Assembly (NCBI GenBank): GCA_022813675.1 | Contig: CP063375.1 | Location: forward strand, 1,128,001-1,192,000 | Source of the DNA: Deferribacteraceae bacterium V6Fe1 | GTDB taxonomy: Bacteria; Chrysiogenota; Deferribacteres; Deferribacterales; Deferrivibrionaceae | Length of the DNA: 64,000 bases | Direction of reading: 5' to 3' | Part shown: positions 1 to 64,000 of the stretch, in pieces | Layout of the letters: each line of letters starts with the position of its first letter | How positions within the stretch are numbered: position 1 is the stretch's first letter | Notes under the pieces: model-generated | What the model saw: only the letters and a program-made list of their open reading frames with translations | The model's database searches: none | What the model was told of the DNA's origin: nothing | Translations under genes and position numbers: made by a program

Positions 1-1239
1 TTCCAAATATTTTTTGGCATACCTGAGCGCAGAAAGTTGCCCCCCTTTTTTGTTAAAATATTTATTTTTTGCATCAAGGTAAAGTTGGTCCGCAAGTTTA
101 TCTTTTCCAGTTTTTTCCAAAATTTGGGCTGCTTTAAACATTGCCAAATCTGCATATTTCCCTTCAGGATAAAGGTTGTAAATCTTCTCGTTTATTGAAA
201 TTGCCTTGTCATAAAATTCTTTTTTTTCAAGAATTGATGCAAAGTTGTATAAGATATCTTCTCCTAACTCGTTATATTCAATATCGCTATCAAGTATTTT
301 GGAAAAGTACTCATATGCGGCATTTATGTCTTTTAACTGATTATAAAGCATACCTATTTTTGCATAAAGCTTAATATTATCCACTTGAAACTTACTGAGC
401 ATTTCCCTGTAACTTTCGATTGCCTTGTCATATTGCCCTATGTTTTCATATATCTGTCCAATCTTTTCGTATGCTTTTTTGGCAAGCTCAGTGTCTGGCA
501 TAGTGCTGATAATGTTTCTGTATTCAAAAATTGCTTCAAAGTATAGGCCTGCGCTCTCTTTTGCAATTGCGGAATTCCAAAGAGCATCTATGTAAAGGTA
601 GCTGTTTGAATATCTCTTGGCGAAATCTTCAAATATTGCAGATGCTTGCACATAATTTCTATCTGAAAAACGCCCTAATCCCATATAAGCTTTGCCAAGC
701 AAGAAATACGCTTCCTGACCGTATATGTCATTGCCATGTTTATTAATAAAGTCATTTATTTGATTGATTGCGTTTTGATAGTCTTCATTTTCAATCCTAT
801 TTTTTATTGTTAAAAGTTCCGATTCTGCCACAGGGTCTTTTACAATTTCTTTGCCAACGACAGCTTTCGGATTTTCTATGATATTTTGGATATTGAAATT
901 GCTGTTTACTTTCCTTTTTGTAATAAAGATTTTCACCTCTTTTTCTCCGACAACTGTGTCAATACTTGCAGGTGTTTTTAGATTTATTACCAGTTGATTA
1001 TTCATTGAGTTAATATTTTCGATAAAGTTATCCTTAATATTATCAACTTTAATATCAAGATTTTTATTAAAAGTTATAGTGGCTGTATTATTTTCAATTT
1101 TTGAATTTATGACTTTTATGTTCTCAATTTTAAGTAAAAGCTCTGTGGCAAAGCTAAGCTGTTTTATGAGAATTTCCCCCGCGAATAGCTGAATGTTACT
1201 AATTGTAAGTATTGTAAAAATTAAAATTATTTTTCTCAT
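1..1239 (-). CDS. Secreted TPR-repeat protein (3' end outside window)
   Basis: The reading frame is open from an ATG at 1239 down to base 1, giving 413 residues without a stop, so the C-terminus is missing. The N-terminus (MRKIILIFTILTISNIQLFAGE) looks like a Sec signal peptide, so the product is probably periplasmic or outer-membrane associated. About 110 residues of beta-rich sequence follow. From roughly residue 140 there are repeated helix pairs with TPR-like spacing (for example AYFLLGKAYMGLGRF and AYEKIGQIYENIGQYDKAIE). Such proteins scaffold envelope complexes, but the sequence gives no specific partner. It is divergently transcribed from proV. The -10 box lies 7 nt before ATG, with no ribosome binding site. 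Confidence 0.75.
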   Translation of the reverse strand, partial: MRKIILIFTILTISNIQLFAGEILIKQLSFATELLLKIENIKVINSKIENNTATITFNKNLDIKVDNIKDNFIENINSMNNQLVINLKTPASIDTVVGEKEVKIFITKRKVNSNFNIQNIIENPKAVVGKEIVKDPVAESELLTIKNRIENEDYQNAINQINDFINKHGNDIYGQEAYFLLGKAYMGLGRFSDRNYVQASAIFEDFAKRYSNSYLYIDALWNSAIAKESAGLYFEAIFEYRNIISTMPDTELAKKAYEKIGQIYENIGQYDKAIESYREMLSKFQVDNIKLYAKIGMLYNQLKDINAAYEYFSKILDSDIEYNELGEDILYNFASILEKKEFYDKAISINEKIYNLYPEGKYADLAMFKAAQILEKTGKDKLADQLYLDAKNKYFNKKGGQLSALRYAKKYLE

Positions 1240-1246
1240 ATAACAA

Positions 1247-1255
1247 AATATAGCA
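1247..1255 (-). promoter_or_regulatory. Extended -10 of the TPR gene (apparent leaderless start)
   Basis: On the minus strand TGC-TATATT (1255-1247) is an extended -10 element. TTGTTAT follows, and then the ATG at 1239. Transcription would start at or within a base or two of the ATG, and no Shine-Dalgarno sequence is present. Confidence 0.5.
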
Positions 1256-1459
1256 GAAAATAATGAATATTTAAATATTTTAAATCGGTTATAGTATTTT
1301 TCCTATATTACATTTATTTCCTTCCGGGGGTTGACAAATGAGTATAATATGTTAGCCTTACCATGTTATGTATTACTTAACACCAAAAGCTAACCAAAAA
1401 ATAAATATCTTAAACAGCATCGTAATTCTTTTTTAACAGTTTTACAATATGGAGGATGA

Positions 1460-2686
1460 ATGAGCGAAAAACAAAAAATTGTTGTTAATAATCTATTCAA
1501 AATTTTTGGCCCCACCCCTGAAAAGGCTATGAAGCTTATAAATCAAGGGCTGACGAAGGATGAAATATTTAAAAAAACAGGTAATAATGTCGGGGTGCAA
1601 AATGCATCATTTTCTATAAATGAAGGTGAGATATTTGTCATAATGGGCTTGTCAGGCTCAGGTAAATCTACGCTTGTAAGGATGCTTAACAGATTGATAG
1701 AGCCTACCAGTGGTGAAGTTATAATTGACGGTAAAGATATTACAAAAATGAAATACAATGAGCTTATCAGCTTGAGAAGGACACAGATGAGTATGGTCTT
1801 TCAATCATTTGCTCTTTTGCCTCATTTAAATGTTATTGATAATGTTTGTTTCGGTTTGGAGCTTGCAAAAGTCGATAAGAAAAGCAGATATGAAAGAGGC
1901 ATGGCTGCCCTTGAACAGGTAGGCCTTGCTCAATACGCTAAAAGTATGCCTGATGAGCTATCAGGCGGGATGCGTCAAAGGGTGGGACTTGCAAGAGCTT
2001 TGGCAGTAGACCCGCAAATTTTGCTTATGGATGAGGCGTTTTCCGCGCTTGATCCCCTAATAAGAAGTGAAATGCAAGACGAGCTTTTGGAGCTGCAGTC
2101 AAAACAAAAAAGGACAATTGTGTTTATTTCCCATGACTTGGATGAAGCTATCAAATTAGGTGACAGAATAGCCATAATGGAAGGTGGCAAGATTGTTCAG
2201 ATAGGGACTGCGGAGGAGATACTAAAAAATCCCGCTGATGATTATGTTAAGGCATTTTTTAAAGGGGTCGACCCCGCAAATATTTTGACAGCCGGTGACC
2301 TACTGAGAAAAGATACTCAAGTGACGGTAATAAGGCATCCCGGAGACGGACCGAGAGTCGCTTTACAGAGGCTGATTAATTATGACAGAGACTACGGCTA
2401 TGTCCTTGATAAGGATAGAAGGTTTGTCGGTATCGTTTCTGCTGATAAATTAAAGGAAATTCTTAATGATGATAGAGAGTTGACTATTGTGGATGCATTA
2501 ATAGAAAAAGTTGAGCCGGTTAATATAAATGAGCCTATGCAGAATTTATTGGAGTTGTTAGCTAAGTCTAATGTGCCTATCCCTGTGGTAGACGATGATA
2601 TGAGGTTTAAAGGGGTTATTTCCAGAAACTCTTTTATAAAATCTTTGTATCAAAATAAGTCTGAGATGGAGAATGTAAATGTTTGA
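1460..2686 (+). CDS. proV: Glycine betaine/proline ABC transporter ATPase (ProV/OpuAA type)
   Basis: This is the cytoplasmic ATPase of an osmoprotectant (quaternary amine) importer. Walker A is GLSGSGKST at residues 63-71, the signature is LSGGMRQRVGLARAL, and Walker B is ILLMDEAFSALD. The approximately 50-residue N-terminal extension before the Walker A strand is typical of ProV/OpuAA. The C-terminal portion from about residue 280 looks like a tandem CBS pair, the ionic-strength/nucleotide sensing module of this family. The 408-aa length is normal. GGAGG at 1451-1455 supports the ATG. It overlaps proW by 8 nt and heads a proVWX operon. I found no convincing -35/-10 pair upstream. Confidence 0.93.
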   Translation: MSEKQKIVVNNLFKIFGPTPEKAMKLINQGLTKDEIFKKTGNNVGVQNASFSINEGEIFVIMGLSGSGKSTLVRMLNRLIEPTSGEVIIDGKDITKMKYNELISLRRTQMSMVFQSFALLPHLNVIDNVCFGLELAKVDKKSRYERGMAALEQVGLAQYAKSMPDELSGGMRQRVGLARALAVDPQILLMDEAFSALDPLIRSEMQDELLELQSKQKRTIVFISHDLDEAIKLGDRIAIMEGGKIVQIGTAEEILKNPADDYVKAFFKGVDPANILTAGDLLRKDTQVTVIRHPGDGPRVALQRLINYDRDYGYVLDKDRRFVGIVSADKLKEILNDDRELTIVDALIEKVEPVNINEPMQNLLELLAKSNVPIPVVDDDMRFKGVISRNSFIKSLYQNKSEMENVNV

Positions 2687-3512
2687 TAAGAAAGTTATAC
2701 CTTTGGATAAATGGGTTCAGGACGGCATCGATTATATTGTTGACAATTATCGTGATTTTTTCCAAGCAGTAAAGTTGCCTATAGAAAAGACGCTCGATTG
2801 GCTGGATTGGTTATTTAATACAGTTAATCCTGTAATAATTATAATTCTGTTTGCTCTGTTAGCTTACAAACTATCAGGAAAAAGACTCGCGATTTTTTCA
2901 GTGATTACTTTTGTATTTATTGGGCTGTTGGGGTTATGGCATGAATCTATGACTACCTTGGCTATGATAGCGGCATCGGTATTCTTTTGTGTTATAGTTG
3001 GCGTCCCGCTTGGCATAATGTCAGGTAAAAGTGATAAATTTGAAAATACGCTAAGGCCTTTGCTTGATGCAATGCAGACAACTCCGGCATTTGTATATCT
3101 TATCCCCGTAGTTATGCTTTTTAGTATAGGGAATGTTTCAGGGGTAATTGCTACCATTGTCTTTGCTCTCCCTCCAATAGTTAGACTAACAAGTCTTGGC
3201 ATAAGGCAGGTTGATAAAGAGCTTGTGGAAGCGGGGGTAGCATTTGGGGCTACAAAGTGGCAGCTTCTTTTAAAGGTGCAGATACCTTTGGCTTGGCCTA
3301 CGATAATGGCCGGGCTCAATCAGACAATTATGATGGCTCTTTCAATGGTTGTTATTGCTGCTTTGATTGGCTCGGGCGGTTTAGGAGAGCCGGTTTTTCA
3401 GGGGCTTAACAATCTTGATATCGGGCTGGCATTCATCGGAGGTATCAGTATTGTATTGATGGCAATAGTCTTAGATAGGCTTAGCCAAAATATAGGTAAA
3501 AAAAGTAAATAG
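2679..3512 (+). CDS. proW: Glycine betaine/proline ABC transporter permease
   Basis: Inner-membrane permease of the betaine importer, 277 aa. A short amphipathic N-terminus is followed by about six to seven hydrophobic segments. The binding-protein-dependent transport EAA loop is visible as EAGVAFGATKWQLLLKVQIP, where the permease contacts the ATPase. The start codon lies inside the proV end (8-nt overlap), implying translational coupling. Homologues include E. coli ProW and B. subtilis OpuAB; the short N-terminus is closer to OpuAB than to the long E. coli form. Confidence 0.92.
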   Translation: MFDKKVIPLDKWVQDGIDYIVDNYRDFFQAVKLPIEKTLDWLDWLFNTVNPVIIIILFALLAYKLSGKRLAIFSVITFVFIGLLGLWHESMTTLAMIAASVFFCVIVGVPLGIMSGKSDKFENTLRPLLDAMQTTPAFVYLIPVVMLFSIGNVSGVIATIVFALPPIVRLTSLGIRQVDKELVEAGVAFGATKWQLLLKVQIPLAWPTIMAGLNQTIMMALSMVVIAALIGSGGLGEPVFQGLNNLDIGLAFIGGISIVLMAIVLDRLSQNIGKKSK

Positions 3513-3521
3513 GAGGATGTT

Positions 3522-4544
3522 ATGAAGAGGATTTTTTTTACAAGTTTGTTAGTAATTGCTTTGGCATTTCCGGCTTTTAGTTATCAGAAAATGCCGGGGA
3601 AAGGTATTACAGTAAGACCTGCAAGGGCAACGTGGGATACCGGCTATTTTCAAGAAGCCCTTATAAGAAGAGCCCTTGAAACCTTGGGGTATAACGTTAA
3701 AAAGCCTAAAGAGCTTCAGAATGCCCTTTTCTATAAATCGGTTGCTCTTGGGGACGTAGATTATTGGGCAAATGGTTGGTTTCCAAATCATTGGGGACAA
3801 ACGCCTAAAAACTTTAAAGAGAAAGCCGGAATATACGGTACCGTTGTAAAGGCAGGCGGGCTCCAAGGTTATTTGGTTTCAAAAAGTGCAGTTGACAAGT
3901 TTAACATCCAATCTCTTGATGACTTTAAGAGGCCTGAAGTTAAAAAGGCATTTGATGCAAATGGTGATGGTAAAGCAGATCTTGTGGCATGCCCTCCCGG
4001 GTGGGGTTGTGCTTTGGTTATAGACCACCATATGAAAGTATATGATTTGGCTGGAGATATTAATCTTATTAAAGCATCATATGCGGCAAGTATGGCAGAA
4101 GCTATGGCAAGACATCAAAAAGGGGAACCGATTTTCTTTTACACTTGGGCTCCGAACTGGACTATTTTTAAGCTGAAGCCGGGTGAAGATGTGATGTGGA
4201 TAAATGTACCTAAAATTATTCCGAGATCTTCTCAGAAGAGTGGCGAAGATAGGATGACCGTTAGTGGAGTTAAAGGTGCTGTAACTGATCCTTTGAAGGC
4301 AGGTTTTGTGGTTAGTGATATAAATATAGTTGCCAACCATAAGTTTATAGAAAAAAATCCCCCAATCAAAGCATTTTTCAGTGTTTTTTCCCTTCCGTTG
4401 GAAGATATTAACGAACAAAATACCAAGATGTATGAAGGTGAGAAATCCGAGCAAGATATTCAGAGGCATGTTGACCAGTGGATAGCAAAAAATAAAGAAA
4501 AGTGGAATGCATGGCTTGAAGAGGCAAGAAAAGCTGCAAAATAA
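3522..4544 (+). CDS. proX: Glycine betaine/proline substrate-binding protein
   Basis: Periplasmic substrate-binding subunit, 340 aa. The signal peptide MKRIFFTSLLVIALAFPAFS precedes mature YQKMPGKG. The protein is rich in Trp and aromatic residues where ProX-type proteins build the cation-pi cage for trimethylammonium groups: ARATWDTGYF, DYWANGWFPNHW, YTWAPNW. It retains the ProX-type CPPGWGC segment. GGAGG lies just before the ATG, and it is the last gene of the operon, followed by a hairpin terminator. The exact ligand (betaine, proline or another compatible solute) cannot be settled from sequence alone. Confidence 0.9.
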   Translation: MKRIFFTSLLVIALAFPAFSYQKMPGKGITVRPARATWDTGYFQEALIRRALETLGYNVKKPKELQNALFYKSVALGDVDYWANGWFPNHWGQTPKNFKEKAGIYGTVVKAGGLQGYLVSKSAVDKFNIQSLDDFKRPEVKKAFDANGDGKADLVACPPGWGCALVIDHHMKVYDLAGDINLIKASYAASMAEAMARHQKGEPIFFYTWAPNWTIFKLKPGEDVMWINVPKIIPRSSQKSGEDRMTVSGVKGAVTDPLKAGFVVSDINIVANHKFIEKNPPIKAFFSVFSLPLEDINEQNTKMYEGEKSEQDIQRHVDQWIAKNKEKWNAWLEEARKAAK

Positions 4545-4550
4545 CATTAA

Positions 4551-4580
4551 TAGCCCACTCTTTTGAGTGGGCTAAATTTT
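4551..4580 (+). terminator. Rho-independent terminator after proVWX
   Basis: The stem TAGCCCACTC / GAGTGGGCTA has a TTTT loop and is followed by AAATTTTTAAT. It sits 6 nt after the proX stop. Confidence 0.85.
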
Positions 4581-4704
4581 TAATTTTCACCCTTTCTTTT
4601 TTCTTGTTATACTTAAAAAAATTTAATCAAATTAAACTTTACTCTTTAAATTTTATGATTTTTATACTATGTTTTTATACTAAATATAAAACAAGGAGTT
4701 TTTT

Positions 4705-6096
4705 ATGGGTAAGAATCTTTTTCAAAAGGTGTGGGATATTCATAAAGTTGCCGACCTGCCCGGTGGCAGGACACAATTATTTATAGGTTTGCACCTTATA
4801 CATGAGGTTACAAGTCCTCAAGCCTTTGCCATGATTAAAGAGTTAGGATTAAAGGTCGCATATCCAGATAGGACTTTTGCGACATGTGATCATATAATTC
4901 CGACCGACAATATCTCAAGGCCTTTTGCCGACTCAATGGCTGAAGAGATGATGCAAGCACTTGAAAAAAATACCAAAGAGAATGGGATTACTTTTTTTGG
5001 TCCTGAATCGGGGTATCAGGGGGTTGTGCATATCGTAGGTCCTGAGTTGGGGCTTACACAGCCAGGTATTACTGTTGCCTGTGGAGATTCCCATACGGCT
5101 ACCCACGGTGCTTTCGGGGCGATAGCGTTTGGTATAGGCACTAGTCAGGTGAGGGACGTTTTGGCAACCCAGACAATGGCTCTTAACGATTTAAAAGTGA
5201 GAAGGGTTGAAGTAAACGGTAAACTCAAACCGGGTGTGTATGCAAAAGATATAATTTTGTATTTAATCAGACACTTGGGCGTAAATGGTGGTATCGGGTA
5301 TGCTTATGAATTTGCTGGGAGCACAATAGAAAATCTCTCAATGGAAGGGAGAATGACTGTTTGTAATATGGCAATAGAAGGTGGTGCGAGAGTAGGGTAT
5401 GTTAACCCTGATGCAAAAACTTATGATTACCTGAAAGGTAAAAAGTATGCACCTAAAGGTGAGAAATGGGATAAAATGCTTGCTTACTGGGAGAGTATCA
5501 AGTCTGATAAGGATGCGGAATATGATGACGTGGTGGTATTTAATGCGGAAGATATCGAACCTATGGTCACTTGGGGGATAAATCCGGAGCAGGGGATTGG
5601 CATATCTGAAAAACTGCCGATGGGTGACAATCCATCATTTAAAGAGGCATATGAATATATGAAACTTAAACCGGGTGCCCCTATTAAAGGGACTAAAATA
5701 GATGTGGCTTTTATAGGGAGCTGTACTAATGGTCGTATTGAGGATTTAAGGGAAGCTGCAAAATATTTGAAAGGGAAGAAAGTTGCAAGCCATGTGAAGG
5801 CTCTTGCAGTCCCTGGGTCAGCTACTGTTAAGGCAAAAGCTGAAGCGGAAGGTCTTGATAAGATATTTATTGAGGCAGGATTTGAATGGAGAAACCCCGG
5901 CTGCTCTATGTGTCTTGCCATGAATCCTGACAAGCTTGTAGGGGATCAGATATGCGCTTCTACTTCCAATAGGAATTTTAAAGGAAGACAAGGTTCATCT
6001 TCTGGAAGGACTATTTTGATGAGTCCGGCGATGGCTGCAGCAGCAGCGGTTACCGGTGAAGTTAGTGATGTCAGAGAAGTTTTCGGGTTAAATTAA
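4705..6096 (+). CDS. leuC: 3-isopropylmalate dehydratase large subunit
   Basis: Cytosolic [4Fe-4S] isomerase that converts 2-isopropylmalate to 3-isopropylmalate in leucine synthesis, working with LeuD. It is 463 aa, the usual length of the bacterial LeuC type. The aconitase-fold cluster ligands are visible: GSCTNGR near residue 340 and CSMC near residues 400-403. The N-terminal motif [11 protein letters not shown] and the acidic/His-rich [13 protein letters not shown] also match. AAGGAG precedes the ATG. It is followed 10 nt later by leuD. The upstream AT-rich leader contains two TATACT boxes (4663-4668 and 4676-4681), but no good -35 element. Confidence 0.95.
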
Positions 6097-6106
6097 GGGG
6101 GAAAAT

Positions 6107-6709
6107 ATGTCAATTAAACCTATAAAAAAAGTAATGGGAAAAGGTGTACCAATTTTAGGGGATGATATTGATACTGATAGAATAATTCCTGCAAGGTATC
6201 TCAAATGTGTTACCTTTGACGGTATCGGAGAATTTGCATTTTATGATGAAAGGTTTGACAGTGACGGTAAGCCTAAAAATCATCCTTTAAATGACAACAG
6301 GTTTAAAGATGCATCAATAATAATAGCCGGTAATAATTTTGGTTGCGGCTCTTCCAGAGAGCACGCTCCCCAGTCTATTAAAAGGGCAGGTTTTAGTGCT
6401 ATTATTGCAGAAAGTTTTGCTGAAATTTTTTATGGCAATTCCACAACTTTAGGGCTTGTATGTGTAACTTTGTCAAATGATGAAATCGTAGAATTGGCAA
6501 AAACCGTTGAGGCAAACCCAAATATTCAGATTGAGATTGATATTGAAGGGGAAGTAATTAGAGCCGGAGATAAGGTATACAAATGCGGAATAAAACCTTC
6601 CACAAAGAAATCGTTGTTGGACGGGGAATATGACAGCCTTGGAGTGCTTTTGAAAAATATGGATAAAGTCAAGGAAGTTGAAAAAAATCTGCCATATAGT
6701 TTTGCGTAA
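6107..6709 (+). CDS. leuD: 3-isopropylmalate dehydratase small subunit
   Basis: The swivelling-domain partner of LeuC, completing isopropylmalate isomerase. The 200-aa product shows DDIDTDRIIPARYL near the N-terminus and GCGSSREHAP, the substrate-phosphate/carboxylate loop. It is a little longer than archaeal-type small subunits and about as long as the E. coli protein. GGGG before the ATG serves as ribosome binding site. leuCD forms a two-gene operon closed by a long perfect hairpin. Confidence 0.94.
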   Translation: MSIKPIKKVMGKGVPILGDDIDTDRIIPARYLKCVTFDGIGEFAFYDERFDSDGKPKNHPLNDNRFKDASIIIAGNNFGCGSSREHAPQSIKRAGFSAIIAESFAEIFYGNSTTLGLVCVTLSNDEIVELAKTVEANPNIQIEIDIEGEVIRAGDKVYKCGIKPSTKKSLLDGEYDSLGVLLKNMDKVKEVEKNLPYSFA

Positions 6710-6710
6710 A

Positions 6711-6759
6711 AGGTTACTTCGGCAATTGTGTTATTGATTGCCGAAGTAACCTTTTTTTA
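6711..6759 (+). terminator. Strong Rho-independent terminator after leuCD
   Basis: Perfect 16-bp arms at 6711-6726 and 6737-6752 enclose a 10-nt loop and are followed directly by seven T residues. It begins right after the leuD stop codon. Confidence 0.92.
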
Positions 6760-6804
6760 TGAGTAAAAAAAGATTAATAGACAGATGCCAAATTAAACTT
6801 TCCC

Positions 6805-6833
6805 TTGAAAATATGCTCTCTTGAGGTTATAAG
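6805..6833 (+). promoter_or_regulatory. Candidate glyS promoter
   Basis: TTGAAA (6805-6810), 17 nt, then TATAAG (6828-6833). This would give a leader of roughly 65 nt that contains an AT-rich hairpin (6849-6857 with 6874-6882) before the glyS ribosome binding site. Confidence 0.5.
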
Positions 6834-6905
6834 TTTTCAGCAAAATGTGGATTAAAATGCATATTGATTGTGTTTTTAATCCTTTTAACAGAATATGGAG
6901 GCATT

Positions 6906-8966
6906 ATGTCGTTTTATCTGCTTGAAATAGGGATTGAAGAGATTCCTGCCGGGTTATTAAAACCTGCATATACTTTTTTAAAGGAAGAGTTTGAAAGGCT
7001 TTTCAAACAAAACAATATAAATTTTACTCAAATAATTTCTAACGGTACACCGAGAAGACTTTTTGTTTATATTGATGGACTCCCTGAAAAGCAAAGTGAC
7101 AGGGATGAAATTATTATAGGACCTCCTGCTTCGATTGCATTTGACGAAAATGGCAAACTTACCAAAGTTGCTTTGGGGTTTGCAAAATCTAAAGGGATTG
7201 ATGAGGCAGATTTGTTTAAAGTTTCAACTGACAAAGGGGAGTATCTGCAAGGGATAAAACGTATAAAAGGGATACCGACCTCTGAGTTTATTCTTAATCA
7301 TATAGAAGAAATTGTTTTAAAAGTTCCTTTTAAAAAGTCTATGCGTTGGGGGGATAAAAATATCAGATTTGCAAGGCCTATACATTGGTTTTTGTCAATA
7401 TTTGACGGGGAAATATTACCGTTTGAAATAGATGGCATCAAAGCATCAAACATTTCTTACGGTCACAGATTTATGGCAAAAGATTCTTTTGCTGTGACTG
7501 ATTTTGATTCCTATATCGATAGTCTTAAGAAAATGTATGTTTTTGCTACATTTGAAGATAGAAAGAATGAGATATTAAACCAGATTAAAAATATTGAAAA
7601 AGAAAAAGGGTTTATTGTCCCGGTGGATGAAGAGTTATTAGATACTGTCGCTAATCTTGTTGAGTACCCTTATGCAGTGATGGGCAGTTTTTCCGAAGAG
7701 TTTTTGAAGCTTCCTAAGGAAGTTTTGGTCACTTCTATGAAAGTACACCAAAAATATTTTTATATTCTTGATGTTGCCGGCAATATACTAAATTATTTTA
7801 TCGGTATTTCCAATACAAAGCCTGTGAATGACAATATCAGAAATGGCTATGAAAGAGTTTTAAGGGCAAGACTTACCGATGCAATTTTCTTTTATGAAAA
7901 TGATAAGAATGTTCCTCTTGAAGAAAGAGCGAATGAACTTAAAAAAGTTGTTTATCAAGAAAAGCTTGGTACATCATGGGAAAAGGTGGAAAGATTTACT
8001 AAAATTGCCGAAAAGATTACATCGGATGTTGATAAATCCAAAATAGATACTGTTAAGAGAGCTTGTCAACTTTGTAAAGCTGATTTGATGACAGAAATGG
8101 TTTATGAATTCCCTGAGCTTCAGGGGTATATGGGGATGATATACGCGAGATTGCAGGGGGAAGATGAAAATGTGGCTTTGGCCATAAATGAACACTACAT
8201 GCCAAGATTTGCAGGGGATAATCTTCCGACTACCTTTGAAGGCTCTGTGGTCTCAATTGCGGATAAAATAGATACCATATGCGGCTGCTTTGCCATAGGC
8301 CTTATCCCTACAGGCAATAATGACCCGTATGCTCTTAGAAGGGGTGCCATAGGGATTTTGAATATTCTGAGAGAAAAGAAAATTGATATTAATATCGTTG
8401 AATTGATAAGGTTTGCACTTGAGCAGTTGACCCAAAAGGCAAAGTTTAATGTGGAAGAACTGACTCTCAAAGTTTATGAATTTATTATTCAAAGATTTAA
8501 GCAGATTCTTGCCGGAGAGGGGGTTGACCCGGAGATTTTTGAGTCAGTTGCTGACAACTATATGAGCATATTGAAAATAGAAAAGGCAGCAAAAGAGATT
8601 ACCCCTAAGAGGGATTCCGAAGACTTTATGACTGTTGCGGCAAGTTACAAGCGAATCGCGAATATCCTTAAAAAAGCCGATTATAGTAATATCAATTACA
8701 ACGATAGCTTATTTTCGACAAGTTATGAAAAAAGGTTGGCAGAGCTTTTGACCTCAACCAAAAAGCAGATTGAAACTATGATAGAAAATGAAGATTTTGG
8801 AACGGCCATGAATGAACTTTTAAATATGAGAAGTGCTATAGATGAGTTTTTTGATAATGTTATGGTTATGGATAAGGATGAAAATGTAAAAAATAACAGA
8901 CTCGGACTTTTGGCATCATTAAAGGGGACTTTTGACAAATTATTAAAGTTTGAAAAAATAAACTGA
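6906..8966 (+). CDS. glyS: Glycyl-tRNA synthetase beta subunit
   Basis: Beta subunit of the alpha2-beta2 bacterial GlyRS, needed for tRNA-Gly recognition. I place the start at the ATG at 6906 (MSFYLLEIGIEEIPAG), preceded by GGAGG. The frame is open upstream to 6864, but that extension is not family-like. The resulting 686 aa matches the usual length. The N-terminus carries the typical LEIGxEEIP motif; RFARPIHWF and an ALRRGAIG helix also match the family. The alpha subunit gene glyQ, often adjacent, is not in this window. ppdK follows after 24 nt, so the two are probably co-transcribed. Confidence 0.93.
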   Translation: MSFYLLEIGIEEIPAGLLKPAYTFLKEEFERLFKQNNINFTQIISNGTPRRLFVYIDGLPEKQSDRDEIIIGPPASIAFDENGKLTKVALGFAKSKGIDEADLFKVSTDKGEYLQGIKRIKGIPTSEFILNHIEEIVLKVPFKKSMRWGDKNIRFARPIHWFLSIFDGEILPFEIDGIKASNISYGHRFMAKDSFAVTDFDSYIDSLKKMYVFATFEDRKNEILNQIKNIEKEKGFIVPVDEELLDTVANLVEYPYAVMGSFSEEFLKLPKEVLVTSMKVHQKYFYILDVAGNILNYFIGISNTKPVNDNIRNGYERVLRARLTDAIFFYENDKNVPLEERANELKKVVYQEKLGTSWEKVERFTKIAEKITSDVDKSKIDTVKRACQLCKADLMTEMVYEFPELQGYMGMIYARLQGEDENVALAINEHYMPRFAGDNLPTTFEGSVVSIADKIDTICGCFAIGLIPTGNNDPYALRRGAIGILNILREKKIDINIVELIRFALEQLTQKAKFNVEELTLKVYEFIIQRFKQILAGEGVDPEIFESVADNYMSILKIEKAAKEITPKRDSEDFMTVAASYKRIANILKKADYSNINYNDSLFSTSYEKRLAELLTSTKKQIETMIENEDFGTAMNELLNMRSAIDEFFDNVMVMDKDENVKNNRLGLLASLKGTFDKLLKFEKIN

Positions 8967-8990
8967 AATAAACTAAACAGGGGGTAGCTG

Positions 8991-11618
8991 ATGTCAGCTA
9001 AAAAGTTTGTCTACTTTTTTGGTAATGGTAAAGCGGAAGGTGATGGTAAGGACAAAAATCTATTGGGGGGAAAAGGTGCAGGTCTTGCTGAAATGACCAA
9101 TCTTGGTATCCCTGTTCCGCCGGGATTTACGATTACCACTGAAGCTTGTATCGAATATCAGAAAAAACACGGGTATCCGGAAGGGATGTGGGAGCAGACT
9201 CTCGAGGCTATGAAAAAGCTTGAGGAAGCTGTTGGTAAAAAATTCGGAAGCACAGAAAATCCTTTGCTTGTTTCAGTGAGAAGCGGTGCAAGAGTTTCTA
9301 TGCCGGGGATGATGGATACAGTCCTTAATCTTGGTCTTAATGATGAGACTGTAAAAGGTCTTGCCAAGGCTTCAGGAAATGAAAGATTTGCTTATGATTC
9401 ATACAGAAGATTTATTCAAATGTTTGGTGATGTTGTTTTGGGAGTAGACCATCACAAGTTTGAAAAAGTCTTGAGAAAAATGAAGGAAGATAGAAAAGTT
9501 GAAAATGATACTGAACTTAATGCGGAAGATTTAAAGCAACTTGTGGTAGAATATACTAAGATAGTTGAAGATGAAACAGGGAAGCCATTCCCTCAGGATA
9601 CAACAAAACAGTTAGAGCTTGCAATAAATGCCGTTTTTAATTCATGGGATAATCAAAGAGCAAAAACTTACAGAAAGTTAAACAAGATTCCTGACGATTG
9701 GGGGACAGCAGTAAATATTGTGGCAATGGTATTTGGCAATATGGGCGATGATTGCGGTACCGGTGTTGCTTTTACAAGAAATCCATCTACTGGTGAAAAA
9801 GAATTTTTTGGTGAGTTTTTGATAAATGCTCAAGGGGAAGATGTCGTTGCAGGTATCAGGACTCCTGAGCCGATTGCAAGGCTGAAAGATGAAATGCCGG
9901 AGGTTTTTGCCCAGCTTGAAGATGTGTATAAGAAACTTGAGACTCACTATAAAGATATGCAGGATATTGAGTTTACCGTTGAGCGGAAGAAGCTTTATAT
10001 GCTTCAAACTCGAAGCGGTAAAAGAACTGCAAAAGCAGCTGTTAAAATAGCTTACGATATGTATAAAGAAGGGCTTATTGATAAAAAGACTGCAGTGCTT
10101 AGGGTATTGCCGGAGCAGGTAGATCAGCTTTTGCACCCAATGATTGACCCGAAAGAAAAGTATGCCACTATAGCAAAAGGGCTTCCTGCATCTCCGGGGG
10201 CTGCTGTAGGTAAGGTTGTATTTTCTGCTGAAGATGCCGAAAAAATGGCTGCTGCCGGGGAAAAGGTAATTCTGGTAAGGAACGAAACTTCCCCTGAAGA
10301 TATTGGCGGTATGCATGCGTCTGAAGGGATATTGACTGCTACCGGCGGTATGACAAGCCATGCAGCAGTTGTGGCAAGGGGTATGGGAAAGTGTTGTGTT
10401 GCTGGTTGCGGTGCTTTGAAAATAGATGAAGCCAAAAAAGTATTTACCGTTGGTGATAATATAGTTAAAGAGGGTGATTTCATAACCATAAATGGTAGTA
10501 CAGGAGAAGTTATCCTCGGAAAAGTTACACTTATTGAGCCTGAATTGTCAGGTGAATTTGCAGAAATTTTGAAGTGGGCTGACGAGTTTAGAACTCTTGG
10601 CGTAAGGACAAATGCGGACACACCTCACGATTCAAAAATTGCCAGAGATTTTGGGGCAGAAGGGATAGGACTTTGCAGAACTGAGCACATGTTTTTTGAC
10701 GGAGATAGAATTGACGCGGTGCGCGAGATGATTTTGGCTGAAAGTGAAGAGGGAAGAAGAAGAGCTCTTGAAAAGGTCAAACCGTATCAAAAAGAAGATT
10801 TTATAGGTATCTTCAAGGCTATGGACGGCTTGCCGGTAACAATCAGGTTACTCGACCCGCCACTTCATGAATTTATTCCTCATACTGATGAAGATATTCA
10901 AAAGGTTGCAGATGCGTCAGGTATACCTTTTGATAGGTTGCAGAAAAAGGCTGAGGAGCTTAAAGAGTTTAACCCTATGCTTGGTCATAGAGGCTGTAGA
11001 CTTGGAATCACTTTCCCTGAGATTTATGAGATGCAAGTATATGCTATAATGGAAGCTGCTTGTGAAGTTAAAAAGGAAGGGGTAAAAGTATTGCCTGAAA
11101 TAATGATTCCGCTTGTGGGACATTTTAAAGAGCTTTCAATATTGAAAGAGATGGTAAACAGAGTTGCCGAAGAGGTAATGAAATCATACAATGATAAAAT
11201 TAATTACCTTGTCGGAACGATGATTGAATTGCCAAGAGCTGCTTTAACTGCGGATGAGATAGCTGAATATGCTGAATTTTTCTCATTCGGTACAAACGAC
11301 CTTACTCAGACAACCCTTGGACTGAGCAGGGATGACTCAGGAAAATTTTTGCCTGAATATGTAGATAAGGGGATTTACAAGGAAGACCCTTTTGTTTCTA
11401 TAGATGTTTCAGGGGTAGGGCAGTTAGTTGAGCTTGGTGTTACTAAAGGTAGAAAAACACGTCCTAATTTAAAAACAGGGATATGTGGTGAGCATGGTGG
11501 TGACCCTGAGTCAATATATTTCTGCCAGAAGGTTGGACTGAATTATGTGAGCTGTTCACCTTACAGGGTTCCGGTTGCAAGACTTGCAGCTGCTCACGCT
11601 GCTTTAAAAAATATATAA
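8991..11618 (+). CDS. ppdK: Pyruvate, phosphate dikinase
   Basis: Interconverts pyruvate + ATP + Pi and phosphoenolpyruvate + AMP + PPi. In anaerobes with ferredoxin-dependent carboxylation it often feeds gluconeogenesis or anaplerosis. The 875 aa include an N-terminal ATP-grasp part, the swivelling phosphohistidine domain with [13 protein letters not shown] (catalytic His near residue 456), and a C-terminal TIM barrel ending in CGEHGGDP with the general-acid Cys. The length is standard for bacterial PPDK rather than PEP synthase, which lacks this N-terminal arrangement. GGGGG precedes the ATG. A GC-rich terminator follows the stop. Confidence 0.96.
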
Positions 11619-11624
11619 ATTAAA

Positions 11625-11648
11625 GGGGGGCTATCCCCCCTATTTTTT
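11625..11648 (+). terminator. Rho-independent terminator after ppdK
   Basis: GGGGGG-CTAT-CCCCCC followed by TATTTTTT, starting 6 nt after the ppdK stop. The next gene begins 10 nt beyond, so some read-through could reach it. Confidence 0.85.
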
Positions 11649-11657
11649 GAGGATTAT

Positions 11658-12260
11658 ATGGGACTTATTTCTGGAAGCCTGACATTTTTCAGACTTCATT
11701 TTCAGGAAACGCTTAAACTATCCAATCAAGAGATTCAGTCATCCCTTGAGCAGTATAGTTTTAATAATTTATTTGAGGAAGAAAAGTTTGTAAACTATGG
11801 GTTTGTTCCATTTGATTTTCCAGTTCAGACCGATTTTTTGACTGCTGAGACAGATTTTAACGGACTTGCTGTTTTTGGTGTCAGAATAGATGAAAAAAAG
11901 GTAAATAAGAAATATTTTGATATAGAATTTGAAAGGATGAAAAGTGCGTTTTTGCAAGAAAATGGCAAAACATATCTTACAAAAACAGATAAAGAGTTTA
12001 TTAAAAATGCACTTAACACTAAATTGCTTAAAAACTCTCTGCCAAGTACTTCTATTGTTGAGGTTATTTTAAATCAAGATGAGAAATGCATATATGTATC
12101 TTCTTTGAATACCAAAGTTATGGATATCTTGGAGCATCTTTTCAGACTGGCTTTTGAAATAGCTATATACAGGGAAAGTATGGTAGAAAATGTAAGAAAA
12201 AAGACAGGTAATGCTAAGTTGATTGACGACTTGCTAAAGCTTACGCCATATAACTTTTAG
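11658..12260 (+). CDS. RdgC-like protein, short form
   Basis: The 200-aa product begins MGLISGSLTFFRLHF, the start typical of short RdgC-family (recombination-associated) proteins in deltaproteobacteria. Family-like stretches continue with YGFVPFDFPVQTDF, the LAVFGVRID strand and FLQENGKTYLTKTDKEFIK. E. coli RdgC is a ring-forming double-strand DNA binding protein that modulates RecA. The short forms are poorly characterised, so DNA binding here is inference. GAGGA precedes the ATG. The next gene follows after 9 nt and probably encodes a functional partner. Confidence 0.6.
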   Translation: MGLISGSLTFFRLHFQETLKLSNQEIQSSLEQYSFNNLFEEEKFVNYGFVPFDFPVQTDFLTAETDFNGLAVFGVRIDEKKVNKKYFDIEFERMKSAFLQENGKTYLTKTDKEFIKNALNTKLLKNSLPSTSIVEVILNQDEKCIYVSSLNTKVMDILEHLFRLAFEIAIYRESMVENVRKKTGNAKLIDDLLKLTPYNF

Positions 12261-12269
12261 GAGAGCAAA

Positions 12270-12773
12270 TTGAATCTTTATACAGACAAAAAAGATGTCA
12301 CATTTCTTGAATCTGAGTTTTTAACTTACCTTTTAGGTAAGTATTATTTGGGTGATAATGTATTTGAGACTCAAAACGGCTCTTTTTATTTTGAGGCTAG
12401 CAAACATATTGTCCTTTATGACCCTAACAGTGAAGAGAAAATATCTATTGAATCTGACGATTTCAATTCATGCAAAGAGATTTATACCGCTTTAAAAGAT
12501 GGTAAAAAGGTATTTGAGCTTTCCATAAAGGTTAAAATGGAGAGTGTATCTTTTGATATCACTTTTAGAACAGACCCTTTGAGAATTGTAAGGGTTAATG
12601 CACCTAAAAGTATTGCCGAAGAGCTTCAGGATAAGGTGGTTGAAAGGGCGTTATATTTGAAAGAGATTTATGAAATATATGATGTTTTGTTGAGCGATTT
12701 TGCTCAAAATAGAACCACTGATGATTGGTATATATTTATACGAAAGTTTAGAGAATTTATCACAAATAGCTAA
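12270..12773 (+). CDS. Hypothetical protein paired with the RdgC-like gene
   Basis: 167 aa with a TTG start; GGAGAG lies 5 nt upstream at the end of the preceding gene. The opening (TFLESEFLTYLLGKYY) resembles the FLGxEFLTWLW motif of small proteins encoded beside short RdgC genes in other anaerobes. The middle is beta-rich (KKVFELSIKVKMESVSFDITF) and the C-terminus helical (ALYLKEIYEIYDVLLSDF). There is no signal peptide, membrane segment or catalytic motif. The tight spacing suggests it acts with the RdgC-like protein, but I cannot assign an activity. Confidence 0.55.
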   Translation: MNLYTDKKDVTFLESEFLTYLLGKYYLGDNVFETQNGSFYFEASKHIVLYDPNSEEKISIESDDFNSCKEIYTALKDGKKVFELSIKVKMESVSFDITFRTDPLRIVRVNAPKSIAEELQDKVVERALYLKEIYEIYDVLLSDFAQNRTTDDWYIFIRKFREFITNS

Positions 12774-12799
12774 AAAAATTCCGACTCAAAATTAAAATA

Positions 12800-12808
12800 T
12801 GTTATAAT
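12800..12808 (+). promoter_or_regulatory. Extended -10 of the histidine kinase gene (apparent leaderless start)
   Basis: TG-T-TATAAT (TATAAT at 12803-12808) is followed by TGAAT and the ATG at 12814. No Shine-Dalgarno precedes the ATG, and the start point would fall at the start codon. Confidence 0.5.
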
Positions 12809-12813
12809 TGAAT

Positions 12814-14262
12814 ATGAATAGTGTTAAGTTAGCTGAAAAGCTTTTTGGTTTGAATTTTTCGGAAATAATTATTTCAGATGGGGATGACCTCATCATGGAG
12901 TATCGTAACGGAAGCAGTACAGCCTCGCAATTGACTGTTAATAAAAATAATCTTCAAATGAAATTTGGTTTTGATAAAAGCATTAATGGAAACCTTAATG
13001 GCGAATTATTGGCTGAATATTTTGAACAGCAGATAAGAAAAGAAAACCTTAATTGTTCGCAAAGTGTGCTAAAATGTTCCGATATATTGTTAAGCGTCTT
13101 GGAAAACAGGAATCTTGACGAAAGCCTCAAGATGATTTCCAATCTTCTTTTATCTGAAGGAAACTTTAAGAGTATTGGACTTATGTTGTTCAATGAAGCG
13201 GTAATGACTCTCAAATGTGTGTTTTTTGTTTCTAAGGATAAGTCAAATAAAGCACTTAATAACTTTAAAAGTTTTGTCGCCAATATAGATAATAAGAGTA
13301 TACTTACAGATATTTTATTTTATAACAAAGTGGAATATATCGACCTTAGTGCAATTGGATTTGAAGATATTAAAAGTTGTTTTCACGGGAAAATTTTGGC
13401 GGGCAATGTCTTTTCCAAAACAGGACCCACGGGGATTGTCCTGGCTCAACCTTTATTTTACGATAAAAATACCGAGGAGCAATTTAAATTTTATGTAAGA
13501 ATGATTTCAGTAGCCGTAGAGCTCAATAAGATGTTTAAAATGTATGATTTTGCTGTTGAAGATATTAAATATTTTAAGGAAAATGTCGCCAAAACAAGCA
13601 CTTTGGCACAAGTAGGCAAATTCGCAGCTACTGTGGCCCACGAGATTAAAAATCCCCTTGTTGCAATTGGCGGCTTTGCCTCAAAACTTGAAAAATATAT
13701 TACTGACCCGAAAGGGAAAACATATCTTAACATTGTAAACAGCGAGATTGAAAGATTAGACAGAATCGTTTCGGATATACTTGGGTATTCAAGACAGAAT
13801 AAGCTAAATTTTGAAAAAGTTGAAATAGGAGAGCTTATCTACTCAACCATTGAGCTGATTTCCGAAAAATTGCATATGAACAACATTGAGCTATCTATTG
13901 ACATTGATAATGACAAGCTAAAAGTCAATGCCGATGTTAAGAGGATAAAGCAGGTGTTATTGAATATTTTTGAGAATGCAATACATGCAATGGAAAAAGA
14001 CGGTATTTTAAAGATTTCTACGAAGTCTAATGATAAAAAAATATATGTTAATATAGAGGATACGGGGTGCGGTATTCCGGATGATATTTTAAGCAAGGTA
14101 TTTGACCCGTTTTTTAGCACTAAAGAGCACGGGACAGGTCTGGGACTTTCGATATGTAAAGAAATAATTAACAAACATGGCGGAAATATTAAAATAAAAA
14201 ACTTAAATCATGGGGCATGTGTGACGATAGAATTGCCATTAAGGAGTGGTTATGAAGAATAA
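12814..14262 (+). CDS. Soluble sensor histidine kinase with N-terminal GAF-like region
   Basis: Autophosphorylating sensor kinase of a two-component system. I prefer the ATG at 12814; a TTG two codons earlier is also in frame. There is no membrane segment, so it senses a cytoplasmic signal. Residues about 85-245 look GAF-like. The H-box is FAATVAHEIKNPL (His about residue 276). The catalytic ATPase domain shows the N box (FENAIHAME), G1 (DTGCGIP), F box (FDPFFSTK) and G2 (GTGLGLSI). Its end overlaps the following receiver gene by 11 nt, which makes that protein its likely phosphoacceptor. No ligand can be read from the sequence. Confidence 0.85.
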   Translation: MNSVKLAEKLFGLNFSEIIISDGDDLIMEYRNGSSTASQLTVNKNNLQMKFGFDKSINGNLNGELLAEYFEQQIRKENLNCSQSVLKCSDILLSVLENRNLDESLKMISNLLLSEGNFKSIGLMLFNEAVMTLKCVFFVSKDKSNKALNNFKSFVANIDNKSILTDILFYNKVEYIDLSAIGFEDIKSCFHGKILAGNVFSKTGPTGIVLAQPLFYDKNTEEQFKFYVRMISVAVELNKMFKMYDFAVEDIKYFKENVAKTSTLAQVGKFAATVAHEIKNPLVAIGGFASKLEKYITDPKGKTYLNIVNSEIERLDRIVSDILGYSRQNKLNFEKVEIGELIYSTIELISEKLHMNNIELSIDIDNDKLKVNADVKRIKQVLLNIFENAIHAMEKDGILKISTKSNDKKIYVNIEDTGCGIPDDILSKVFDPFFSTKEHGTGLGLSICKEIINKHGGNIKIKNLNHGACVTIELPLRSGYEE

Positions 14263-14629
14263 AGTTTTAATCATTGACGATGATTTCAGCATAAGAGAAT
14301 TTTACAAAACATTTTTTGCAGAGAATGGTTTTGACGTAATTACTGCGGAGGATGGAATTGTCGGGCTTAAGTATTTCAAAGAGCAGCGACCTGATATTAT
14401 ATTGCTTGATATCAGTATGCCCGAAAAGAATGGACTTGATGTTTTGCGAGAAATAAGGGAGATTGACGAAGATATTCCTGTCTTTTTGTTGACTGCATAT
14501 GAAGAGCATAAAAGGAATTTTGCATCTCTATATGCCGATGAATACTTTGTAAAAACAAAGAAACCGTCCCTCATTCTTGAAAGGGTAGAAAAGGCAATAG
14601 AAAAAAGGAAATCTAAATTAAAAAGCTAA
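14252..14629 (+). CDS. Single-domain response regulator (receiver only)
   Basis: 125 aa from the ATG at 14252, chosen because AAGGAG sits 5 nt upstream; a GTG at 14246 lies inside that ribosome binding site. It has the acidic pair in IIDDDFS, the phosphoacceptor Asp in IILLDISMPEKNG, the conserved Thr in FLLTAYE, and Lys in FVKTKKP. There is no output domain, so it probably passes the signal on by protein contact (phosphorelay, chemotaxis-like or diguanylate-cyclase partner). It is translationally coupled to the upstream kinase and ends tail to tail with the DUF364-type gene, overlapping its last bases. Confidence 0.88.
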   Translation: MKNKVLIIDDDFSIREFYKTFFAENGFDVITAEDGIVGLKYFKEQRPDIILLDISMPEKNGLDVLREIREIDEDIPVFLLTAYEEHKRNFASLYADEYFVKTKKPSLILERVEKAIEKRKSKLKS

Positions 14630-15366
14630 TGTTTACCAAGCCACTTTTTGTCCAAGTATTTTTTAAGTGCGTGCATTCCTCCGCCCTTTTTTACCATGTC
14701 AAAGCACTCTGAGTGGTCTTTTACTGTTGAGCCTGCAATGTGTGCAGTTTCAGAAAGAGCGGTGGAGAGTGGCACCGTGGGGCCAACAAAGATTATTTCA
14801 CATGTGTCTTTTGCAAAATTTATAAAATCATCTGCAGTGAAATTTACGATGGTTGACCCGGTTATTATGAGGTAATCGGTCTCTCTTAAAAATAATTTCG
14901 CAAAGTTTGGCTTAATTGTGCCAGGAAAGTTTTTTAGTTCATAAATATCAAGTCGTTTTGCGGTATCTTTGATATTTTTTGTAAGGGGCTTAAAATCCCC
15001 TACCATTCCTACAATTTTATCTTTAAAATCAAATCTGTCGTATAGTTGTAAATTATCTTCAATACCGTTTTTTAAAATAGAATTTATTGTCGCTACCAAA
15101 ACACTATTGAGTAAAAAGTCATTTTTATAAATAAAATTTACAACCTCTTTGCCTTTTATTCCATTAAGAGAGGTAATATCCATGCAGCATTCCGATTGTT
15201 GATTGTCAAAAAATGAGTAAGCAAGTCCCGTCCCTACTTCTGTTCGGACAGCCACGTAGTTAAGCCCAATTACATAATCCTCGATTGTCAAATCTCTTAA
15301 TGTATCGTATACTTCATCAAGTATTTTTTCGAGTATCAGGCTACTTGTGCCTTTTTTTAAGTTCAT
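14626..15366 (-). CDS. DUF4213/DUF364 family protein (putative metal-chelation domain)
   Basis: 246 aa. An N-terminal domain (DYVIGLNYVAVRTEVGTGLAY) of DUF4213 type precedes a Rossmann-like DUF364 half with GMVGDFKPL, DYLIITGSTIVN and FVGPTVPLS. Family members are proposed to bind heavy metals or cofactors, but no activity is firmly established. The predicted start overlaps the 3' end of hisE by 26 nt in another frame, so it is probably translated by coupling. It is the last gene of the minus-strand run that begins with tetR. There is no obvious link to histidine synthesis. Confidence 0.7.
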   Translation of the reverse strand: MNLKKGTSSLILEKILDEVYDTLRDLTIEDYVIGLNYVAVRTEVGTGLAYSFFDNQQSECCMDITSLNGIKGKEVVNFIYKNDFLLNSVLVATINSILKNGIEDNLQLYDRFDFKDKIVGMVGDFKPLTKNIKDTAKRLDIYELKNFPGTIKPNFAKLFLRETDYLIITGSTIVNFTADDFINFAKDTCEIIFVGPTVPLSTALSETAHIAGSTVKDHSECFDMVKKGGGMHALKKYLDKKWLGKH

Positions 15367-15625
15367 CTACAACACTTTCAAAAGATATGTTTTTATATTC
15401 AAGTGCCACTATTAAATGGTAAAGGTAATCAGCGGCCTCGGAAATTATTCTGTCATCAGATTGTATTAAGAAAGCCTGGATAAATTCGGCATTTTCTTCA
15501 CCAAGTTTTTTAATAATTTTGTTTTCCCCACCTTCAAAGAGCTTGGCAGTGTAGGAGCTTTCAGAAGGGTTAATTTTTCTGTCATGAATTATTTTGATTA
15601 AAGTTTCAAGAAATGATAAGTCCAT
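15341..15625 (-). CDS. hisE: Phosphoribosyl-ATP pyrophosphatase
   Basis: Second enzyme of histidine biosynthesis: hydrolyses phosphoribosyl-ATP to phosphoribosyl-AMP and PPi. The 94-aa product is the stand-alone HisE form (MazG-like all-alpha fold), not fused to HisI. It shows GEENAEFIQAFL and the metal-binding EAADYLYHLIVAL helix. Its start abuts the hisF stop with no gap. The other his genes are not in this window. Confidence 0.9.
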   Translation of the reverse strand: MDLSFLETLIKIIHDRKINPSESSYTAKLFEGGENKIIKKLGEENAEFIQAFLIQSDDRIISEAADYLYHLIVALEYKNISFESVVDELKKRHK

Positions 15626-16384
15626 TTATAACCTCACATTTACGCCGTTATTTTTTAAAAATTCTTTAACTTCCGGTACGGTATACTCTCCAAAGTGAAA
15701 AATACTTGCTGCAAGTGCAGCATCAGCCTTACCCTTTGTCAAACCGTCAAGTATATGCTGTGCGTTGCCGACCCCTCCGGAAGCAATTACGGGGATTTTT
15801 ACCGCTTCGGCTATGTTTCGAGTCAGATTAATATCGTATCCGTCTTTTGTACCATCTTTATCCATTGATGTTAATAGTATTTCACCTGCGCCATATTCTT
15901 GCATACGTATTGCCCATTTTATAGCATCAATCCCGGTAGGGTTTCTGCCGCCGTGAGTAAATACCTCCCATGCGTCTTCCCCAACCATCTTTGCATCGAT
16001 TGCCACAACAATACATTGTGAGCCGAATCTTTTTGACGCCTGTTTAACAAATTCAGGGTTTTTCACTGCTGCAGTATTTATTGACACTTTATCTGCCCCT
16101 GCATTAAGCAGATTTCTTATATCCTCAAGGGTTCTTACACCGCCGCCGACAGTTAGTGGCATAAATATCTTTTGAGCCGTTTTGGCTACTATATCAAGTA
16201 TAATCCCTCTGTTTTCATGACTAGCGGTAATATCAAGAAATGTAAGTTCGTCTGCTTTTTGCCTATTGTACTCTTCAGCAACTTGTACCGGGTCCCCAGC
16301 ATCTTTTAAGTCAAGAAATTTTGTCCCTTTTACGACTCTGCCATCTTTAACATCAAGGCATGGGATAATTCTTTTTGTGAGCAT
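15626..16384 (-). CDS. hisF: Imidazole glycerol phosphate synthase cyclase subunit
   Basis: The TIM-barrel cyclase/lyase that uses ammonia from HisH to make imidazole glycerol phosphate and AICAR. The 252 aa begin [19 protein letters not shown] with the catalytic Asp11-type residue in [12 protein letters not shown]. The second catalytic Asp is in [13 protein letters not shown]. Both half-barrel phosphate sites (VGGGVRT and IASGGVGN) are present. AAGGTG precedes the ATG. It begins 13 nt after the efflux permease stop, so it appears to be in the same transcript, an unusual pairing. hisH is not in this window. Confidence 0.95.
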
Positions 16385-16397
16385 ATACGCACCTTTA

Positions 16398-17957
16398 TTA
16401 AGCCTTTTTTGCTTTTATCTCATGAATAAACACAAAAGTCAAAAAGGAAAGTCCAAAAATTCCAAAATATCCTGCATGCCTGAATACATCTTGAAAGGCA
16501 TGGCTTAAAGCTTGAACGGACATGGCTTTGCCAAGCAGCACACCTATTTTCAAATCTATAATATCAGGGCTTAAAAGACCCGAAAGCTGCTCTTTTAGAG
16601 TAGTAAAGTAATAATAAGTGTGAGACTTATTTTGAATATTTCCAATTTCTTCAAAATGGAAGTTAAATTTAGATTGCAAGGTGTTAGTCGCGATTGCAGT
16701 TCCAAATGAGCCACCCATAAACCTCAAGTAATGAAGCAACCCTACCCCGAGACTTGTTTTTTCCTTCAGATGTCTCATGGCAAGTGTGGTGATTGGTGCA
16801 AAGAAACTACCCAATGAAAATCCGAGAGGAACTGTCAGTAAAATGGTTTGCACGGATGGGGTATAGTAATTTAATTGAGGCATAAGGAATACACTCGTTA
16901 AAATATATAATACTGCATTGAAAAGTAAAACATAATGTTCGCCAATTTTGTCAGAAAGTATCCCCGCTATAGGGGAGGTGAGTCCTATAAATATGGCAAA
17001 CCCCAACATATGTAGGCCTGTTTGCAGAGTAGTGAAATGTCTTAAGTTTTCATAATAAAGCGGTATCAGATAGAATAGCTGGTATATTGAAAGCCCCAAT
17101 GTAAAGAAAAATATCAAAGAGGCATACCTATATTGCGGAATCTTGAAAATTGAAAAATCTATCAATTTATTTTTAGAACTAATTTCAAATATAATATAAA
17201 GTAAAAGAGAAATGATACTTATAAAAAAAAGTGTGAAGATATAGTCGGACTGAAACCATCCTTTTTGCTGCCCTTTAGACAACATTATGAGTAGCGATAT
17301 TGTGAAAGATGCAAGAAAAAAATAGTTGGTAAAGTTAAATTTAAATTTTTCATTAAATTTTGAATAGTTTGGCAGTAGTAGCAAACCTAATATTATAACC
17401 ATGGCACCAATAGGAAGATTTACAAAAAAAACGCTTCTCCAAGAAAGGTGCTCGGTGAGCCAACCACCGAGTGTCGGGCCAAGTGCCGGAGCGAAACTTA
17501 CACCCATTCCGTAAATCCCCATGGCGAGCCCTTTCATATGAGGAGGGTAAAGGGAAAACAAAATTGCTTGAGCTGAAGCTACTACAAAAGCTTCCCCGGT
17601 GCCTTGCATGCATCTAAAAATTATCATCTGCGTCAAGTCTGAAGAGATACCGCATAAGTAGCTTGATATTGTAAAAATTGTTATTCCAATAATAAAAAGC
17701 CTGCTAAGCCCTAATACTTTATCAAGAGATTCTACCAATAATAAAGCTGTGGCAGCTGAAGCCATATAGGAAGTAATAACCCATTGTACGCCATATAAAT
17801 CAGTTTTTAGTGGTGCCATCATTTTAGGCACTACTACATCCACTATTGTGGTGTCTAAAATTGCCATAAATGTACCGGTCATTACCACAAAAGTGATTAA
17901 AAGGCGTCCGACTAAGCTAATCTGTTCATATATAGGTTTTTCGTTATCAATAACCAT
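16398..17957 (-). CDS. DHA2-family (EmrB/QacA) drug:proton antiporter
   Basis: Inner-membrane MFS exporter, 519 aa with about 14 hydrophobic segments, typical of the DHA2 family. It carries [11 protein letters not shown] in TM1 (the D1-type motif TxxVxxALP variant), [12 protein letters not shown], and motif C-like [25 protein letters not shown]. The EmrA-type fusion protein and TolC-type channel encoded just upstream would extend the path across the periplasm and outer membrane. Substrates are unknown, probably hydrophobic toxic compounds. It lies 3 nt after the fusion-protein stop. Confidence 0.9.
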
Positions 17958-17960
17958 ATG

Positions 17961-19088
17961 TTACCTTTTTATTTTTATTTCTCCACTAAGCCCAACTCTT
18001 AAAAGTCGCAAGTTGCCAGAAGTAAATTTAACCCTTATCGGAATTCTTTGAGATACTTTAGTGAACTCTCCGGCAGAAATATCTCTTGGCACAAGAGCAT
18101 AAGTGGCGGCTGAAGCAGGGAATATTTCCACTACTTCACCTTCAAATTTTTCATCAGGGTAAGCGTCAATTTTTATTTCAGCTATGTCTCCGGGATTTAC
18201 TCCATTGATTTTTTCCTCTTCCATCAATACATAGCCATAGAGATTACTAGTATCGACCAATGAATAAATATAGCTGCCTGCTTTTACCACACCCCCTTCT
18301 TCAGCATATTTTTGCCCTATAACTCCATCAAACGGGGCAACTAACTTACAATATTCAATCATTTTGGTTATATCTTCCCTGTCCTTTTGTAGAGCACTAA
18401 TCTGCTCAGCCAGTGATTCCAGCTTTTTTTCAATTTCAAAAAGTACTTTTAGCTTTACATCCACAAGAGCAAGGTCTTTTTCAGCGATCTGTTTTGAATA
18501 ATATAGTGACTTAAGCTTTTCTGACAGTGATGCTTTTTTAGCCTTAAGCCTTTGAAGATTTGTTTGGATATCTTCAAAGCTTTTTTCTGATACTGCTTTT
18601 TCTTCTCGTAACTTTTTATACCTGTTATAATCTTTTTCAAGCTGACTTAGCTGTATGTCAATTTCATTGATATTTTGCTTAAAAGACTCAATCTCTTTCT
18701 CTACAGATTTCAGTGTGTCACTCTTTATATTTTTTTCTATTTTAAGTGATTTCTCTGTTTTATCTTTATTAACCTTCAAGGCATCTCTTTCGGCTAAAAG
18801 TGCATTTATGCTGTGATTAATTTTTTCAAGTTGGGTTTGGTAATCGGTGTTATCAATTTCGGCCAGAATATCGCCGGCTTTTACACTATCCCCTTCCTTA
18901 AAGTTCATTCTGACTATTTTCCCCGCAATTCTTTTAAATGATACATTGGCAATACGGTCACTTTTAACAAAGAAAGCATCTGTGCTGGCATACAGTTTTC
19001 TGTTTTCAAGCCACTTATAACCGATTAAAACGGCGGCAATAAGTCCAATGATGAGTAGTACAAGAGCAATTTTTACCTGTTTCTTCAT
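17961..19088 (-). CDS. HlyD/EmrA-type membrane fusion protein
   Basis: Periplasmic adaptor of the tripartite efflux system, 375 aa. One N-terminal membrane anchor (ALVLLIIGLIAAVLIGY) precedes the lipoyl half (GKIVRMNFKEGDSVKAGDILAEID). A long charged coiled-coil hairpin runs from about 75 to 225. The second lipoyl half (LVAPFDGVIGQKYAEEGGVVKAG) and a C-terminal beta-barrel follow. The anchored form and the gene order match EmrA. It starts 4 nt after the TolC-type gene. Confidence 0.88.
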   Translation of the reverse strand: MKKQVKIALVLLIIGLIAAVLIGYKWLENRKLYASTDAFFVKSDRIANVSFKRIAGKIVRMNFKEGDSVKAGDILAEIDNTDYQTQLEKINHSINALLAERDALKVNKDKTEKSLKIEKNIKSDTLKSVEKEIESFKQNINEIDIQLSQLEKDYNRYKKLREEKAVSEKSFEDIQTNLQRLKAKKASLSEKLKSLYYSKQIAEKDLALVDVKLKVLFEIEKKLESLAEQISALQKDREDITKMIEYCKLVAPFDGVIGQKYAEEGGVVKAGSYIYSLVDTSNLYGYVLMEEEKINGVNPGDIAEIKIDAYPDEKFEGEVVEIFPASAATYALVPRDISAGEFTKVSQRIPIRVKFTSGNLRLLRVGLSGEIKIKR

Positions 19089-19092
19089 ATAA

Positions 19093-20373
19093 TCACCTCA
19101 AGTTTTTTCCGATTGTTTTCTCTATTTGAAAGTATGCTATAAATAATTCGTAATAGGCATTTTTCTCGTTACTAAGTGCTGTTGTGAGCAGTGCTTGTCC
19201 ATCCAATACGTCAGAGTTGGAAGCAAGCCCGTTGTCGTATTTGAGCTTAATTATTCTGTTATATTCATTAGCTTCATCCACCGCACTTTTAGCCACTTCA
19301 AGATTTAAAAGTGCAGTTTGGAACATTTCGTAAGCCTCTTTAACTTCAAGTTTTACTTTTAATATTGTATTTAACCTCTGTTGATTTAGAGCGATTAATT
19401 TTTCATTGACTGACTTAAGTTTTTTTGTCGGGTAATCCCAGTCAATATTCATTTGAATACCGACTTTTCCAAAAAAACCACCTTTAGGGGAGATTTCATC
19501 ATTTTGATTGTTGTAAGTATACCCGCCGGCAGCGTAAATTTTTGGTAAGTAGTCTGATTTGATAGTTTTTTTAGATTCGCTTAGCGCACTAATCTCCGAT
19601 TCAATCTGCTTTATTATAGGTCTGTTTTTGACAGCTTTTTCGTAAAGAGTGTCTATGTTTATTGTTTTGTCGATAATATTTTGGCTTAATTCTTCCAGAG
19701 AAAATTCAGAATTTTCAACATCACTGTTTATTAAAAGGCTTAGGGCAGACTTAGCGACTTTGATATAATTATCGACTTTGGTAAGAGACTGTTTGGCTTC
19801 TTTCAGTTTTACGTCAGTTTGCAGTAAATCCAATTCGGCTACTATCCCTTGTTTATAAAAATTTTGCACATCCGAATAATGACTATTTAGGGCATCAAGA
19901 TGTCTTTGTGCTATCTCTTTTTGTGCTAAGAGTTTAAGTATTTCGGTATATTGCTTTTTTACTTGAAAAATAAGTTCGTTTTTAAACTCGAAATAATTTT
20001 GCTTGATACTTTCCTCTTTGTGACGGTTAATTTTAATGTTTGAGCTGACTGCACCACCAGTGTAAATGTTATATTTTATACCTACAGTTGCATCAAAGTA
20101 GTTGCCCTTTACTTGAGTCATACTGCTCGTTAACCCGGGGGCAATTTCTACGTTAAGTTTTTTTTCTTCATCAAGTAGCGTGTACGAAGAGTCCAAGAAA
20201 AAAGAGGGCATTTGCAATGACTTGGAAGATTCAGTATCAAATTTGCTGCTTTTTACTGAAGACTCGTAAAACTTTAAAATATGGTTATTTTGCAGAGCAT
20301 TTTGCACGGCTTCGTCAATATTTAATGCAAAGATATTGGACGAGATTAAAAGCATCAAAAGTATCTTTTTCAT
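19093..20373 (-). CDS. TolC-family outer-membrane efflux channel
   Basis: 426 aa with a short signal peptide (MKKILLMLLISSNIFA). Long amphipathic helices are duplicated (QNALQNNHILKFYESSVKSSK near the start; YEKAVKNRPIIKQIESEIS at mid-protein), as in the TolC/OEP family. It would form the trimeric outer-membrane duct for the adjacent EmrAB-like pump. The start overlaps the tetR stop by 4 nt, so it is co-expressed with its regulator. Confidence 0.87.
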   Translation of the reverse strand: MKKILLMLLISSNIFALNIDEAVQNALQNNHILKFYESSVKSSKFDTESSKSLQMPSFFLDSSYTLLDEEKKLNVEIAPGLTSSMTQVKGNYFDATVGIKYNIYTGGAVSSNIKINRHKEESIKQNYFEFKNELIFQVKKQYTEILKLLAQKEIAQRHLDALNSHYSDVQNFYKQGIVAELDLLQTDVKLKEAKQSLTKVDNYIKVAKSALSLLINSDVENSEFSLEELSQNIIDKTINIDTLYEKAVKNRPIIKQIESEISALSESKKTIKSDYLPKIYAAGGYTYNNQNDEISPKGGFFGKVGIQMNIDWDYPTKKLKSVNEKLIALNQQRLNTILKVKLEVKEAYEMFQTALLNLEVAKSAVDEANEYNRIIKLKYDNGLASNSDVLDGQALLTTALSNEKNAYYELFIAYFQIEKTIGKNLR

Positions 20374-20930
20374 TGTTGCTCCTTTAAAACTATTTTTAAC
20401 GTATTATCAATAATTTTATCAACATCTTCAATACTTGAATTATTTTCTATAATTAAAGTTTCAATCATACTTTTTATAAAGCTATTTAAGAGGAATGCTT
20501 TTTCAAATCTGTATTCGCATTTCAGCTCCGTTAAAATTGAGTATAAAATTTCAAAATTTTTCTGTTTAAAAGAGATATATATTTCCCTAAGCTCGTGACT
20601 GCATGTCAAAGCCTCATAAAGAAATATCTTAGCAATATCTTGAGACTGCCTGAATCTTCTATTTAAAAATCTTAAAAATCCAGGGAGCTTTTCTTCTGCC
20701 GGGAGTGATGAAAGTATGCTTTCTACTTGGCTGACAGTTTCGTTGTGAAGCATTAACAGAATTTCTTTAAAGCATTCTTCTTTACCGTTAAAGCAGTTGT
20801 AGAAACTGCCCTGTGCAAATCCTGCATCGGCCACAATGTCGGATACTTTGGTCTTCCAGTAGCCTTTTTCGGCGAATATTTTAATTGCAGATTTTATTAT
20901 TTTGTCTTTTGTGTTTTCTGACTGACTCAT
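20370..20930 (-). CDS. TetR-family transcriptional regulator of the efflux operon
   Basis: 186 aa. The N-terminal HTH is typical of TetR proteins: IIKSAIKIFAEKGYWKTKVSDIVADAGFAQGSFYNCFNGKEECF. The C-terminal ligand-binding part is all helical, and its ligand is unknown. It is the first gene of tetR-tolC-emrA-emrB. A perfect 12-bp inverted repeat covers its -10 region and start codon, strongly suggesting self-repression and co-repression of the pump. The ATG lies 7 nt after a TATTTT -10 element, with no ribosome binding site. Confidence 0.9.
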   Translation of the reverse strand: MSQSENTKDKIIKSAIKIFAEKGYWKTKVSDIVADAGFAQGSFYNCFNGKEECFKEILLMLHNETVSQVESILSSLPAEEKLPGFLRFLNRRFRQSQDIAKIFLYEALTCSHELREIYISFKQKNFEILYSILTELKCEYRFEKAFLLNSFIKSMIETLIIENNSSIEDVDKIIDNTLKIVLKEQQ

Positions 20931-20941
20931 CAGTCAGAAAA
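20914..20941. promoter_or_regulatory. TetR operator palindrome overlapping promoter and start codon
   Basis: TTTTCTGACTGA-CTCA-TCAGTCAGAAAA is a perfect inverted repeat with 12-bp arms. It resembles the TGAC(T)...AGTCA operators commonly bound by TetR-family repressors. It contains the tetR ATG (20930-20928). Confidence 0.82.
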
Positions 20942-20966
20942 TATATCACATTATTATTTTTGTCAA
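20938..20966 (-). promoter_or_regulatory. tetR/efflux operon promoter
   Basis: TTGACA (20966-20961), 17 nt, then TATTTT (20943-20938). A second reading is TATATT with 15-nt spacing. The -10 box runs into the palindrome, and the start point would coincide with the ATG at 20930. Confidence 0.65.
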
Positions 20967-20995
20967 GTTAGGAATAAATTTTTATGATTATTTTG

Positions 20996-21328
20996 CTATC
21001 TAATGCCAAAAATGATTGCAATTATAATTATCACCAAAATTATGGAAGATAGTGCAATCTCTTTTATGGATTTCTGAATAATACTGATGGTTAATATGGC
21101 TAATAGAACGGCGATAGGTGTCGATATTAACAATATTAAGCCTGTATACATTGTTGCATAAGGGCTAAAGTGAAGAGCTTGGTAGAAAAGGTGCAGTATA
21201 TTTAATGTGTTTGGTTTGTTTGCCCCTTGAAAAATCAAGAGTTCTATTAGGCCTAAAAGTATTATGATAAAACTTGCATCAGCGCCTCTTTTATATATTT
21301 TTGGAAGCGATATATTCTTTTTATTCAT
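20996..21328 (-). CDS. DUF1634 family membrane protein
   Basis: 110 aa with three hydrophobic helices (SFIIILLGLIELLIFQG; YATMYTGLILLISTPIAVLLAI; ALSSIILVIIIIAIIFGI). The central segment with Y-x-G-L-ILLISTP-I-AV matches DUF1634 proteins, usually encoded next to TauE/SafE permeases. It lies immediately downstream of such a permease with adjacent ends. The function is unknown; a subunit or modulator of the permease is the best guess. Confidence 0.75.
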   Translation of the reverse strand: MNKKNISLPKIYKRGADASFIIILLGLIELLIFQGANKPNTLNILHLFYQALHFSPYATMYTGLILLISTPIAVLLAILTISIIQKSIKEIALSSIILVIIIIAIIFGIR

Positions 21329-22146
21329 TATTTAATACCTTTTATAAACATTTGAATGGCCACAAAAATCAGAAAAATCATGAAAAGAGTTTTAACTCTT
21401 TTATCTGCTATTTTGTTGAATTTTTTAGAAGCTATCTTAGAGCCGAATGTTACACCAATAATCATCAGTGAAGTTACCGTAGGGTCAATAAAACCTGAGT
21501 TGAAATATACAATTGAGCCTGCAGCGGCCGTTATGCCAATCATAAAATTGCTTGTGGCAGTTGCTGCTTTTATAGGTAACTTTGCCAATATATTCATTGC
21601 AGGGACTTTGACAACACCGCCGCCAATTCCAAGCATACCTGATATTAGCCCTGCGAAAGCGGAGATAATGGCAGTTGTAATTATATTGGTAGGCTTATAT
21701 GAAATGGTATTTTTTTTTAAAGCATCGTAATACGATGCGGCAAAGAAGCTTTGAGCTGCGTTATCAGCTATTATATCGTCATTTATGTTTCTGCGGATAA
21801 AATATAGGAATGAGATAAATGCAAGAATAATTGAGAAGGCTATTATAATCGGCTTTTCATTTACAGATACGCTTAGTAACCCTCCTAAAATTGCAAACAG
21901 AGCTGTCGTGGTTTCAAGAAAAAGTCCAAATCTGATATTTACTAATCCTGTGGCAATATTATACCCGGTGATATTTATACTCGTTGCAACAATTGTTATT
22001 AAAGATGTGGCTATGGCGACATGGATAGGGTATTTAAACCATAAAACGAGAATAGGCACCATAATAGACCCACCGCCGATACCAAGTATCCCGCCTATAA
22101 ATCCGACAAAAAAGCCGGCAGTAAGTAAGGTTATGATTGATAACAT
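21328..22146 (-). CDS. TSUP (sulfite exporter TauE/SafE) family permease
   Basis: 272 aa with about eight hydrophobic segments and two copies of the family glycine motif: GFIGGILGIGGGSIMVPIL near the start and GLISGMLGIGGGVVKVPAM at mid-protein. TSUP proteins move small organosulfur anions or sulfite, or two-carbon acids; the substrate here cannot be told. The -10 box TATCAT lies 6 nt before the ATG with no ribosome binding site. It is co-transcribed with the DUF1634 gene. Confidence 0.87.
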   Translation of the reverse strand: MLSIITLLTAGFFVGFIGGILGIGGGSIMVPILVLWFKYPIHVAIATSLITIVATSINITGYNIATGLVNIRFGLFLETTTALFAILGGLLSVSVNEKPIIIAFSIILAFISFLYFIRRNINDDIIADNAAQSFFAASYYDALKKNTISYKPTNIITTAIISAFAGLISGMLGIGGGVVKVPAMNILAKLPIKAATATSNFMIGITAAAGSIVYFNSGFIDPTVTSLMIIGVTFGSKIASKKFNKIADKRVKTLFMIFLIFVAIQMFIKGIK

Positions 22147-22152
22147 TTAGAG

Positions 22153-22181
22153 ATGATAAATATAGCAGTAAAAATTGTCAA
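22153..22181 (-). promoter_or_regulatory. Promoter of the TSUP permease gene (apparent leaderless start)
   Basis: TTGACA (22181-22176), 17 nt, TATCAT (22158-22153), then CTCTAA and ATG at 22146. Confidence 0.65.
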
Positions 22182-22303
22182 TTAAATAGTAGCTGAGAAT
22201 TGATGCTTCATATTTTTGCAATATACACTGCAAGTTTTTATAAGTTATTTATACTGTTAATGTGGCTTGAAAATTTATTAATATTTATTTTCATAAATAT
22301 ATA

Positions 22304-22312
22304 TGCTATTAT
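22304..22312 (+). promoter_or_regulatory. Extended -10 of the diguanylate cyclase gene (apparent leaderless start)
   Basis: TGC-TATTAT (TATTAT at 22307-22312), then TTCAGT and ATG at 22319. No ribosome binding site is visible. Confidence 0.5.
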
Positions 22313-22318
22313 TTCAGT

Positions 22319-23317
22319 ATGAATGATACAACATGGAATAAATTTCTTGACAATTTGAGTAGCAATATATGTCTGATTGTCGGGGTTTATCTTTTTGGTG
22401 TCAACCTGCTATATGATTTTGATCAGATATCCAATACATTTCTTTATTTAAATGTGATATACCTTATTTTACTTTTCGTAATAAGGTATAGAGCGTATAA
22501 TACCGAAAAGGGTGATTTGCTGCATATACTTCTTTTTTATTTGCTGATTTTGGGTGCCACCATTTTATTAAATGAATTTGCTTATCTTATTTTGCTGTTA
22601 CAGTTATTGGGTATATTTTTATTTTTAAGAGTTTTCAATAATTTTTTTATAGTAATTGTTAGTCTTGCTGTTTTAGTGGTTGATTTCTATTATTTTAAAG
22701 ATATTGTCGGGTCAAAGTTTCTTAAAGCATACATAATTAATTATATTTTAATTTTTTATATTGCTTACTACTTGCGAGATGTTTTTAGTAAGTTGTGTCT
22801 GAAGGTTGAAGAGCTTTCGATTACAGATGGTTTGACCGGACTTTTAAACCAAAAAGGGTTTTTGAAAAAGCTTGAAGATGAATATTACAGGTCTATGCGG
22901 TATAAAAAATCCTTTTGTTTGATAATGTTAGATTCTGACGATCTTAAGAAAATAAATGACAGCTACGGCCATAAGTATGGCAATATGGTTATAAAGTTAA
23001 TTGCCGATATTGTTAAAGATAGCTGCCGAAGGACTGATTTTGCAGGTAGATATGGTGGAGATGAGTATATGATTTGTCTTGTTGAGACCGATGTTCATTC
23101 TGCTTATGAATTTTCCGAAAGATTAAGAAAAATGATAGAAGTTAAGTCACTTTTTACAGATAAAGGTAAAGATTTTAAAATAACAGTCAGTATCGGAATT
23201 GCGGGCTTTCCAGAAAGTGGAGATAAATTATATGAGATAGTTGAAAATGCCGACAGGGCTCTTTATATGGCAAAAAATGACGGAAAAAACAGGGTAAAAT
23301 ATGTGGTTAAAAATTAG
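22319..23317 (+). CDS. Membrane-bound diguanylate cyclase (GGDEF)
   Basis: 332 aa. Residues about 15-150 hold around five to six hydrophobic segments. A GGDEF domain follows from about residue 165 (ITDGLTGLLNQKGF). The active-site motif is GGDEY (246-250), an accepted variant. The RxxD product-inhibition site (RRTD, 237-240) stands exactly five residues upstream, as in feedback-inhibited cyclases. It should make c-di-GMP from two GTP. The membrane part has no recognised sensor motif. It is divergent from the TSUP gene. Confidence 0.88.
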   Translation: MNDTTWNKFLDNLSSNICLIVGVYLFGVNLLYDFDQISNTFLYLNVIYLILLFVIRYRAYNTEKGDLLHILLFYLLILGATILLNEFAYLILLLQLLGIFLFLRVFNNFFIVIVSLAVLVVDFYYFKDIVGSKFLKAYIINYILIFYIAYYLRDVFSKLCLKVEELSITDGLTGLLNQKGFLKKLEDEYYRSMRYKKSFCLIMLDSDDLKKINDSYGHKYGNMVIKLIADIVKDSCRRTDFAGRYGGDEYMICLVETDVHSAYEFSERLRKMIEVKSLFTDKGKDFKITVSIGIAGFPESGDKLYEIVENADRALYMAKNDGKNRVKYVVKN

Positions 23318-23539
23318 GCATAGGGATACCGTTTTTAGAGGGTTAGTTTTTTTCTTTTTATATCGAATTTGTAAACAAATTTTCAACATATATGAGTGTA
23401 AAAAAATGCTTGACAAGCTATCCCTTATTTTTAGGGCTTCGTTTGTAAGTTATTGTAATGTAAGTAAAAAATATTATCGTATTGGATATGGCAATAGGCT
23501 AAGTTGTTGTAAAATATTTTTATCAACAGGTTTTCAACA

Positions 23540-24103
23540 ATGAATGTGGATTTTAATCTTACAAAAAAAGACAAAATATTTTTGCTTAAAGTGGCAAGGG
23601 AAAGTATACAGAGCAAACTTAATGATACCTATTTTAATGTGCAAAATATACCTGATAGCTTGAAGTTTAATTCGGGGTGTTTTGTTACCTTACATTTAGA
23701 TGGTATGCTCAGAGGGTGTATAGGTAATTTTAGAGAGGATGTGAATATCGTTGAAAATGTTGCTGAAATGGCAGTAAGTGCGGCTTTCAGTGACCCGAGG
23801 TTTCCTGCTGTTGCAGATATCGATGAGTTGAGACAGTGTGAAATAGAAATTTCTGTGTTATCTCCAATGATCCCCTGCAGTCCGGAGGATATTGTTGTAG
23901 GAAGGGATGGGATATATATACGAAAAGGATACTATTCAGGTGTTTTGTTGCCGCAAGTGGCGACTGAGCATAATTTTGACAGGGAAACTTTTTTGACTCA
24001 CACATGTTATAAAGCCGGGTTGAGCGGTGATTGTTGGAAACAGCCTGATGTCAAAATATACAGATTTGAGGCTGTTGTTTTTTCTGAAGATATTTTAAAT
24101 TAG
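23540..24103 (+). CDS. AMMECR1 domain protein
   Basis: 187 aa matching the AMMECR1 family, including the LRGCIGNF hallmark (as MLRGCIGNF), SDPRFPAV, and the C-terminal SGDCWKQPDVKIYRFEA. Bacterial AMMECR1 proteins often occur beside MEMO or radical-SAM (AmmeMemoRadiSam) genes, but neither is here. The biochemical function is unresolved. A weak AGG lies 9 nt before the ATG. It converges with the IorB-like gene, overlapping by 4 nt. The 222 bases between the cyclase and this gene hold no other feature I can support. Confidence 0.85.
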   Translation: MNVDFNLTKKDKIFLLKVARESIQSKLNDTYFNVQNIPDSLKFNSGCFVTLHLDGMLRGCIGNFREDVNIVENVAEMAVSAAFSDPRFPAVADIDELRQCEIEISVLSPMIPCSPEDIVVGRDGIYIRKGYYSGVLLPQVATEHNFDRETFLTHTCYKAGLSGDCWKQPDVKIYRFEAVVFSEDILN

Positions 24104-24486
24104 TAGAAACTTGCTTTAAATGCTTCAAGTTCTTTATGTTTATTTTTGTCGAGAAGGAAGCCTATGACAAAAGATGGGTTTATATCTTCAATTTGTTTCA
24201 ACAGTTTACCTAAAAGCGAATAGAAGTCAGTATCCTGTATTATTGTGGCCTCAATTTTTGTATCTAAAAGTGCATTTTCAAAATCAGCTATTATATTTTG
24301 GTAACTGTTTTTATTGCTCCCTTTAAGTTCTATACATATTAATGCGTAATCAAAAGGGTTTTTTGTCGGTTTGGAAGATATTGTGACGGAATAGTCAGAT
24401 TCTTCTGCAGTTATAAGTGTCAACTTTAAGATATCCAAGAATTCTAAGTCTCTTAAGTTGCCAATCATGTTGACTATATAGTTCAC
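24100..24486 (-). CDS. Short protein downstream of the IorA-like gene; possible degenerate IorB
   Basis: 128 aa with a GTG start at 24486. The GTG overlaps the upstream TGA (GTGA), with AAAGGAG 7 nt before it; longer in-frame starts would lie inside the upstream gene. The opening (NYIVNMIGNLRDLEFLDILKLTLITAEESDYSVTISS) lines up in position with the Rossmann strand-loop-helix of the IorB/gamma domain (IVxAGxGGQGVL...), but the glycines are absent. IorB is normally about 190 aa. I regard a decayed or repurposed IorB as possible, not shown. Confidence 0.5.
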   Translation of the reverse strand: MNYIVNMIGNLRDLEFLDILKLTLITAEESDYSVTISSKPTKNPFDYALICIELKGSNKNSYQNIIADFENALLDTKIEATIIQDTDFYSLLGKLLKQIEDINPSFVIGFLLDKNKHKELEAFKASFY

Positions 24487-25772
24487 TTTATTGCTCCTTT
24501 TGGGCAATAAGCCACACATGCTCTGCATCCTGTACAAAATTGTGGGTCTATCTTAATTGCGCTACCAGCAGTTTTGATGGCAGGACAAGAAGTTTTTGTC
24601 ATGCAGTCGGCTATTTTTCCGTCTCTTATACAGCTACATTTTTCAGACTTTACTTTAGGGATTTTGTACGAATTAATGTTTTCGCAAGAGTACGGAAAGA
24701 TAAAATTAGGTTTAGCAAGTTTATACGGATATTTGGTCAGCTTGAAAAACTCTCTGTCAATTTCTGTGTCTTTTAGAAGTATAATTTTCCCTTTGACATC
24801 CACATTTTTAAGGTATTTTTGATTAAAATCGGAATAGTTGGCGATAAAAAGGAAATTCTGTTTAATCTCGGCGAACAATAGTCCGTAAAATTCATCCATA
24901 CTCATATGATTGATACCAAAAGATTCGTAAATGCTTTTACACTTTATATTCGAAAATATATAATAATCATTTAATTTCAAATTTGTAAAAATACTTACAA
25001 AAGGACATCCGGGGCATAGAGCATTTCTCGTATTGATATTACATTCATTGTTACTGATCTCCACCATATCAAATTTAATGTTTAATAACTCTAACACCGG
25101 TTTTAAAGACTCTATTTCTTTTTTATATACTTTAAAATTAGACCCTACAGAGTTTGGGCTGATATGAGGTATTATATAATTTAAAAAATCGCCATCAAAG
25201 TTAAGGGATAATAGATTAGATTTTAATTTATTAGGCATTTTTGCGTTAAGAATTGCTTCGGCAAGAGAAAGTTTTTCCACAATTAAGGTAGTGTCAATAT
25301 CTCTAATGTTAGATTTTGAAATATTTTGTCTGCTTTGCTGACTGCTTATGTTGAATGTATAATCTTTGGTAAGACTGTTTATGGCTTTACTGCCAAGCAC
25401 TACATTGACGGGGAGCCTTGTTTCAAGGGAAAGTTCATAAGCGGCTTCAAGGGTAAATCCAAGTTGATCAGCGTTTTTGCAAAATAGTGTTGGGATTGTA
25501 ATCTTTTTTGGAATTGAGGTGGTAACTATTATAAAAACACCGCTTAATAAATTTTTTATTTTAAACTCAGAAAGTTCGGATATGAACGCTATACATTTTT
25601 TGCCAAAAATTGCCGAAATGTTAAGTACATTAGGTATCTGTGCGCCTGTGAGATAAGATATGTTGCCATCGATTTGTATATCGAAGTTATGCTCTTTTGC
25701 AACAATATCAAATTTTGCGTTAACTATAAAGCTTTCAAAAATTTCTTCCGTTGACTTATATATCAAATCCAT
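24483..25772 (-). CDS. IorA-like protein with C-terminal ferredoxin domain, thiamine site apparently lost
   Basis: 429 aa, against about 600 for indolepyruvate:ferredoxin oxidoreductase alpha. It keeps CPGCPF (residues 253-258, the IorA CPGCPH motif) and a C-terminal 2[4Fe-4S]-like segment. Cys 413, 416, 419 and 423 form a full CxxCxxCxxxCP site; Cys 379, 381, 390 and 396 form an irregular one. Where IorA has the thiamine-diphosphate GDSTFF-type motif this protein has IANYSDFN, and the GDIGCYTLG equivalent is SNIKCKSIYE. 2-oxoacid decarboxylation therefore looks unlikely; electron transfer remains possible. It is probably leaderless (TATTAA 6 nt before ATG). Confidence 0.6.
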   Translation of the reverse strand: MDLIYKSTEEIFESFIVNAKFDIVAKEHNFDIQIDGNISYLTGAQIPNVLNISAIFGKKCIAFISELSEFKIKNLLSGVFIIVTTSIPKKITIPTLFCKNADQLGFTLEAAYELSLETRLPVNVVLGSKAINSLTKDYTFNISSQQSRQNISKSNIRDIDTTLIVEKLSLAEAILNAKMPNKLKSNLLSLNFDGDFLNYIIPHISPNSVGSNFKVYKKEIESLKPVLELLNIKFDMVEISNNECNINTRNALCPGCPFVSIFTNLKLNDYYIFSNIKCKSIYESFGINHMSMDEFYGLLFAEIKQNFLFIANYSDFNQKYLKNVDVKGKIILLKDTEIDREFFKLTKYPYKLAKPNFIFPYSCENINSYKIPKVKSEKCSCIRDGKIADCMTKTSCPAIKTAGSAIKIDPQFCTGCRACVAYCPKGAIK

Positions 25773-25778
25773 TGGAAG

Positions 25779-25807
25779 TTAATAAATTTTTTCATGTTCA
25801 AATTCAA
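25779..25807 (-). promoter_or_regulatory. Promoter of the IorA-like gene (apparent leaderless start)
   Basis: TTGAAT (25807-25802), 17 nt, TATTAA (25784-25779), then CTTCCA and ATG at 25772. No ribosome binding site is visible. Confidence 0.5.
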
Positions 25808-25888
25808 GTAAAATTTTTAGATTCAAAACACTTCTTATTTATTAGGGATATTTATCAAATATATACAATATTGCGTTGAATTAATTTC

Positions 25889-25916
25889 TTGCTTTAATAT
25901 AAAAGTTGTCTATAAT
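25889..25916 (+). promoter_or_regulatory. Promoter of the thiC riboswitch transcript
   Basis: TTGCTT (25889-25894), 16 nt, TATAAT (25911-25916). Transcription would start just before the riboswitch P1 stem at about 25923-25929. Confidence 0.6.
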
Positions 25917-25926
25917 AATTCTAAAA

Positions 25927-26002
25927 TTTCCGTGGGGGTGCCATAAATGGCTGAGATATACCCCTGAACCTGAACCGGGTAATGCCGGCGTAGGAAACGG
26001 AT
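25927..26002 (+). promoter_or_regulatory. TPP riboswitch (THI element)
   Basis: Contains the conserved aptamer blocks GGGGTGCC, GGCTGAGAT, CCTGAACCTGA and CCGGGTAATGCCGGCGTAGGAA, in order. P1 can form between TCCGT (25929-25933) and ACGGA (25997-26001). It lies upstream of thiC, so it should shut off thiamine synthesis when TPP is plentiful. Confidence 0.97.
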
Positions 26003-26017
26003 ATGACTTAAGACATT

Positions 26018-26050
26018 AAGCCACCCGTTTACGCGTCGGTGGCTTTTTTT
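26018..26050 (+). terminator. Riboswitch-controlled intrinsic terminator
   Basis: AAGCCACC (26018-26025) pairs with GGTGGCTT (26038-26045), followed by a T run. A competing pairing is possible: AAACGG (25995-26000) with CCGTTT (26025-26030). It uses bases of both P1 and the terminator stem and could act as antiterminator when TPP is absent. Confidence 0.88.
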
Positions 26051-26072
26051 TATAAAAATTGGAGGAATAAAG

Positions 26073-27338
26073 ATGACACAGCTTGAAGCGGCTAAGCAAC
26101 TTAACCCGACTGAAGAGATGAGGAAAGTTGCCAAAGATGAGAATATTGAAATTCAAGATTTAATGAGACTGATTGCGGAAGGTAAAGTTGTAATTCCAAA
26201 AAATAAAAACCGAAGCTTTGAAAATGTAATGGCAATTGGAAAAAGGATGAGAACAAAAATTAATGCAAATATAGGAACAAGCGGTGATTGCCCCACTTAT
26301 GAAAGAGAAATGGAGAAACTTCAGGTCGCAATTGATGCCGGAGCAGACAGTGTAATGGATTTGTCTACCGGGGGGGACCTTGAAAAGATAAGGGGTATGA
26401 TACTGGAAAATTCTTCCGTTATGGTTGGAGCTGTGCCTATTTATGCAGTTGCTGCCAGGTTAGCTGAAAAAGATATCCCTACAAACAAAATGGATGGAGA
26501 AGAACTTTTAAAGTCTATTGAAAAGCAGTGTGAGCAGGGGGTCGATTACATTACAGTGCACTGTGGTGTTACAAAGGAATCTGTTGCCAGAATGGACAGG
26601 TCAAACAGAATTTGCGGGATAGTCAGCCGTGGGGGCTCAATACTTGCTGACTGGATAAGAAAAAACGGAAAAGAAAATCCCCTTTTTGAATATTATGACG
26701 ATTTGCTTGAAATAGCTTACAAATATGATGTAACATTAAGTCTTGGCGACGGGTTCAGACCGGGAGCCATCGCTGATGCCACAGATAGAGGGCAAATTGA
26801 TGAGCTAATTATTTTAGGTGAATTGGCTGAAAGGGCAAAAGAGAGAAATGTACAGACAATGATAGAAGGTCCGGGACACGTCCCTCTTAATCAGATTCAA
26901 GCCAATATGATTTTGCAAAAAAGATTGTGTAATGACGCACCGTTTTATATTTTAGGGCCTCTCCCAACTGATATTGCTCCGGGTTATGATCATATTACAA
27001 GTGCAATAGGTGGAGCTATTGCAGGAGCTGCCGGAGCTGACTTTTTATGCTATGTTACTCCTGCCGAGCATTTATGCTTGCCTGATATGGATGATGTAAG
27101 GGAAGGTGTAATCGCATCAAAGATTGCTGCCCACATTGCCGATATAGCAAAAGGGTATCCGGGTGCCATTGATAAGGATATTCAGATGAGTATTTATAGA
27201 AAAAACCTAGATTGGGAAGGGATGTTTTCTATGGCAATTGATCCAGCAAGAGCAAGAGAAAAATATCAAAAAAACAATGATGTTAATTCATGCACAATGT
27301 GTGGTAAGTTATGTGCGGTAAAGATAGACAAGAAATAA
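26073..27338 (+). CDS. thiC: Phosphomethylpyrimidine synthase ThiC
   Basis: Radical-SAM enzyme that rearranges 5-aminoimidazole ribotide into HMP-P, the pyrimidine part of thiamine. At 421 aa it is the short form, lacking the N-terminal extension of the E. coli enzyme. The C-terminal [4Fe-4S] motif CxxCxxxxC is at residues 407, 410 and 415. NIGTSGDCPTYEREMEKL and GPGHVPLNQI are family hallmarks. GGAGGA precedes the ATG. It is first in the riboswitch-controlled thiC-thiE-thiL operon. Confidence 0.97.
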   Translation: MTQLEAAKQLNPTEEMRKVAKDENIEIQDLMRLIAEGKVVIPKNKNRSFENVMAIGKRMRTKINANIGTSGDCPTYEREMEKLQVAIDAGADSVMDLSTGGDLEKIRGMILENSSVMVGAVPIYAVAARLAEKDIPTNKMDGEELLKSIEKQCEQGVDYITVHCGVTKESVARMDRSNRICGIVSRGGSILADWIRKNGKENPLFEYYDDLLEIAYKYDVTLSLGDGFRPGAIADATDRGQIDELIILGELAERAKERNVQTMIEGPGHVPLNQIQANMILQKRLCNDAPFYILGPLPTDIAPGYDHITSAIGGAIAGAAGADFLCYVTPAEHLCLPDMDDVREGVIASKIAAHIADIAKGYPGAIDKDIQMSIYRKNLDWEGMFSMAIDPARAREKYQKNNDVNSCTMCGKLCAVKIDKK

Positions 27339-27952
27339 GAAATTATCTGAGATTTTATCTTATTTTGGAGACATCAATGCTGAAGCTTCCTCTGGAAAAA
27401 TTTCTGGAGGAAGTTATTGATGCCGGTGTTACCGCAATTCAAATAAGGGATAAAAATAAAAGTATAAATGAAAGATATGATATTGCCAAAACTGTATTAA
27501 GTACAGTCAAAGGTCATAATATCTTGACAGTTATAAATGATAGATTGGATCTTGCCCTGGCTTTAGGTGTAAAAAATGTGCATTTGGGTAGTAAAGATAT
27601 CCCTTTAAAAGTGGCAAAAGAAAAATTTCCTGAAATTTGTTATGGGTATTCGTGCAACAATTTAGAAGATTTGAAGATTGCTGAAGAAGTACAAGCAGAT
27701 TATATCGGCGTAGGACCTGCATTTCATACTAATACAAAAGATGACTTGAGGACACTTATCGGTCCTGAAGGTATTTTAGATCTTGTTGCAATGACAGATA
27801 TCCCTGCTGTTGCTATTGGCGGGATCAATCTTAACAATGTCAACGTGTTTAGGAAGACTAAGGTTGCCGGTGTGGCGGTTTCAAGTGCTATTTGTGCTTC
27901 CAAAGAGCCCAAAAAAGTTGTAAGAGAATTTTTAGATATTTTGTATGGGTGA
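27311..27952 (+). CDS. thiE: Thiamine-phosphate synthase
   Basis: Couples HMP-PP with HET-P to give thiamine phosphate. 213 aa TIM barrel with IQIRDKNKS, VINDRLDLALALGVKNVHLG, the QADYIGVGPAF strand, and AIGGIN at the phosphate site. The predicted ATG lies 28 nt inside the end of thiC, and no clear ribosome binding site is seen, so translation is probably coupled. A slightly later start is possible, since the family-like core begins at about LRFYLILE (residue 13). Confidence 0.92.
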   Translation: MCGKDRQEIRNYLRFYLILETSMLKLPLEKFLEEVIDAGVTAIQIRDKNKSINERYDIAKTVLSTVKGHNILTVINDRLDLALALGVKNVHLGSKDIPLKVAKEKFPEICYGYSCNNLEDLKIAEEVQADYIGVGPAFHTNTKDDLRTLIGPEGILDLVAMTDIPAVAIGGINLNNVNVFRKTKVAGVAVSSAICASKEPKKVVREFLDILYG

Positions 27953-28862
27953 ATTTGACTTTATAGATAGATTAAAAAGAGTTCCCAAAGAAGATATACT
28001 GTCAATAGGTGATGATGCGGCGTATTTTGACGGTTATCTTGTAGCAAAAGATATACTAATTGAAAATATCCACTTTTTGCCTACTACGCCTATTGAAATG
28101 GTAGTTAAAAAACTATTTGTTTCAAATATAAGTGATATATGTGCCATGGGGGGGCATCCTAAATATTGCCTGCTTGGTATATCGATTCCTGAAAAATACC
28201 CGTTTATCGATAATATTGCAACTGCCGTTAACAAAATGGTGGAAAATTATAATATTGAGCTTATTGGTGGTGATACCACTAAAAGTAAAAGTGATATGTT
28301 TTTATCTTTGACAGTGATTGGCAAACCGCATAAAAACCTTTTAAAGCGGAGCGGCGCAAAGTCAGGTGATTTGGTTTACTTGTCCAGGCCGGTCGGCCTT
28401 TCGAAAGTTTCTTTGGAAAAGGAACTTGGAATGACTAATTTTAATATAGATTCATACCTGCACTACAAAAACGAACCTGAAACAGCTCTTTCTGAGTACT
28501 TAAGTGAATCTTGTTTCGTAACGTCTTGTATAGATATTAGTGATGGACTCGGAAGGGATGCTTCTCACATTGCAAAACAAAGCGGTGTTAAAATAATTAT
28601 TGATCAGGATAAACTTGACACTGGTATTTTTAATGATTTGATCTTGGAAAATCCTGTCGAATACATAATTTCTTCCGGTGAGGAATTTGCGCTTTTGTTT
28701 ACGGTTAAATGTGAAAATAGTGCAGAGTTTGAAAGTATTTGCAAAGAAAAATTTCCCGATGTGAAACGAATTGGATATGTGACGGAAGGTGAAGGTGTCT
28801 ATTTGAAAGCCTCCACTGCGATGAAGAATATATCTGATAGTGGCTTTGAACATAAAATATAA
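27945..28862 (+). CDS. thiL: Thiamine-monophosphate kinase
   Basis: Phosphorylates thiamine monophosphate to TPP, the riboswitch ligand, which closes the feedback loop of this operon. 305 aa, PurM-like fold. SIGDDAAYF is the ATP/Mg acidic motif; LFVSNISDICAMGGHPKYCL, ELIGGDTTKS and CIDISDGLGRDASHIA are characteristic of ThiL. The start overlaps thiE by 8 nt. Confidence 0.95.
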   Translation: MGEFDFIDRLKRVPKEDILSIGDDAAYFDGYLVAKDILIENIHFLPTTPIEMVVKKLFVSNISDICAMGGHPKYCLLGISIPEKYPFIDNIATAVNKMVENYNIELIGGDTTKSKSDMFLSLTVIGKPHKNLLKRSGAKSGDLVYLSRPVGLSKVSLEKELGMTNFNIDSYLHYKNEPETALSEYLSESCFVTSCIDISDGLGRDASHIAKQSGVKIIIDQDKLDTGIFNDLILENPVEYIISSGEEFALLFTVKCENSAEFESICKEKFPDVKRIGYVTEGEGVYLKASTAMKNISDSGFEHKI

Positions 28863-28884
28863 CTAATATTCAAATAAAAAGTTC

Positions 28885-28913
28885 TTGATTTTAAGTGTAT
28901 TTAATTTTATACA
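28885..28913 (+). promoter_or_regulatory. Candidate promoter of the DUF2155 lipoprotein gene
   Basis: TTGATT (28885-28890), 17 nt, TATACA (28908-28913). A 7-bp inverted repeat, AGTGTAT...ATACACT, spans the -10 region and could be an operator or a hairpin. Confidence 0.45.
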
Positions 28914-28947
28914 CTAAGAATTATAATTTTAGTATCGGAGGATATGG

Positions 28948-29466
28948 ATGAAAAGGTTGATTGTTCTTTGTTTGGCAGTGTTTGTAATTTCTTGTTCTCA
29001 AAATACAATAAAGGACGAGGGTAGTGAGAGTGCACAACCTCAAAAGCAACAGCAGGTTGAACAGCCTGCAGCTCAGATGCAGCCTTCTGCTGAGAAAGCA
29101 CCGGTTGAGAAACGTATAATTGTCCCTGAAGATGTAGCAAAAAAATATAAAAGTGTAATTTTGTCTGTGGTAGATAAAAAGTCTAACAAAGATTTTGAAA
29201 CAGAGGTTTTGATTGGACAGAAATCCCAGGCCTCAGGTACTGCTCTTTCGATTGAAGTAGAGTACTACTTACCTGATTTTGTTATGGATGCTGACAATAA
29301 GATGACTACTAAATCAGCCGATGAAAACAATCCTGCTGCAAAGGTTAAAGTTTACAAGGGTGGTGATTTGGTTTTTGACGGATGGTTGTTTAAAAATTTT
29401 CCTGACATGCATCCTTTTACTGATGAAGAGTATGCTATAAGCTTGAAGGGTTCGGTCACAAAATAA
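28948..29466 (+). CDS. DUF2155 family lipoprotein
   Basis: 172 aa. A type II signal peptide ends in the lipobox VISC (Cys about residue 16), so the protein is lipid-anchored in the envelope. A Gln/Pro/Glu-rich linker (about 25-55) follows. The C-terminal domain matches DUF2155: IEVEYYLPDFVMD, NPAAKVKVYKGG, GWLFKNFPDMHPF. Its function is unknown. GGAGG precedes the ATG. It is a single-gene unit between thiL and a bidirectional terminator. Confidence 0.82.
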   Translation: MKRLIVLCLAVFVISCSQNTIKDEGSESAQPQKQQQVEQPAAQMQPSAEKAPVEKRIIVPEDVAKKYKSVILSVVDKKSNKDFETEVLIGQKSQASGTALSIEVEYYLPDFVMDADNKMTTKSADENNPAAKVKVYKGGDLVFDGWLFKNFPDMHPFTDEEYAISLKGSVTK

Positions 29467-29484
29467 TATCAATATTTAATAGAA

Positions 29485-29514
29485 TAAAAAAAGCGGCCAA
29501 GGGCCGCTTTTTTG
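29485..29514. terminator. Bidirectional intrinsic terminator (lipoprotein gene / fumarase)
   Basis: GCGGCC-AAG-GGCCGC flanked by an A run on the left and a T run on the right, so it can work in both directions between two convergent genes. Confidence 0.9.
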
Positions 29515-31131
29515 TTATTTAAACTTTGAGAAAAAGTCGTTACCTTTGTCGTCAACAAGTATGAATGCAGGGAAGTTTTCTACCTCAATTTTCCATACTG
29601 CTTCCATTCCAAGCTCAGGAAAATCTATACATTCAACCTTTTTAATATTTTTCTCGGCAAGCAGTGCGGCAGGTCCACCTATACTGCCAAGATAAAAACC
29701 ACCATATTTTTTACAAGCATCTGTAACCTGCTGGCTTCTGTTACCTTTGGCAATCATAATCATTGATGCACCATGAGACTGAAGCAGGTCAACATAAGAG
29801 TCCATCCTGCCTGCTGTAGTGGGACCAAAGGAGCCGGAAGGTTTACCTTTAGGTGTTTTTGCCGGTCCTGCATAATAAATAGGGTGTTTTTTAAGATATT
29901 CAGGAACTTCTTTACCGCTATCTATAATCTCCTTGAACTTGGCATGAGCAATATCTCTTCCTACTATCAATGTGCCATTTAGTCTGAGAGCAGTACCGAC
30001 AGGGTATTTACTTAACTCAGCTAAGACTTCTTTCATAGGTTTGTTAAGATCAATAGGGATTCCCGCTTCCTCTTTTGTCCTGTATTCATCAGGGATAAGT
30101 CTGCCAGGATTTCTATCCAGCTCTTCAAGCCATATCCCATCTTTACTTATCTTTGCTTTTACATTTCTGTCTGCAGAGCAGGACACCCCCATACCTACTG
30201 GACAAGATGCACCGTGCCTTGGCAATCTTATGATTCTAACATCGTGGCAGAAATATTTGCCTCCAAATTGAGCACCAAGCCCGAGCTCTTGAGCAGCTTT
30301 TAGTATTTTTTGTTCGAGTTCAATATCTCTGAAAGCTCTACCGTGTTCATTCCCTGTAGTTGGGAGCTCATCCAAATATTTTGTTGAAGCAAGTTTTACT
30401 GTTTTAAGGTTAGCTTCTGCACTTGTTCCGCCTATTACAAAGGCAAGGTGATAGGGCGGACAGGCAGCAGTGCCGAGTGTTTTCATCTTTTCTATAAGGA
30501 ATTTTTCAAGTTTTTCAGGATTAAGGAGTGCTTTTGTTTCTTGGAACAGATATGTTTTATTTGCGCTTCCACCACCTTTAGCCACAAATAAAAACTTATA
30601 TTCATCCCCTTCAGTAGCATAAATATCTATTTGAGCTGGTAAATTTGTCCCGGTGTTCTTTTCCTTATACATATCCAAAGCCACAGTTTGCGAATATCTC
30701 AGGTTTTCTTCCGTGTATGTTTTATATACCCCTTTGCTTAAGTATTCCGCATCGTTGGCACCGGTGAAAACATTTTGCCCTTTTTTGGCTACTATTGTTG
30801 CTGTCCCTGTATCCTGACAAAACGGGAGTTCGAAGTTGGCAGCTATTTCTGCATTTTTTAAGAAAGCAAGTGCAACAGTCTTATCATTTTCGGAAGCTTC
30901 AGGGTCAGACAAAATTTTTGCAACCATTTCATTATGCTCTGCCCTCAGTAGAAATGATACATCCCTCATAGCCTGGTTGGCAAGAAATGTTAACACTTCA
31001 GGTTCCACCACAAGCATTTTCTGCCCATTAAAATCTTTTACTGAGATTCCATCCTTTGAAAGCAATCTGTATTTAGTTTTTTCTTTCCCCAGAGGGAATG
31101 GGTCTTGATAAAAAAAATCAGGTGTTGCCAT
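29515..31131 (-). CDS. fumA: Class I fumarate hydratase
   Basis: [4Fe-4S] fumarase interconverting fumarate and malate. At 538 aa the alpha (N-terminal) and beta (C-terminal) parts are fused, as in E. coli FumA/FumB, whereas many anaerobes have two genes. Cluster Cys candidates are in [23 protein letters not shown] and [18 protein letters not shown]. The C-terminal half shows [10 protein letters not shown] and [19 protein letters not shown]. It is oxygen-sensitive by family. It is divergent from acnB and opens the TCA supercluster; the FumA/FumB/FumD choice is nominal. Confidence 0.93.
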
Positions 31132-31174
31132 GTCATACCTCCATTTATTAGTAGTTTAGTGCAAATTTAACGCC

Positions 31175-31203
31175 ATTCTATTTCAAAAAAATGTTTTTGT
31201 CGA
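31175..31203 (-). promoter_or_regulatory. Candidate fumarase promoter
   Basis: TCGACA (31203-31198), 17 nt, TAGAAT (31180-31175) on the minus strand, about 40 nt before the fumarase ATG. Most of the 265-bp fumarase-acnB gap is AT-rich without other clear signals, apart from an imperfect repeat ATCAATT...AATTGAT (31255-31276). Confidence 0.5.
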
Positions 31204-31337
31204 GAAAATATTTTATTACTTATTGATAATTAAAATATTATTACTAAATACTATATCAATTATTGGTTAAATTGATTTATTTGGTCTAAAATAGAAAACT
31301 CGTTATTTGTTGTTCAAAAAGATGTTTTAAAAAGATT

Positions 31338-31366
31338 TTGACAAAATGGAAATAAAATTGTATACA
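31338..31366 (+). promoter_or_regulatory. acnB promoter
   Basis: TTGACA (31338-31343), 17 nt, TATACA (31361-31366). The -10 hexamer lies inside the palindrome at 31358-31374. Confidence 0.75.
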
Positions 31367-31374
31367 GAATACAA
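31358..31374. promoter_or_regulatory. TCA-box palindrome upstream of acnB
   Basis: TTGTAT-ACAGA-ATACAA. The core TGTATACAGAATACA differs at one or two positions from sites before icd (34107-34121) and sdh (46099-46113). Its overlap with the -10 box suggests a repressor site. Confidence 0.7.
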
Positions 31375-31396
31375 AATACTTTAGAGAGGTAGAATC

Positions 31397-33937
31397 ATGT
31401 TAGAAAATTATTTAAAACACGTTGAAGACAGAAAAAAAATGAATATACCACCACTTCCCTTAAGTCCTGAGATGACTGATTTTGTTTGTAAAAAGCTTGA
31501 AGCTCCCGAAGATGGGAAAGGTGAATTTTATCTTGAGCTTTTAAGGGATAGGGTTTCTCCCGGGGTTGATCCTTCGGCTAAGGTAAAGGCCGAATGGTTG
31601 AATAAGGTGGCTAAAGGGGAAGTTAAATCTCCTGTTGTTTCGAAAAAAGACGCTATTTTTATGCTTGGGACAATGCTTGGCGGTTATAACGTTCAGTATT
31701 TGGTGGAGTTTTTGACTGATAGTGAGTTGGCTGAAGAAGCTGCAAAGGGGTTGAAAAATACTATTTTGGTTTATGATGCGTTTGATAAGGTAGCTGAGCT
31801 TTCTAAGACCAACAAATTTGCAAAAGAAGTTCTTGAGTCATGGGCAAACGCAGAGTGGTTTACATCAAAAGAACCTTTGGCAGACGAAATAAAGGTTGTC
31901 GTTTATAAGGTAGACGGTGAAATTAATACGGACGATTTTTCTCCTGCAAAGCATGCATGGAGCAGGCCTGATATTCCGCTTCATGCATTGGCTATGGGTG
32001 AGACAAGGTTCCCGGGTGGCAATGAAAAGATAGCAGAGTTTAGAAAGCAAGGGCACAAGGTAGCTTTTGTAGGTGATGTTGTCGGGACAGGTTCATCAAG
32101 AAAATCTGCTTGCAACTCTGTAATGTGGCATATTGGCGACGATATACCGTTTGTGCCGAATAAAAGGAGAGGTGGAGTGATATTAGGTGGACTCATTGCC
32201 CCTATATTTTTTAATACAACTCAAGATTCTGGCGGTCTGCCTATTATGTGTGATGTGACTAAGCTTAATACAGGTGATATAATTACCATTGACACTAAAA
32301 AGGGTGAGATAAGAAACGAAAAAGGTGAAGTAGTTTCAACATTTGAAATTAAACCGCCGACTTTGCGTGATGAATTTAGGGCTGGCGGAAGATTAAATCT
32401 TATAATAGGTAGGGCATTGACTGGTAAAGCAAGAAAGTTTCTTGGTCTTCCTGAAACAGATATATTTATTAAGGCAGACAATCCTAAGCCTAAGCCAAAT
32501 CAAGGCTATACTTTGGCTCAGAAAATGGTTGGTAAGGCATGCGGGGTAGAAGGTGTATTGCCGGGCACTTCATGTGAGCCTGTGATGACTACCGTTGGCT
32601 CTCAAGATACAACAGGTCCTATGACAGCCGATGAGTTGAAAGAGCTCGCTTGTTTGAAATTTCAGGCTGATCTGTTTATGCAGTCATTTTGTCATACTGC
32701 GGCATATCCGAAACCTGCAGATGTAAAAATGCATAAGACTCTTCCTCAATTCGTTATAAAGAGGGAGGGGGTTGCTCTTAAACCGGGTGACGGTGTAATA
32801 CACTCATGGCTTAATAGATTATTGCTTCCAGATACAGTTGGAACAGGCGGTGATTCTCATACCAGATTCCCAATCGGTATCTCTTTCCCTGCGGGTTCTG
32901 GTCTTGTCGCTTTTGCGGGTGCATTAGGCTTTATGCCTCTTGATATGCCTGAATCTGTTCTTGTTAAGTTTAAGGGTGAGCTTAATCCGGGTATTACTTT
33001 GAGGGACGTAGTAAATGCTATACCTTATTATGCCATTCAGCAGGGACTTTTGACCGTAGAGAAGAAGGGTAAGAAAAATATATTTAACGGTCGCATCCTT
33101 GAGATGGAAGGTTTGCCAAACCTTACTGTTGAGCAGGCATTTGAACTTACTGATGCTGCTGCCGAAAGATCAGCCGCTGCGGCAACCATAAAACTTTCAG
33201 AGGAAACAGTTGCAAATTACCTTAGAAGTAATATTGCTCTGATGAAAGCTATGATAGAAGATGGCTACCAGTATGCTGATACATTAAAAAGAAGGATAGA
33301 AAATTGCGAAAAGTGGCTTGAAAAGCCTGAGCTTCTTTCTCGTGATGAAAATGCTGAATATGCTGCTGTTATAGAGATAGATTTGGCTGATATTAAGGAG
33401 CCTATTTTGGCCTGTCCTAACGACCCTGATGATGTCAAGCTTTTGTCTGATGTGGCAGGGACAAAAATAGATGAAATGTTTATCGGTTCATGTATGACAA
33501 ATATAGGCCATTTCAGAGCTGCCGGAAAAATTTGGGAAGGGAGTAAGGAAGCACCAACTAGGATTTGGCTAACCCCTCCGACAAAGATGGATCAGGCTCA
33601 ACTTATGAGTGAAGGTTACTATTCAATTTATTCAGTAATAGGGGCAAGGATGGAAATTCCCGGGTGTTCACTTTGTATGGGTAATCAAGCAAGAGTTCGT
33701 TCTAATGCAAATGTAATTTCCACATCCACAAGGAATTTTGATAACAGGATTGGTGATGGAGCACAGGTATTTTTAGGCTCTGCTGAGCTTGCAGCTATAG
33801 CAGCTCTGCTTGGAAAGTTACCGACTGTTGATGAGTATTTTAAAATATTTAATGAAAAGGTTACTCCTAATAAGGACGAGATTTATAGATACTTAGAATT
33901 TGATAAGATGGAAAAAGTTGTTCTTAAGTATGCTTAA
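31397..33937 (+). CDS. acnB: Aconitate hydratase B
   Basis: [4Fe-4S] enzyme interconverting citrate and isocitrate; family members can also act on 2-methylisocitrate. 846 aa, near the usual 865. It aligns throughout with E. coli AcnB: N-terminal HEAT-like domain ([14 protein letters not shown]), swivel domain ([10 protein letters not shown]), then the catalytic core ([31 protein letters not shown]). Cluster ligands lie in [14 protein letters not shown] and [18 protein letters not shown] precedes the ATG. It is a single-gene unit with its own promoter, operator-like site and terminator. Confidence 0.97.
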
Positions 33938-33939
33938 TC

Positions 33940-33966
33940 AAAAGGCGCCACATTGGCGCCTTTTTG
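33940..33966 (+). terminator. Rho-independent terminator after acnB
   Basis: AAAGGCGCCA-CAT-TGGCGCCTTT followed by a T run. Confidence 0.9.
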
Positions 33967-34016
33967 TTTACTAAAACATCGGTTTAGTTACAGTATAGTT
34001 TTTTTCGATAGTTCTT

Positions 34017-34037
34017 ATGGTTAAATTTTTTAACCAT
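34017..34037. repeat. Palindrome in the icd upstream region
   Basis: ATGGTTAAA-TTT-TTTAACCAT has perfect 9-bp arms, 41 bp upstream of the icd -35 box. A similar but shorter GTTAAA-A-TTTAAC lies in the sdh leader (46044-46056). It could be an operator or a DNA structure; no function can be shown. Confidence 0.5.
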
Positions 34038-34077
34038 TCGCTTTGTGAGGTGTAGTTATTAAAATATTCAATATTTC

Positions 34078-34106
34078 TTGACAAAATATGGAGTCTGGAG
34101 TATATC
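34078..34106 (+). promoter_or_regulatory. icd promoter
   Basis: TTGACA (34078-34083), 17 nt, TATATC (34101-34106), followed immediately by the shared palindrome. Confidence 0.7.
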
Positions 34107-34122
34107 TGTATACAGTATACAT
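34106..34122. promoter_or_regulatory. TCA-box palindrome upstream of icd
   Basis: CTGTATACAGTATACAT with core TGTATACAGTATACA (34107-34121), placed over the expected transcription start. It is followed at 34123-34133 by TACTGTATTTG, an 11-bp string that also occurs in the sdh upstream region (46180-46190). Confidence 0.7.
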
Positions 34123-34192
34123 TACTGTATTTGATGTTTTGTAAATTGAAAAGGTGTTATATATTTTAAACAAAAAATAAAGGAGATGTCTT

Positions 34193-36418
34193 ATGAGTGG
34201 GAATCCAAAGATAATATGGACAGAAATCGATGAAGCGCCTGCACTTGCTACCTATGCGCTTTACCCGGTAGTTAAAAAATTTGCAAAAGAAGCAGGTATT
34301 GATGTTGAATTAAAGGATATTTCATTATCCGGAAGGATTCTTGCAGCTTTTCCTGACTATTTGACTGAAGCGCAGAGAATTCCTGATTATTTAGCTGAAT
34401 TAGGTGAGCTTGTCAAAAAACCTGAAGCCAATATTATTAAATTGCCTAATATTAGTGCTTCCGTGCCTCAATTGCAGGCTGCAATTAAAGAGCTACAGGA
34501 AAAAGGCTACAATGTGCCTTCATATCCAGAAGAGCCTAAGACCGACGAGGAAAAAAAGATTCAGGAGAGATATTCAAGGATATTGGGCTCTGCTGTTAAC
34601 CCTGTGTTGCGTGAAGGTAACTCAGATAGGAGAGCTGCCAAGTCTGTTAAAAAGTTTGCTCAAAAAAATCCTCATAAGATGATGAAGCCATGGCCAACTG
34701 ACTCAAAATGCAGAGTGGCTCACATGAATAGTGGTGATTTTTATGAGACTGAAAAGTCAGTTACAATGGCAAAAGCTGACACAGTTAAAATACAGTTTGT
34801 AGATACTAATGGGAAGGTTGAAGTTAAAAAGGAAGTGAAGCTGCTTGAAGGTGAGGTATTTGATAGCTCGGTAATGCGTGTGGCTCAGCTTCGTAAATTT
34901 TACGAAGATACTGCAAAAGAGGCCAAAGAGAAAGATGTACTTTTATCTCTTCACCTCAAAGCTACAATGATGAAAGTATCCGACCCTGTTATGTTTGGCC
35001 ACGCAGTTTCAGTATATTTTAAAGATGCACTTGAAAAGCATGCTGACACCTTAAAAGAGATAGGCGCTAATCCTAATTTTGGATTGGGTGATATCTTGGC
35101 AAAACTGGAAAAATTGCCTGCTGATAAAAAAGAAGAAATCATTAAAGATATAAATGCTTGTTATGAAAAGCAGCCGGCACTTGCAATGGTTGATTCAAGA
35201 AACAATATTACAAACCTTCATGTTCCAAATGACGTTATCGTAGATGCTTCAATGCCTGTTGTTGTAAGAGATGGCGGAAAAATGTGGAACAAAAAAGATG
35301 AGTTGCAAGATACAATAGCAATGATTCCTGATAGAAGTTACGCTACTATGTACAGTGAAATTATTGAAGATTGCAAAAAGAATGGACAGTTTGATCCTGC
35401 TACTATGGGTAGCGTATCTAATGTCGGACTTATGGCTCAAAAAGCAGAAGAATATGGCTCACATGATAAGACTTTTATAGCTGAAGCCAAAGGGAAATTT
35501 CAGGTTGTTGCCTCAGACGGGACCGTATTAATGGAGCAAGAAGTTGAAAAGGGTGACATCTATCGCTCTTGTCAGACCAAAGACATCCCTATAAAGGACT
35601 GGGTTGGGCTTGCTTTCAGAAGGGCCAAAGAGTCAGGCGAGCCAGTAGTTTTTTGGCTTGATGAAAAGAGGGGTCATGATGCGGAAATAATTAAGAAAGT
35701 TAAAAAATATGCACCAGAATTTGATACAAAAGATGTTGAATGGCATATAATGGCTCCTGTTGAAGCCATGAGATTCTCTTTAGAGAGAATTAGAAAGGGG
35801 CTTAATACTATTTCTGCAACAGGTAATGTCTTAAGAGATTATCTGACTGACCTCTTCCCGATTTTAGAGCTTGGGACTTCTGCAAGGATGCTTTCAATTG
35901 TTCCTCTTCTTGCAGGTGGTGGACTTTTTGAAACTGGTGCAGGTGGCTCAGCTCCTAAGCATGTTCAGCAGTTTTTGAAAGAAGGGCATTTAAGATGGGA
36001 TTCTTTGGGTGAATATTGTGCACTTGTTCCATCATTAGAGCTTGTAGCAAGAAATTATAACAATAAAAAAGCTGCAGTATTGGCTAAAACTTTGGATGAA
36101 GCTATAGGGATGTATCTTGAAAATCAAAAGCTTCCTTCAAGGAAAGCAGGGGAGATTGATAACAGAGGTAGTAGCTTTTATCTTACTCTTTACTGGGCAC
36201 AGACTCTTGCAGCGCAGGATGAGGATGCTGAATTGAAAGCTAAGTTTGAAAAAGTTGCCAAAGAGCTGACTGCAAATGCTGAAAAGATAGATGCAGACTT
36301 AATAAGCTGTCAGGGTAAGCCTGTGGATATTGGCGGATACTACAGACCTGACAAGGCTAAGGCTGAAGCAGCAATGAGGCCAAGCGCAACTTATAATGCA
36401 ATAATTGATGCAATGTAA
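34193..36418 (+). CDS. icd: Monomeric NADP-dependent isocitrate dehydrogenase
   Basis: Interconverts isocitrate and 2-oxoglutarate + CO2 with NADP(H). At 741 aa it belongs to the monomeric IDH-II type, unrelated in length to the roughly 420-aa homodimeric form. Matching segments include the N-terminal [32 protein letters not shown] (substrate Ser/Asn/Arg region) and [15 protein letters not shown] near the C-terminus. AAGGAGATG-type ribosome binding site. It stands between acnB and mdh. If the cycle runs reductively, it would carboxylate 2-oxoglutarate. Confidence 0.96.
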
Positions 36419-36421
36419 TTT

Positions 36422-36441
36422 TACGGGGCTTACGCCCCGTG
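36422..36441 (+). other. GC-rich hairpin between icd and mdh
   Basis: ACGGGGC-TTAC-GCCCCGT follows the icd stop but has no T run, so it is more likely an mRNA-stabilising or weak attenuating hairpin than a terminator. Its GCCCC arm could alternatively pair with the GGGGC of the mdh ribosome binding site. Confidence 0.5.
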
Positions 36442-36484
36442 CTGTTTGAGTGTGTAATACTTGCATTAGCAAGAAAAAATATAA

Positions 36485-37471
<987 letters not shown>

Positions 37472-37488
37472 AAATTAACATATGATTT

Positions 37489-37513
37489 ACGGGGTATTTT
37501 GATACCCCGTTTT
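37489..37513 (+). terminator. Hairpin after mdh (weak terminator or attenuator)
   Basis: ACGGGGTA (37489-37496) pairs with TACCCCGT (37503-37510), but only TTTT follows before an A run. Termination is probably partial, so mdh transcripts could read into sucC. Confidence 0.6.
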
Positions 37514-37518
37514 AAAAA

Positions 37519-37622
37519 TAACTCACCTTAAAATAATGCTTGAAATGGGGCTTGAATGGTATTAGTAGTGAATTTTGCTAAAATATGGACACAATAAACA
37601 TAATAATTAGGAAGGTGAGTTA
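37519..37622 (+). promoter_or_regulatory. Long-range anti-Shine-Dalgarno pairing in the sucC leader
   Basis: TAACTCACCTT (37519-37529) is perfectly complementary over 11 bases to AAGGTGAGTTA (37612-37622), which holds the sucC ribosome binding site and the A of its ATG. An RNA that starts upstream of 37519, such as mdh read-through, could hide the sucC start. Confidence 0.6.
37576..37584 (+). promoter_or_regulatory. Candidate proximal sucC promoter
   Basis: Extended -10 TGC-TAAAAT (37576-37584) without a good -35. A transcript starting at about 37591 would lack the anti-Shine-Dalgarno strand at 37519-37529. Confidence 0.45.
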
Positions 37623-38800
37623 TGAACATTCATGAGCATCAGGCAAAAGAGATTTTCCGTAAGTATGGAGTCCCGACTCCAAAAGGTTTTGTCGCATTCA
37701 AACCAGAAAATGCTGTTAAGGCTGCTCAACAATTAGGTGGAGACTTAGATGTTTGGGTAGTAAAAGCTCAGATTCATGCCGGAGGCAGGGGGAAAGCCGG
37801 CGGTGTCAAACTTGCAAGATCTACCGAAGAGGTTGGGATGTTTGCAAAGGAGCTTTTAGGTAAAACACTGGTTACACATCAAACAGGTCCTGAAGGTAAA
37901 ACAGTGCACAGAATCTATATTGAAGAGGGTGCTGAGATTGAAAAAGAGTTTTATCTTGGGATGGTGTTAGATAGAGCTTCTGAAAAGCCCGTTATGATGG
38001 CTTCCACTGAAGGTGGTATGGAAATAGAAGATGTAGCTGCAAAAACCCCTGAAAAGATCATTAAAGTTGAGATAGATCCTGCAATCGGCTTTCAGGGATT
38101 TCATGGTAGAAAACTTGCATTTGGCCTTGGTCTTCCAAAAGATCAGGTTAATAAATTTATAAGTTTTGCACAGGCACTTTATCACGTATATATGGACTAC
38201 GATGCAAACCTTATCGAAATAAACCCGTTAATTCGCACAAAAGATAAGAGATTTGTAGCGCTTGACGCTAAAATGGGATTTGATGACAACGCACTGTACA
38301 GACAACCGGAAATTCTTGCAATGAGAGACTTGACTGAAGAAGAGCCTACAGAAATAGAGGCCGGAAAGTACGGTTTAAGTTATATTAAGCTTGATGGAAA
38401 TGTGGGTTGTATGGTTAATGGTGCTGGACTTGCAATGGCAACTATGGATATTATAAAGCACGAAGGTGGTCAACCGGCAAACTTCTTGGATGTTGGTGGC
38501 GGAGCAAGTGCCGAAACCGTTGCAAAGGGTTTTGAGATAATTTTGAGAGATCCAAACGTGAAGGCAATTTTTGTAAATATCTTTGGTGGAATAGTAAGAT
38601 GCGATAGGGTAGCAAACGGTATTCTTGAAGCAACCAAACTTACAAAAGTTGATGTGCCTGTAGTTGTAAGACTTGATGGTACAAATGCAGAAGAAGCTGC
38701 TGAAATCCTTAAAAATTCAGGAATTGAAAATATTATATCAGCCAATGATCTTAAAGATGGCGCTAAAAAAGTTGTTAGCGCAGCTAAAGGGGGTAAATAA
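37622..38800 (+). CDS. sucC: Succinyl-CoA synthetase beta subunit
   Basis: ATP-grasp subunit of succinyl-CoA synthetase (succinyl-CoA + NDP + Pi to succinate + NTP, reversible). 392 aa. The N-terminus [22 protein letters not shown] is near-universal; [16 protein letters not shown] and the C-terminal CoA-ligase part [17 protein letters not shown] with [10 protein letters not shown] follow. GGAAGGTGAG serves as ribosome binding site and is complementary to an upstream segment. The stop overlaps the sucD ATG by 1 nt. Confidence 0.97.
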
Positions 38801-39669
38801 TGAGCATTCTTGTTAATAAAGATACAAAAGTAATAGTTCAAGGTTTTACAGGGAAAGAAGGCACTTTTCATGCCGAGCAGTGCATGGAATACGGCACTAA
38901 AATAGTTGGCGGTGTTACTCCAGGTAAAGGTGGGCAGACTCATCTTGGTAAGCCTGTATTTAATACTGTAGTTGAGGCTGTTCAGGCCACAGGTGCAACA
39001 GTTAGTTTGATATTTGTTCCACCTGCATTTGTTGCTGATGCTGTCATGGAAGCTGCCGATGCCGGTATCGAGCTTGCTGTTACAATTACTGAGGGCACAC
39101 CGGTAAAAGATATGATGTTTGCCAAAGACTATGCAGTTAAAAAAGGTATGAAGATGATTGGACCTAACTGCCCGGGGATTATTACTTCTGAAGAGTGCAA
39201 AATTGGTATTATGCCCGGCTTTATCTTTAAGAAAGGACCTGTTGGACTAATTTCCAAGTCAGGTACTTTGACTTATGAAGCGAGTAACCAGGTAGTTAAA
39301 GCAGGTTATGGTGTGACTACAGCCGTTGGAATCGGTGGTGACCCGATTATCGGATTAAGTTATAAAGATCTGCTTCCTATGTTTGAAGAAGACCCTGAAA
39401 CCAAAGCTATAGTTATGATTGGTGAAATCGGCGGTACTTTGGAAATAGAAGCAGCTGAATTTATTAAGCAAAACATAAAGAAACCGGTAGTAGCATTTAT
39501 AGCCGGACAAACTGCACCAAAAGGTAAGAGAATGGGGCATGCCGGTGCTATTATTTCAGGTGGTAAAGGGACTGCCAAAGAAAAAATGGATGCTTTGGCA
39601 GCGGCTGGTGTTCATGTTGTTGTGAGTCCGGCAGATATTGGTGAAACAGTTGCTAAAATTCTTAAATAA
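38800..39669 (+). CDS. sucD: Succinyl-CoA synthetase alpha subunit
   Basis: CoA-binding and phosphohistidine-carrying subunit. 289 aa. [14 protein letters not shown] at the N-terminus binds CoA; the GPNCPGI motif follows. The active-site phospho-His is in [16 protein letters not shown]. It is translationally coupled to sucC and followed by the kor genes after 14 nt, so succinyl-CoA formation and its use by KOR are made from one transcript. Confidence 0.97.
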
Positions 39670-39683
39670 TTAAGGAGTAGTAG

Positions 39684-39887
39684 ATGGCTAAAGCAGAGAA
39701 AATAGAAATTAATAAAAAATGGTGCAAAGGTTGCGAGATTTGTGTTGAGCTTTGCCCTACAAATGCAATTGAAATGGTTGACTTTAAGGTTGCCGTAAAG
39801 GACTTGGAAAAGTGTATTGCATGTATGCAGTGTGAGCTGAGATGTCCTGACTTTGCAATTGTAGTCTATAAGAAAGAGAAAGAGTAA
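39684..39887 (+). CDS. korD: 2-oxoglutarate:ferredoxin oxidoreductase delta (ferredoxin) subunit
   Basis: 67-aa 2[4Fe-4S] ferredoxin-like subunit with CKGCEICVELCP and CIACMQCELRCP, two complete cluster motifs. It passes electrons between the KOR catalytic subunits and external ferredoxin. GGAG precedes the ATG. It is first of the four-gene kor set directly after sucD. Confidence 0.92.
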   Translation: MAKAEKIEINKKWCKGCEICVELCPTNAIEMVDFKVAVKDLEKCIACMQCELRCPDFAIVVYKKEKE

Positions 39888-39903
39888 ATTAAGGGGGATA
39901 CAC

Positions 39904-41040
39904 GTGGCTAAAAAAGTAGAATTTATGATGGGTAACTATGCAGTCGCTGAGGGTGCTCTGTATGCCGGCTGCAAGTTTTTCGGAGGATACCCTATTACAC
40001 CTTCAACAGAAATAGCAGAAAGAATGGCTGAAAGGTTACCTCAGGTTGGTGGAAGGTTTATACAGATGGAAGATGAAATTGCAGCTATGGCTTCAGTAAT
40101 CGGAGCTTCAATTGCTGGTGCAAAAGCTTTGACTGCAACAAGTGGCCCTGGATTTTCACTTAAGCAGGAAAATATTGGCTATGCAATGCTTTGCGAAATT
40201 CCATGTGTAATAGTTGACGTAATGAGAGGTGGCCCGTCAACAGGTATGCCAACAGGGCCAAGTCAATCTGATATCATGCAGGCAAAATGGGGTACTCATG
40301 GTGACCATCCTGTAATTGCAGTAACTCCTGCATCTGTACAAGAGCAGTTTGATGAAACTGTCAGAGCATTTAATCTTGCAGAAAAATATAGATGCCCGGT
40401 TTTTATACTGACTGACTCAATTATAGGTCAAATGATGGAGCAACTGGTTATTCCTGAGCCAGGCGAGCTTGAGGTTATTGAGAGACCAATGCCTGATTGT
40501 AAACCTGAAGAATATTTACCATTTGACATGGATAAAGATTTTGTGCCATTAGCACCTTTTGGCTCCGGATATAGATATCATATTACAGGTCTTCACCATG
40601 CATCTGATGGCTTTCCAACAAATGATCCGGTACTTCACACTAAAAACACTGTAAGACTTATAGAAAGACTTAACAAAAATTATGATGACATAGTAAAAGT
40701 TGAAGAGTTTATGACTGATGATGCAGAGGTGCTTGTGTTTGCAATTGGTGTTACCGCAAGGTCAGCGAAACATGCTGTAGTTGAGGCAAGAAATCAAGGC
40801 ATTAAAGCTGGTCTTGTTAGACCGTTGACAATATGGCCTTTCCCTGAAAAGCATCTTGAGAAGTTATTATCCAAGAATACAGTAAAAGGTATAGTTGTTC
40901 CTGAAATGAACTTAGGTCAAATGACTTTTGAAGTTCAAAGAGTAGCAAAAGGTCGCTGTGGGGTAGAAGGGCTTTATAGCTTAATGCTTGATCCTATTCT
41001 TCCTGGGGAAATCCTCGAAAAAATCAGGAGGTTTGTATAA
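39904..41040 (+). CDS. korA: 2-oxoglutarate:ferredoxin oxidoreductase alpha subunit
   Basis: 378 aa with a GTG start after AAGGGGG. It carries the pyrimidine-binding/transketolase-like part (GALYAGCKFFGGYPITPSTEIAERMA), TATSGPGFSLKQENIGYAMLCEIPCVIVDVMRGGPSTGMPT, and the C-terminal domain II region (VEARNQGIKAGLVRPLTIWPFP). KOR converts 2-oxoglutarate + CoA + 2 Fd(ox) to succinyl-CoA + CO2 and can run in reverse, which allows a reductive TCA route. Its position between sucCD and sdh supports 2-oxoglutarate over other 2-oxoacids. Confidence 0.92.
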   Translation: MAKKVEFMMGNYAVAEGALYAGCKFFGGYPITPSTEIAERMAERLPQVGGRFIQMEDEIAAMASVIGASIAGAKALTATSGPGFSLKQENIGYAMLCEIPCVIVDVMRGGPSTGMPTGPSQSDIMQAKWGTHGDHPVIAVTPASVQEQFDETVRAFNLAEKYRCPVFILTDSIIGQMMEQLVIPEPGELEVIERPMPDCKPEEYLPFDMDKDFVPLAPFGSGYRYHITGLHHASDGFPTNDPVLHTKNTVRLIERLNKNYDDIVKVEEFMTDDAEVLVFAIGVTARSAKHAVVEARNQGIKAGLVRPLTIWPFPEKHLEKLLSKNTVKGIVVPEMNLGQMTFEVQRVAKGRCGVEGLYSLMLDPILPGEILEKIRRFV

Positions 41041-41850
41041 ATGGCTTACGATTATGCTAAATATTTAAGAAAAGGGAAACTGCCACATATATGGTGTGCA
41101 GGCTGTACATATGGTATAGTATTGAAATCTCTTATTAGAGCAATAGATTCATTGCAGTGGGATAAAAATGATGTGGCTATAGTTTCAGGGATTGGTTGTG
41201 CAAGCCGTTTACCTGGCTACGTTGACTTTAATACACTGCATACTACTCATGGTAGATCAATTGCTTTTGCTACCGGCGTAAAATTGGCAAACCCAAACTT
41301 AAAAGTTTTGGCTATGGGTGGCGACGGTGATATGACAGCTATTGGTGGCAACCACTTTATCCATGCCTGTAGAAGAAACATCGATATGACCGTATTTGTA
41401 TTTAATAACAATATTTACGGTATGACCGGTGCCCAGTATTCCCCTACAACCCCAAAAGGTGCTTGGGCTACAACTTCACCATATGGTATGTCAGAGAATA
41501 ATTTTACAATCACTGATCTTGCAATTGGTGCAGGAGCAACATTTGTTGCAAGGACTACGGCATATCATGTTGCACATTGTGAAAAAACAATGAAGGAAGC
41601 ATTTCAACATAAAGGGCTGAGTGTGGTTGAGATTATCAATGCATGCCCAACCGGTTTTGGTAGAAAGAATAAGTTTAAGACTCCTACATCAATGCTTTTA
41701 TGGATGAAAGACAGTGCTGTTAATGTTGAAAAAGCTAAAAATATGTCTCAAGAAGAGCTGGCTGGTAAGTTTACTATCGGTGTTCTTCACAAGATAGAGA
41801 AGCCGGAATACATTGAAACATATGATGCAACTGTTGGATTAAAAAAATAG
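41041..41850 (+). CDS. korB: 2-oxoglutarate:ferredoxin oxidoreductase beta subunit
   Basis: Thiamine-diphosphate subunit, 269 aa, starting directly after the korA stop with AGGAGG just upstream. The N-terminal CAGCTYGIVLKSL matches the family CxGC motif. The Mg/thiamine motif is GGDGDMTAIGGNHFIHACRRN, continuing to NNNIYGMTGAQ. Unlike the IorA-like protein in this window, all cofactor motifs are intact. Confidence 0.93.
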   Translation: MAYDYAKYLRKGKLPHIWCAGCTYGIVLKSLIRAIDSLQWDKNDVAIVSGIGCASRLPGYVDFNTLHTTHGRSIAFATGVKLANPNLKVLAMGGDGDMTAIGGNHFIHACRRNIDMTVFVFNNNIYGMTGAQYSPTTPKGAWATTSPYGMSENNFTITDLAIGAGATFVARTTAYHVAHCEKTMKEAFQHKGLSVVEIINACPTGFGRKNKFKTPTSMLLWMKDSAVNVEKAKNMSQEELAGKFTIGVLHKIEKPEYIETYDATVGLKK

Positions 41851-41859
41851 GAGTATAAG

Positions 41860-42396
41860 ATGGCAAGAGTTGATATAAGATTAGGTGGTTCAGGTGGTCA
41901 AGGTACAATTACTGCGGCAGCAATATTAGGTTATGCTGCTGTATATGCGGGAAAGAAGGCCGTGCAAACAAAATCATACGGACCTGAGGCAAGAGGTGGT
42001 GCTGCCAGAGGGGAAGTGGTTATTAGTGACGAAGAGATTAATTATGTTAAAGTATTGAAATCTGACGTTCTTGTTGCTCTTACTCAAGAGGCATGTGATA
42101 AATTTATCGCCGATGCCAAGGAGGGGAGTGTTGTTATAGTTGATAGTATGCTTGTTAAAGATCTTCCAAAGGGTAACTTTAAAGTATATGCACTGCCAAT
42201 CATAAAGACAGCAGCTGAGGATATCGGTAAGTCTATGGTAGCTAACATTGTAACGTTAGGAGTTGTAAATCAAATTACTAACCTGCTTGATGTGGAGAAA
42301 CTTGAAAAAGGTGTATTGAGTAAAGTGCCAAAAGGGACTGAAGAGCTTAATAAAAAGGCCCTTTATGCAGGTATGGAGCTTGCAAAGAATTTGTGA
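41860..42396 (+). CDS. korC: 2-oxoglutarate:ferredoxin oxidoreductase gamma subunit
   Basis: 178 aa with the gamma-domain signature RLGGSGGQGTITAAAILGYAA, then KSYGPEARGGAARGEVVIS. This domain contacts CoA in the family. GGAG precedes the ATG. It ends the sucCD-korDABC operon, closed by a palindromic terminator. Confidence 0.93.
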   Translation: MARVDIRLGGSGGQGTITAAAILGYAAVYAGKKAVQTKSYGPEARGGAARGEVVISDEEINYVKVLKSDVLVALTQEACDKFIADAKEGSVVIVDSMLVKDLPKGNFKVYALPIIKTAAEDIGKSMVANIVTLGVVNQITNLLDVEKLEKGVLSKVPKGTEELNKKALYAGMELAKNL

Positions 42397-42403
42397 TAAA
42401 TTT

Positions 42404-42433
42404 AAAAAGTCCGCTTTAAGCGGACTTTTTATT
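42404..42433 (+). terminator. Terminator after korC
   Basis: AAAAAGTCCGCT-TTA-AGCGGACTTTTT is a near-perfect symmetrical hairpin that ends in a T run. Confidence 0.88.
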
Positions 42434-42446
42434 ATTGAGGGAAATA

Positions 42447-42749
42447 ATGGATAATATAAAAGAAACAAAGGAATTTAAAAAGTGTGTATTTCAGTGTGCC
42501 AGGCGAGCGATGCTTGAAAATGAGTATTTTCTTAAAGATTTTTTAGATAGCTTTGTAGTTAATAACTATTCTGTAGATGATTTAGAAAGATTTAATATAT
42601 TTTTGAAAGATATATATGATAATGACCTGTTTGACATAATCATGGGGAATAAAACAGCAGAAGATTATAAAGACCAATATGAGTATAAATTTTTAAAAGA
42701 TATAGAAGTGTTTGCCAAAACGGTAAGAGATAAAGTTAAATCAAAATAA
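42447..42749 (+). CDS. sdhE: SdhE-like succinate dehydrogenase flavinylation factor
   Basis: 100 aa from the ATG at 42447 (GAGGG upstream; the TTG at 42435 overlaps that site). The helical core ARRAMLENEYFLKDFLDSFV, followed by LERFNIFLKDIYDNDLFDIIMGNKT, aligns with SdhE/YgfY (CRRGMxE..., DDPDLFNWLMNHGKP). SdhE helps attach FAD covalently to SdhA. The RGxxE motif reads RAMLE (residues 20-24), with Gly changed to Ala. Its position next to sdhB, converging on the sdh operon, supports the call. The family assignment is by eye and moderately sure. Confidence 0.7.
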   Translation: MDNIKETKEFKKCVFQCARRAMLENEYFLKDFLDSFVVNNYSVDDLERFNIFLKDIYDNDLFDIIMGNKTAEDYKDQYEYKFLKDIEVFAKTVRDKVKSK

Positions 42750-42780
42750 AAAGTACAAATAAGATATATAAGTTAACAAA

Positions 42781-42806
42781 AAACCCGCCTTTCGGCGGGC
42801 TTTTTT
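42781..42806. terminator. Bidirectional terminator (sdhE-like / sdhB)
   Basis: CCCGCC-TTTC-GGCGGG with an A run on one side and a T run on the other, between convergent genes. Confidence 0.9.
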
Positions 42807-42807
42807 G

Positions 42808-43518
42808 TTAATATTTCCTTTCAAGAAGCATCTGGCGAATACCAACAATAGCTTTTGTTGGATTAAGCTCTTTAGGGCAAGCCTCCACACAGTTGTATAT
42901 AGTGTGACAACGCCATACGCCGTTTTTATCATTTAGTATTGGTAATCTTTCTTCAGCACCTTCATCCCTTGAGTCGATTAAATATCTGTAAGCTCTTAAG
43001 AATGCGTTAGGCCCTAAATATTTTTTATCAGCCCAGTAAGAAGGGCAAGATGATGAGCAGCATCCGCAAAGGATACATTCATAGAGACCATCTAATTTCT
43101 TCCTGTCTTCAGGAGACTGATAATACTCTTTGTCCGGAGCAGGTGATTTTCTTATAAGGTAAGGTTTAACTGTAATAAACTTCTCAAAGAAATCATCTAC
43201 GTCAGTCACCAAGTCCCTCATTACAGGCATACCAGGTAAAGGTTGAATTACAAGATGATCAGAGCCTAAATCTTCAATTTTTGTCATACATGATAGCATA
43301 TTTACACCGTTGACATTAATACCGTCAGAGCCGCAAACACCTTCACGGCAAGAGCGTCTGAACGCAAGGGTGGTATCTTGCTCCCACTTAATTTGATTTA
43401 AACCTTCAAGCATAAGCATACCAGGTCTTCTGATTTCAACCTTATAAGACTGGTAGTATGGTTCTTTATCCTTTTCAGGGTCGTATCTAAAAATTTCAAA
43501 AGTTACAAATTTACTCAT
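42808..43518 (-). CDS. sdhB: Succinate dehydrogenase/fumarate reductase iron-sulfur subunit
   Basis: Electron-transfer subunit of complex II, 236 aa. The [2Fe-2S] site has Cys57, Cys62, Asp65 and Cys77 (CREGVCGSDG...LSC; the Asp is also found in E. coli SdhB). The [4Fe-4S]/[3Fe-4S] sites are CILCGCCSSSCP and CHTIYNCVEACP. It is the last gene of sdhCDAB, 12 nt after sdhA. Confidence 0.96.
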   Translation of the reverse strand: MSKFVTFEIFRYDPEKDKEPYYQSYKVEIRRPGMLMLEGLNQIKWEQDTTLAFRRSCREGVCGSDGINVNGVNMLSCMTKIEDLGSDHLVIQPLPGMPVMRDLVTDVDDFFEKFITVKPYLIRKSPAPDKEYYQSPEDRKKLDGLYECILCGCCSSSCPSYWADKKYLGPNAFLRAYRYLIDSRDEGAEERLPILNDKNGVWRCHTIYNCVEACPKELNPTKAIVGIRQMLLERKY

Positions 43519-43530
43519 TTTGCCCTCCTC

Positions 43531-45300
43531 TTAATATACCCTTGGCTTTGGTGGGAAAGTTTCAACAGTAAGTGGTTTCATTCTAACCGGCCTGTAACCA
43601 ACAATCACATTTCCTTCTTTATCAAGTGTTACTTCGCTGTGTTTATGGAAGTTTACATCATCCCTTTCCTGATAATCTTCCCTTGCGTGACCACCTCTTG
43701 ATTCTTTCCTAAGAAGAGCCGATTCGGTTAAAGCTCTTGCGTTAATAATCATGTTGTTTAATTCAAGGGCTTCAATGAGCTCTAAGTTATAGATGTTAGA
43801 TTTATCGTTAACTCTAAAGTTTTCCATTTTTTTAGCCAATTCTGCCAAATCGGCTTTTGCCTGAGTCATAGTTTCTTCTGTCCTGAAAACTCCAACGTTC
43901 TTTTCCATGGTTTCAGTAAGTTCAGTATAAACAGGTCCAAATGTATATTCACCATTAGAATTTAAGAATTTTTGTAATAATTCAATACCTTCTTTCCCAG
44001 CATCTTCAGCTAGTGGAACGAATCCGTTTTCTTTTGCATATTTAGCAGCTTCCTCACCGGCAGTCCTACCAAATACTACAAGGTCAAGAAGGGAGTTAGT
44101 ACCAAGTCTGTTAGCACCATGGACAGAAGCAGATGCTACTTCACCGGCGGCAAAGAATCCAGGCACTGTCTCTTCTGGATTTTCACCAAAAGCCTTGATT
44201 ACATGAGTTTTATAGTTAGTAGGTATACCACCATTTTGATAATGGGCTGTAGGCATTACTGGAATTGGTTCTTTTGTACAATCAACACCGGCAAAAACTA
44301 GTGCAAGCTCATGAATACCCGGCAACTTTTCCATAATTGCATCAGCGCCGATATGATCAATCTTTAAGAGTACGTGATCTTTTTTAGGACCAACACCACG
44401 TCCAGCCAAAACTTCTTTTACCATTGAACGAGAAACAATATCTCTTGGTGCGAGGTCTTTAATAGTTGGAGCGTATTTCTCCATAAATCTTTCGCCGTTA
44501 GCGTTAAGAAGGATACCACCTTCACCTCTAACACCTTCAGTAATAAGGTTACCTGCAAGATAGATTCCTGTCGGGTGGAATTGAATGAATTCAGGGTCAG
44601 ACCAAGAGAACCCTTTTCTCATAGCAAGTGTAAGTCCATCACCAGTATTTATGTGTGCATTAGAAGTAGTTTTATAAAATCTTGAACATCCGCCGGTAGC
44701 AAACACAACTGCCTTAGCATGGAAAAGGTGAAATCCGCCATTTTGGATATCCCAGCATAATACACCATTTACCGCACCGTCGTTTACAAGAAGCTCCAAT
44801 GCATAAAACTCACTGAAAAATTGAGTTTTCTGAGCTACAGCCTTTTCATAAAGAGTTTGAAGCATTACGTGGCCAGTTCTATCAGCTGCGTAGCAGGCTC
44901 TTTTTACTGGCCTTTTGCCAAATTCCGCAGTGTGACCGCCAAAAGGCCTTTGTGCAATTTTCCCTTCCGGAGTTCTGCTGAAAGGTACACCTATGTGCTC
45001 AAGCTCGATTATATATTGTGGTGCAAGTTTAGTCATGTATTCACAAGAATCCTGATCAGCAAGATAGTCACTACCTTTTACGGTATCATACATGTGCCAG
45101 TGCCAGTGATCCTCTTCTAAGTTACCAAGTGCAGCTGAAATACCACCTTGGGCGGAAATAGTATGACTACGTGTAGGATATACTTCTGAAATTACGGCAG
45201 TACTGCAATATTGAGATGCTACCTGAGCTGCATTAAGACCAGCTCCACCAGCACCAAGGACGACAACATCAAATTTATGATACTCTACTTTTACAGACAT
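43531..45300 (-). CDS. sdhA: Succinate dehydrogenase flavoprotein subunit
   Basis: Catalytic FAD subunit of complex II (succinate to fumarate, or the reverse), 589 aa. The Rossmann loop is [13 protein letters not shown]. The FAD-linking His46 sits in [10 protein letters not shown], so covalent flavin is expected. The active site shows FHPTGIY and the [22 protein letters not shown] region. AGAGG-type ribosome binding site. It closely resembles proteobacterial SdhA rather than epsilonproteobacterial FrdA. Confidence 0.96.
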
Positions 45301-45321
45301 AACTTAACCTCTCTTTATTTT

Positions 45322-45639
45322 TTATAAACTTGAAACTACACTGAGAGCTAATACTGCAAGAGTAATTCCAACTATCCAGTATATTGCAAGAATGATAGCT
45401 CTCCAAGTTGTGCTTGCTACGTAATCGTCGGTAATCATTTTAAAGCCGTTAAGTGTATGGAATATACCGAAAGCAAAAAGAGGTCCCAAAACAATCTTCT
45501 TAAGTCCCCAATCGCCAGACTTAATCATTGAGAAGAAGTGGATAAAAATAACTAATATTAAAATAACACCGGACACTCTCTGAAGCAGCCATTCAAAAAC
45601 ACCGCTATCACTTGAACCGTTAAACTTAAATTGTCTCAT
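45322..45639 (-). CDS. sdhD: Succinate dehydrogenase membrane anchor subunit
   Basis: 105 aa with three transmembrane helices. The first begins VFEWLLQRVSGVILILVIFIHFF, and the second, GIFHTLNGFKMI, carries the candidate heme b ligand His. Together with SdhC it anchors the enzyme and forms the quinone site. 12 nt after sdhC. Confidence 0.88.
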   Translation of the reverse strand: MRQFKFNGSSDSGVFEWLLQRVSGVILILVIFIHFFSMIKSGDWGLKKIVLGPLFAFGIFHTLNGFKMITDDYVASTTWRAIILAIYWIVGITLAVLALSVVSSL

Positions 45640-45651
45640 GTGGTCCCTCCT

Positions 45652-46005
45652 CTAAGAAAAAATTGGAAAAGCGCCAATAATAAGCACTACAACGGTTAAG
45701 AAAAGAACAACCATAAATTGTTTGGAAAATACTTCCTTTTCTGAACCTGTGGCAAAATCGATCAACACAATCCTGAAGCCATTAAATGCATGGAAAGTAA
45801 AAGCTAAAAGAACAATTATTCTTGCAACAGGATTTGCCGTAAGAGAGGTAAACCACTCTGCAACCCCTGATTTCCCAAGTATGTGGAAAATCAAGTAAAG
45901 GCCTATGATTACTCCTGAGATTCTGTGAAGCAACCAGGCCACCATTCCTGTGTGTTTCCTGTAGGAAACTTTTTTTGGATAGGTGACTAAATCTTTTCTT
46001 GGCAT
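45652..46005 (-). CDS. sdhC: Succinate dehydrogenase cytochrome b subunit
   Basis: 117 aa, three transmembrane helices. GMVAWLLHRISGVIIGLYLIFHIL matches the SdhC quinone-site Ser/Arg region, and FHAFNGFRIVL holds the heme b His. It heads the sdhCDAB operon, with a 231-bp upstream region holding the shared palindrome and a second palindrome. Confidence 0.88.
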   Translation of the reverse strand: MPRKDLVTYPKKVSYRKHTGMVAWLLHRISGVIIGLYLIFHILGKSGVAEWFTSLTANPVARIIVLLAFTFHAFNGFRIVLIDFATGSEKEVFSKQFMVVLFLTVVVLIIGAFPIFS

Positions 46006-46043
46006 CTTACACCTCGACTAATTTTATTGAACAAACAAACAGC

Positions 46044-46056
46044 GTTAAAATTTAAC
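46044..46056. repeat. Short palindrome in the sdh leader
   Basis: GTTAAA-A-TTTAAC, similar to the longer ATGGTTAAA...TTTAACCAT upstream of icd. It could be an operator, but is short and AT-rich, so chance is possible. Confidence 0.35.
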
Positions 46057-46098
46057 TATTAAAGGGATATCATAAAATATTAGAACTGTCAATGATAT

Positions 46099-46113
46099 TG
46101 TATACAATATACA
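46099..46113. promoter_or_regulatory. TCA-box palindrome upstream of sdh
   Basis: TGTATACAATATACA, sharing 13-14 of 15 positions with the sites at acnB and icd. On the minus strand it lies just 5' of a TTGACA (46092-46087), whose -10 partner is poor, so the sdh start point is uncertain. Confidence 0.68.
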
Positions 46114-46173
46114 CGTGTTACAAATATTTACCTTGTTCAGCCTGTTATTTGCTGAAGAGTATAGTATTAGTAA

Positions 46174-46192
46174 ACCAAATACTGTATTTGGT
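46174..46192. promoter_or_regulatory. Second palindrome upstream of sdh
   Basis: ACCAAATAC-T-GTATTTGGT has perfect 9-bp arms, 60 bp upstream of the shared box. Eleven bases, TACTGTATTTG, recur right after the icd box (34123-34133). Confidence 0.55.
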
Positions 46193-46237
46193 GCGTATGG
46201 TATTTTTTATAAACAGTGTTTTACAATGAAGAGATAT

Positions 46238-47830
46238 TTAGTTGTTTGATTTTGCACATAGATACAATGAATACTTTCTTTGATTGAAATAATCTTTGCA
46301 TGTAAAACCAAATTTTGATATCTCTTCAATATTGTCAGGTTTTGTGACAACAAAAAAAGTTTCTTGAGCATTTAAAAAATCTGAAAGTTCAGTCATATTT
46401 TTTATGTAATACTTTTTGTAAGTATCGTCGTATTGAAATTGTGTCTCCCTCTCTTTTCCTAAAGCCGCAACAGTTATTTTTTGGCGGTAGAATGAGATGG
46501 AAGGGATAAATGTTTTATAGGTAAGTATCTCATATTTTTTATCTTTATCTAATAGGTTGATTTCCTCAGTCATTTTTTTAAAACCTTTTATTTCAGGACC
46601 TAATATCGGCAATGTTGAGTAGATACAAAAAGATATAAAAATAATATACACACTAAAGTTTAAAAGATTAAAACGTTTGTAAAGATTTATAAAAAGCAAT
46701 AGTGTCAAAATAAAGAAAATCAGTATAGTTAGTAAGTAACCTTTAAGGACAGGATAAACAAATATTGCAGCAATAAAGGCAAACGGCAGTAATCCTGCGA
46801 AGATTAATGTTGGGATTCTAAAAGATTTGGTGTTAAAAATCTTAGCGTCTATAGAGTTCGCCACAATGATGCCGGCAATAGGGTAAAAAGGCAAAATGTA
46901 AGTTGCAAGCTTACTTTTGGCAAGTGAGAAAATTATAAAGGGCACAATTACATAAAAATAAGGGGCCAATTTTTCAGTAACTGGTTTTACATGTTTGATT
47001 AAATCTTTGACAAAAATAATTATAAAAGGGAAAAAAGTCCCGGCAAATGTAAGTATAAAAAAGTAAAACGGTTTATTGCGATGGAATCTGTTAGTTACAA
47101 CCCTATCGACAGTTTGTACTTTCAAAAAGTAATTGAGTAGCTCAGGATTCTTGATGATTACAGCGATATACCAAGGTAAAGAAATAATCAGAAAGGTTAA
47201 AATACCAAATGCAATATCTTTTAAAGTAAAAACTTTTCTATGAGACTTAAAGAACACTTTTCCGAGCATAAAAGGAAGCAGAGTAAAAAGAAAAATTATC
47301 GGCCCTTTTGTTATAAAGCCAAAACCCAAAAATAAGCCATACCATACGGCATTCAATGATGACTTTTTTCCATAAATCTGGTTAAAAAGGAAGTACTGAG
47401 ATAAGATTGTAAAAAGTGTCAGGTATATGTCCGTAGAGACTATTCTTGAAACAGCTATAAACAAAAGTGAAGCTGAAAGTATATAAACGGAATTTTCAGC
47501 TTTGACTTTATCTTTTAATAAAATATTAGCTAATTTGTAAGTCATAAAGAGTATTATAGCAGAAGCAAGCACTCCAAAAATTCTAACACCGAATCCGCTA
47601 ACCCCAAACAATTTAATCCCAGCAGCATTTATCCAATAGGTAAAAGGTGGCTTATGAAAATGTTTTATCCCGTTAAAATGAGGCTCCAAATAATTTCCTG
47701 AAGCAGCCATCTCCCATGCAATTTCAGCATATCTGGCTTCGGTAGTTTCAAAAAGAGGTATGTTGTTAATCGGGAATGCCGCAATAATAAAATAAATAAT
47801 GATGAACCAATAAATATTTTTATTACGCAT
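46238..47830 (-). CDS. GT39 (ArnT-like) glycosyltransferase
   Basis: Integral membrane lipid-linked sugar transferase, 530 aa. It has about 11-12 hydrophobic segments and a C-terminal soluble part. FETTEARYAEIAWEMAASGNYLEPHFNGIKHFHKPPFTYW is the typical first periplasmic loop of ArnT-type enzymes, with catalytic acidic residues after FETTEARYAE. ArnT moves aminoarabinose from undecaprenyl phosphate to lipid A; the sugar here is unknown. The start overlaps the LAB_N gene by 8 nt. Confidence 0.82.
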   Translation of the reverse strand: MRNKNIYWFIIIYFIIAAFPINNIPLFETTEARYAEIAWEMAASGNYLEPHFNGIKHFHKPPFTYWINAAGIKLFGVSGFGVRIFGVLASAIILFMTYKLANILLKDKVKAENSVYILSASLLFIAVSRIVSTDIYLTLFTILSQYFLFNQIYGKKSSLNAVWYGLFLGFGFITKGPIIFLFTLLPFMLGKVFFKSHRKVFTLKDIAFGILTFLIISLPWYIAVIIKNPELLNYFLKVQTVDRVVTNRFHRNKPFYFFILTFAGTFFPFIIIFVKDLIKHVKPVTEKLAPYFYVIVPFIIFSLAKSKLATYILPFYPIAGIIVANSIDAKIFNTKSFRIPTLIFAGLLPFAFIAAIFVYPVLKGYLLTILIFFILTLLLFINLYKRFNLLNFSVYIIFISFCIYSTLPILGPEIKGFKKMTEEINLLDKDKKYEILTYKTFIPSISFYRQKITVAALGKERETQFQYDDTYKKYYIKNMTELSDFLNAQETFFVVTKPDNIEEISKFGFTCKDYFNQRKYSLYLCAKSNN

Positions 47831-48101
47831 TTAACTTTGCTCTTTCTTTTTTGATAAAATATAAGTTTCTGATATAAATTATAAATCCTGTGGACTGCCC
47901 GACTATAAAGACAATATCCTTGCGCAGAATAGCATATATTAGCAGGCACACACTGCCAAGCAAACTAAAGTACCAAAAAGCCACTGGTATTACACTCTTT
48001 CTTTGTTTTTCAGAGTATATCCATTGAACAAAAAATCTCATAAAAAAGAAGAATTGTCCCGTAAAACCTATTATTAAAAGTGTTGTCTCTGTTAAGTTCA
48101 T
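47823..48101 (-). CDS. LAB_N (lipid A biosynthesis N-terminal) domain protein
   Basis: 92 aa with three hydrophobic helices. FTGQFFFFMRFFVQWIYSEKQRKSVIPVAFWYFSLLGS is the signature of the LAB_N family, small membrane proteins found between GT2 and GT39 genes. It overlaps both neighbours by a few bases (8 nt with GT39, 4 nt with GT2), so the three are translated together. Its role is unknown, perhaps moving or holding the lipid-linked sugar. Confidence 0.85.
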   Translation of the reverse strand: MNLTETTLLIIGFTGQFFFFMRFFVQWIYSEKQRKSVIPVAFWYFSLLGSVCLLIYAILRKDIVFIVGQSTGFIIYIRNLYFIKKERAKLNA

Positions 48102-48808
48102 CTTTCTTCCTTTATCTTAATGTCGAGGTAACGCTTAATCATCCATCTCACTGCAATTAAATCGTAAAAACCTTCAATAGCTCTGTTAAGATTATTGTAT
48201 TTAGATACACCGACTTCCCGTTTTCTATGATTTACAGGTATTTCTACCACTTTAGCACCTTCAAGCCTCATAAGTGTAGGTAAAAATCTATGCAACCCTC
48301 TAAACATTTTAATTTTCTTCAAAATACTTGCCCTCATAATCTTTAGAGCACAACCGGTATCGTGAATAGTTTCATTTGTCATTTTATTCCTGACAAAATT
48401 TCCTATTTTGCTTCCAATTTTTTTTGAAATGGTATCTTGTCTGTTTTTTCTCCAGCCATTTACCATATCATACTGCCCGTATAGTTTTATCATTTCAATC
48501 AAGTCTCTTGGATCATTTTGCAAGTCTGCATCCATTGTAATTATAACCTCTTTTTCGGCTTTTTGAAACCCTGCGTAAAGTGCGGCGGATTGCCCTCTAT
48601 TTTCAAGAAATGAAATATATTTTACGCATTTGTCAATCAATGCGATGTCTTTAATTTCATCAAAACTGCCGTCAGTACTTGCATCATCAACAAAAATTAT
48701 TTCATAAGAGGAAGCAATGGTATCAGCTATGTTTTTTACTTCCTTGTAAAGAGGTTTGATATTACCCTCTTCATTATAAACCGGTATAACAAATGATATT
48801 TCGTGCAT
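48098..48808 (-). CDS. GT2 family glycosyltransferase (DPM1/ArnC-like)
   Basis: 236 aa. FVIPVYNEEGNIKPLY and IIFVDDASTDGSFDEI bind the nucleotide sugar; ITMDADLQNDPRDL is the metal-binding DxD region; RHR-like KRE after VNHR. It lacks C-terminal membrane helices. It probably makes the polyprenyl-phosphate sugar used by the downstream GT39 enzyme. Confidence 0.86.
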   Translation of the reverse strand: MHEISFVIPVYNEEGNIKPLYKEVKNIADTIASSYEIIFVDDASTDGSFDEIKDIALIDKCVKYISFLENRGQSAALYAGFQKAEKEVIITMDADLQNDPRDLIEMIKLYGQYDMVNGWRKNRQDTISKKIGSKIGNFVRNKMTNETIHDTGCALKIMRASILKKIKMFRGLHRFLPTLMRLEGAKVVEIPVNHRKREVGVSKYNNLNRAIEGFYDLIAVRWMIKRYLDIKIKEER

Positions 48809-48822
48809 TTTTACTCCAAGAA

Positions 48823-50346
48823 TTAAATTTTTACGGTAGGGAGCATTATTGTCACGGTTGTCCCTACACCAACTTTTGACTCGATCTTTAGTTTACCATT
48901 ATGCTGCTCAATCAAATCTTTTGCAATAGGTAAACCAAGACCTGTCCCGTTCTTTTTTGTGGTGTAAAATTCGTTAAATATTTTATCAAGTTGATCTTCA
49001 GATATCCCTACCCCATCATCAATTATTTTAAATATGACATACTCATGATCAGCGGAGCAAGATACATTGATTACAATATTTCCATGGCGGTCTTCAGGGA
49101 TACTTTCCATAGCATTTTTAAGGATATTAATAAAGACCTGCTCAATATTCGTTTTGTTTATATTTAAAAGACAGTCGCCTTTCTCTGAAGCCTTCACCAA
49201 TTGAAAGTTAACCTTTTCATAATCAAATAATATCCGCTTTACATAAATATTTATAGTTTCAAGAAAGGAACTGACAGACACTATTTGCTTTTGCTCAGTG
49301 TTAAGTCTTGAAAAATTTAAGGTCTGGTCGATTATGTTTTTTATACGTAGGGTGTCATTTATGATATTATCTATATGCTTTAATGTATCATCAATATTTA
49401 CTGCTTTGCCACTTTTGGCCATTTCGCACTTCATAGCAAGCAGGTCAGATGTTATCATGATTGAGTTTAAAGGGTTTTTTATTTCATGGCTCAATGATGC
49501 CGTCAATTGACCTATAGTGGTTAATCTGTCTGAATGTATTAAGTTTTTGTGCATATTGTCTATTGTCTCATTTGCAAGTTTTAGAGAAGATACCATATTG
49601 TTGAAATAGTTCGATATCAGCTCGAATTCATCTCTTGAGTTAATTGTTACTTTGCTGTTAAAATCATTCTCACTTACCTTATGCATCCCCTCTTCAAGCT
49701 TTTTCAGAGGGTTAACTACAAGTTTGTTTATTAAAATTGATAAGAGCAAACTGACAATTAGTGAAGATATCAACATAATAATATTTACGGTTTTTATCTC
49801 ACTGCTTAGCATTTCCGAAATACCTGCAGTGCTTACATTGATATTCAAGACCCCGATGATATCACCGTTGTCCGTATGACACTTTTTACATTCAGGTTTA
49901 TTTTCATAAGGTCTGTAATAGGAGAGCATTTTAACATCTTTGGTATTAATCTCCTGTAATTTCTCAGTAAGACTAAAATATTGGTATACAAGATTAATAT
50001 ATTTCGATGGTGCTTCTGTCTTAAAGTTAGAATAGTTGCACGAAATATCACCTAATGGGTTAAAAATGTGAATTCCTATAACATTTTCAACATTTGAAAG
50101 TTCCAATATAAGTTTTCTGACAATTTCTTTGTCACCGGCAGTCATAAAGTTATTAATCGAGCTGTCAATTATTGATGGTATAGTTTTAATGTATGATCTT
50201 GCCATTTCCATAGCCTTTTTTTCTGCATTGTATGTAAGATATCCTGAAACGATAAAGGATATGGAAATCATTACGGCAAATATAAGAATATTGATTTTCA
50301 GTTTTAAACTAAAATATTTTGGTTTTTTTCTAAGAAGATTTACCAT
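48823..50346 (-). CDS. Membrane histidine kinase with a periplasmic c-heme motif
   Basis: 507 aa. TM1 is about 18-37 and TM2 about 188-209, around a periplasmic domain of 150 residues that contains CKKCH (153-157), a CxxCH heme c attachment motif. HAMP is about 208-262. The H-box is LTASLSHEIKNPL (His287), and the ATPase domain shows DDGVGIS and GTGLGLPI. If heme is attached, the kinase may sense redox state, gas or O2/NO, as in other heme-bearing periplasmic sensors. No partner response regulator is adjacent. It starts at the end of xpt. Confidence 0.88.
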   Translation of the reverse strand: MVNLLRKKPKYFSLKLKINILIFAVMISISFIVSGYLTYNAEKKAMEMARSYIKTIPSIIDSSINNFMTAGDKEIVRKLILELSNVENVIGIHIFNPLGDISCNYSNFKTEAPSKYINLVYQYFSLTEKLQEINTKDVKMLSYYRPYENKPECKKCHTDNGDIIGVLNINVSTAGISEMLSSEIKTVNIIMLISSLIVSLLLSILINKLVVNPLKKLEEGMHKVSENDFNSKVTINSRDEFELISNYFNNMVSSLKLANETIDNMHKNLIHSDRLTTIGQLTASLSHEIKNPLNSIMITSDLLAMKCEMAKSGKAVNIDDTLKHIDNIINDTLRIKNIIDQTLNFSRLNTEQKQIVSVSSFLETINIYVKRILFDYEKVNFQLVKASEKGDCLLNINKTNIEQVFINILKNAMESIPEDRHGNIVINVSCSADHEYVIFKIIDDGVGISEDQLDKIFNEFYTTKKNGTGLGLPIAKDLIEQHNGKLKIESKVGVGTTVTIMLPTVKI

Positions 50347-50870
50347 TACTGTTTTATATCCTTGAGCTTAAGTATTGAGAAGATATCATTATTGTTACTT
50401 TTGTCAATAATTACCCCTATTCCTGCTATTACGCAACCGGCTTTTTCAACAAGCTTCCTTGCTGAAGCGGACGTGCTGCCGTTGGCATAAAAATCATCAA
50501 CAAAAAGAAATCTTTCCCCTTTATTGACAACGTGTTTTGAAAGGTAGAGCTCTGTTTCGGCTTGTTTGGTAAAGGAATAGCTCTTTTCACTGAAGTATTC
50601 GTTCATAGTAAGAGGCTTTTTTTTCTTTAAAAAGATAAAGTCTTTTTGAGATTTAACTGCTATAAAACTTGCCAAAACTATACCGCTTGACTCTACGGTT
50701 AATATTTTATCAAAAGAGTCAGGTGGAAAATTTTCGATAAAAGCATCGGCTATCTTACCGTAAAGTGAGCAAGATACTTTATGATTAATAAATTTTTCTA
50801 CGTTAATTACGCTCCCCTTAATACTGCCTTCATCCTCAATTAGTTTAAGAAGCATCTCTTTTACTGTCAT
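50346..50870 (-). CDS. xpt: Xanthine phosphoribosyltransferase
   Basis: Salvages xanthine (and possibly guanine) to the nucleotide with PRPP. 174 aa, slightly shorter than B. subtilis Xpt (194). VINVEKFINHKVSCSLYGKIADAF, LTVESSGIVLASF, EKSYSFTKQ and the PRPP loop FVDDFYANGSTSASA match it. It lies 4 nt after the nucleoside permease gene, so base salvage is linked to uptake. Confidence 0.88.
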   Translation of the reverse strand: MTVKEMLLKLIEDEGSIKGSVINVEKFINHKVSCSLYGKIADAFIENFPPDSFDKILTVESSGIVLASFIAVKSQKDFIFLKKKKPLTMNEYFSEKSYSFTKQAETELYLSKHVVNKGERFLFVDDFYANGSTSASARKLVEKAGCVIAGIGVIIDKSNNNDIFSILKLKDIKQ

Positions 50871-50873
50871 TTT

Positions 50874-51794
50874 TTATTTCCTGTCCTCTCTGTCATAAAC
50901 AAGCCCTAAAGATTCGGGTTGACTTGAAGAGCCTTTTTCTATTTTTATGGTTGCAATAATAAGAACTATTATGGTGAATATATAGGGGAGCATTTGTAAT
51001 ATATGGGCTGAAATTGTTGTCCCCATTGCTTGAAATCGCAATTGAATGGCACTTATACCACCGAAGAAATATGCCCCAAAAAGTGCTCTTTTGCAAGACC
51101 ATGAGGAAAATATTACAAGGGCAACTGCAATCCAGCCACGCCCTGCTGTCATATTTTCTATCCATAATGGAGTATATGCAAGGGATAAATATGCACCGCC
51201 AAGGCCTGCAAGCCCTGAGCCTACAAAGGTGGCTGCAAGTCGATATTTATATGTGTCTATCCCCGATACGTCAGCAGCGTATGGATTTTCCCCGACAGTT
51301 CTTAAGTTTAATCCCCATACGGTTTTGTATAAAAAGAATGAGATTAAAAAAACAAGAAAAATACTTAGATATACTAAAATGTCTTGGTTAAAAAGGGAGT
51401 TACCGATGATTGGAATTTTTGAAAGCACAGGTATTTCTATTCTTTTAAACCCAACAATAGTCTGCCCAACCATACTTTTTCCCAAAACTGCCGTAATCCC
51501 GACTCCAAACATTGTAAGTGCAAGGCCGCTTACGATTTGGTTACCTTTGAAGTATGTGCAAAGTATACCATGAATGAGACCGGCAAGTCCTGCAACTAAG
51601 ACCGCCGCAAAGACCCCTAAAATAAGACTTTCCGTAGTGTATGTAGTATAAAATCCGGCAAGGGCGCCTATGAGCATAAGTCCTTCTATCCCTAAATTTA
51701 TAATTCCTGAACGCTCTATAATAATTTCACCGAGAGTTGCATAAAGTATGGAAGTTCCGGCTCTGATAGTAGCATCAATTATTATTGAAATCAT
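50874..51794 (-). CDS. Nucleoside-type ABC transporter permease (second)
   Basis: 306 aa with about nine hydrophobic segments. GTSILYATLGEIIIERSGIINLGIEGLMLIGAL is typical of the YufQ/NupC-like permease of BMP-family importers. It forms a heterodimer with the permease encoded just upstream. Adjacent stop and start share one base. Confidence 0.88.
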   Translation of the reverse strand: MISIIIDATIRAGTSILYATLGEIIIERSGIINLGIEGLMLIGALAGFYTTYTTESLILGVFAAVLVAGLAGLIHGILCTYFKGNQIVSGLALTMFGVGITAVLGKSMVGQTIVGFKRIEIPVLSKIPIIGNSLFNQDILVYLSIFLVFLISFFLYKTVWGLNLRTVGENPYAADVSGIDTYKYRLAATFVGSGLAGLGGAYLSLAYTPLWIENMTAGRGWIAVALVIFSSWSCKRALFGAYFFGGISAIQLRFQAMGTTISAHILQMLPYIFTIIVLIIATIKIEKGSSSQPESLGLVYDREDRK

Positions 51795-52852
51795 TATTCT
51801 TTCACCATTACAATTTTATGTTCTTTGAAAAATTCGGCAACAATAAGGGAGAAAAGGATGAGCCCCTGAAATACACTTACCATTGCTACAGGTAATTGAT
51901 AATAGATTTGCATGGAGTCGCTACCTACAAAAAGCATACCCATAAGAAAGGAAACTATTACTACCCCAAAGGCACTTCTTTTGGCAAGCCATGCAATGAT
52001 AATTGCGGTATAACCGTAGCCCGGGGAGATTGCATGCTGCAGTCTGTGCTGTACCCCGGCAAGCTCAGAAAATCCTGCAATTGCACTTAAAGCACCGCTG
52101 ATAAACATTACCAATATAATATTCTTTTTTATATTTATTCCGGCATACATTGCAGCCTTCGGATTACTCCCTATTACCTTTATTTCATAACCCCAGACTG
52201 TTTTTTCTATGATAATAAAAACCAGCAACGCACATAACAGAGCGAGAAAAAAACCCGAATGCAGTCTAGAGTCAAAATACTCATTTAATCTTGCTGCACT
52301 TGTAAATTCAGCTGATATGGGGAAGTTAAACCCTTTGGGGTCTTTCCATGCTCCATAGATCAAAAAGTCTACCCATAATATTGCAATATAATTCATCAAA
52401 AGTGTTACAATTGTTTCGTTTACATTGTAAATGGCTTTTAAAGCTCCGGGGATTAGTGCCCATAGCCCGCCAAAAAATACCGCCGAAATGAACATCAGAG
52501 AAATCATTATAAAGTGACTGTCGGTATTAAGGTGAAGTGCCACTAACGATGCACCAAAGGCACCCATGTAGAGCTGCCCTTCCGCACCAATGTTCCACAA
52601 CTGCATTCTGAAGGCAACTGCCACACCAAGTCCGCAAAAAATAAGCGGTGTTGTTTTTACAAGGGTTTCTGTAATGCCGTAAACAGAGCCGACTGATTCT
52701 ATAAGTATATCCTTGTAAGCGCTAATTGGATTTACATCTGCGAAGGCAAGGAAAATACCGCTTATCAAAAGAGCTATAAATATGGATAGCAGTGTTGTCA
52801 AAATAGATTTTATGCCACTGACAGGCGGCTTCTTTACTAATTTGAATTTCAT
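51794..52852 (-). CDS. Nucleoside-type ABC transporter permease (first)
   Basis: 352 aa, about ten hydrophobic segments. ETLVKTTPLIFCGLGVAVAFRMQLWNIGAEGQLYMGA is the family signature of YufP-type permeases. It overlaps the ATPase gene by 4 nt. Confidence 0.88.
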   Translation of the reverse strand: MKFKLVKKPPVSGIKSILTTLLSIFIALLISGIFLAFADVNPISAYKDILIESVGSVYGITETLVKTTPLIFCGLGVAVAFRMQLWNIGAEGQLYMGAFGASLVALHLNTDSHFIMISLMFISAVFFGGLWALIPGALKAIYNVNETIVTLLMNYIAILWVDFLIYGAWKDPKGFNFPISAEFTSAARLNEYFDSRLHSGFFLALLCALLVFIIIEKTVWGYEIKVIGSNPKAAMYAGINIKKNIILVMFISGALSAIAGFSELAGVQHRLQHAISPGYGYTAIIIAWLAKRSAFGVVIVSFLMGMLFVGSDSMQIYYQLPVAMVSVFQGLILFSLIVAEFFKEHKIVMVKE

Positions 52853-54354
52853 CTTTTACCACTCATTAAAAGTCCGATTTCTGTTTTAGATGTTTTGTCA
52901 GGTTCGAGATAACCCATATTTTTACCTCTAAACATAACGGCTATTCTGTCGGAAATCTTTAACAACTCATCTAAATCTTCAGATATAAGTATTGTGCTCA
53001 TCCCTTTTTCCCTTGCTTGTAAAAGCACTTGATATACATATTCCGCAGAGCCAACATCAAGGCCCCTTGTGGGATAAAGGGCAACCAATATTAGCGGATT
53101 TTCGGATAATTCCCTTGCGATTATGACTTTTTGAATATTGCCGCCTGAAAGAAGTCTCACAGGTATCCCTTCATAACCTGTTTTTATTGAGTATTTTTTT
53201 ATTTGCTCTATTGCATTTTCCCTTATCTTAGTCTTGCTAAGAAAAAACATATTTGTAAACTTATTTGAAGAGTAGTTTTTTAGAATAAGGTTTTCATCAA
53301 TGGAAAGATCAGGGGCTATCCCCATCGTTTTTCTGTCTTCAGGGATATGGGCAATCCCTGAAATATATTTGGATTTTGATGTTGAATAGGTTATGTCTTC
53401 ACCCTTGACTAAAATTTTACCAGAATTGGGTTTTTTAAGGCCGGTGAGAACCTCAGCCAAGGCTTTTTGACCGTTTCCCGTGATTCCTGCTATCCCTAAA
53501 ATTTCCCCTTCATACAAGTTTAAGGAAAAGTCTGTCAAGTCGGAAAGCCCTTTATCGTTTTTTACATTTAAATTATTAATTTCAAGGATGTGATTTTTAA
53601 ACACTTTCTCAGATTTGTTTAATTGAACGGGCTCTGTGTTGCTTATCATAAGTTCGGCAAGTTTTTGCTCGTCAAATTCCCCCTTATTTAGTGTTGCTAC
53701 CGTCCTCCCTTTTTTCAGAACTGTGACTTTATCTGATAGACTCATTACCTCTTTCATTTTGTGCGAGATAAATATGATCGCCTTGCCTTGTTCTTTAAGT
53801 TTGGTTAAAAATGTGAATAAAAATTCTGATTCCTGAGGGGTCAAAACTGCAGTTGGCTCATCAAGAATAAGAATTTGTGAATCCCTTATTAACAGTTTTA
53901 TTAATTCTATCCACTGTTGCTGACCTATGGAAAGTTTCCATACAGGTTGTTCTATATCTATATTTAACTCAAAATCTTCAATAAGTTTAAGCACCGTAGA
54001 TTTTAACTTTTGCTTGTTAATAATAAATGAATCAAGCTTTATGCTTAAAAGAATGTTTTCAAAAACAGAGTGATTGTTTACAAGCATAAAGTGTTGGTGA
54101 ACCATGCCTATCTTATGGTTTAATGCATCCTTTGGGGATTTTATGGTGACTTTTTTGTTATCAATATAAATATTTCCGCTGTCTGGTTTGTAAAGTCCCG
54201 TTAAAATATTCATTAACGTGCTTTTACCTGCACCGTTTTCCCCTAAAATTGTGTGTATTTCACCTTTGAATATTTCAAGTGAAACATTCTCATTGGCAAC
54301 AAAACCGGCAAAAGACTTGGAAATATTTTCTACTTTTAAAATACAGGATGACAT
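52849..54354 (-). CDS. Nucleoside-type ABC transporter ATPase (double cassette)
   Basis: Two fused ABC cassettes, 501 aa from the ATG at 54354. I prefer this start because the GTG at 54372 lies inside a terminator stem. Cassette 1 has Walker A GENGAGKST, signature LSIGQQQWIELI, and Walker B ILILDEPTAVLTPQE. Cassette 2 has GITGNGQKAL (degenerate Walker A), LLSGGNIQKVIIARELS, and PTRGLD in place of the usual Walker B Glu. This asymmetry is usual for YufO/RbsA-like ATPases. It energises BMP-type purine nucleoside uptake. Confidence 0.9.
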   Translation of the reverse strand: MSSCILKVENISKSFAGFVANENVSLEIFKGEIHTILGENGAGKSTLMNILTGLYKPDSGNIYIDNKKVTIKSPKDALNHKIGMVHQHFMLVNNHSVFENILLSIKLDSFIINKQKLKSTVLKLIEDFELNIDIEQPVWKLSIGQQQWIELIKLLIRDSQILILDEPTAVLTPQESEFLFTFLTKLKEQGKAIIFISHKMKEVMSLSDKVTVLKKGRTVATLNKGEFDEQKLAELMISNTEPVQLNKSEKVFKNHILEINNLNVKNDKGLSDLTDFSLNLYEGEILGIAGITGNGQKALAEVLTGLKKPNSGKILVKGEDITYSTSKSKYISGIAHIPEDRKTMGIAPDLSIDENLILKNYSSNKFTNMFFLSKTKIRENAIEQIKKYSIKTGYEGIPVRLLSGGNIQKVIIARELSENPLILVALYPTRGLDVGSAEYVYQVLLQAREKGMSTILISEDLDELLKISDRIAVMFRGKNMGYLEPDKTSKTEIGLLMSGKR

Positions 54355-54362
54355 ATAACCCC

Positions 54363-54389
54363 AAAAAAACACCCTGGAGAACCAGGGTG
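54363..54389 (-). terminator. Intra-operon terminator between binding protein and ATPase genes
   Basis: On the minus strand CACCCTGG-TTCT-CCAGGGTG is followed by seven T residues. It lies after the BMP gene and 8 nt before the ATPase ATG. It should lower expression of the membrane components relative to the binding protein. Confidence 0.85.
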
Positions 54390-54398
54390 CATTGATTT

Positions 54399-55463
54399 TT
54401 AATTGTTTAAGTTTCCTTGAACACCTTCTACAAAAAAGTTCATACCTAAAAGTTCGCTGTCTGTAAAGGTTTTTCCTTCTGTAAGGATAAGTTTACCGGA
54501 CTGATCTTTTATAGGTCCGCTGAATATTTTAAATTTTCCTTGTATAATTTCATCTTTTACTTTCATAACCTTACTTTTGACATCTTCAGGGACAGTATCG
54601 CTGATAGGGGCAAGTGCTACGGCACCTTTATCCATACCCCACCAAATCTGCTCTGATTTCCATGTTCCGTTGTGCACATTTTCAGCAATATATTTATATA
54701 TTGCACCCCAATTCCAAACGGGAGCTGTTAAAAATCCCTTCGGAGCATAGCTTCTCATGTCTGAGTTGTAACCAATAACATATTTTCCTCTATTTTCAGC
54801 AGCTTGAAGGGTAGCAGGTGTATCTTGGTGCATAGCAAGCACATCGGCACCAACATCGAGCAAGCTTTCTGCAGCATTTCGTTCTGTCCCTGGATCAAAC
54901 CAGGTTTGAGTCCATACCACTTTAACTACTGCATCTTTGTTTACAGACCTGACACCGAGTGTAAAAGCATTGATACCTCTGATAACTTCAGGAATAGGGA
55001 AAGCTGCAACATATCCGATAATATTGCTTTTTGTCATACTGCCGGCAATGATACCGCTGAGGTATCTTGGCTCATACATCCTTCCAAAATATGTTCCAAC
55101 ATTTTCTGCTGTTTTGTAACCTGAGCAGTGCATAAAAACCACATCTTTAAATCTTTTGGCGACATTGATCGTCGGGTCCATAAATCCAAAACTGGTGGTA
55201 AAAATAACATTATGCCCCTTTTTGACAAGGTTTGTTATCACCCTTGCAGCATCACTCCCCTCAGGGACTGACTCAATGTAGGTAGATGGCTTTACATAGG
55301 GGAGCTTTTCCATCTCCTTTCTGCCCAAATCATGAGCATATGTCCACCCACCATCACCAACAGGACCAACATAGATAAAACCGGCTTTAATATCTTTTCC
55401 AAAAACATTAAAGCTCAGACTTAGAAAAATTGTTAAAAAGAAAATAGTCAATAACCTTTTCAT
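54399..55463 (-). CDS. BMP-family nucleoside substrate-binding protein
   Basis: 354 aa with the signal peptide MKRLLTIFFLTIFLSLSFNVFG. Mature AGFIYVGPVGDGGWTYAHDLGRKEME is the BMP/Med family opening. VIFTTSFGFMDP, FMHCSGYKTAENVGTYFGRMYEPRYLSGIIAG and GYNSDMRSYAPKGFLTAPVWNWG match purine-nucleoside binding members. There is no lipobox Cys, so it is a soluble periplasmic protein. It is the first gene of the importer. Confidence 0.9.
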   Translation of the reverse strand: MKRLLTIFFLTIFLSLSFNVFGKDIKAGFIYVGPVGDGGWTYAHDLGRKEMEKLPYVKPSTYIESVPEGSDAARVITNLVKKGHNVIFTTSFGFMDPTINVAKRFKDVVFMHCSGYKTAENVGTYFGRMYEPRYLSGIIAGSMTKSNIIGYVAAFPIPEVIRGINAFTLGVRSVNKDAVVKVVWTQTWFDPGTERNAAESLLDVGADVLAMHQDTPATLQAAENRGKYVIGYNSDMRSYAPKGFLTAPVWNWGAIYKYIAENVHNGTWKSEQIWWGMDKGAVALAPISDTVPEDVKSKVMKVKDEIIQGKFKIFSGPIKDQSGKLILTEGKTFTDSELLGMNFFVEGVQGNLNN

Positions 55464-55479
55464 TTACTCCTCCAAACTT

Positions 55480-56760
55480 TTATTTTAGTTCAAAACGATT
55501 TTTACCGTTTTTCTTTGCCTTATACAGTCTGTCATCCGCCAAATGTATGATTTCTTCAAAGGAAGAGCACTCGCTTGAGTCTGCGATACCTATACTGACG
55601 GTAATCTGTTTATCGGTAAATTCATACTTGATGTTTCTTGTGATGTTCAAGATTTTTTCCGCAACAACCGATGCTTTATTTTTGTCGGTGTTTGGCAGTA
55701 ACATAACAAATTCTTCCCCGCCAAATCTTGCAAGGGTGTCAAATTTTCTTATACATTTTTTTAATTCGTCGGCAAGGGATACAAGCACTTTGTCACCATT
55801 TAAATGGCCATATGTGTCATTGACAAGTTTAAAATTGTCGATGTCAAATATAAGGATAGAATATGTTTTTTTCTCCCTTTTAGCCCTTTCTGCTTCCCTT
55901 ATTATGGTTTCCCAAAAAAAGCGTCTGTTAAAAAGCCCTGTCAGTTCATCGGTTATTGCTTTAATAGACAAAAGTTTATTTTTAGCATCAAGCATATCCA
56001 TTAAGCTTTTTATCCTAAGATGGCTTCTTATTCTAAGGAAAAATTCACTCGGGTCAAAAGGCTTTTCAACGAAATCATTTACTCCGAGCAAAAACAAATC
56101 ATATTTTTTCTCTTTTTCTTCCAAAACGGTGGTTACTATTATCGGGACTTTATCATAAAACTTATTATTTCTTATCTTTTCAATCAAACTTTCACAGGTT
56201 TTGTCTTTGAGGTAATAATCCACTATGATTAAGTCTATGTTGTTATCGTTTGAAAAAAAATCTAAAGAGCTTTTTACATCTTCAAAGGAAATTACACTTA
56301 TATTTGCAAGATCAAAAAGGCTTTTAATATATTTACTCTGAAATTCACTATCTTCAATGACTACAACCGGATTTGCCGAACTGGTTATTATTTGCGCCAT
56401 AGAAATTGTGGTCTTTAAAAACTTACGAAGATTTCCTTCGACATAATCTTTGTGGAAATAGCTGAATGCACCTGCATGAAAGCTTGCTTTTTTTAGCAAA
56501 GCATCATCTTCCGAAGATATTATGATAATCTGAGATTTATAAAACTGGTTATTTTGTTTTAGCTCTCTGCAAAAATCCAGGCCATTGCCGTCAGGTAGGT
56601 TAACATCCATTGTTATAAAGTCAAAGTGCCTATTTTCTAAGAGTTTTTTAGCTTCTTGAATGTTAGATGCGACAAAAGTTTTGAGATTTAAATCTTCTAG
56701 CTCTTTTTTTAGTATCTCCTGAAAAAAAGTACTGTCTTCTATTATCAAAACTTTTTTCAA
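55480..56760 (-). CDS. Double-receiver GGDEF response regulator (PleD-like)
   Basis: 426 aa: receiver 1 (about 1-120, phosphoacceptor Asp52 in ITMDVNLPDGNG), receiver 2 (about 130-250, Asp181 in IIVDYYLKD), and a GGDEF domain (about 265-426) with GGEEF at 347-351. The RxxD inhibition site (RKFD, 338-341) stands five residues before it. This domain order is that of Caulobacter PleD. It should make c-di-GMP on phosphorylation. No partner kinase is adjacent. It sits 3 nt after the rsmB-like gene. Confidence 0.9.
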   Translation of the reverse strand: MKKVLIIEDSTFFQEILKKELEDLNLKTFVASNIQEAKKLLENRHFDFITMDVNLPDGNGLDFCRELKQNNQFYKSQIIIISSEDDALLKKASFHAGAFSYFHKDYVEGNLRKFLKTTISMAQIITSSANPVVVIEDSEFQSKYIKSLFDLANISVISFEDVKSSLDFFSNDNNIDLIIVDYYLKDKTCESLIEKIRNNKFYDKVPIIVTTVLEEKEKKYDLFLLGVNDFVEKPFDPSEFFLRIRSHLRIKSLMDMLDAKNKLLSIKAITDELTGLFNRRFFWETIIREAERAKREKKTYSILIFDIDNFKLVNDTYGHLNGDKVLVSLADELKKCIRKFDTLARFGGEEFVMLLPNTDKNKASVVAEKILNITRNIKYEFTDKQITVSIGIADSSECSSFEEIIHLADDRLYKAKKNGKNRFELK

Positions 56761-56763
56761 AAC

Positions 56764-58110
56764 TTACACCCTATTATATATGAAATATCTGTCCAGTTTG
56801 TTTTTAATTGCACCGTTTACAACCTTAAAAGGTCCTACGGGTATACCTTTGTAATATAATACACCATTTCTAATGTTTTCGGAAAAGTGATTTATATCAT
56901 AACCATCCAAATATTCAATACTTTCTTTATAATCAATTTCTAATCTGTAACTATCTTTTATCCTGGCTCCAAATTCCCAGGATGCTTCCGTAGAAATAAA
57001 GAATTCTTTTAAGTTTTGGCCGATAAAAAAATCATTGTTTTGAAATCTGATTTTTTCAAAGGGAGTGTTCTCAAAGTTAGCTAAAATATCCAAATATATT
57101 TTATTGTTTTTTTCGTAAAAACTAAAATGTTTAAAATAGCTATCATTAAAGATATCTAACGTTGAATTAAATTTGCTTGTGTTTTTAGCGGATAAGTTAT
57201 TGCAACATTCCCCATCTTTTTGAATAAGTGCGATGAAGAAACCGTCGTATTCCATGATATGAGGCAATACTCTTATTACTTTTTCGTCTATTGTTGTGTT
57301 GCCTGATATGCCGGTAGGGAAATTACCATTATTAATATTAACCAAAGTGGCATCAGAATATTTTGTTAAAAAGTTTTCCAAAACCATTTCATTTTCTTCG
57401 ATTGAAAATGTGCATGTTGAATAAACAATTAATCCCCCAGGTTTGATAAGATTAAAAGCATTATCCAGAAGGTCTTTTTGGATACTTTGCATGTTTAATA
57501 TAAATTCTTCTGACCAAAAATTTTTAACTGTATCATTTTTTAGAATCTTATTTTCATTGCTGCAAGGGGCATCAAGCATGACAGCATCAAAGACCGGAGG
57601 CAGCTTTTTTGAGGCAAGTCTGCCGTCCAAGCTAACCGTCTTTACGTTGTAAGCACCATACTTTGAAATATTGAAGTTAAGTGCCTTAAGTCTTTTTGAT
57701 GAGATTTCGTTAGCAATGATGAGCCCTTTTCTGTTTAATAATTCACTTAAATAGGTGGTTTTTCCTCCGGGCGCTGCACACATATCAAGTATTATTGGAT
57801 TATCTTTATTTGTTAAATTGTTGTGTAAGATTTTTGGGGGGAATAGGGAAGATATGTTTTGAATGTAAACTCCACCTGTTAAAAATCCGATAGATTTGAC
57901 GATATTTGTTTCGGTTTCATTGTACTGATATGCACTAAAGTCATTGACTTTTTCGATATTGATTTTTTTTTCGAACTCTTGGAGATAATCTATGTTTCGG
58001 GCAGTATTAAGCCTGAAATATTTTTTTTCTGTTTTTTCGAGAGATTTAAAAAAAGTATCGAAATCTTTTTGGAAAATACTTTTATATTTTGATATGAAAT
58101 CTTCTAACAT
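56764..58110 (-). CDS. RsmB/RsmF-like rRNA m5C methyltransferase
   Basis: 448 aa. SAM-binding DMCAAPGGKTTYLSELL, catalytic DAPCSNENK, and YSTCTFSIEENE (the second Cys in TCTFS) are the NOL1/NOP2/Sun signature for cytosine C5 methylation. The N-terminal ferredoxin-like part is short (FRLNTARN). The C-terminal part of about 140 residues (DGYDINHFSENIRNGVLYYKGIPVGPFK) resembles the RNA-binding extension of RsmF/YebU-type enzymes. The 16S target position cannot be told from sequence. Confidence 0.85.
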   Translation of the reverse strand: MLEDFISKYKSIFQKDFDTFFKSLEKTEKKYFRLNTARNIDYLQEFEKKINIEKVNDFSAYQYNETETNIVKSIGFLTGGVYIQNISSLFPPKILHNNLTNKDNPIILDMCAAPGGKTTYLSELLNRKGLIIANEISSKRLKALNFNISKYGAYNVKTVSLDGRLASKKLPPVFDAVMLDAPCSNENKILKNDTVKNFWSEEFILNMQSIQKDLLDNAFNLIKPGGLIVYSTCTFSIEENEMVLENFLTKYSDATLVNINNGNFPTGISGNTTIDEKVIRVLPHIMEYDGFFIALIQKDGECCNNLSAKNTSKFNSTLDIFNDSYFKHFSFYEKNNKIYLDILANFENTPFEKIRFQNNDFFIGQNLKEFFISTEASWEFGARIKDSYRLEIDYKESIEYLDGYDINHFSENIRNGVLYYKGIPVGPFKVVNGAIKNKLDRYFIYNRV

Positions 58111-58122
58111 CTCTATGTCGTA

Positions 58123-58464
58123 TTAAATAGAGCAAGAGTATCTGTCTATTTTGTCAACTTTTTCCAAATCTTCTTTTATAAGTTTGTCATCTTTTACTTT
58201 TTCGTATAGAAAATCAACGATTTCCCTGATGTGTTTGTTTTCGGTAAGTTTATATACTACCCATCTGCCGTCTTTTGAATCTTCAATTATTCCTGCATAT
58301 TTTAAATTTTTAAGGTGAGCGGAGATTGTGGACAGGGCGATATGAAGTACTTCGTTAATTTCACATACGCACAAATCCCGTTTACGGAGCATTATGGTAA
58401 TTCGCAGTCTGTTCTCTTCGGAAAGAGATTTTAATACTTTTGATACATCTTTTAGGTTGTGCAT
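58123..58464 (-). CDS. ArsR-family transcriptional regulator
   Basis: 113-aa winged-helix protein. The recognition region is LCVCEINEVLHIALSTISAHLKNLKYAGIIEDSKDGRWVVYKL. LCVC in helix alpha-3 is the classical ArsR As(III)/Sb(III) thiol motif, and a further Cys lies near the C-terminus (RYSCSI). No arsenite pump or arsenate reductase is adjacent, so its target may be distant or itself. It heads a long minus-strand gene run. Confidence 0.88.
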   Translation of the reverse strand: MHNLKDVSKVLKSLSEENRLRITIMLRKRDLCVCEINEVLHIALSTISAHLKNLKYAGIIEDSKDGRWVVYKLTENKHIREIVDFLYEKVKDDKLIKEDLEKVDKIDRYSCSI

Positions 58465-58498
58465 TATCCCACCATCATTTATTTTATATATAAATGTT

Positions 58499-58526
58499 AT
58501 TATACAAACTAAAATTTATCAACCAA
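58499..58526 (-). promoter_or_regulatory. arsR promoter with AT palindrome
   Basis: TTGGTT (58526-58521), 16 nt, TATAAT (58504-58499). Downstream lies the palindrome TTTATATATAAA (58483-58494), a possible ArsR operator, and GGTGGGA before the ATG. Confidence 0.55.
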
Positions 58527-58561
58527 AATCTGATTGTCAAAGCTTAAAGTAAAAATCAAAT

Positions 58562-60049
58562 TTAATTGTTTATACTTTTTAAATATTCTCCATAAATTGA
58601 ACTTGCGCAAATAGTCAAAAATTTTGTCATATCGCTATCACTTCTGGAAGTGAGGATAATTGGGACAGTTGCTCCTAAAACAATATTGGCGACTTCCGCT
58701 CCCATTGTCATTACCCATGCCTTGTAAAGGAAATTTCCACCCTCTATGTGAGGTACAACGATGATATCGGCTTTTCCCGCTACAGGGTTGTCTTTTAATC
58801 CTTTTTTTCTGACCGCTTCCTCGTAAAGTGCCAGGTCATATGAAAGCGGCCCGTAAACGTCCGCATCTTCCCAATTCATTTTAGACAGTTTGTCTTCATG
58901 AAGGGTGGTTGGTAATTTTGCCGATGGGACCTCATTGGCATCAAGAAGAGCAACCTTTGGCCTTGTAACCCCCATAGACTTGGCAACATCAATGGCATTT
59001 CTTATAATTTCTATACTTGCATTTATATCGTTTTCCACAAAAAGTGTCGGGTTTATGCCAGGATCAGTAAGGAATATGAGTCTGTTAACATTCGGTACTT
59101 CAAAAATGCTTACCAGTGACATCCTTCTGCCTGAGGCAATCCCATGCTCTTTATCCAAAATTGCTTTTACAAAATTAGCGGTGTTTATTTTACCTTTCAT
59201 TATCAGGTTTGCTTCTTTGTTTTTAATAATTTCGACACCTTTTCTTGCACAGTCTATCTCATATGCGTCAGATTGGGGGACATCCACTAAGATTACCTTA
59301 TTTTTGTTTATGTGAATATCTTTCAAAAGGGCTTCGGATATTTTTTTATCCCCTACAAAGATGACTTTTTCAATTATATTTTCATCTATTGCAACTTTAC
59401 AAGCTCCTGCAGAAGTTTTGTCGGGGCAGATTAGACAAATGGATTGTTTTTTTAGTAATTTGGCTGCTTGAATTAAATCTCTCATTTTTGAGCCTTTGGT
59501 AAGTTGTGACATTGAGCTGCTGTTGTAGATTGTGGCAAGTATTTTGGCTTTGTCAGTTATGGAATTTATACTGTGTGCTACAGAAGAATCAAAATATAGG
59601 CTGTCCCCTTCGTTAAGCTCAAAATGTTCATCGCCGACGGTAATTTTTAATTTCCCTTCCAATACATAATGAAATTCTTCCCCCGAATGGACACTTACTT
59701 CTGGATTTTCCTTTTTTTCTATTTCCACTATAAACGGTTCAATGTGCTTTCCCGGGTAATGGGGTGCAAGACTTTCATACGAGTATGCATCTTTACGGCT
59801 TATTTTTACCCTTGTATCAGGTGTAGTCTTTTGAGCCTTTTTCCCTTCAAATTCTTGACCGTAGATAAAGGAGTATATGTCAGTATCGAGGCAAGTTGCT
59901 ATTTTCAACAGGTCTGATACGGATGGGCTGGATTTTTCTTCTAGGTAATCTACCAATTGTTGTGTATCGATTCCCGTAAATTTTGACAGGTTTTCAAGTG
60001 TTATCTTTTTTTCAGATAAAAGGTTTTTAATATTGTTGCCAATGCTCAT
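58562..60049 (-). CDS. XRE-cupin regulator fused to phosphate butyryltransferase
   Basis: A single 495-aa frame with three parts. Residues 1-65 are an XRE-type helix-turn-helix (ITLENLSKFTGIDTQQLVDYLEEKSSPSVSDLLKIA). Residues 95-178 are a cupin (HSGEEFHYVLEGKLKI, then GDSLYFDSSVAHSI). From about 190 to the end it is a complete phosphate acetyl/butyryltransferase (LIMKGKINTANF, LTDPGINPTLF, NPVAGKADIIVVP, GGNFLYKAWV). The first two parts equal a standard XRE-cupin regulator, the third a whole Ptb (about 300 aa). Ptb makes acyl-phosphate from acyl-CoA. Start supported by GGGGG 6 nt upstream, 3 nt after the butyrate kinase stop. Confidence 0.88.
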   Translation of the reverse strand: MSIGNNIKNLLSEKKITLENLSKFTGIDTQQLVDYLEEKSSPSVSDLLKIATCLDTDIYSFIYGQEFEGKKAQKTTPDTRVKISRKDAYSYESLAPHYPGKHIEPFIVEIEKKENPEVSVHSGEEFHYVLEGKLKITVGDEHFELNEGDSLYFDSSVAHSINSITDKAKILATIYNSSSMSQLTKGSKMRDLIQAAKLLKKQSICLICPDKTSAGACKVAIDENIIEKVIFVGDKKISEALLKDIHINKNKVILVDVPQSDAYEIDCARKGVEIIKNKEANLIMKGKINTANFVKAILDKEHGIASGRRMSLVSIFEVPNVNRLIFLTDPGINPTLFVENDINASIEIIRNAIDVAKSMGVTRPKVALLDANEVPSAKLPTTLHEDKLSKMNWEDADVYGPLSYDLALYEEAVRKKGLKDNPVAGKADIIVVPHIEGGNFLYKAWVMTMGAEVANIVLGATVPIILTSRSDSDMTKFLTICASSIYGEYLKSINN

Positions 60050-60052
60050 AAA

Positions 60053-61114
60053 CTACCCCCGATATTCATTGATTTGGATTTTGTTTTCCAGAGCAAGTTT
60101 TGCACTCATTAAAAGTGATTCTATTTCATTTTCACCCGGTTCCACAAAGATTTTACTCAAAAAAGATACCCTTTTTGATATCAAGTCAACCAGATATTTG
60201 CTATGAGCAAGACCGCCGGTGAGAATGATGCCATCAATATCGCCATTTACCGCAGCACTGAGAGAGCATATCTCTTTTGCAATCTGATACGCCATTGCGT
60301 TGACAACTTCTTCCTTGTATTTATCCGAATTTTTGATATCCTCTTCGATTTTTATCATATCAACGCTGCCGATGTAAGACATTAGTCCTGCCTGTTTTGA
60401 CACAATTTTAGTGAGCTCTTCAATAGAAATATTGTTTTTTGCAAGATAGTTTTTTACCCCTGACACAGGTAAACCTCCGGCTCTCTCAGGGGAGAATGGT
60501 CCGTCACCGTCTAAGGCGTTGTTTACATCTATAACTTTCCCTTTAGAGTGAATACCAATTGATATTCCGCCACCCAAATGAGCCACTATAAAATTAACCT
60601 CTTCGTATGATTTACCTATTTTGTCGGCAACCTTTCTTGCGGTAGCCTTATGGTTTAATGCGTGGAAAATACTTTTTCTTTCAATATCTTTGAGCCCCGA
60701 ATATCTTGCTATCGGCATCATTTCATCAACTACTACCGGGTCAGCTATAAAAGCTTCACATTTATAGTGTTCAGCAAATTTCTTTGCAAGTATTCCTCCA
60801 AGGTTTGACGCATGTTGACCATTTATCCCGGCTCTCAAGTCTTTAAGCATTTTCTCGTTTACCCTATAGACTCCACCCTCAACAGGATGAATCAGTCCAC
60901 CTCTGCCGATAACAGCGTTAAACGATAGGGCAGGGTGGTTGCTTTGTATAAAATGTTTAATGATATTAAACCTATATTCGAGCTGGTCTATAATTGTCTC
61001 AAACTGTTCGAGCTCAGTTCGTTCATGTTTAAAATTTTCTTTTATTAATTGGTTGTCATGAAATATTCCAACCTTAGTAGATGTAGAGCCAGGGTCGATT
61101 ATAAGTATGTTCAT
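60053..61114 (-). CDS. buk: Butyrate kinase
   Basis: Acetokinase-family enzyme (acyl-phosphate + ADP to acid + ATP), 353 aa. The first phosphate loop is ILIIDPGSTSTKVGIF; HALNHKATARKVA and VAHLGGGISIGIHSKGKVIDVNNALDGDGPFSPERAGGLP define butyrate (branched-chain fatty acid) kinase rather than acetate kinase. With the downstream Ptb-containing fusion it gives a complete acyl-CoA to acid + ATP pathway. GGGGG precedes the ATG. Direction and chain length of the substrate are unknown. Confidence 0.93.
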   Translation of the reverse strand: MNILIIDPGSTSTKVGIFHDNQLIKENFKHERTELEQFETIIDQLEYRFNIIKHFIQSNHPALSFNAVIGRGGLIHPVEGGVYRVNEKMLKDLRAGINGQHASNLGGILAKKFAEHYKCEAFIADPVVVDEMMPIARYSGLKDIERKSIFHALNHKATARKVADKIGKSYEEVNFIVAHLGGGISIGIHSKGKVIDVNNALDGDGPFSPERAGGLPVSGVKNYLAKNNISIEELTKIVSKQAGLMSYIGSVDMIKIEEDIKNSDKYKEEVVNAMAYQIAKEICSLSAAVNGDIDGIILTGGLAHSKYLVDLISKRVSFLSKIFVEPGENEIESLLMSAKLALENKIQINEYRG

Positions 61115-61248
61115 ATTATACCCCCAAGTTTAGTAAGATTAAAATATTAGAAAATAGGCAAAAAATCAAATGTTTTTTGAGGGTAAAATTTGACGTAGAT
61201 TTTAAGCGATAAAAGTTTAGCAGGATTGTTTTGTGAAGATTGTCAGAG

Positions 61249-61322
61249 TGGCGGATCAGGGACTTGAACCCCGGACACTGCGGATATGAGCCGCATGCTC
61301 TAACCACCTGAGCTAATCCGCC
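61249..61322 (-). tRNA. tRNA with CAT anticodon (elongator Met or Ile2)
   Basis: 74 nt in cloverleaf form: acceptor GGCGGAT/ATCCGCC, D arm with AGCTCAGGTGGTTAGAGC, anticodon arm TGCGG-CTCATAT-CCGCA, T loop GGTTCAAGTCC, discriminator A. CCA is not encoded (CTC follows). CAT could be read by Met, or by Ile after lysidine modification; sequence alone does not settle it. Confidence 0.93.
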
Positions 61323-61349
61323 ATTTATATTAACAAGATAAAAAGCAAT

Positions 61350-61426
<77 letters not shown>

Positions 61427-61543
61427 TCAGGAGTTAATGAATATATCTATAAAAAGTGAAAAGTCAAGCAAAAAATTCCAGATTATGTCCAATTTTTTAT
61501 ATTTTATTGTTATTATTGGTTTGTTCAGAATTTATAGTGCGTA

Positions 61544-62137
61544 CTACCCAAGATTTTGTAGTATGCCGATAAAGCCTTCCCTGATGTATCTTACGGATAT
61601 AGCAGCCAAAATAAGTCCGATAACTTTTGTAATTACGTCAGTAATATCTTTACCAAGTATACTAAAAAGTTTTTTCCCGAAATACAGTACAAGGTATGCA
61701 AACAAAAACGCAACTGCACCTGCAATCAATGTTTTCATTATGCCAACTGTCCCGCTTAAGACAATTGTCGCAGTAACTACACCCGGTCCAACCATTAGTG
61801 GCGTAGCAAATGGGACAACACCGGGTTTTGATATACTTAAATCTTTTTCTTGATTGGTAAAAACTATCTGAAGGCTTACAATTAAAAGTAAGAAGCCCCC
61901 TGCTACCCTAAAGTCATGGACATCTATGCCAAAAAGCCATAAAATTGTGCTGCCGAAGATTGTAAAAATTATGAGCAATACAAAACCGACAACGATAGAC
62001 TTGTTAAGAAGATTAAGTCTTTCTTTTTCAGTCATCCCTTTTGTGATAGCAAGGAAAACCGGGATTAGCCCGGGAGGGTCGATAACAAGAAAGAATGTAA
62101 CTATTGCTTGTGTGTAAATAAGTATCAAGTCACTCAA
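61544..62137 (-). CDS. MarC family membrane protein
   Basis: 197 aa with six hydrophobic helices; FFLVIDPPGLIPVFLAIT and PFATPLMVGPGVVTATIVL are UPF0056/MarC hallmarks. Despite the name, the role in multidrug resistance is not supported and the function is unknown. TTG start, preceded by GGAGGAAATA; the start lies 1 nt after the stop of the upstream transporter gene. Confidence 0.85.
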   Translation of the reverse strand: MSDLILIYTQAIVTFFLVIDPPGLIPVFLAITKGMTEKERLNLLNKSIVVGFVLLIIFTIFGSTILWLFGIDVHDFRVAGGFLLLIVSLQIVFTNQEKDLSISKPGVVPFATPLMVGPGVVTATIVLSGTVGIMKTLIAGAVAFLFAYLVLYFGKKLFSILGKDITDVITKVIGLILAAISVRYIREGFIGILQNLG

Positions 62138-62138
62138 T

Positions 62139-62579
62139 CTATTTCCTCCATGTTGTAAGTACTACACCGATAATCAGAAGTATTATACCTAATATATTTA
62201 TAAAGCTTATGTTAAGCTTTATAACATTCATAGGGTCAAATTTGTCAAGGACGACACCTACTAAAAGCTGTACCCCTATGGTTATTGCAAGAGCTGTGGT
62301 GACTCCTGTAATATGTATGGAATAAGTTATGCTGTAAACAAAGATTGCTCCGAGTATGCCGCCTGTAAGGTAAAATACAGGGACTTCAGTTATGTTTTTT
62401 AAGTTGTTTTCTCCTTTGAAAAGCATAATTATCAAAAGTGTTAAGGTGCCCACCAAAAAGGATATAAAAGCACTTTCTAAAAATCCGACATGCTTTGCAA
62501 GTCTGGCATTTATGCTTGCTTGAAGCGATACAAATGAACCTGCAGCGACTAAAATTAGGATTACAAAAAGTTTATGCAC
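62139..62579 (-). CDS. DMT-superfamily small transporter (YdcZ/DUF606 type)
   Basis: 146 aa from GTG at 62579 (GAGGGGAG just upstream, 8-nt overlap with the previous gene); a TTG at 62603 is less likely. About five hydrophobic helices. FVSLQASINARLAKHVGFLESAFISFLVGTLTLL is the DUF606 signature. Substrate unknown. Confidence 0.78.
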   Translation of the reverse strand: MHKLFVILILVAAGSFVSLQASINARLAKHVGFLESAFISFLVGTLTLLIIMLFKGENNLKNITEVPVFYLTGGILGAIFVYSITYSIHITGVTTALAITIGVQLLVGVVLDKFDPMNVIKLNISFINILGIILLIIGVVLTTWRK

Positions 62580-63243
62580 TACTCCCCTCAATGACAACAA
62601 CAAATGGTGCCTTAGACAACATTTCTTTATTGTTTGCTATCTCTTTGTAGAATCCTCTTAAAAAGGTTTCATTTTCAAATCCAATATTTTGGTGGATAAA
62701 GATTCTTTTCTTTACAACCTTAAGCTCATCCGTAATTTTTTTGATAGAATATGGCCTTTCGAGAAAAACGGTAGTCATCCCGTTTACTGGCAGATGTTTA
62801 AAGAAGTTTTTTCTCTCTTCCCCTTTTATTGGCGGGAAACCTGCATAAACAAATTTTTCAGCGTAAAAGCCTGAGGCTGATAGAGCAGCCATAATCGACG
62901 ACTCAAAACAAAGTGTTTTTACCTTGATGTTAAGACCATAACAGAGGTCAATAAAGTCGTATCCCGGGTCACTTACGCAAGGGGTTCCGGCATCGCTGAA
63001 GAATACAGCGGAGTTAGATTTAGAAACTTTTTCCGCAAGCCGAAATTTATCTTCGTAATCGGTGTGTTCATTTAGGAGATAAAAATCTTTGTCTCTAAGT
63101 CCAAAGCCTGCAAGAAGCCTTAATGTATTTTTTCTTTCTTCCCCTATGACAAAGTCAGATGACGCTAATATATCTTTTATTTTGCTGCCTACAAAATCTA
63201 ATTCAGAGTTTATAGGATTTGGCATTAAGTAAATTATTGCCAT
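62572..63243 (-). CDS. RsmI-like SAM-dependent methyltransferase
   Basis: 223 aa, tetrapyrrole-methylase fold. AVFFSDAGTPCVSDPGYDFIDLCY is the RsmI signature, and LSASGFYAEKFVYAGFPPIKGEERKNFF follows. The N-terminus (YLMPNPI in place of RsmI's LYLVATPIGN) and the length shorter than E. coli RsmI (286) place it with the shorter paralogue group. Ribose 2'-O methylation of 16S C1402 is possible but not assured. Confidence 0.75.
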   Translation of the reverse strand: MAIIYLMPNPINSELDFVGSKIKDILASSDFVIGEERKNTLRLLAGFGLRDKDFYLLNEHTDYEDKFRLAEKVSKSNSAVFFSDAGTPCVSDPGYDFIDLCYGLNIKVKTLCFESSIMAALSASGFYAEKFVYAGFPPIKGEERKNFFKHLPVNGMTTVFLERPYSIKKITDELKVVKKRIFIHQNIGFENETFLRGFYKEIANNKEMLSKAPFVVVIEGSSA

Positions 63244-63244
63244 A

Positions 63245-64000
<756 letters not shown>

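Follow-up and report, generated by a model that had tools for sequence, protein, structure and literature searches.

Does a DNA-binding domain that is covalently attached to a metabolic enzyme still report to DNA? The question is raised by an operon in the window, the stretch of 64,000 nucleotides of the Deferribacteraceae bacterium V6Fe1 genome that we analysed, in which the butyrate kinase gene buk is followed, at a gap of 3 nt by ORF coordinates, by a gene that joins a helix-turn-helix (HTH) domain, a cupin domain and a fermentation enzyme, phosphate butyryltransferase (Ptb) (Table 1). The first-pass annotation had described this uninterrupted 495-residue frame and suggested that the protein signals acyl-CoA or acyl-phosphate flux to transcription. 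The fusion itself, its intact Ptb, the buk operon, the metabolic link and a palindrome ahead of buk are all supported, but the reporting of the HTH to DNA is not. We favour, at a probability of roughly 0.6, a catalytic Ptb whose former regulator module would serve assembly and perhaps ligand response, with control of the operon exerted in trans by a stand-alone XRE-cupin protein, XC6.

Table 1. Features of the buk-fusion locus and a candidate regulon site, in positions of the window.
Feature	Position	Strand	Remarks
XRE-cupin-Ptb fusion gene	58562..60049	(-)	495 aa, ATG-started, no internal stops
HTH-derived domain, residues 3-60	59870..60043	(-)	five modelled helices, pLDDT about 88-94; DNA-reading features decayed
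Cupin domain, residues 107-175	59525..59731	(-)	profile match and invariant ligand residues
Phosphate butyryltransferase domain, residues 193-486	58592..59473	(-)	SR468-469, K476, GP400-401, D405 and N439 kept
buk, butyrate kinase, first gene of the operon, 353 aa	60053..61114	(-)	TIGR02707 457 bits, over cut-off
Operator-like palindrome TTTAATCTTACTAAAC	61128..61143	(-)	overlaps -10 of putative buk promoter
Putative buk promoter	61141..61169	(-)	TTGATT (61164-61169), 17-nt spacer, TATTTT (61141-61146); inferred from sequence
Possible second operator inside buk	60956..60970	(-)	codons for FNIIK
leuC-upstream palindrome TTTAATCAAATTAAA, candidate regulon member	4622..4636		motif match

In Pfam searches the N-terminus of the window protein matches HTH_26/HTH_3 at residues 6-58 (28.5/26 bits, over cut-off), its middle Cupin_2 at residues 107-169 (55 bits) and its C-terminal part PTA_PTB (PF01515) at residues 193-478 (99 bits), the first two being the HTH_3-type domain and cupin of XRE-cupin transcription factors. 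On the C-terminal part, the phosphate butyryltransferase models of NCBIfam score 220-229 bits, under their equivalog cut-offs; with TIGR02706 the window fusion reaches 220 bits against a cut-off of 410.5 bits, and we therefore name it only Ptb-type, without a substrate. This cut-off is narrow, since even the unfused ptb of a spirochaete operon described below stays under it, at 254 bits. The residues of the catalytic region (SR, K, GP, D, N) equal the consensus of stand-alone Ptb at the same columns. An AlphaFold2 model built on a 47-row alignment, used instead of a 9-row alignment that gave a pLDDT of 64, has a mean pLDDT of 90.5 and a pTM of 0.86, and superposition of its Ptb part on 7vg9, the C. 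acetobutylicum enzyme, gives a TM of 0.94 (target-normalised) and an rmsd of 1.3 Å. Motifs and fold agree with the earlier description of a full-length Ptb.

Full-length fusions number 21, found among the order's relatives and in three other phyla, four phyla altogether. Within the order, nine genomes carry the fusion (that of the window and eight others, in three genera, at 52-92% identity); outside it there are 12 further genomes, namely 7 of 25 in a Desulfurellales-type group, four of these added by further searches, 4 of 393 Spirochaetota, where two near-identical ones were added in the same way, and 1 of 297 in an Acidobacteriota group. Named carriers include a Deferribacteraceae MAG, Calditerrivibrio, Desulfurellales/Hippea and Spirochaetota MAGs. 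The Desulfobacula phylum (395 genomes) and the Fusibacter phylum (398) yielded no fusion, though for these two no positive control applies, and the plasmid and phage collections gave no match that spans 80% of the query, hence no full-length fusion. The distribution is a lower bound, because one contig scan with narrow patterns missed six fusions. A literature search found no paper describing the protein.

Conservation of the full-length fusion across these genomes excludes chance as well as a sequencing or frameshift artefact, including a stop or frameshift between the cupin and Ptb parts. In the Ptb tree all 21 fusions group together as a Ptb subclade of their own (SH-aLRT 99), and in the XRE-cupin tree the 14 known at the time likewise make up a single clade (support 99/98); a single fusion event therefore suffices, and the computation shows that the fusion arose once. 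L044_0, the stand-alone XRE-cupin that belongs to the operon, was considered as a source of the fused part by duplication and rejected, as the two fall in separate clades. The gene buk lies directly upstream of the fusion in 20 of the 21; in L048 alone its place is taken by a LeuA-type synthase.

Does the fused HTH retain what is needed to read DNA? Stand-alone XRE-cupins have Arg at position 11 and Glu at position 36 in 82 of 82 cases. Of the 21 fusions, 17 have other residues at both positions, mostly hydrophobic ones; the window protein is among these and lacks the Arg-Glu pair and the conserved recognition helix typical of XRE-cupin factors. The four spirochaete fusions keep both residues. 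The net charge of the HTH averages -2.8 in fusions against +2.4 in stand-alone XRE-cupins, and is -3 in the window protein against +4 to +6 in its three stand-alone paralogues. Between the genome of the window and its congener G002, the fused recognition segment has 71% amino-acid identity (omega 0.60) and the Ptb part 94% (omega 0.03), whereas two stand-alone XRE-cupin orthologues are 100% identical (dN 0). Of all parts of the fusions the recognition segment is conserved least, whereas in the stand-alone XRE-cupins of the same genomes it is conserved most. Taken pairwise, its conservation falls below that of the cupin in 100% of fusion pairs, compared with 0-18% of pairs in four stand-alone XRE-cupin families. 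This sign alone is no proof of decay, because a fifth stand-alone family, from Desulfobacterota, shows it in milder form, in 84% of pairs; its helix is also acidic, so an acidic recognition helix would by itself be compatible with DNA binding. That family (L064-L105, N-terminus PHINVDYFEDLTG), whose genes lie next to leucine/isovalerate-type degradation genes, may also be drifting from DNA binding, given its acidic, less conserved recognition helix.

The HTH as a whole is still under purifying selection (omega 0.14-0.24). With HTH_3 the spirochaete fusion L049 scores 41.5 bits, and several other fusions, L008 and L043 among them, do not reach the cut-off of either HTH_3 or HTH_26. The HTH fold is kept and its DNA-reading features are lost. 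As the helical fold is still predicted and some constraint remains, a structural role of the fused HTH is likely. With its variable, acidic recognition helix and the loss of Arg11-Glu36 in 17 of 21, the HTH does not support the idea that it reports to DNA; the fallback offered by the first-pass annotation, a vestigial or oligomerisation domain, fits better. DNA binding would be least unlikely in the spirochaete fusions, where R11/E36 are kept.

The cupin has had a different fate. In the alignment of all 21 fusions from four phyla, H121, G123, E124, E125, F126, Y152-S156 and H159 are invariant, among them the cupin ligand residues H121, E125 and H159. Because the pocket is invariant, the cupin probably senses a small ligand, and we infer from this conservation both a cupin ligand and allostery. 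Sequence and fold searches with the N-terminal half return, among other matches, HppE and methylphosphonate synthase. These two are a precedent for an HTH-like domain that serves an enzyme and not DNA.

If not the fusion, what controls the operon? The conserved palindrome upstream of buk, proposed earlier as a check, was found: in the Deferribacterota genera g1 and g2 the consensus TTTARTN3ACTAAA overlaps the -10, with arm variants in G003 (right arm GCTAAA) and G017 (left arm TTAAGT); it is weaker in g8, and the same palindrome recurs at the promoter of the Hippea-type operon. It is unlikely to be a mere -10 element, since its register to the -35 differs between the promoters of buk and XC6. 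A second copy lies within buk, about 173-177 bp from the first in Deferribacterota (173 bp in the window), at codons for F[NSD]xIK (L037:7831, L041:3767, L034:6897, L036:11019, L038:8420, L039:4876, L040:11868). Under synonymous randomisation, the fraction reaching the observed score is 0.05-0.24 per gene, with a mean of 13.4 against 4.2 bits; codon choice there favours the palindrome, and the copy is possibly a DNA-loop partner or a coding coincidence.

XC6, a stand-alone XRE-cupin outside the window (G000:1945418-1945990), has an intact recognition helix, SKALISQIENN, and the palindrome sits 39-51 nt ahead of its start; in the Hippea operon's own stand-alone regulator the helix reads SKGLISQIEN. 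With a matrix built without XC6 sites, 7 of 9 XC6 promoters score at least 9.5 bits against 7 of 138 background promoters (Fisher 4e-7, with orthologues that are non-independent), and the palindrome is mostly absent from the promoters of other XRE-cupin paralogues. A genus that has XC6 without the fusion also carries the XC6-promoter palindrome (20.9 bits in L181, 14.0 in L129). In the genus of the window the XC6 site scores a weak 10 bits, and 2 of the 9 have a weak site or none. The genome-wide motif yields 16 sites against 10 for a control pattern, with matches inside genes too, many by chance. Further intergenic sites in the genome of the window lie ahead of ald, PFOR, ilvBNC and leuC, the last of which (3-isopropylmalate dehydratase large subunit, 4705-6096, (+)) has the palindrome 83 nt upstream.

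Some details of these loci may be recorded here. In the congener G002 (C3:97571) a motif match has letters identical to the leuC-upstream palindrome, and the alanine dehydrogenase promoter (L168:6950-8112; G000:1851096) bears a perfect palindrome, TTTAGTTTAACTAAAC, kept in G002, and an extra ACTAAAC half-site. In several Deferribacterota (L122:7252-9991) two different stand-alone XRE-cupins, XC0 and XC6, flank a conserved pair of histidine kinase and hexapeptide transferase genes, adjoining the pantothenate genes for ketopantoate hydroxymethyltransferase, pantoate ligase and aspartate decarboxylase.

If the fusion were the reader of this operator, one would hardly expect its recognition helix to drift as the operator remains constant. 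From the sequences, XC6 is a likelier regulator of buk-fusion than the fused HTH, and the simplest account, by analogy with Pseudomonas XRE-cupin factors that repress adjacent metabolic genes (PMC7901475), would be that XC6 represses a pyruvate/branched-chain gene set including buk-fusion.

The enzymatic side of the protein is best seen in its gene context. In Deferribacterota TIGR02706 gives the nine fusions 200-222 bits and every other protein at most about 70; no other protein was found that could be the Ptb of the phylum, and the fusion is therefore the only evident source of acyl-phosphate for Buk there. The Hippea-type operon runs stand-alone XRE-cupin, POR gamma, GltD/PorD-like, POR alpha, POR beta, buk, fusion. 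A spirochaete operon (L148:8859-13100) runs iorA, iorB, unfused ptb, buk, fusion, and so carries an unfused Ptb as well. Such POR/IOR-buk-fusion layouts would be expected for a route from 2-oxoacid through acyl-CoA and acyl-phosphate to acid and ATP. By sequence, the nearest stand-alone XRE-cupins are from Desulfobacterota and neighbour AMP-ligase, carboxyltransferase, enoyl-CoA hydratase, acyl-CoA dehydrogenase and HMG-lyase-like genes, a leucine/isovalerate-type set. The substrates of the fusion are, from gene context, probably branched-chain or aryl acyl groups. The link to 2-oxoacid/branched-chain metabolism is borne out by the POR/IOR operons and by the palindrome sites at ilv/leu/ald. 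The text of the Deferrivibrio metallireducens paper makes no mention of butyrate kinase or butyryltransferase. An ArsR/SmtB-type metalloregulator gene, at 58123-58464 of the window, immediately follows the fusion on its strand; the two adjoin in the window's genus only.

How do other readings fare against this evidence? A trigger enzyme, in which a catalytic Ptb also uses its HTH to bind the buk operator and to signal acyl-CoA/acyl-phosphate or the cupin ligand to transcription, would explain why a conserved palindrome covers the -10 of the operon's promoter, as autoregulated XRE-cupins would give; the high-confidence HTH fold and the R-E pair kept in spirochaete members agree with it, and NadR, BirA and PutA are fused examples (PMC8249747). 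It would, however, require a constant operator to be read by a recognition helix that is acidic and variable even between congeners, with R11/E36 gone from 17 of the 21. Moreover, stand-alone XC6 is preceded by the same palindrome also in the fusion-free genomes L181 and L129, and in Hippea-type operons the palindrome governs a stand-alone XRE-cupin of the operon itself, whose HTH is canonical (57 bits); we regard this reading as quite improbable. It is doubtful, too, that the family forms a series from a DNA-binding trigger enzyme in spirochaetes, where R-E is kept, to a cupin-sensing, allosterically gated Ptb in Deferribacterota and others; if true, a transcription-factor sensor would have shifted from gene control to direct enzyme control.

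An ordinary Ptb with a purely vestigial N-terminus, whose HTH-cupin aids only folding or oligomerisation without sensing, is unlikely: the cupin residues are invariant in 21 fusions of four phyla, beyond the needs of a scaffold, and all known fusions retain the whole module, although the HTH is relaxed by rates and pairwise conservation and the module may persist merely through single origin and inheritance. A role of the fused Ptb as an acyl-CoA sensor without catalysis, like the PTA-like domain of MaeB, in a mainly regulatory protein seems very improbable given that the catalytic-region motifs are all kept and the fusion is the sole Ptb-like protein of Deferribacterota genomes with buk. This reading draws on malic enzymes, which use PTA-like domains as putative regulatory parts (PMC2700814; MaeB structures), and on the separate ptb adjoining buk in one spirochaete operon, which we also count against our preferred explanation as regards the role of the fused Ptb there.

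The preferred explanation is thus a working phosphate butyryltransferase that would have captured an XRE-cupin regulator as its N-terminus. 2-Oxoacid:ferredoxin oxidoreductases would make acyl-CoA from amino-acid-derived 2-oxoacids, probably branched-chain or aryl, and the fusion and Buk would convert it through acyl-phosphate to acid and ATP. The HTH-cupin module would now serve assembly as a dimer or oligomer, and the cupin, probably on sensing a small ligand, would adjust Ptb allosterically in place of transcription. XC6 would set buk-fusion transcription in trans at TTTARTN3ACTAAA over the -10, within a pyruvate/branched-chain regulon of buk-ptb, ald, PFOR, ilvBNC and leuC.

Each part of the fusion has known relatives. 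With Ptb (TIGR02706; 7vg9 from C. acetobutylicum; 1yco of the branched-chain type) it shares the C-terminal fold, the motifs and the buk partner, but it has a 190-residue HTH-cupin N-terminus, scores under the TIGR02706 cut-off and forms its own subclade. The XRE-cupin factors ErfA, PsdR and PauR (PMC7901475) have the same HTH-cupin order, H-x3-E...H residues and metabolic gene neighbourhood; unlike them, the fusion is enzyme-bound, its recognition helix has decayed and R11/E36 are lost in 17 of 21. HppE and methylphosphonate synthase (1zz6, 6b9s) also hold an HTH-cupin module within an enzyme, yet there the cupin is the catalyst, whereas catalysis in the fusion lies in a third, unrelated domain. 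Like NadR, BirA and PutA (PMC8249747), the fusion is an enzyme covalently bound to a DNA-binding-type domain; those bind DNA, and its sequence evidence points against binding. MaeB malic enzymes and MaoC-Ptb fusions (PRK08190) are likewise built with a PTA/Ptb-type domain, but with different partner domains, and the PTA part is regulatory in MaeB and looks catalytic in the fusion.

The fusion of these anaerobic bacteria looks like a regulator recycled as built-in enzyme control or as an assembly part, and it cautions that an architecture of HTH plus enzyme does not alone make a trigger enzyme. Here the absorption of a bacterial transcription factor by a metabolic enzyme, with the DNA-reading surface apparently lost and the sensor pocket kept, can be traced, and the possibility that cupin sensors control enzymes directly becomes testable. 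For the Deferribacterota, it supplies a candidate Ptb to a phylum otherwise without one, and it predicts a pyruvate/branched-chain regulon together with its operator.
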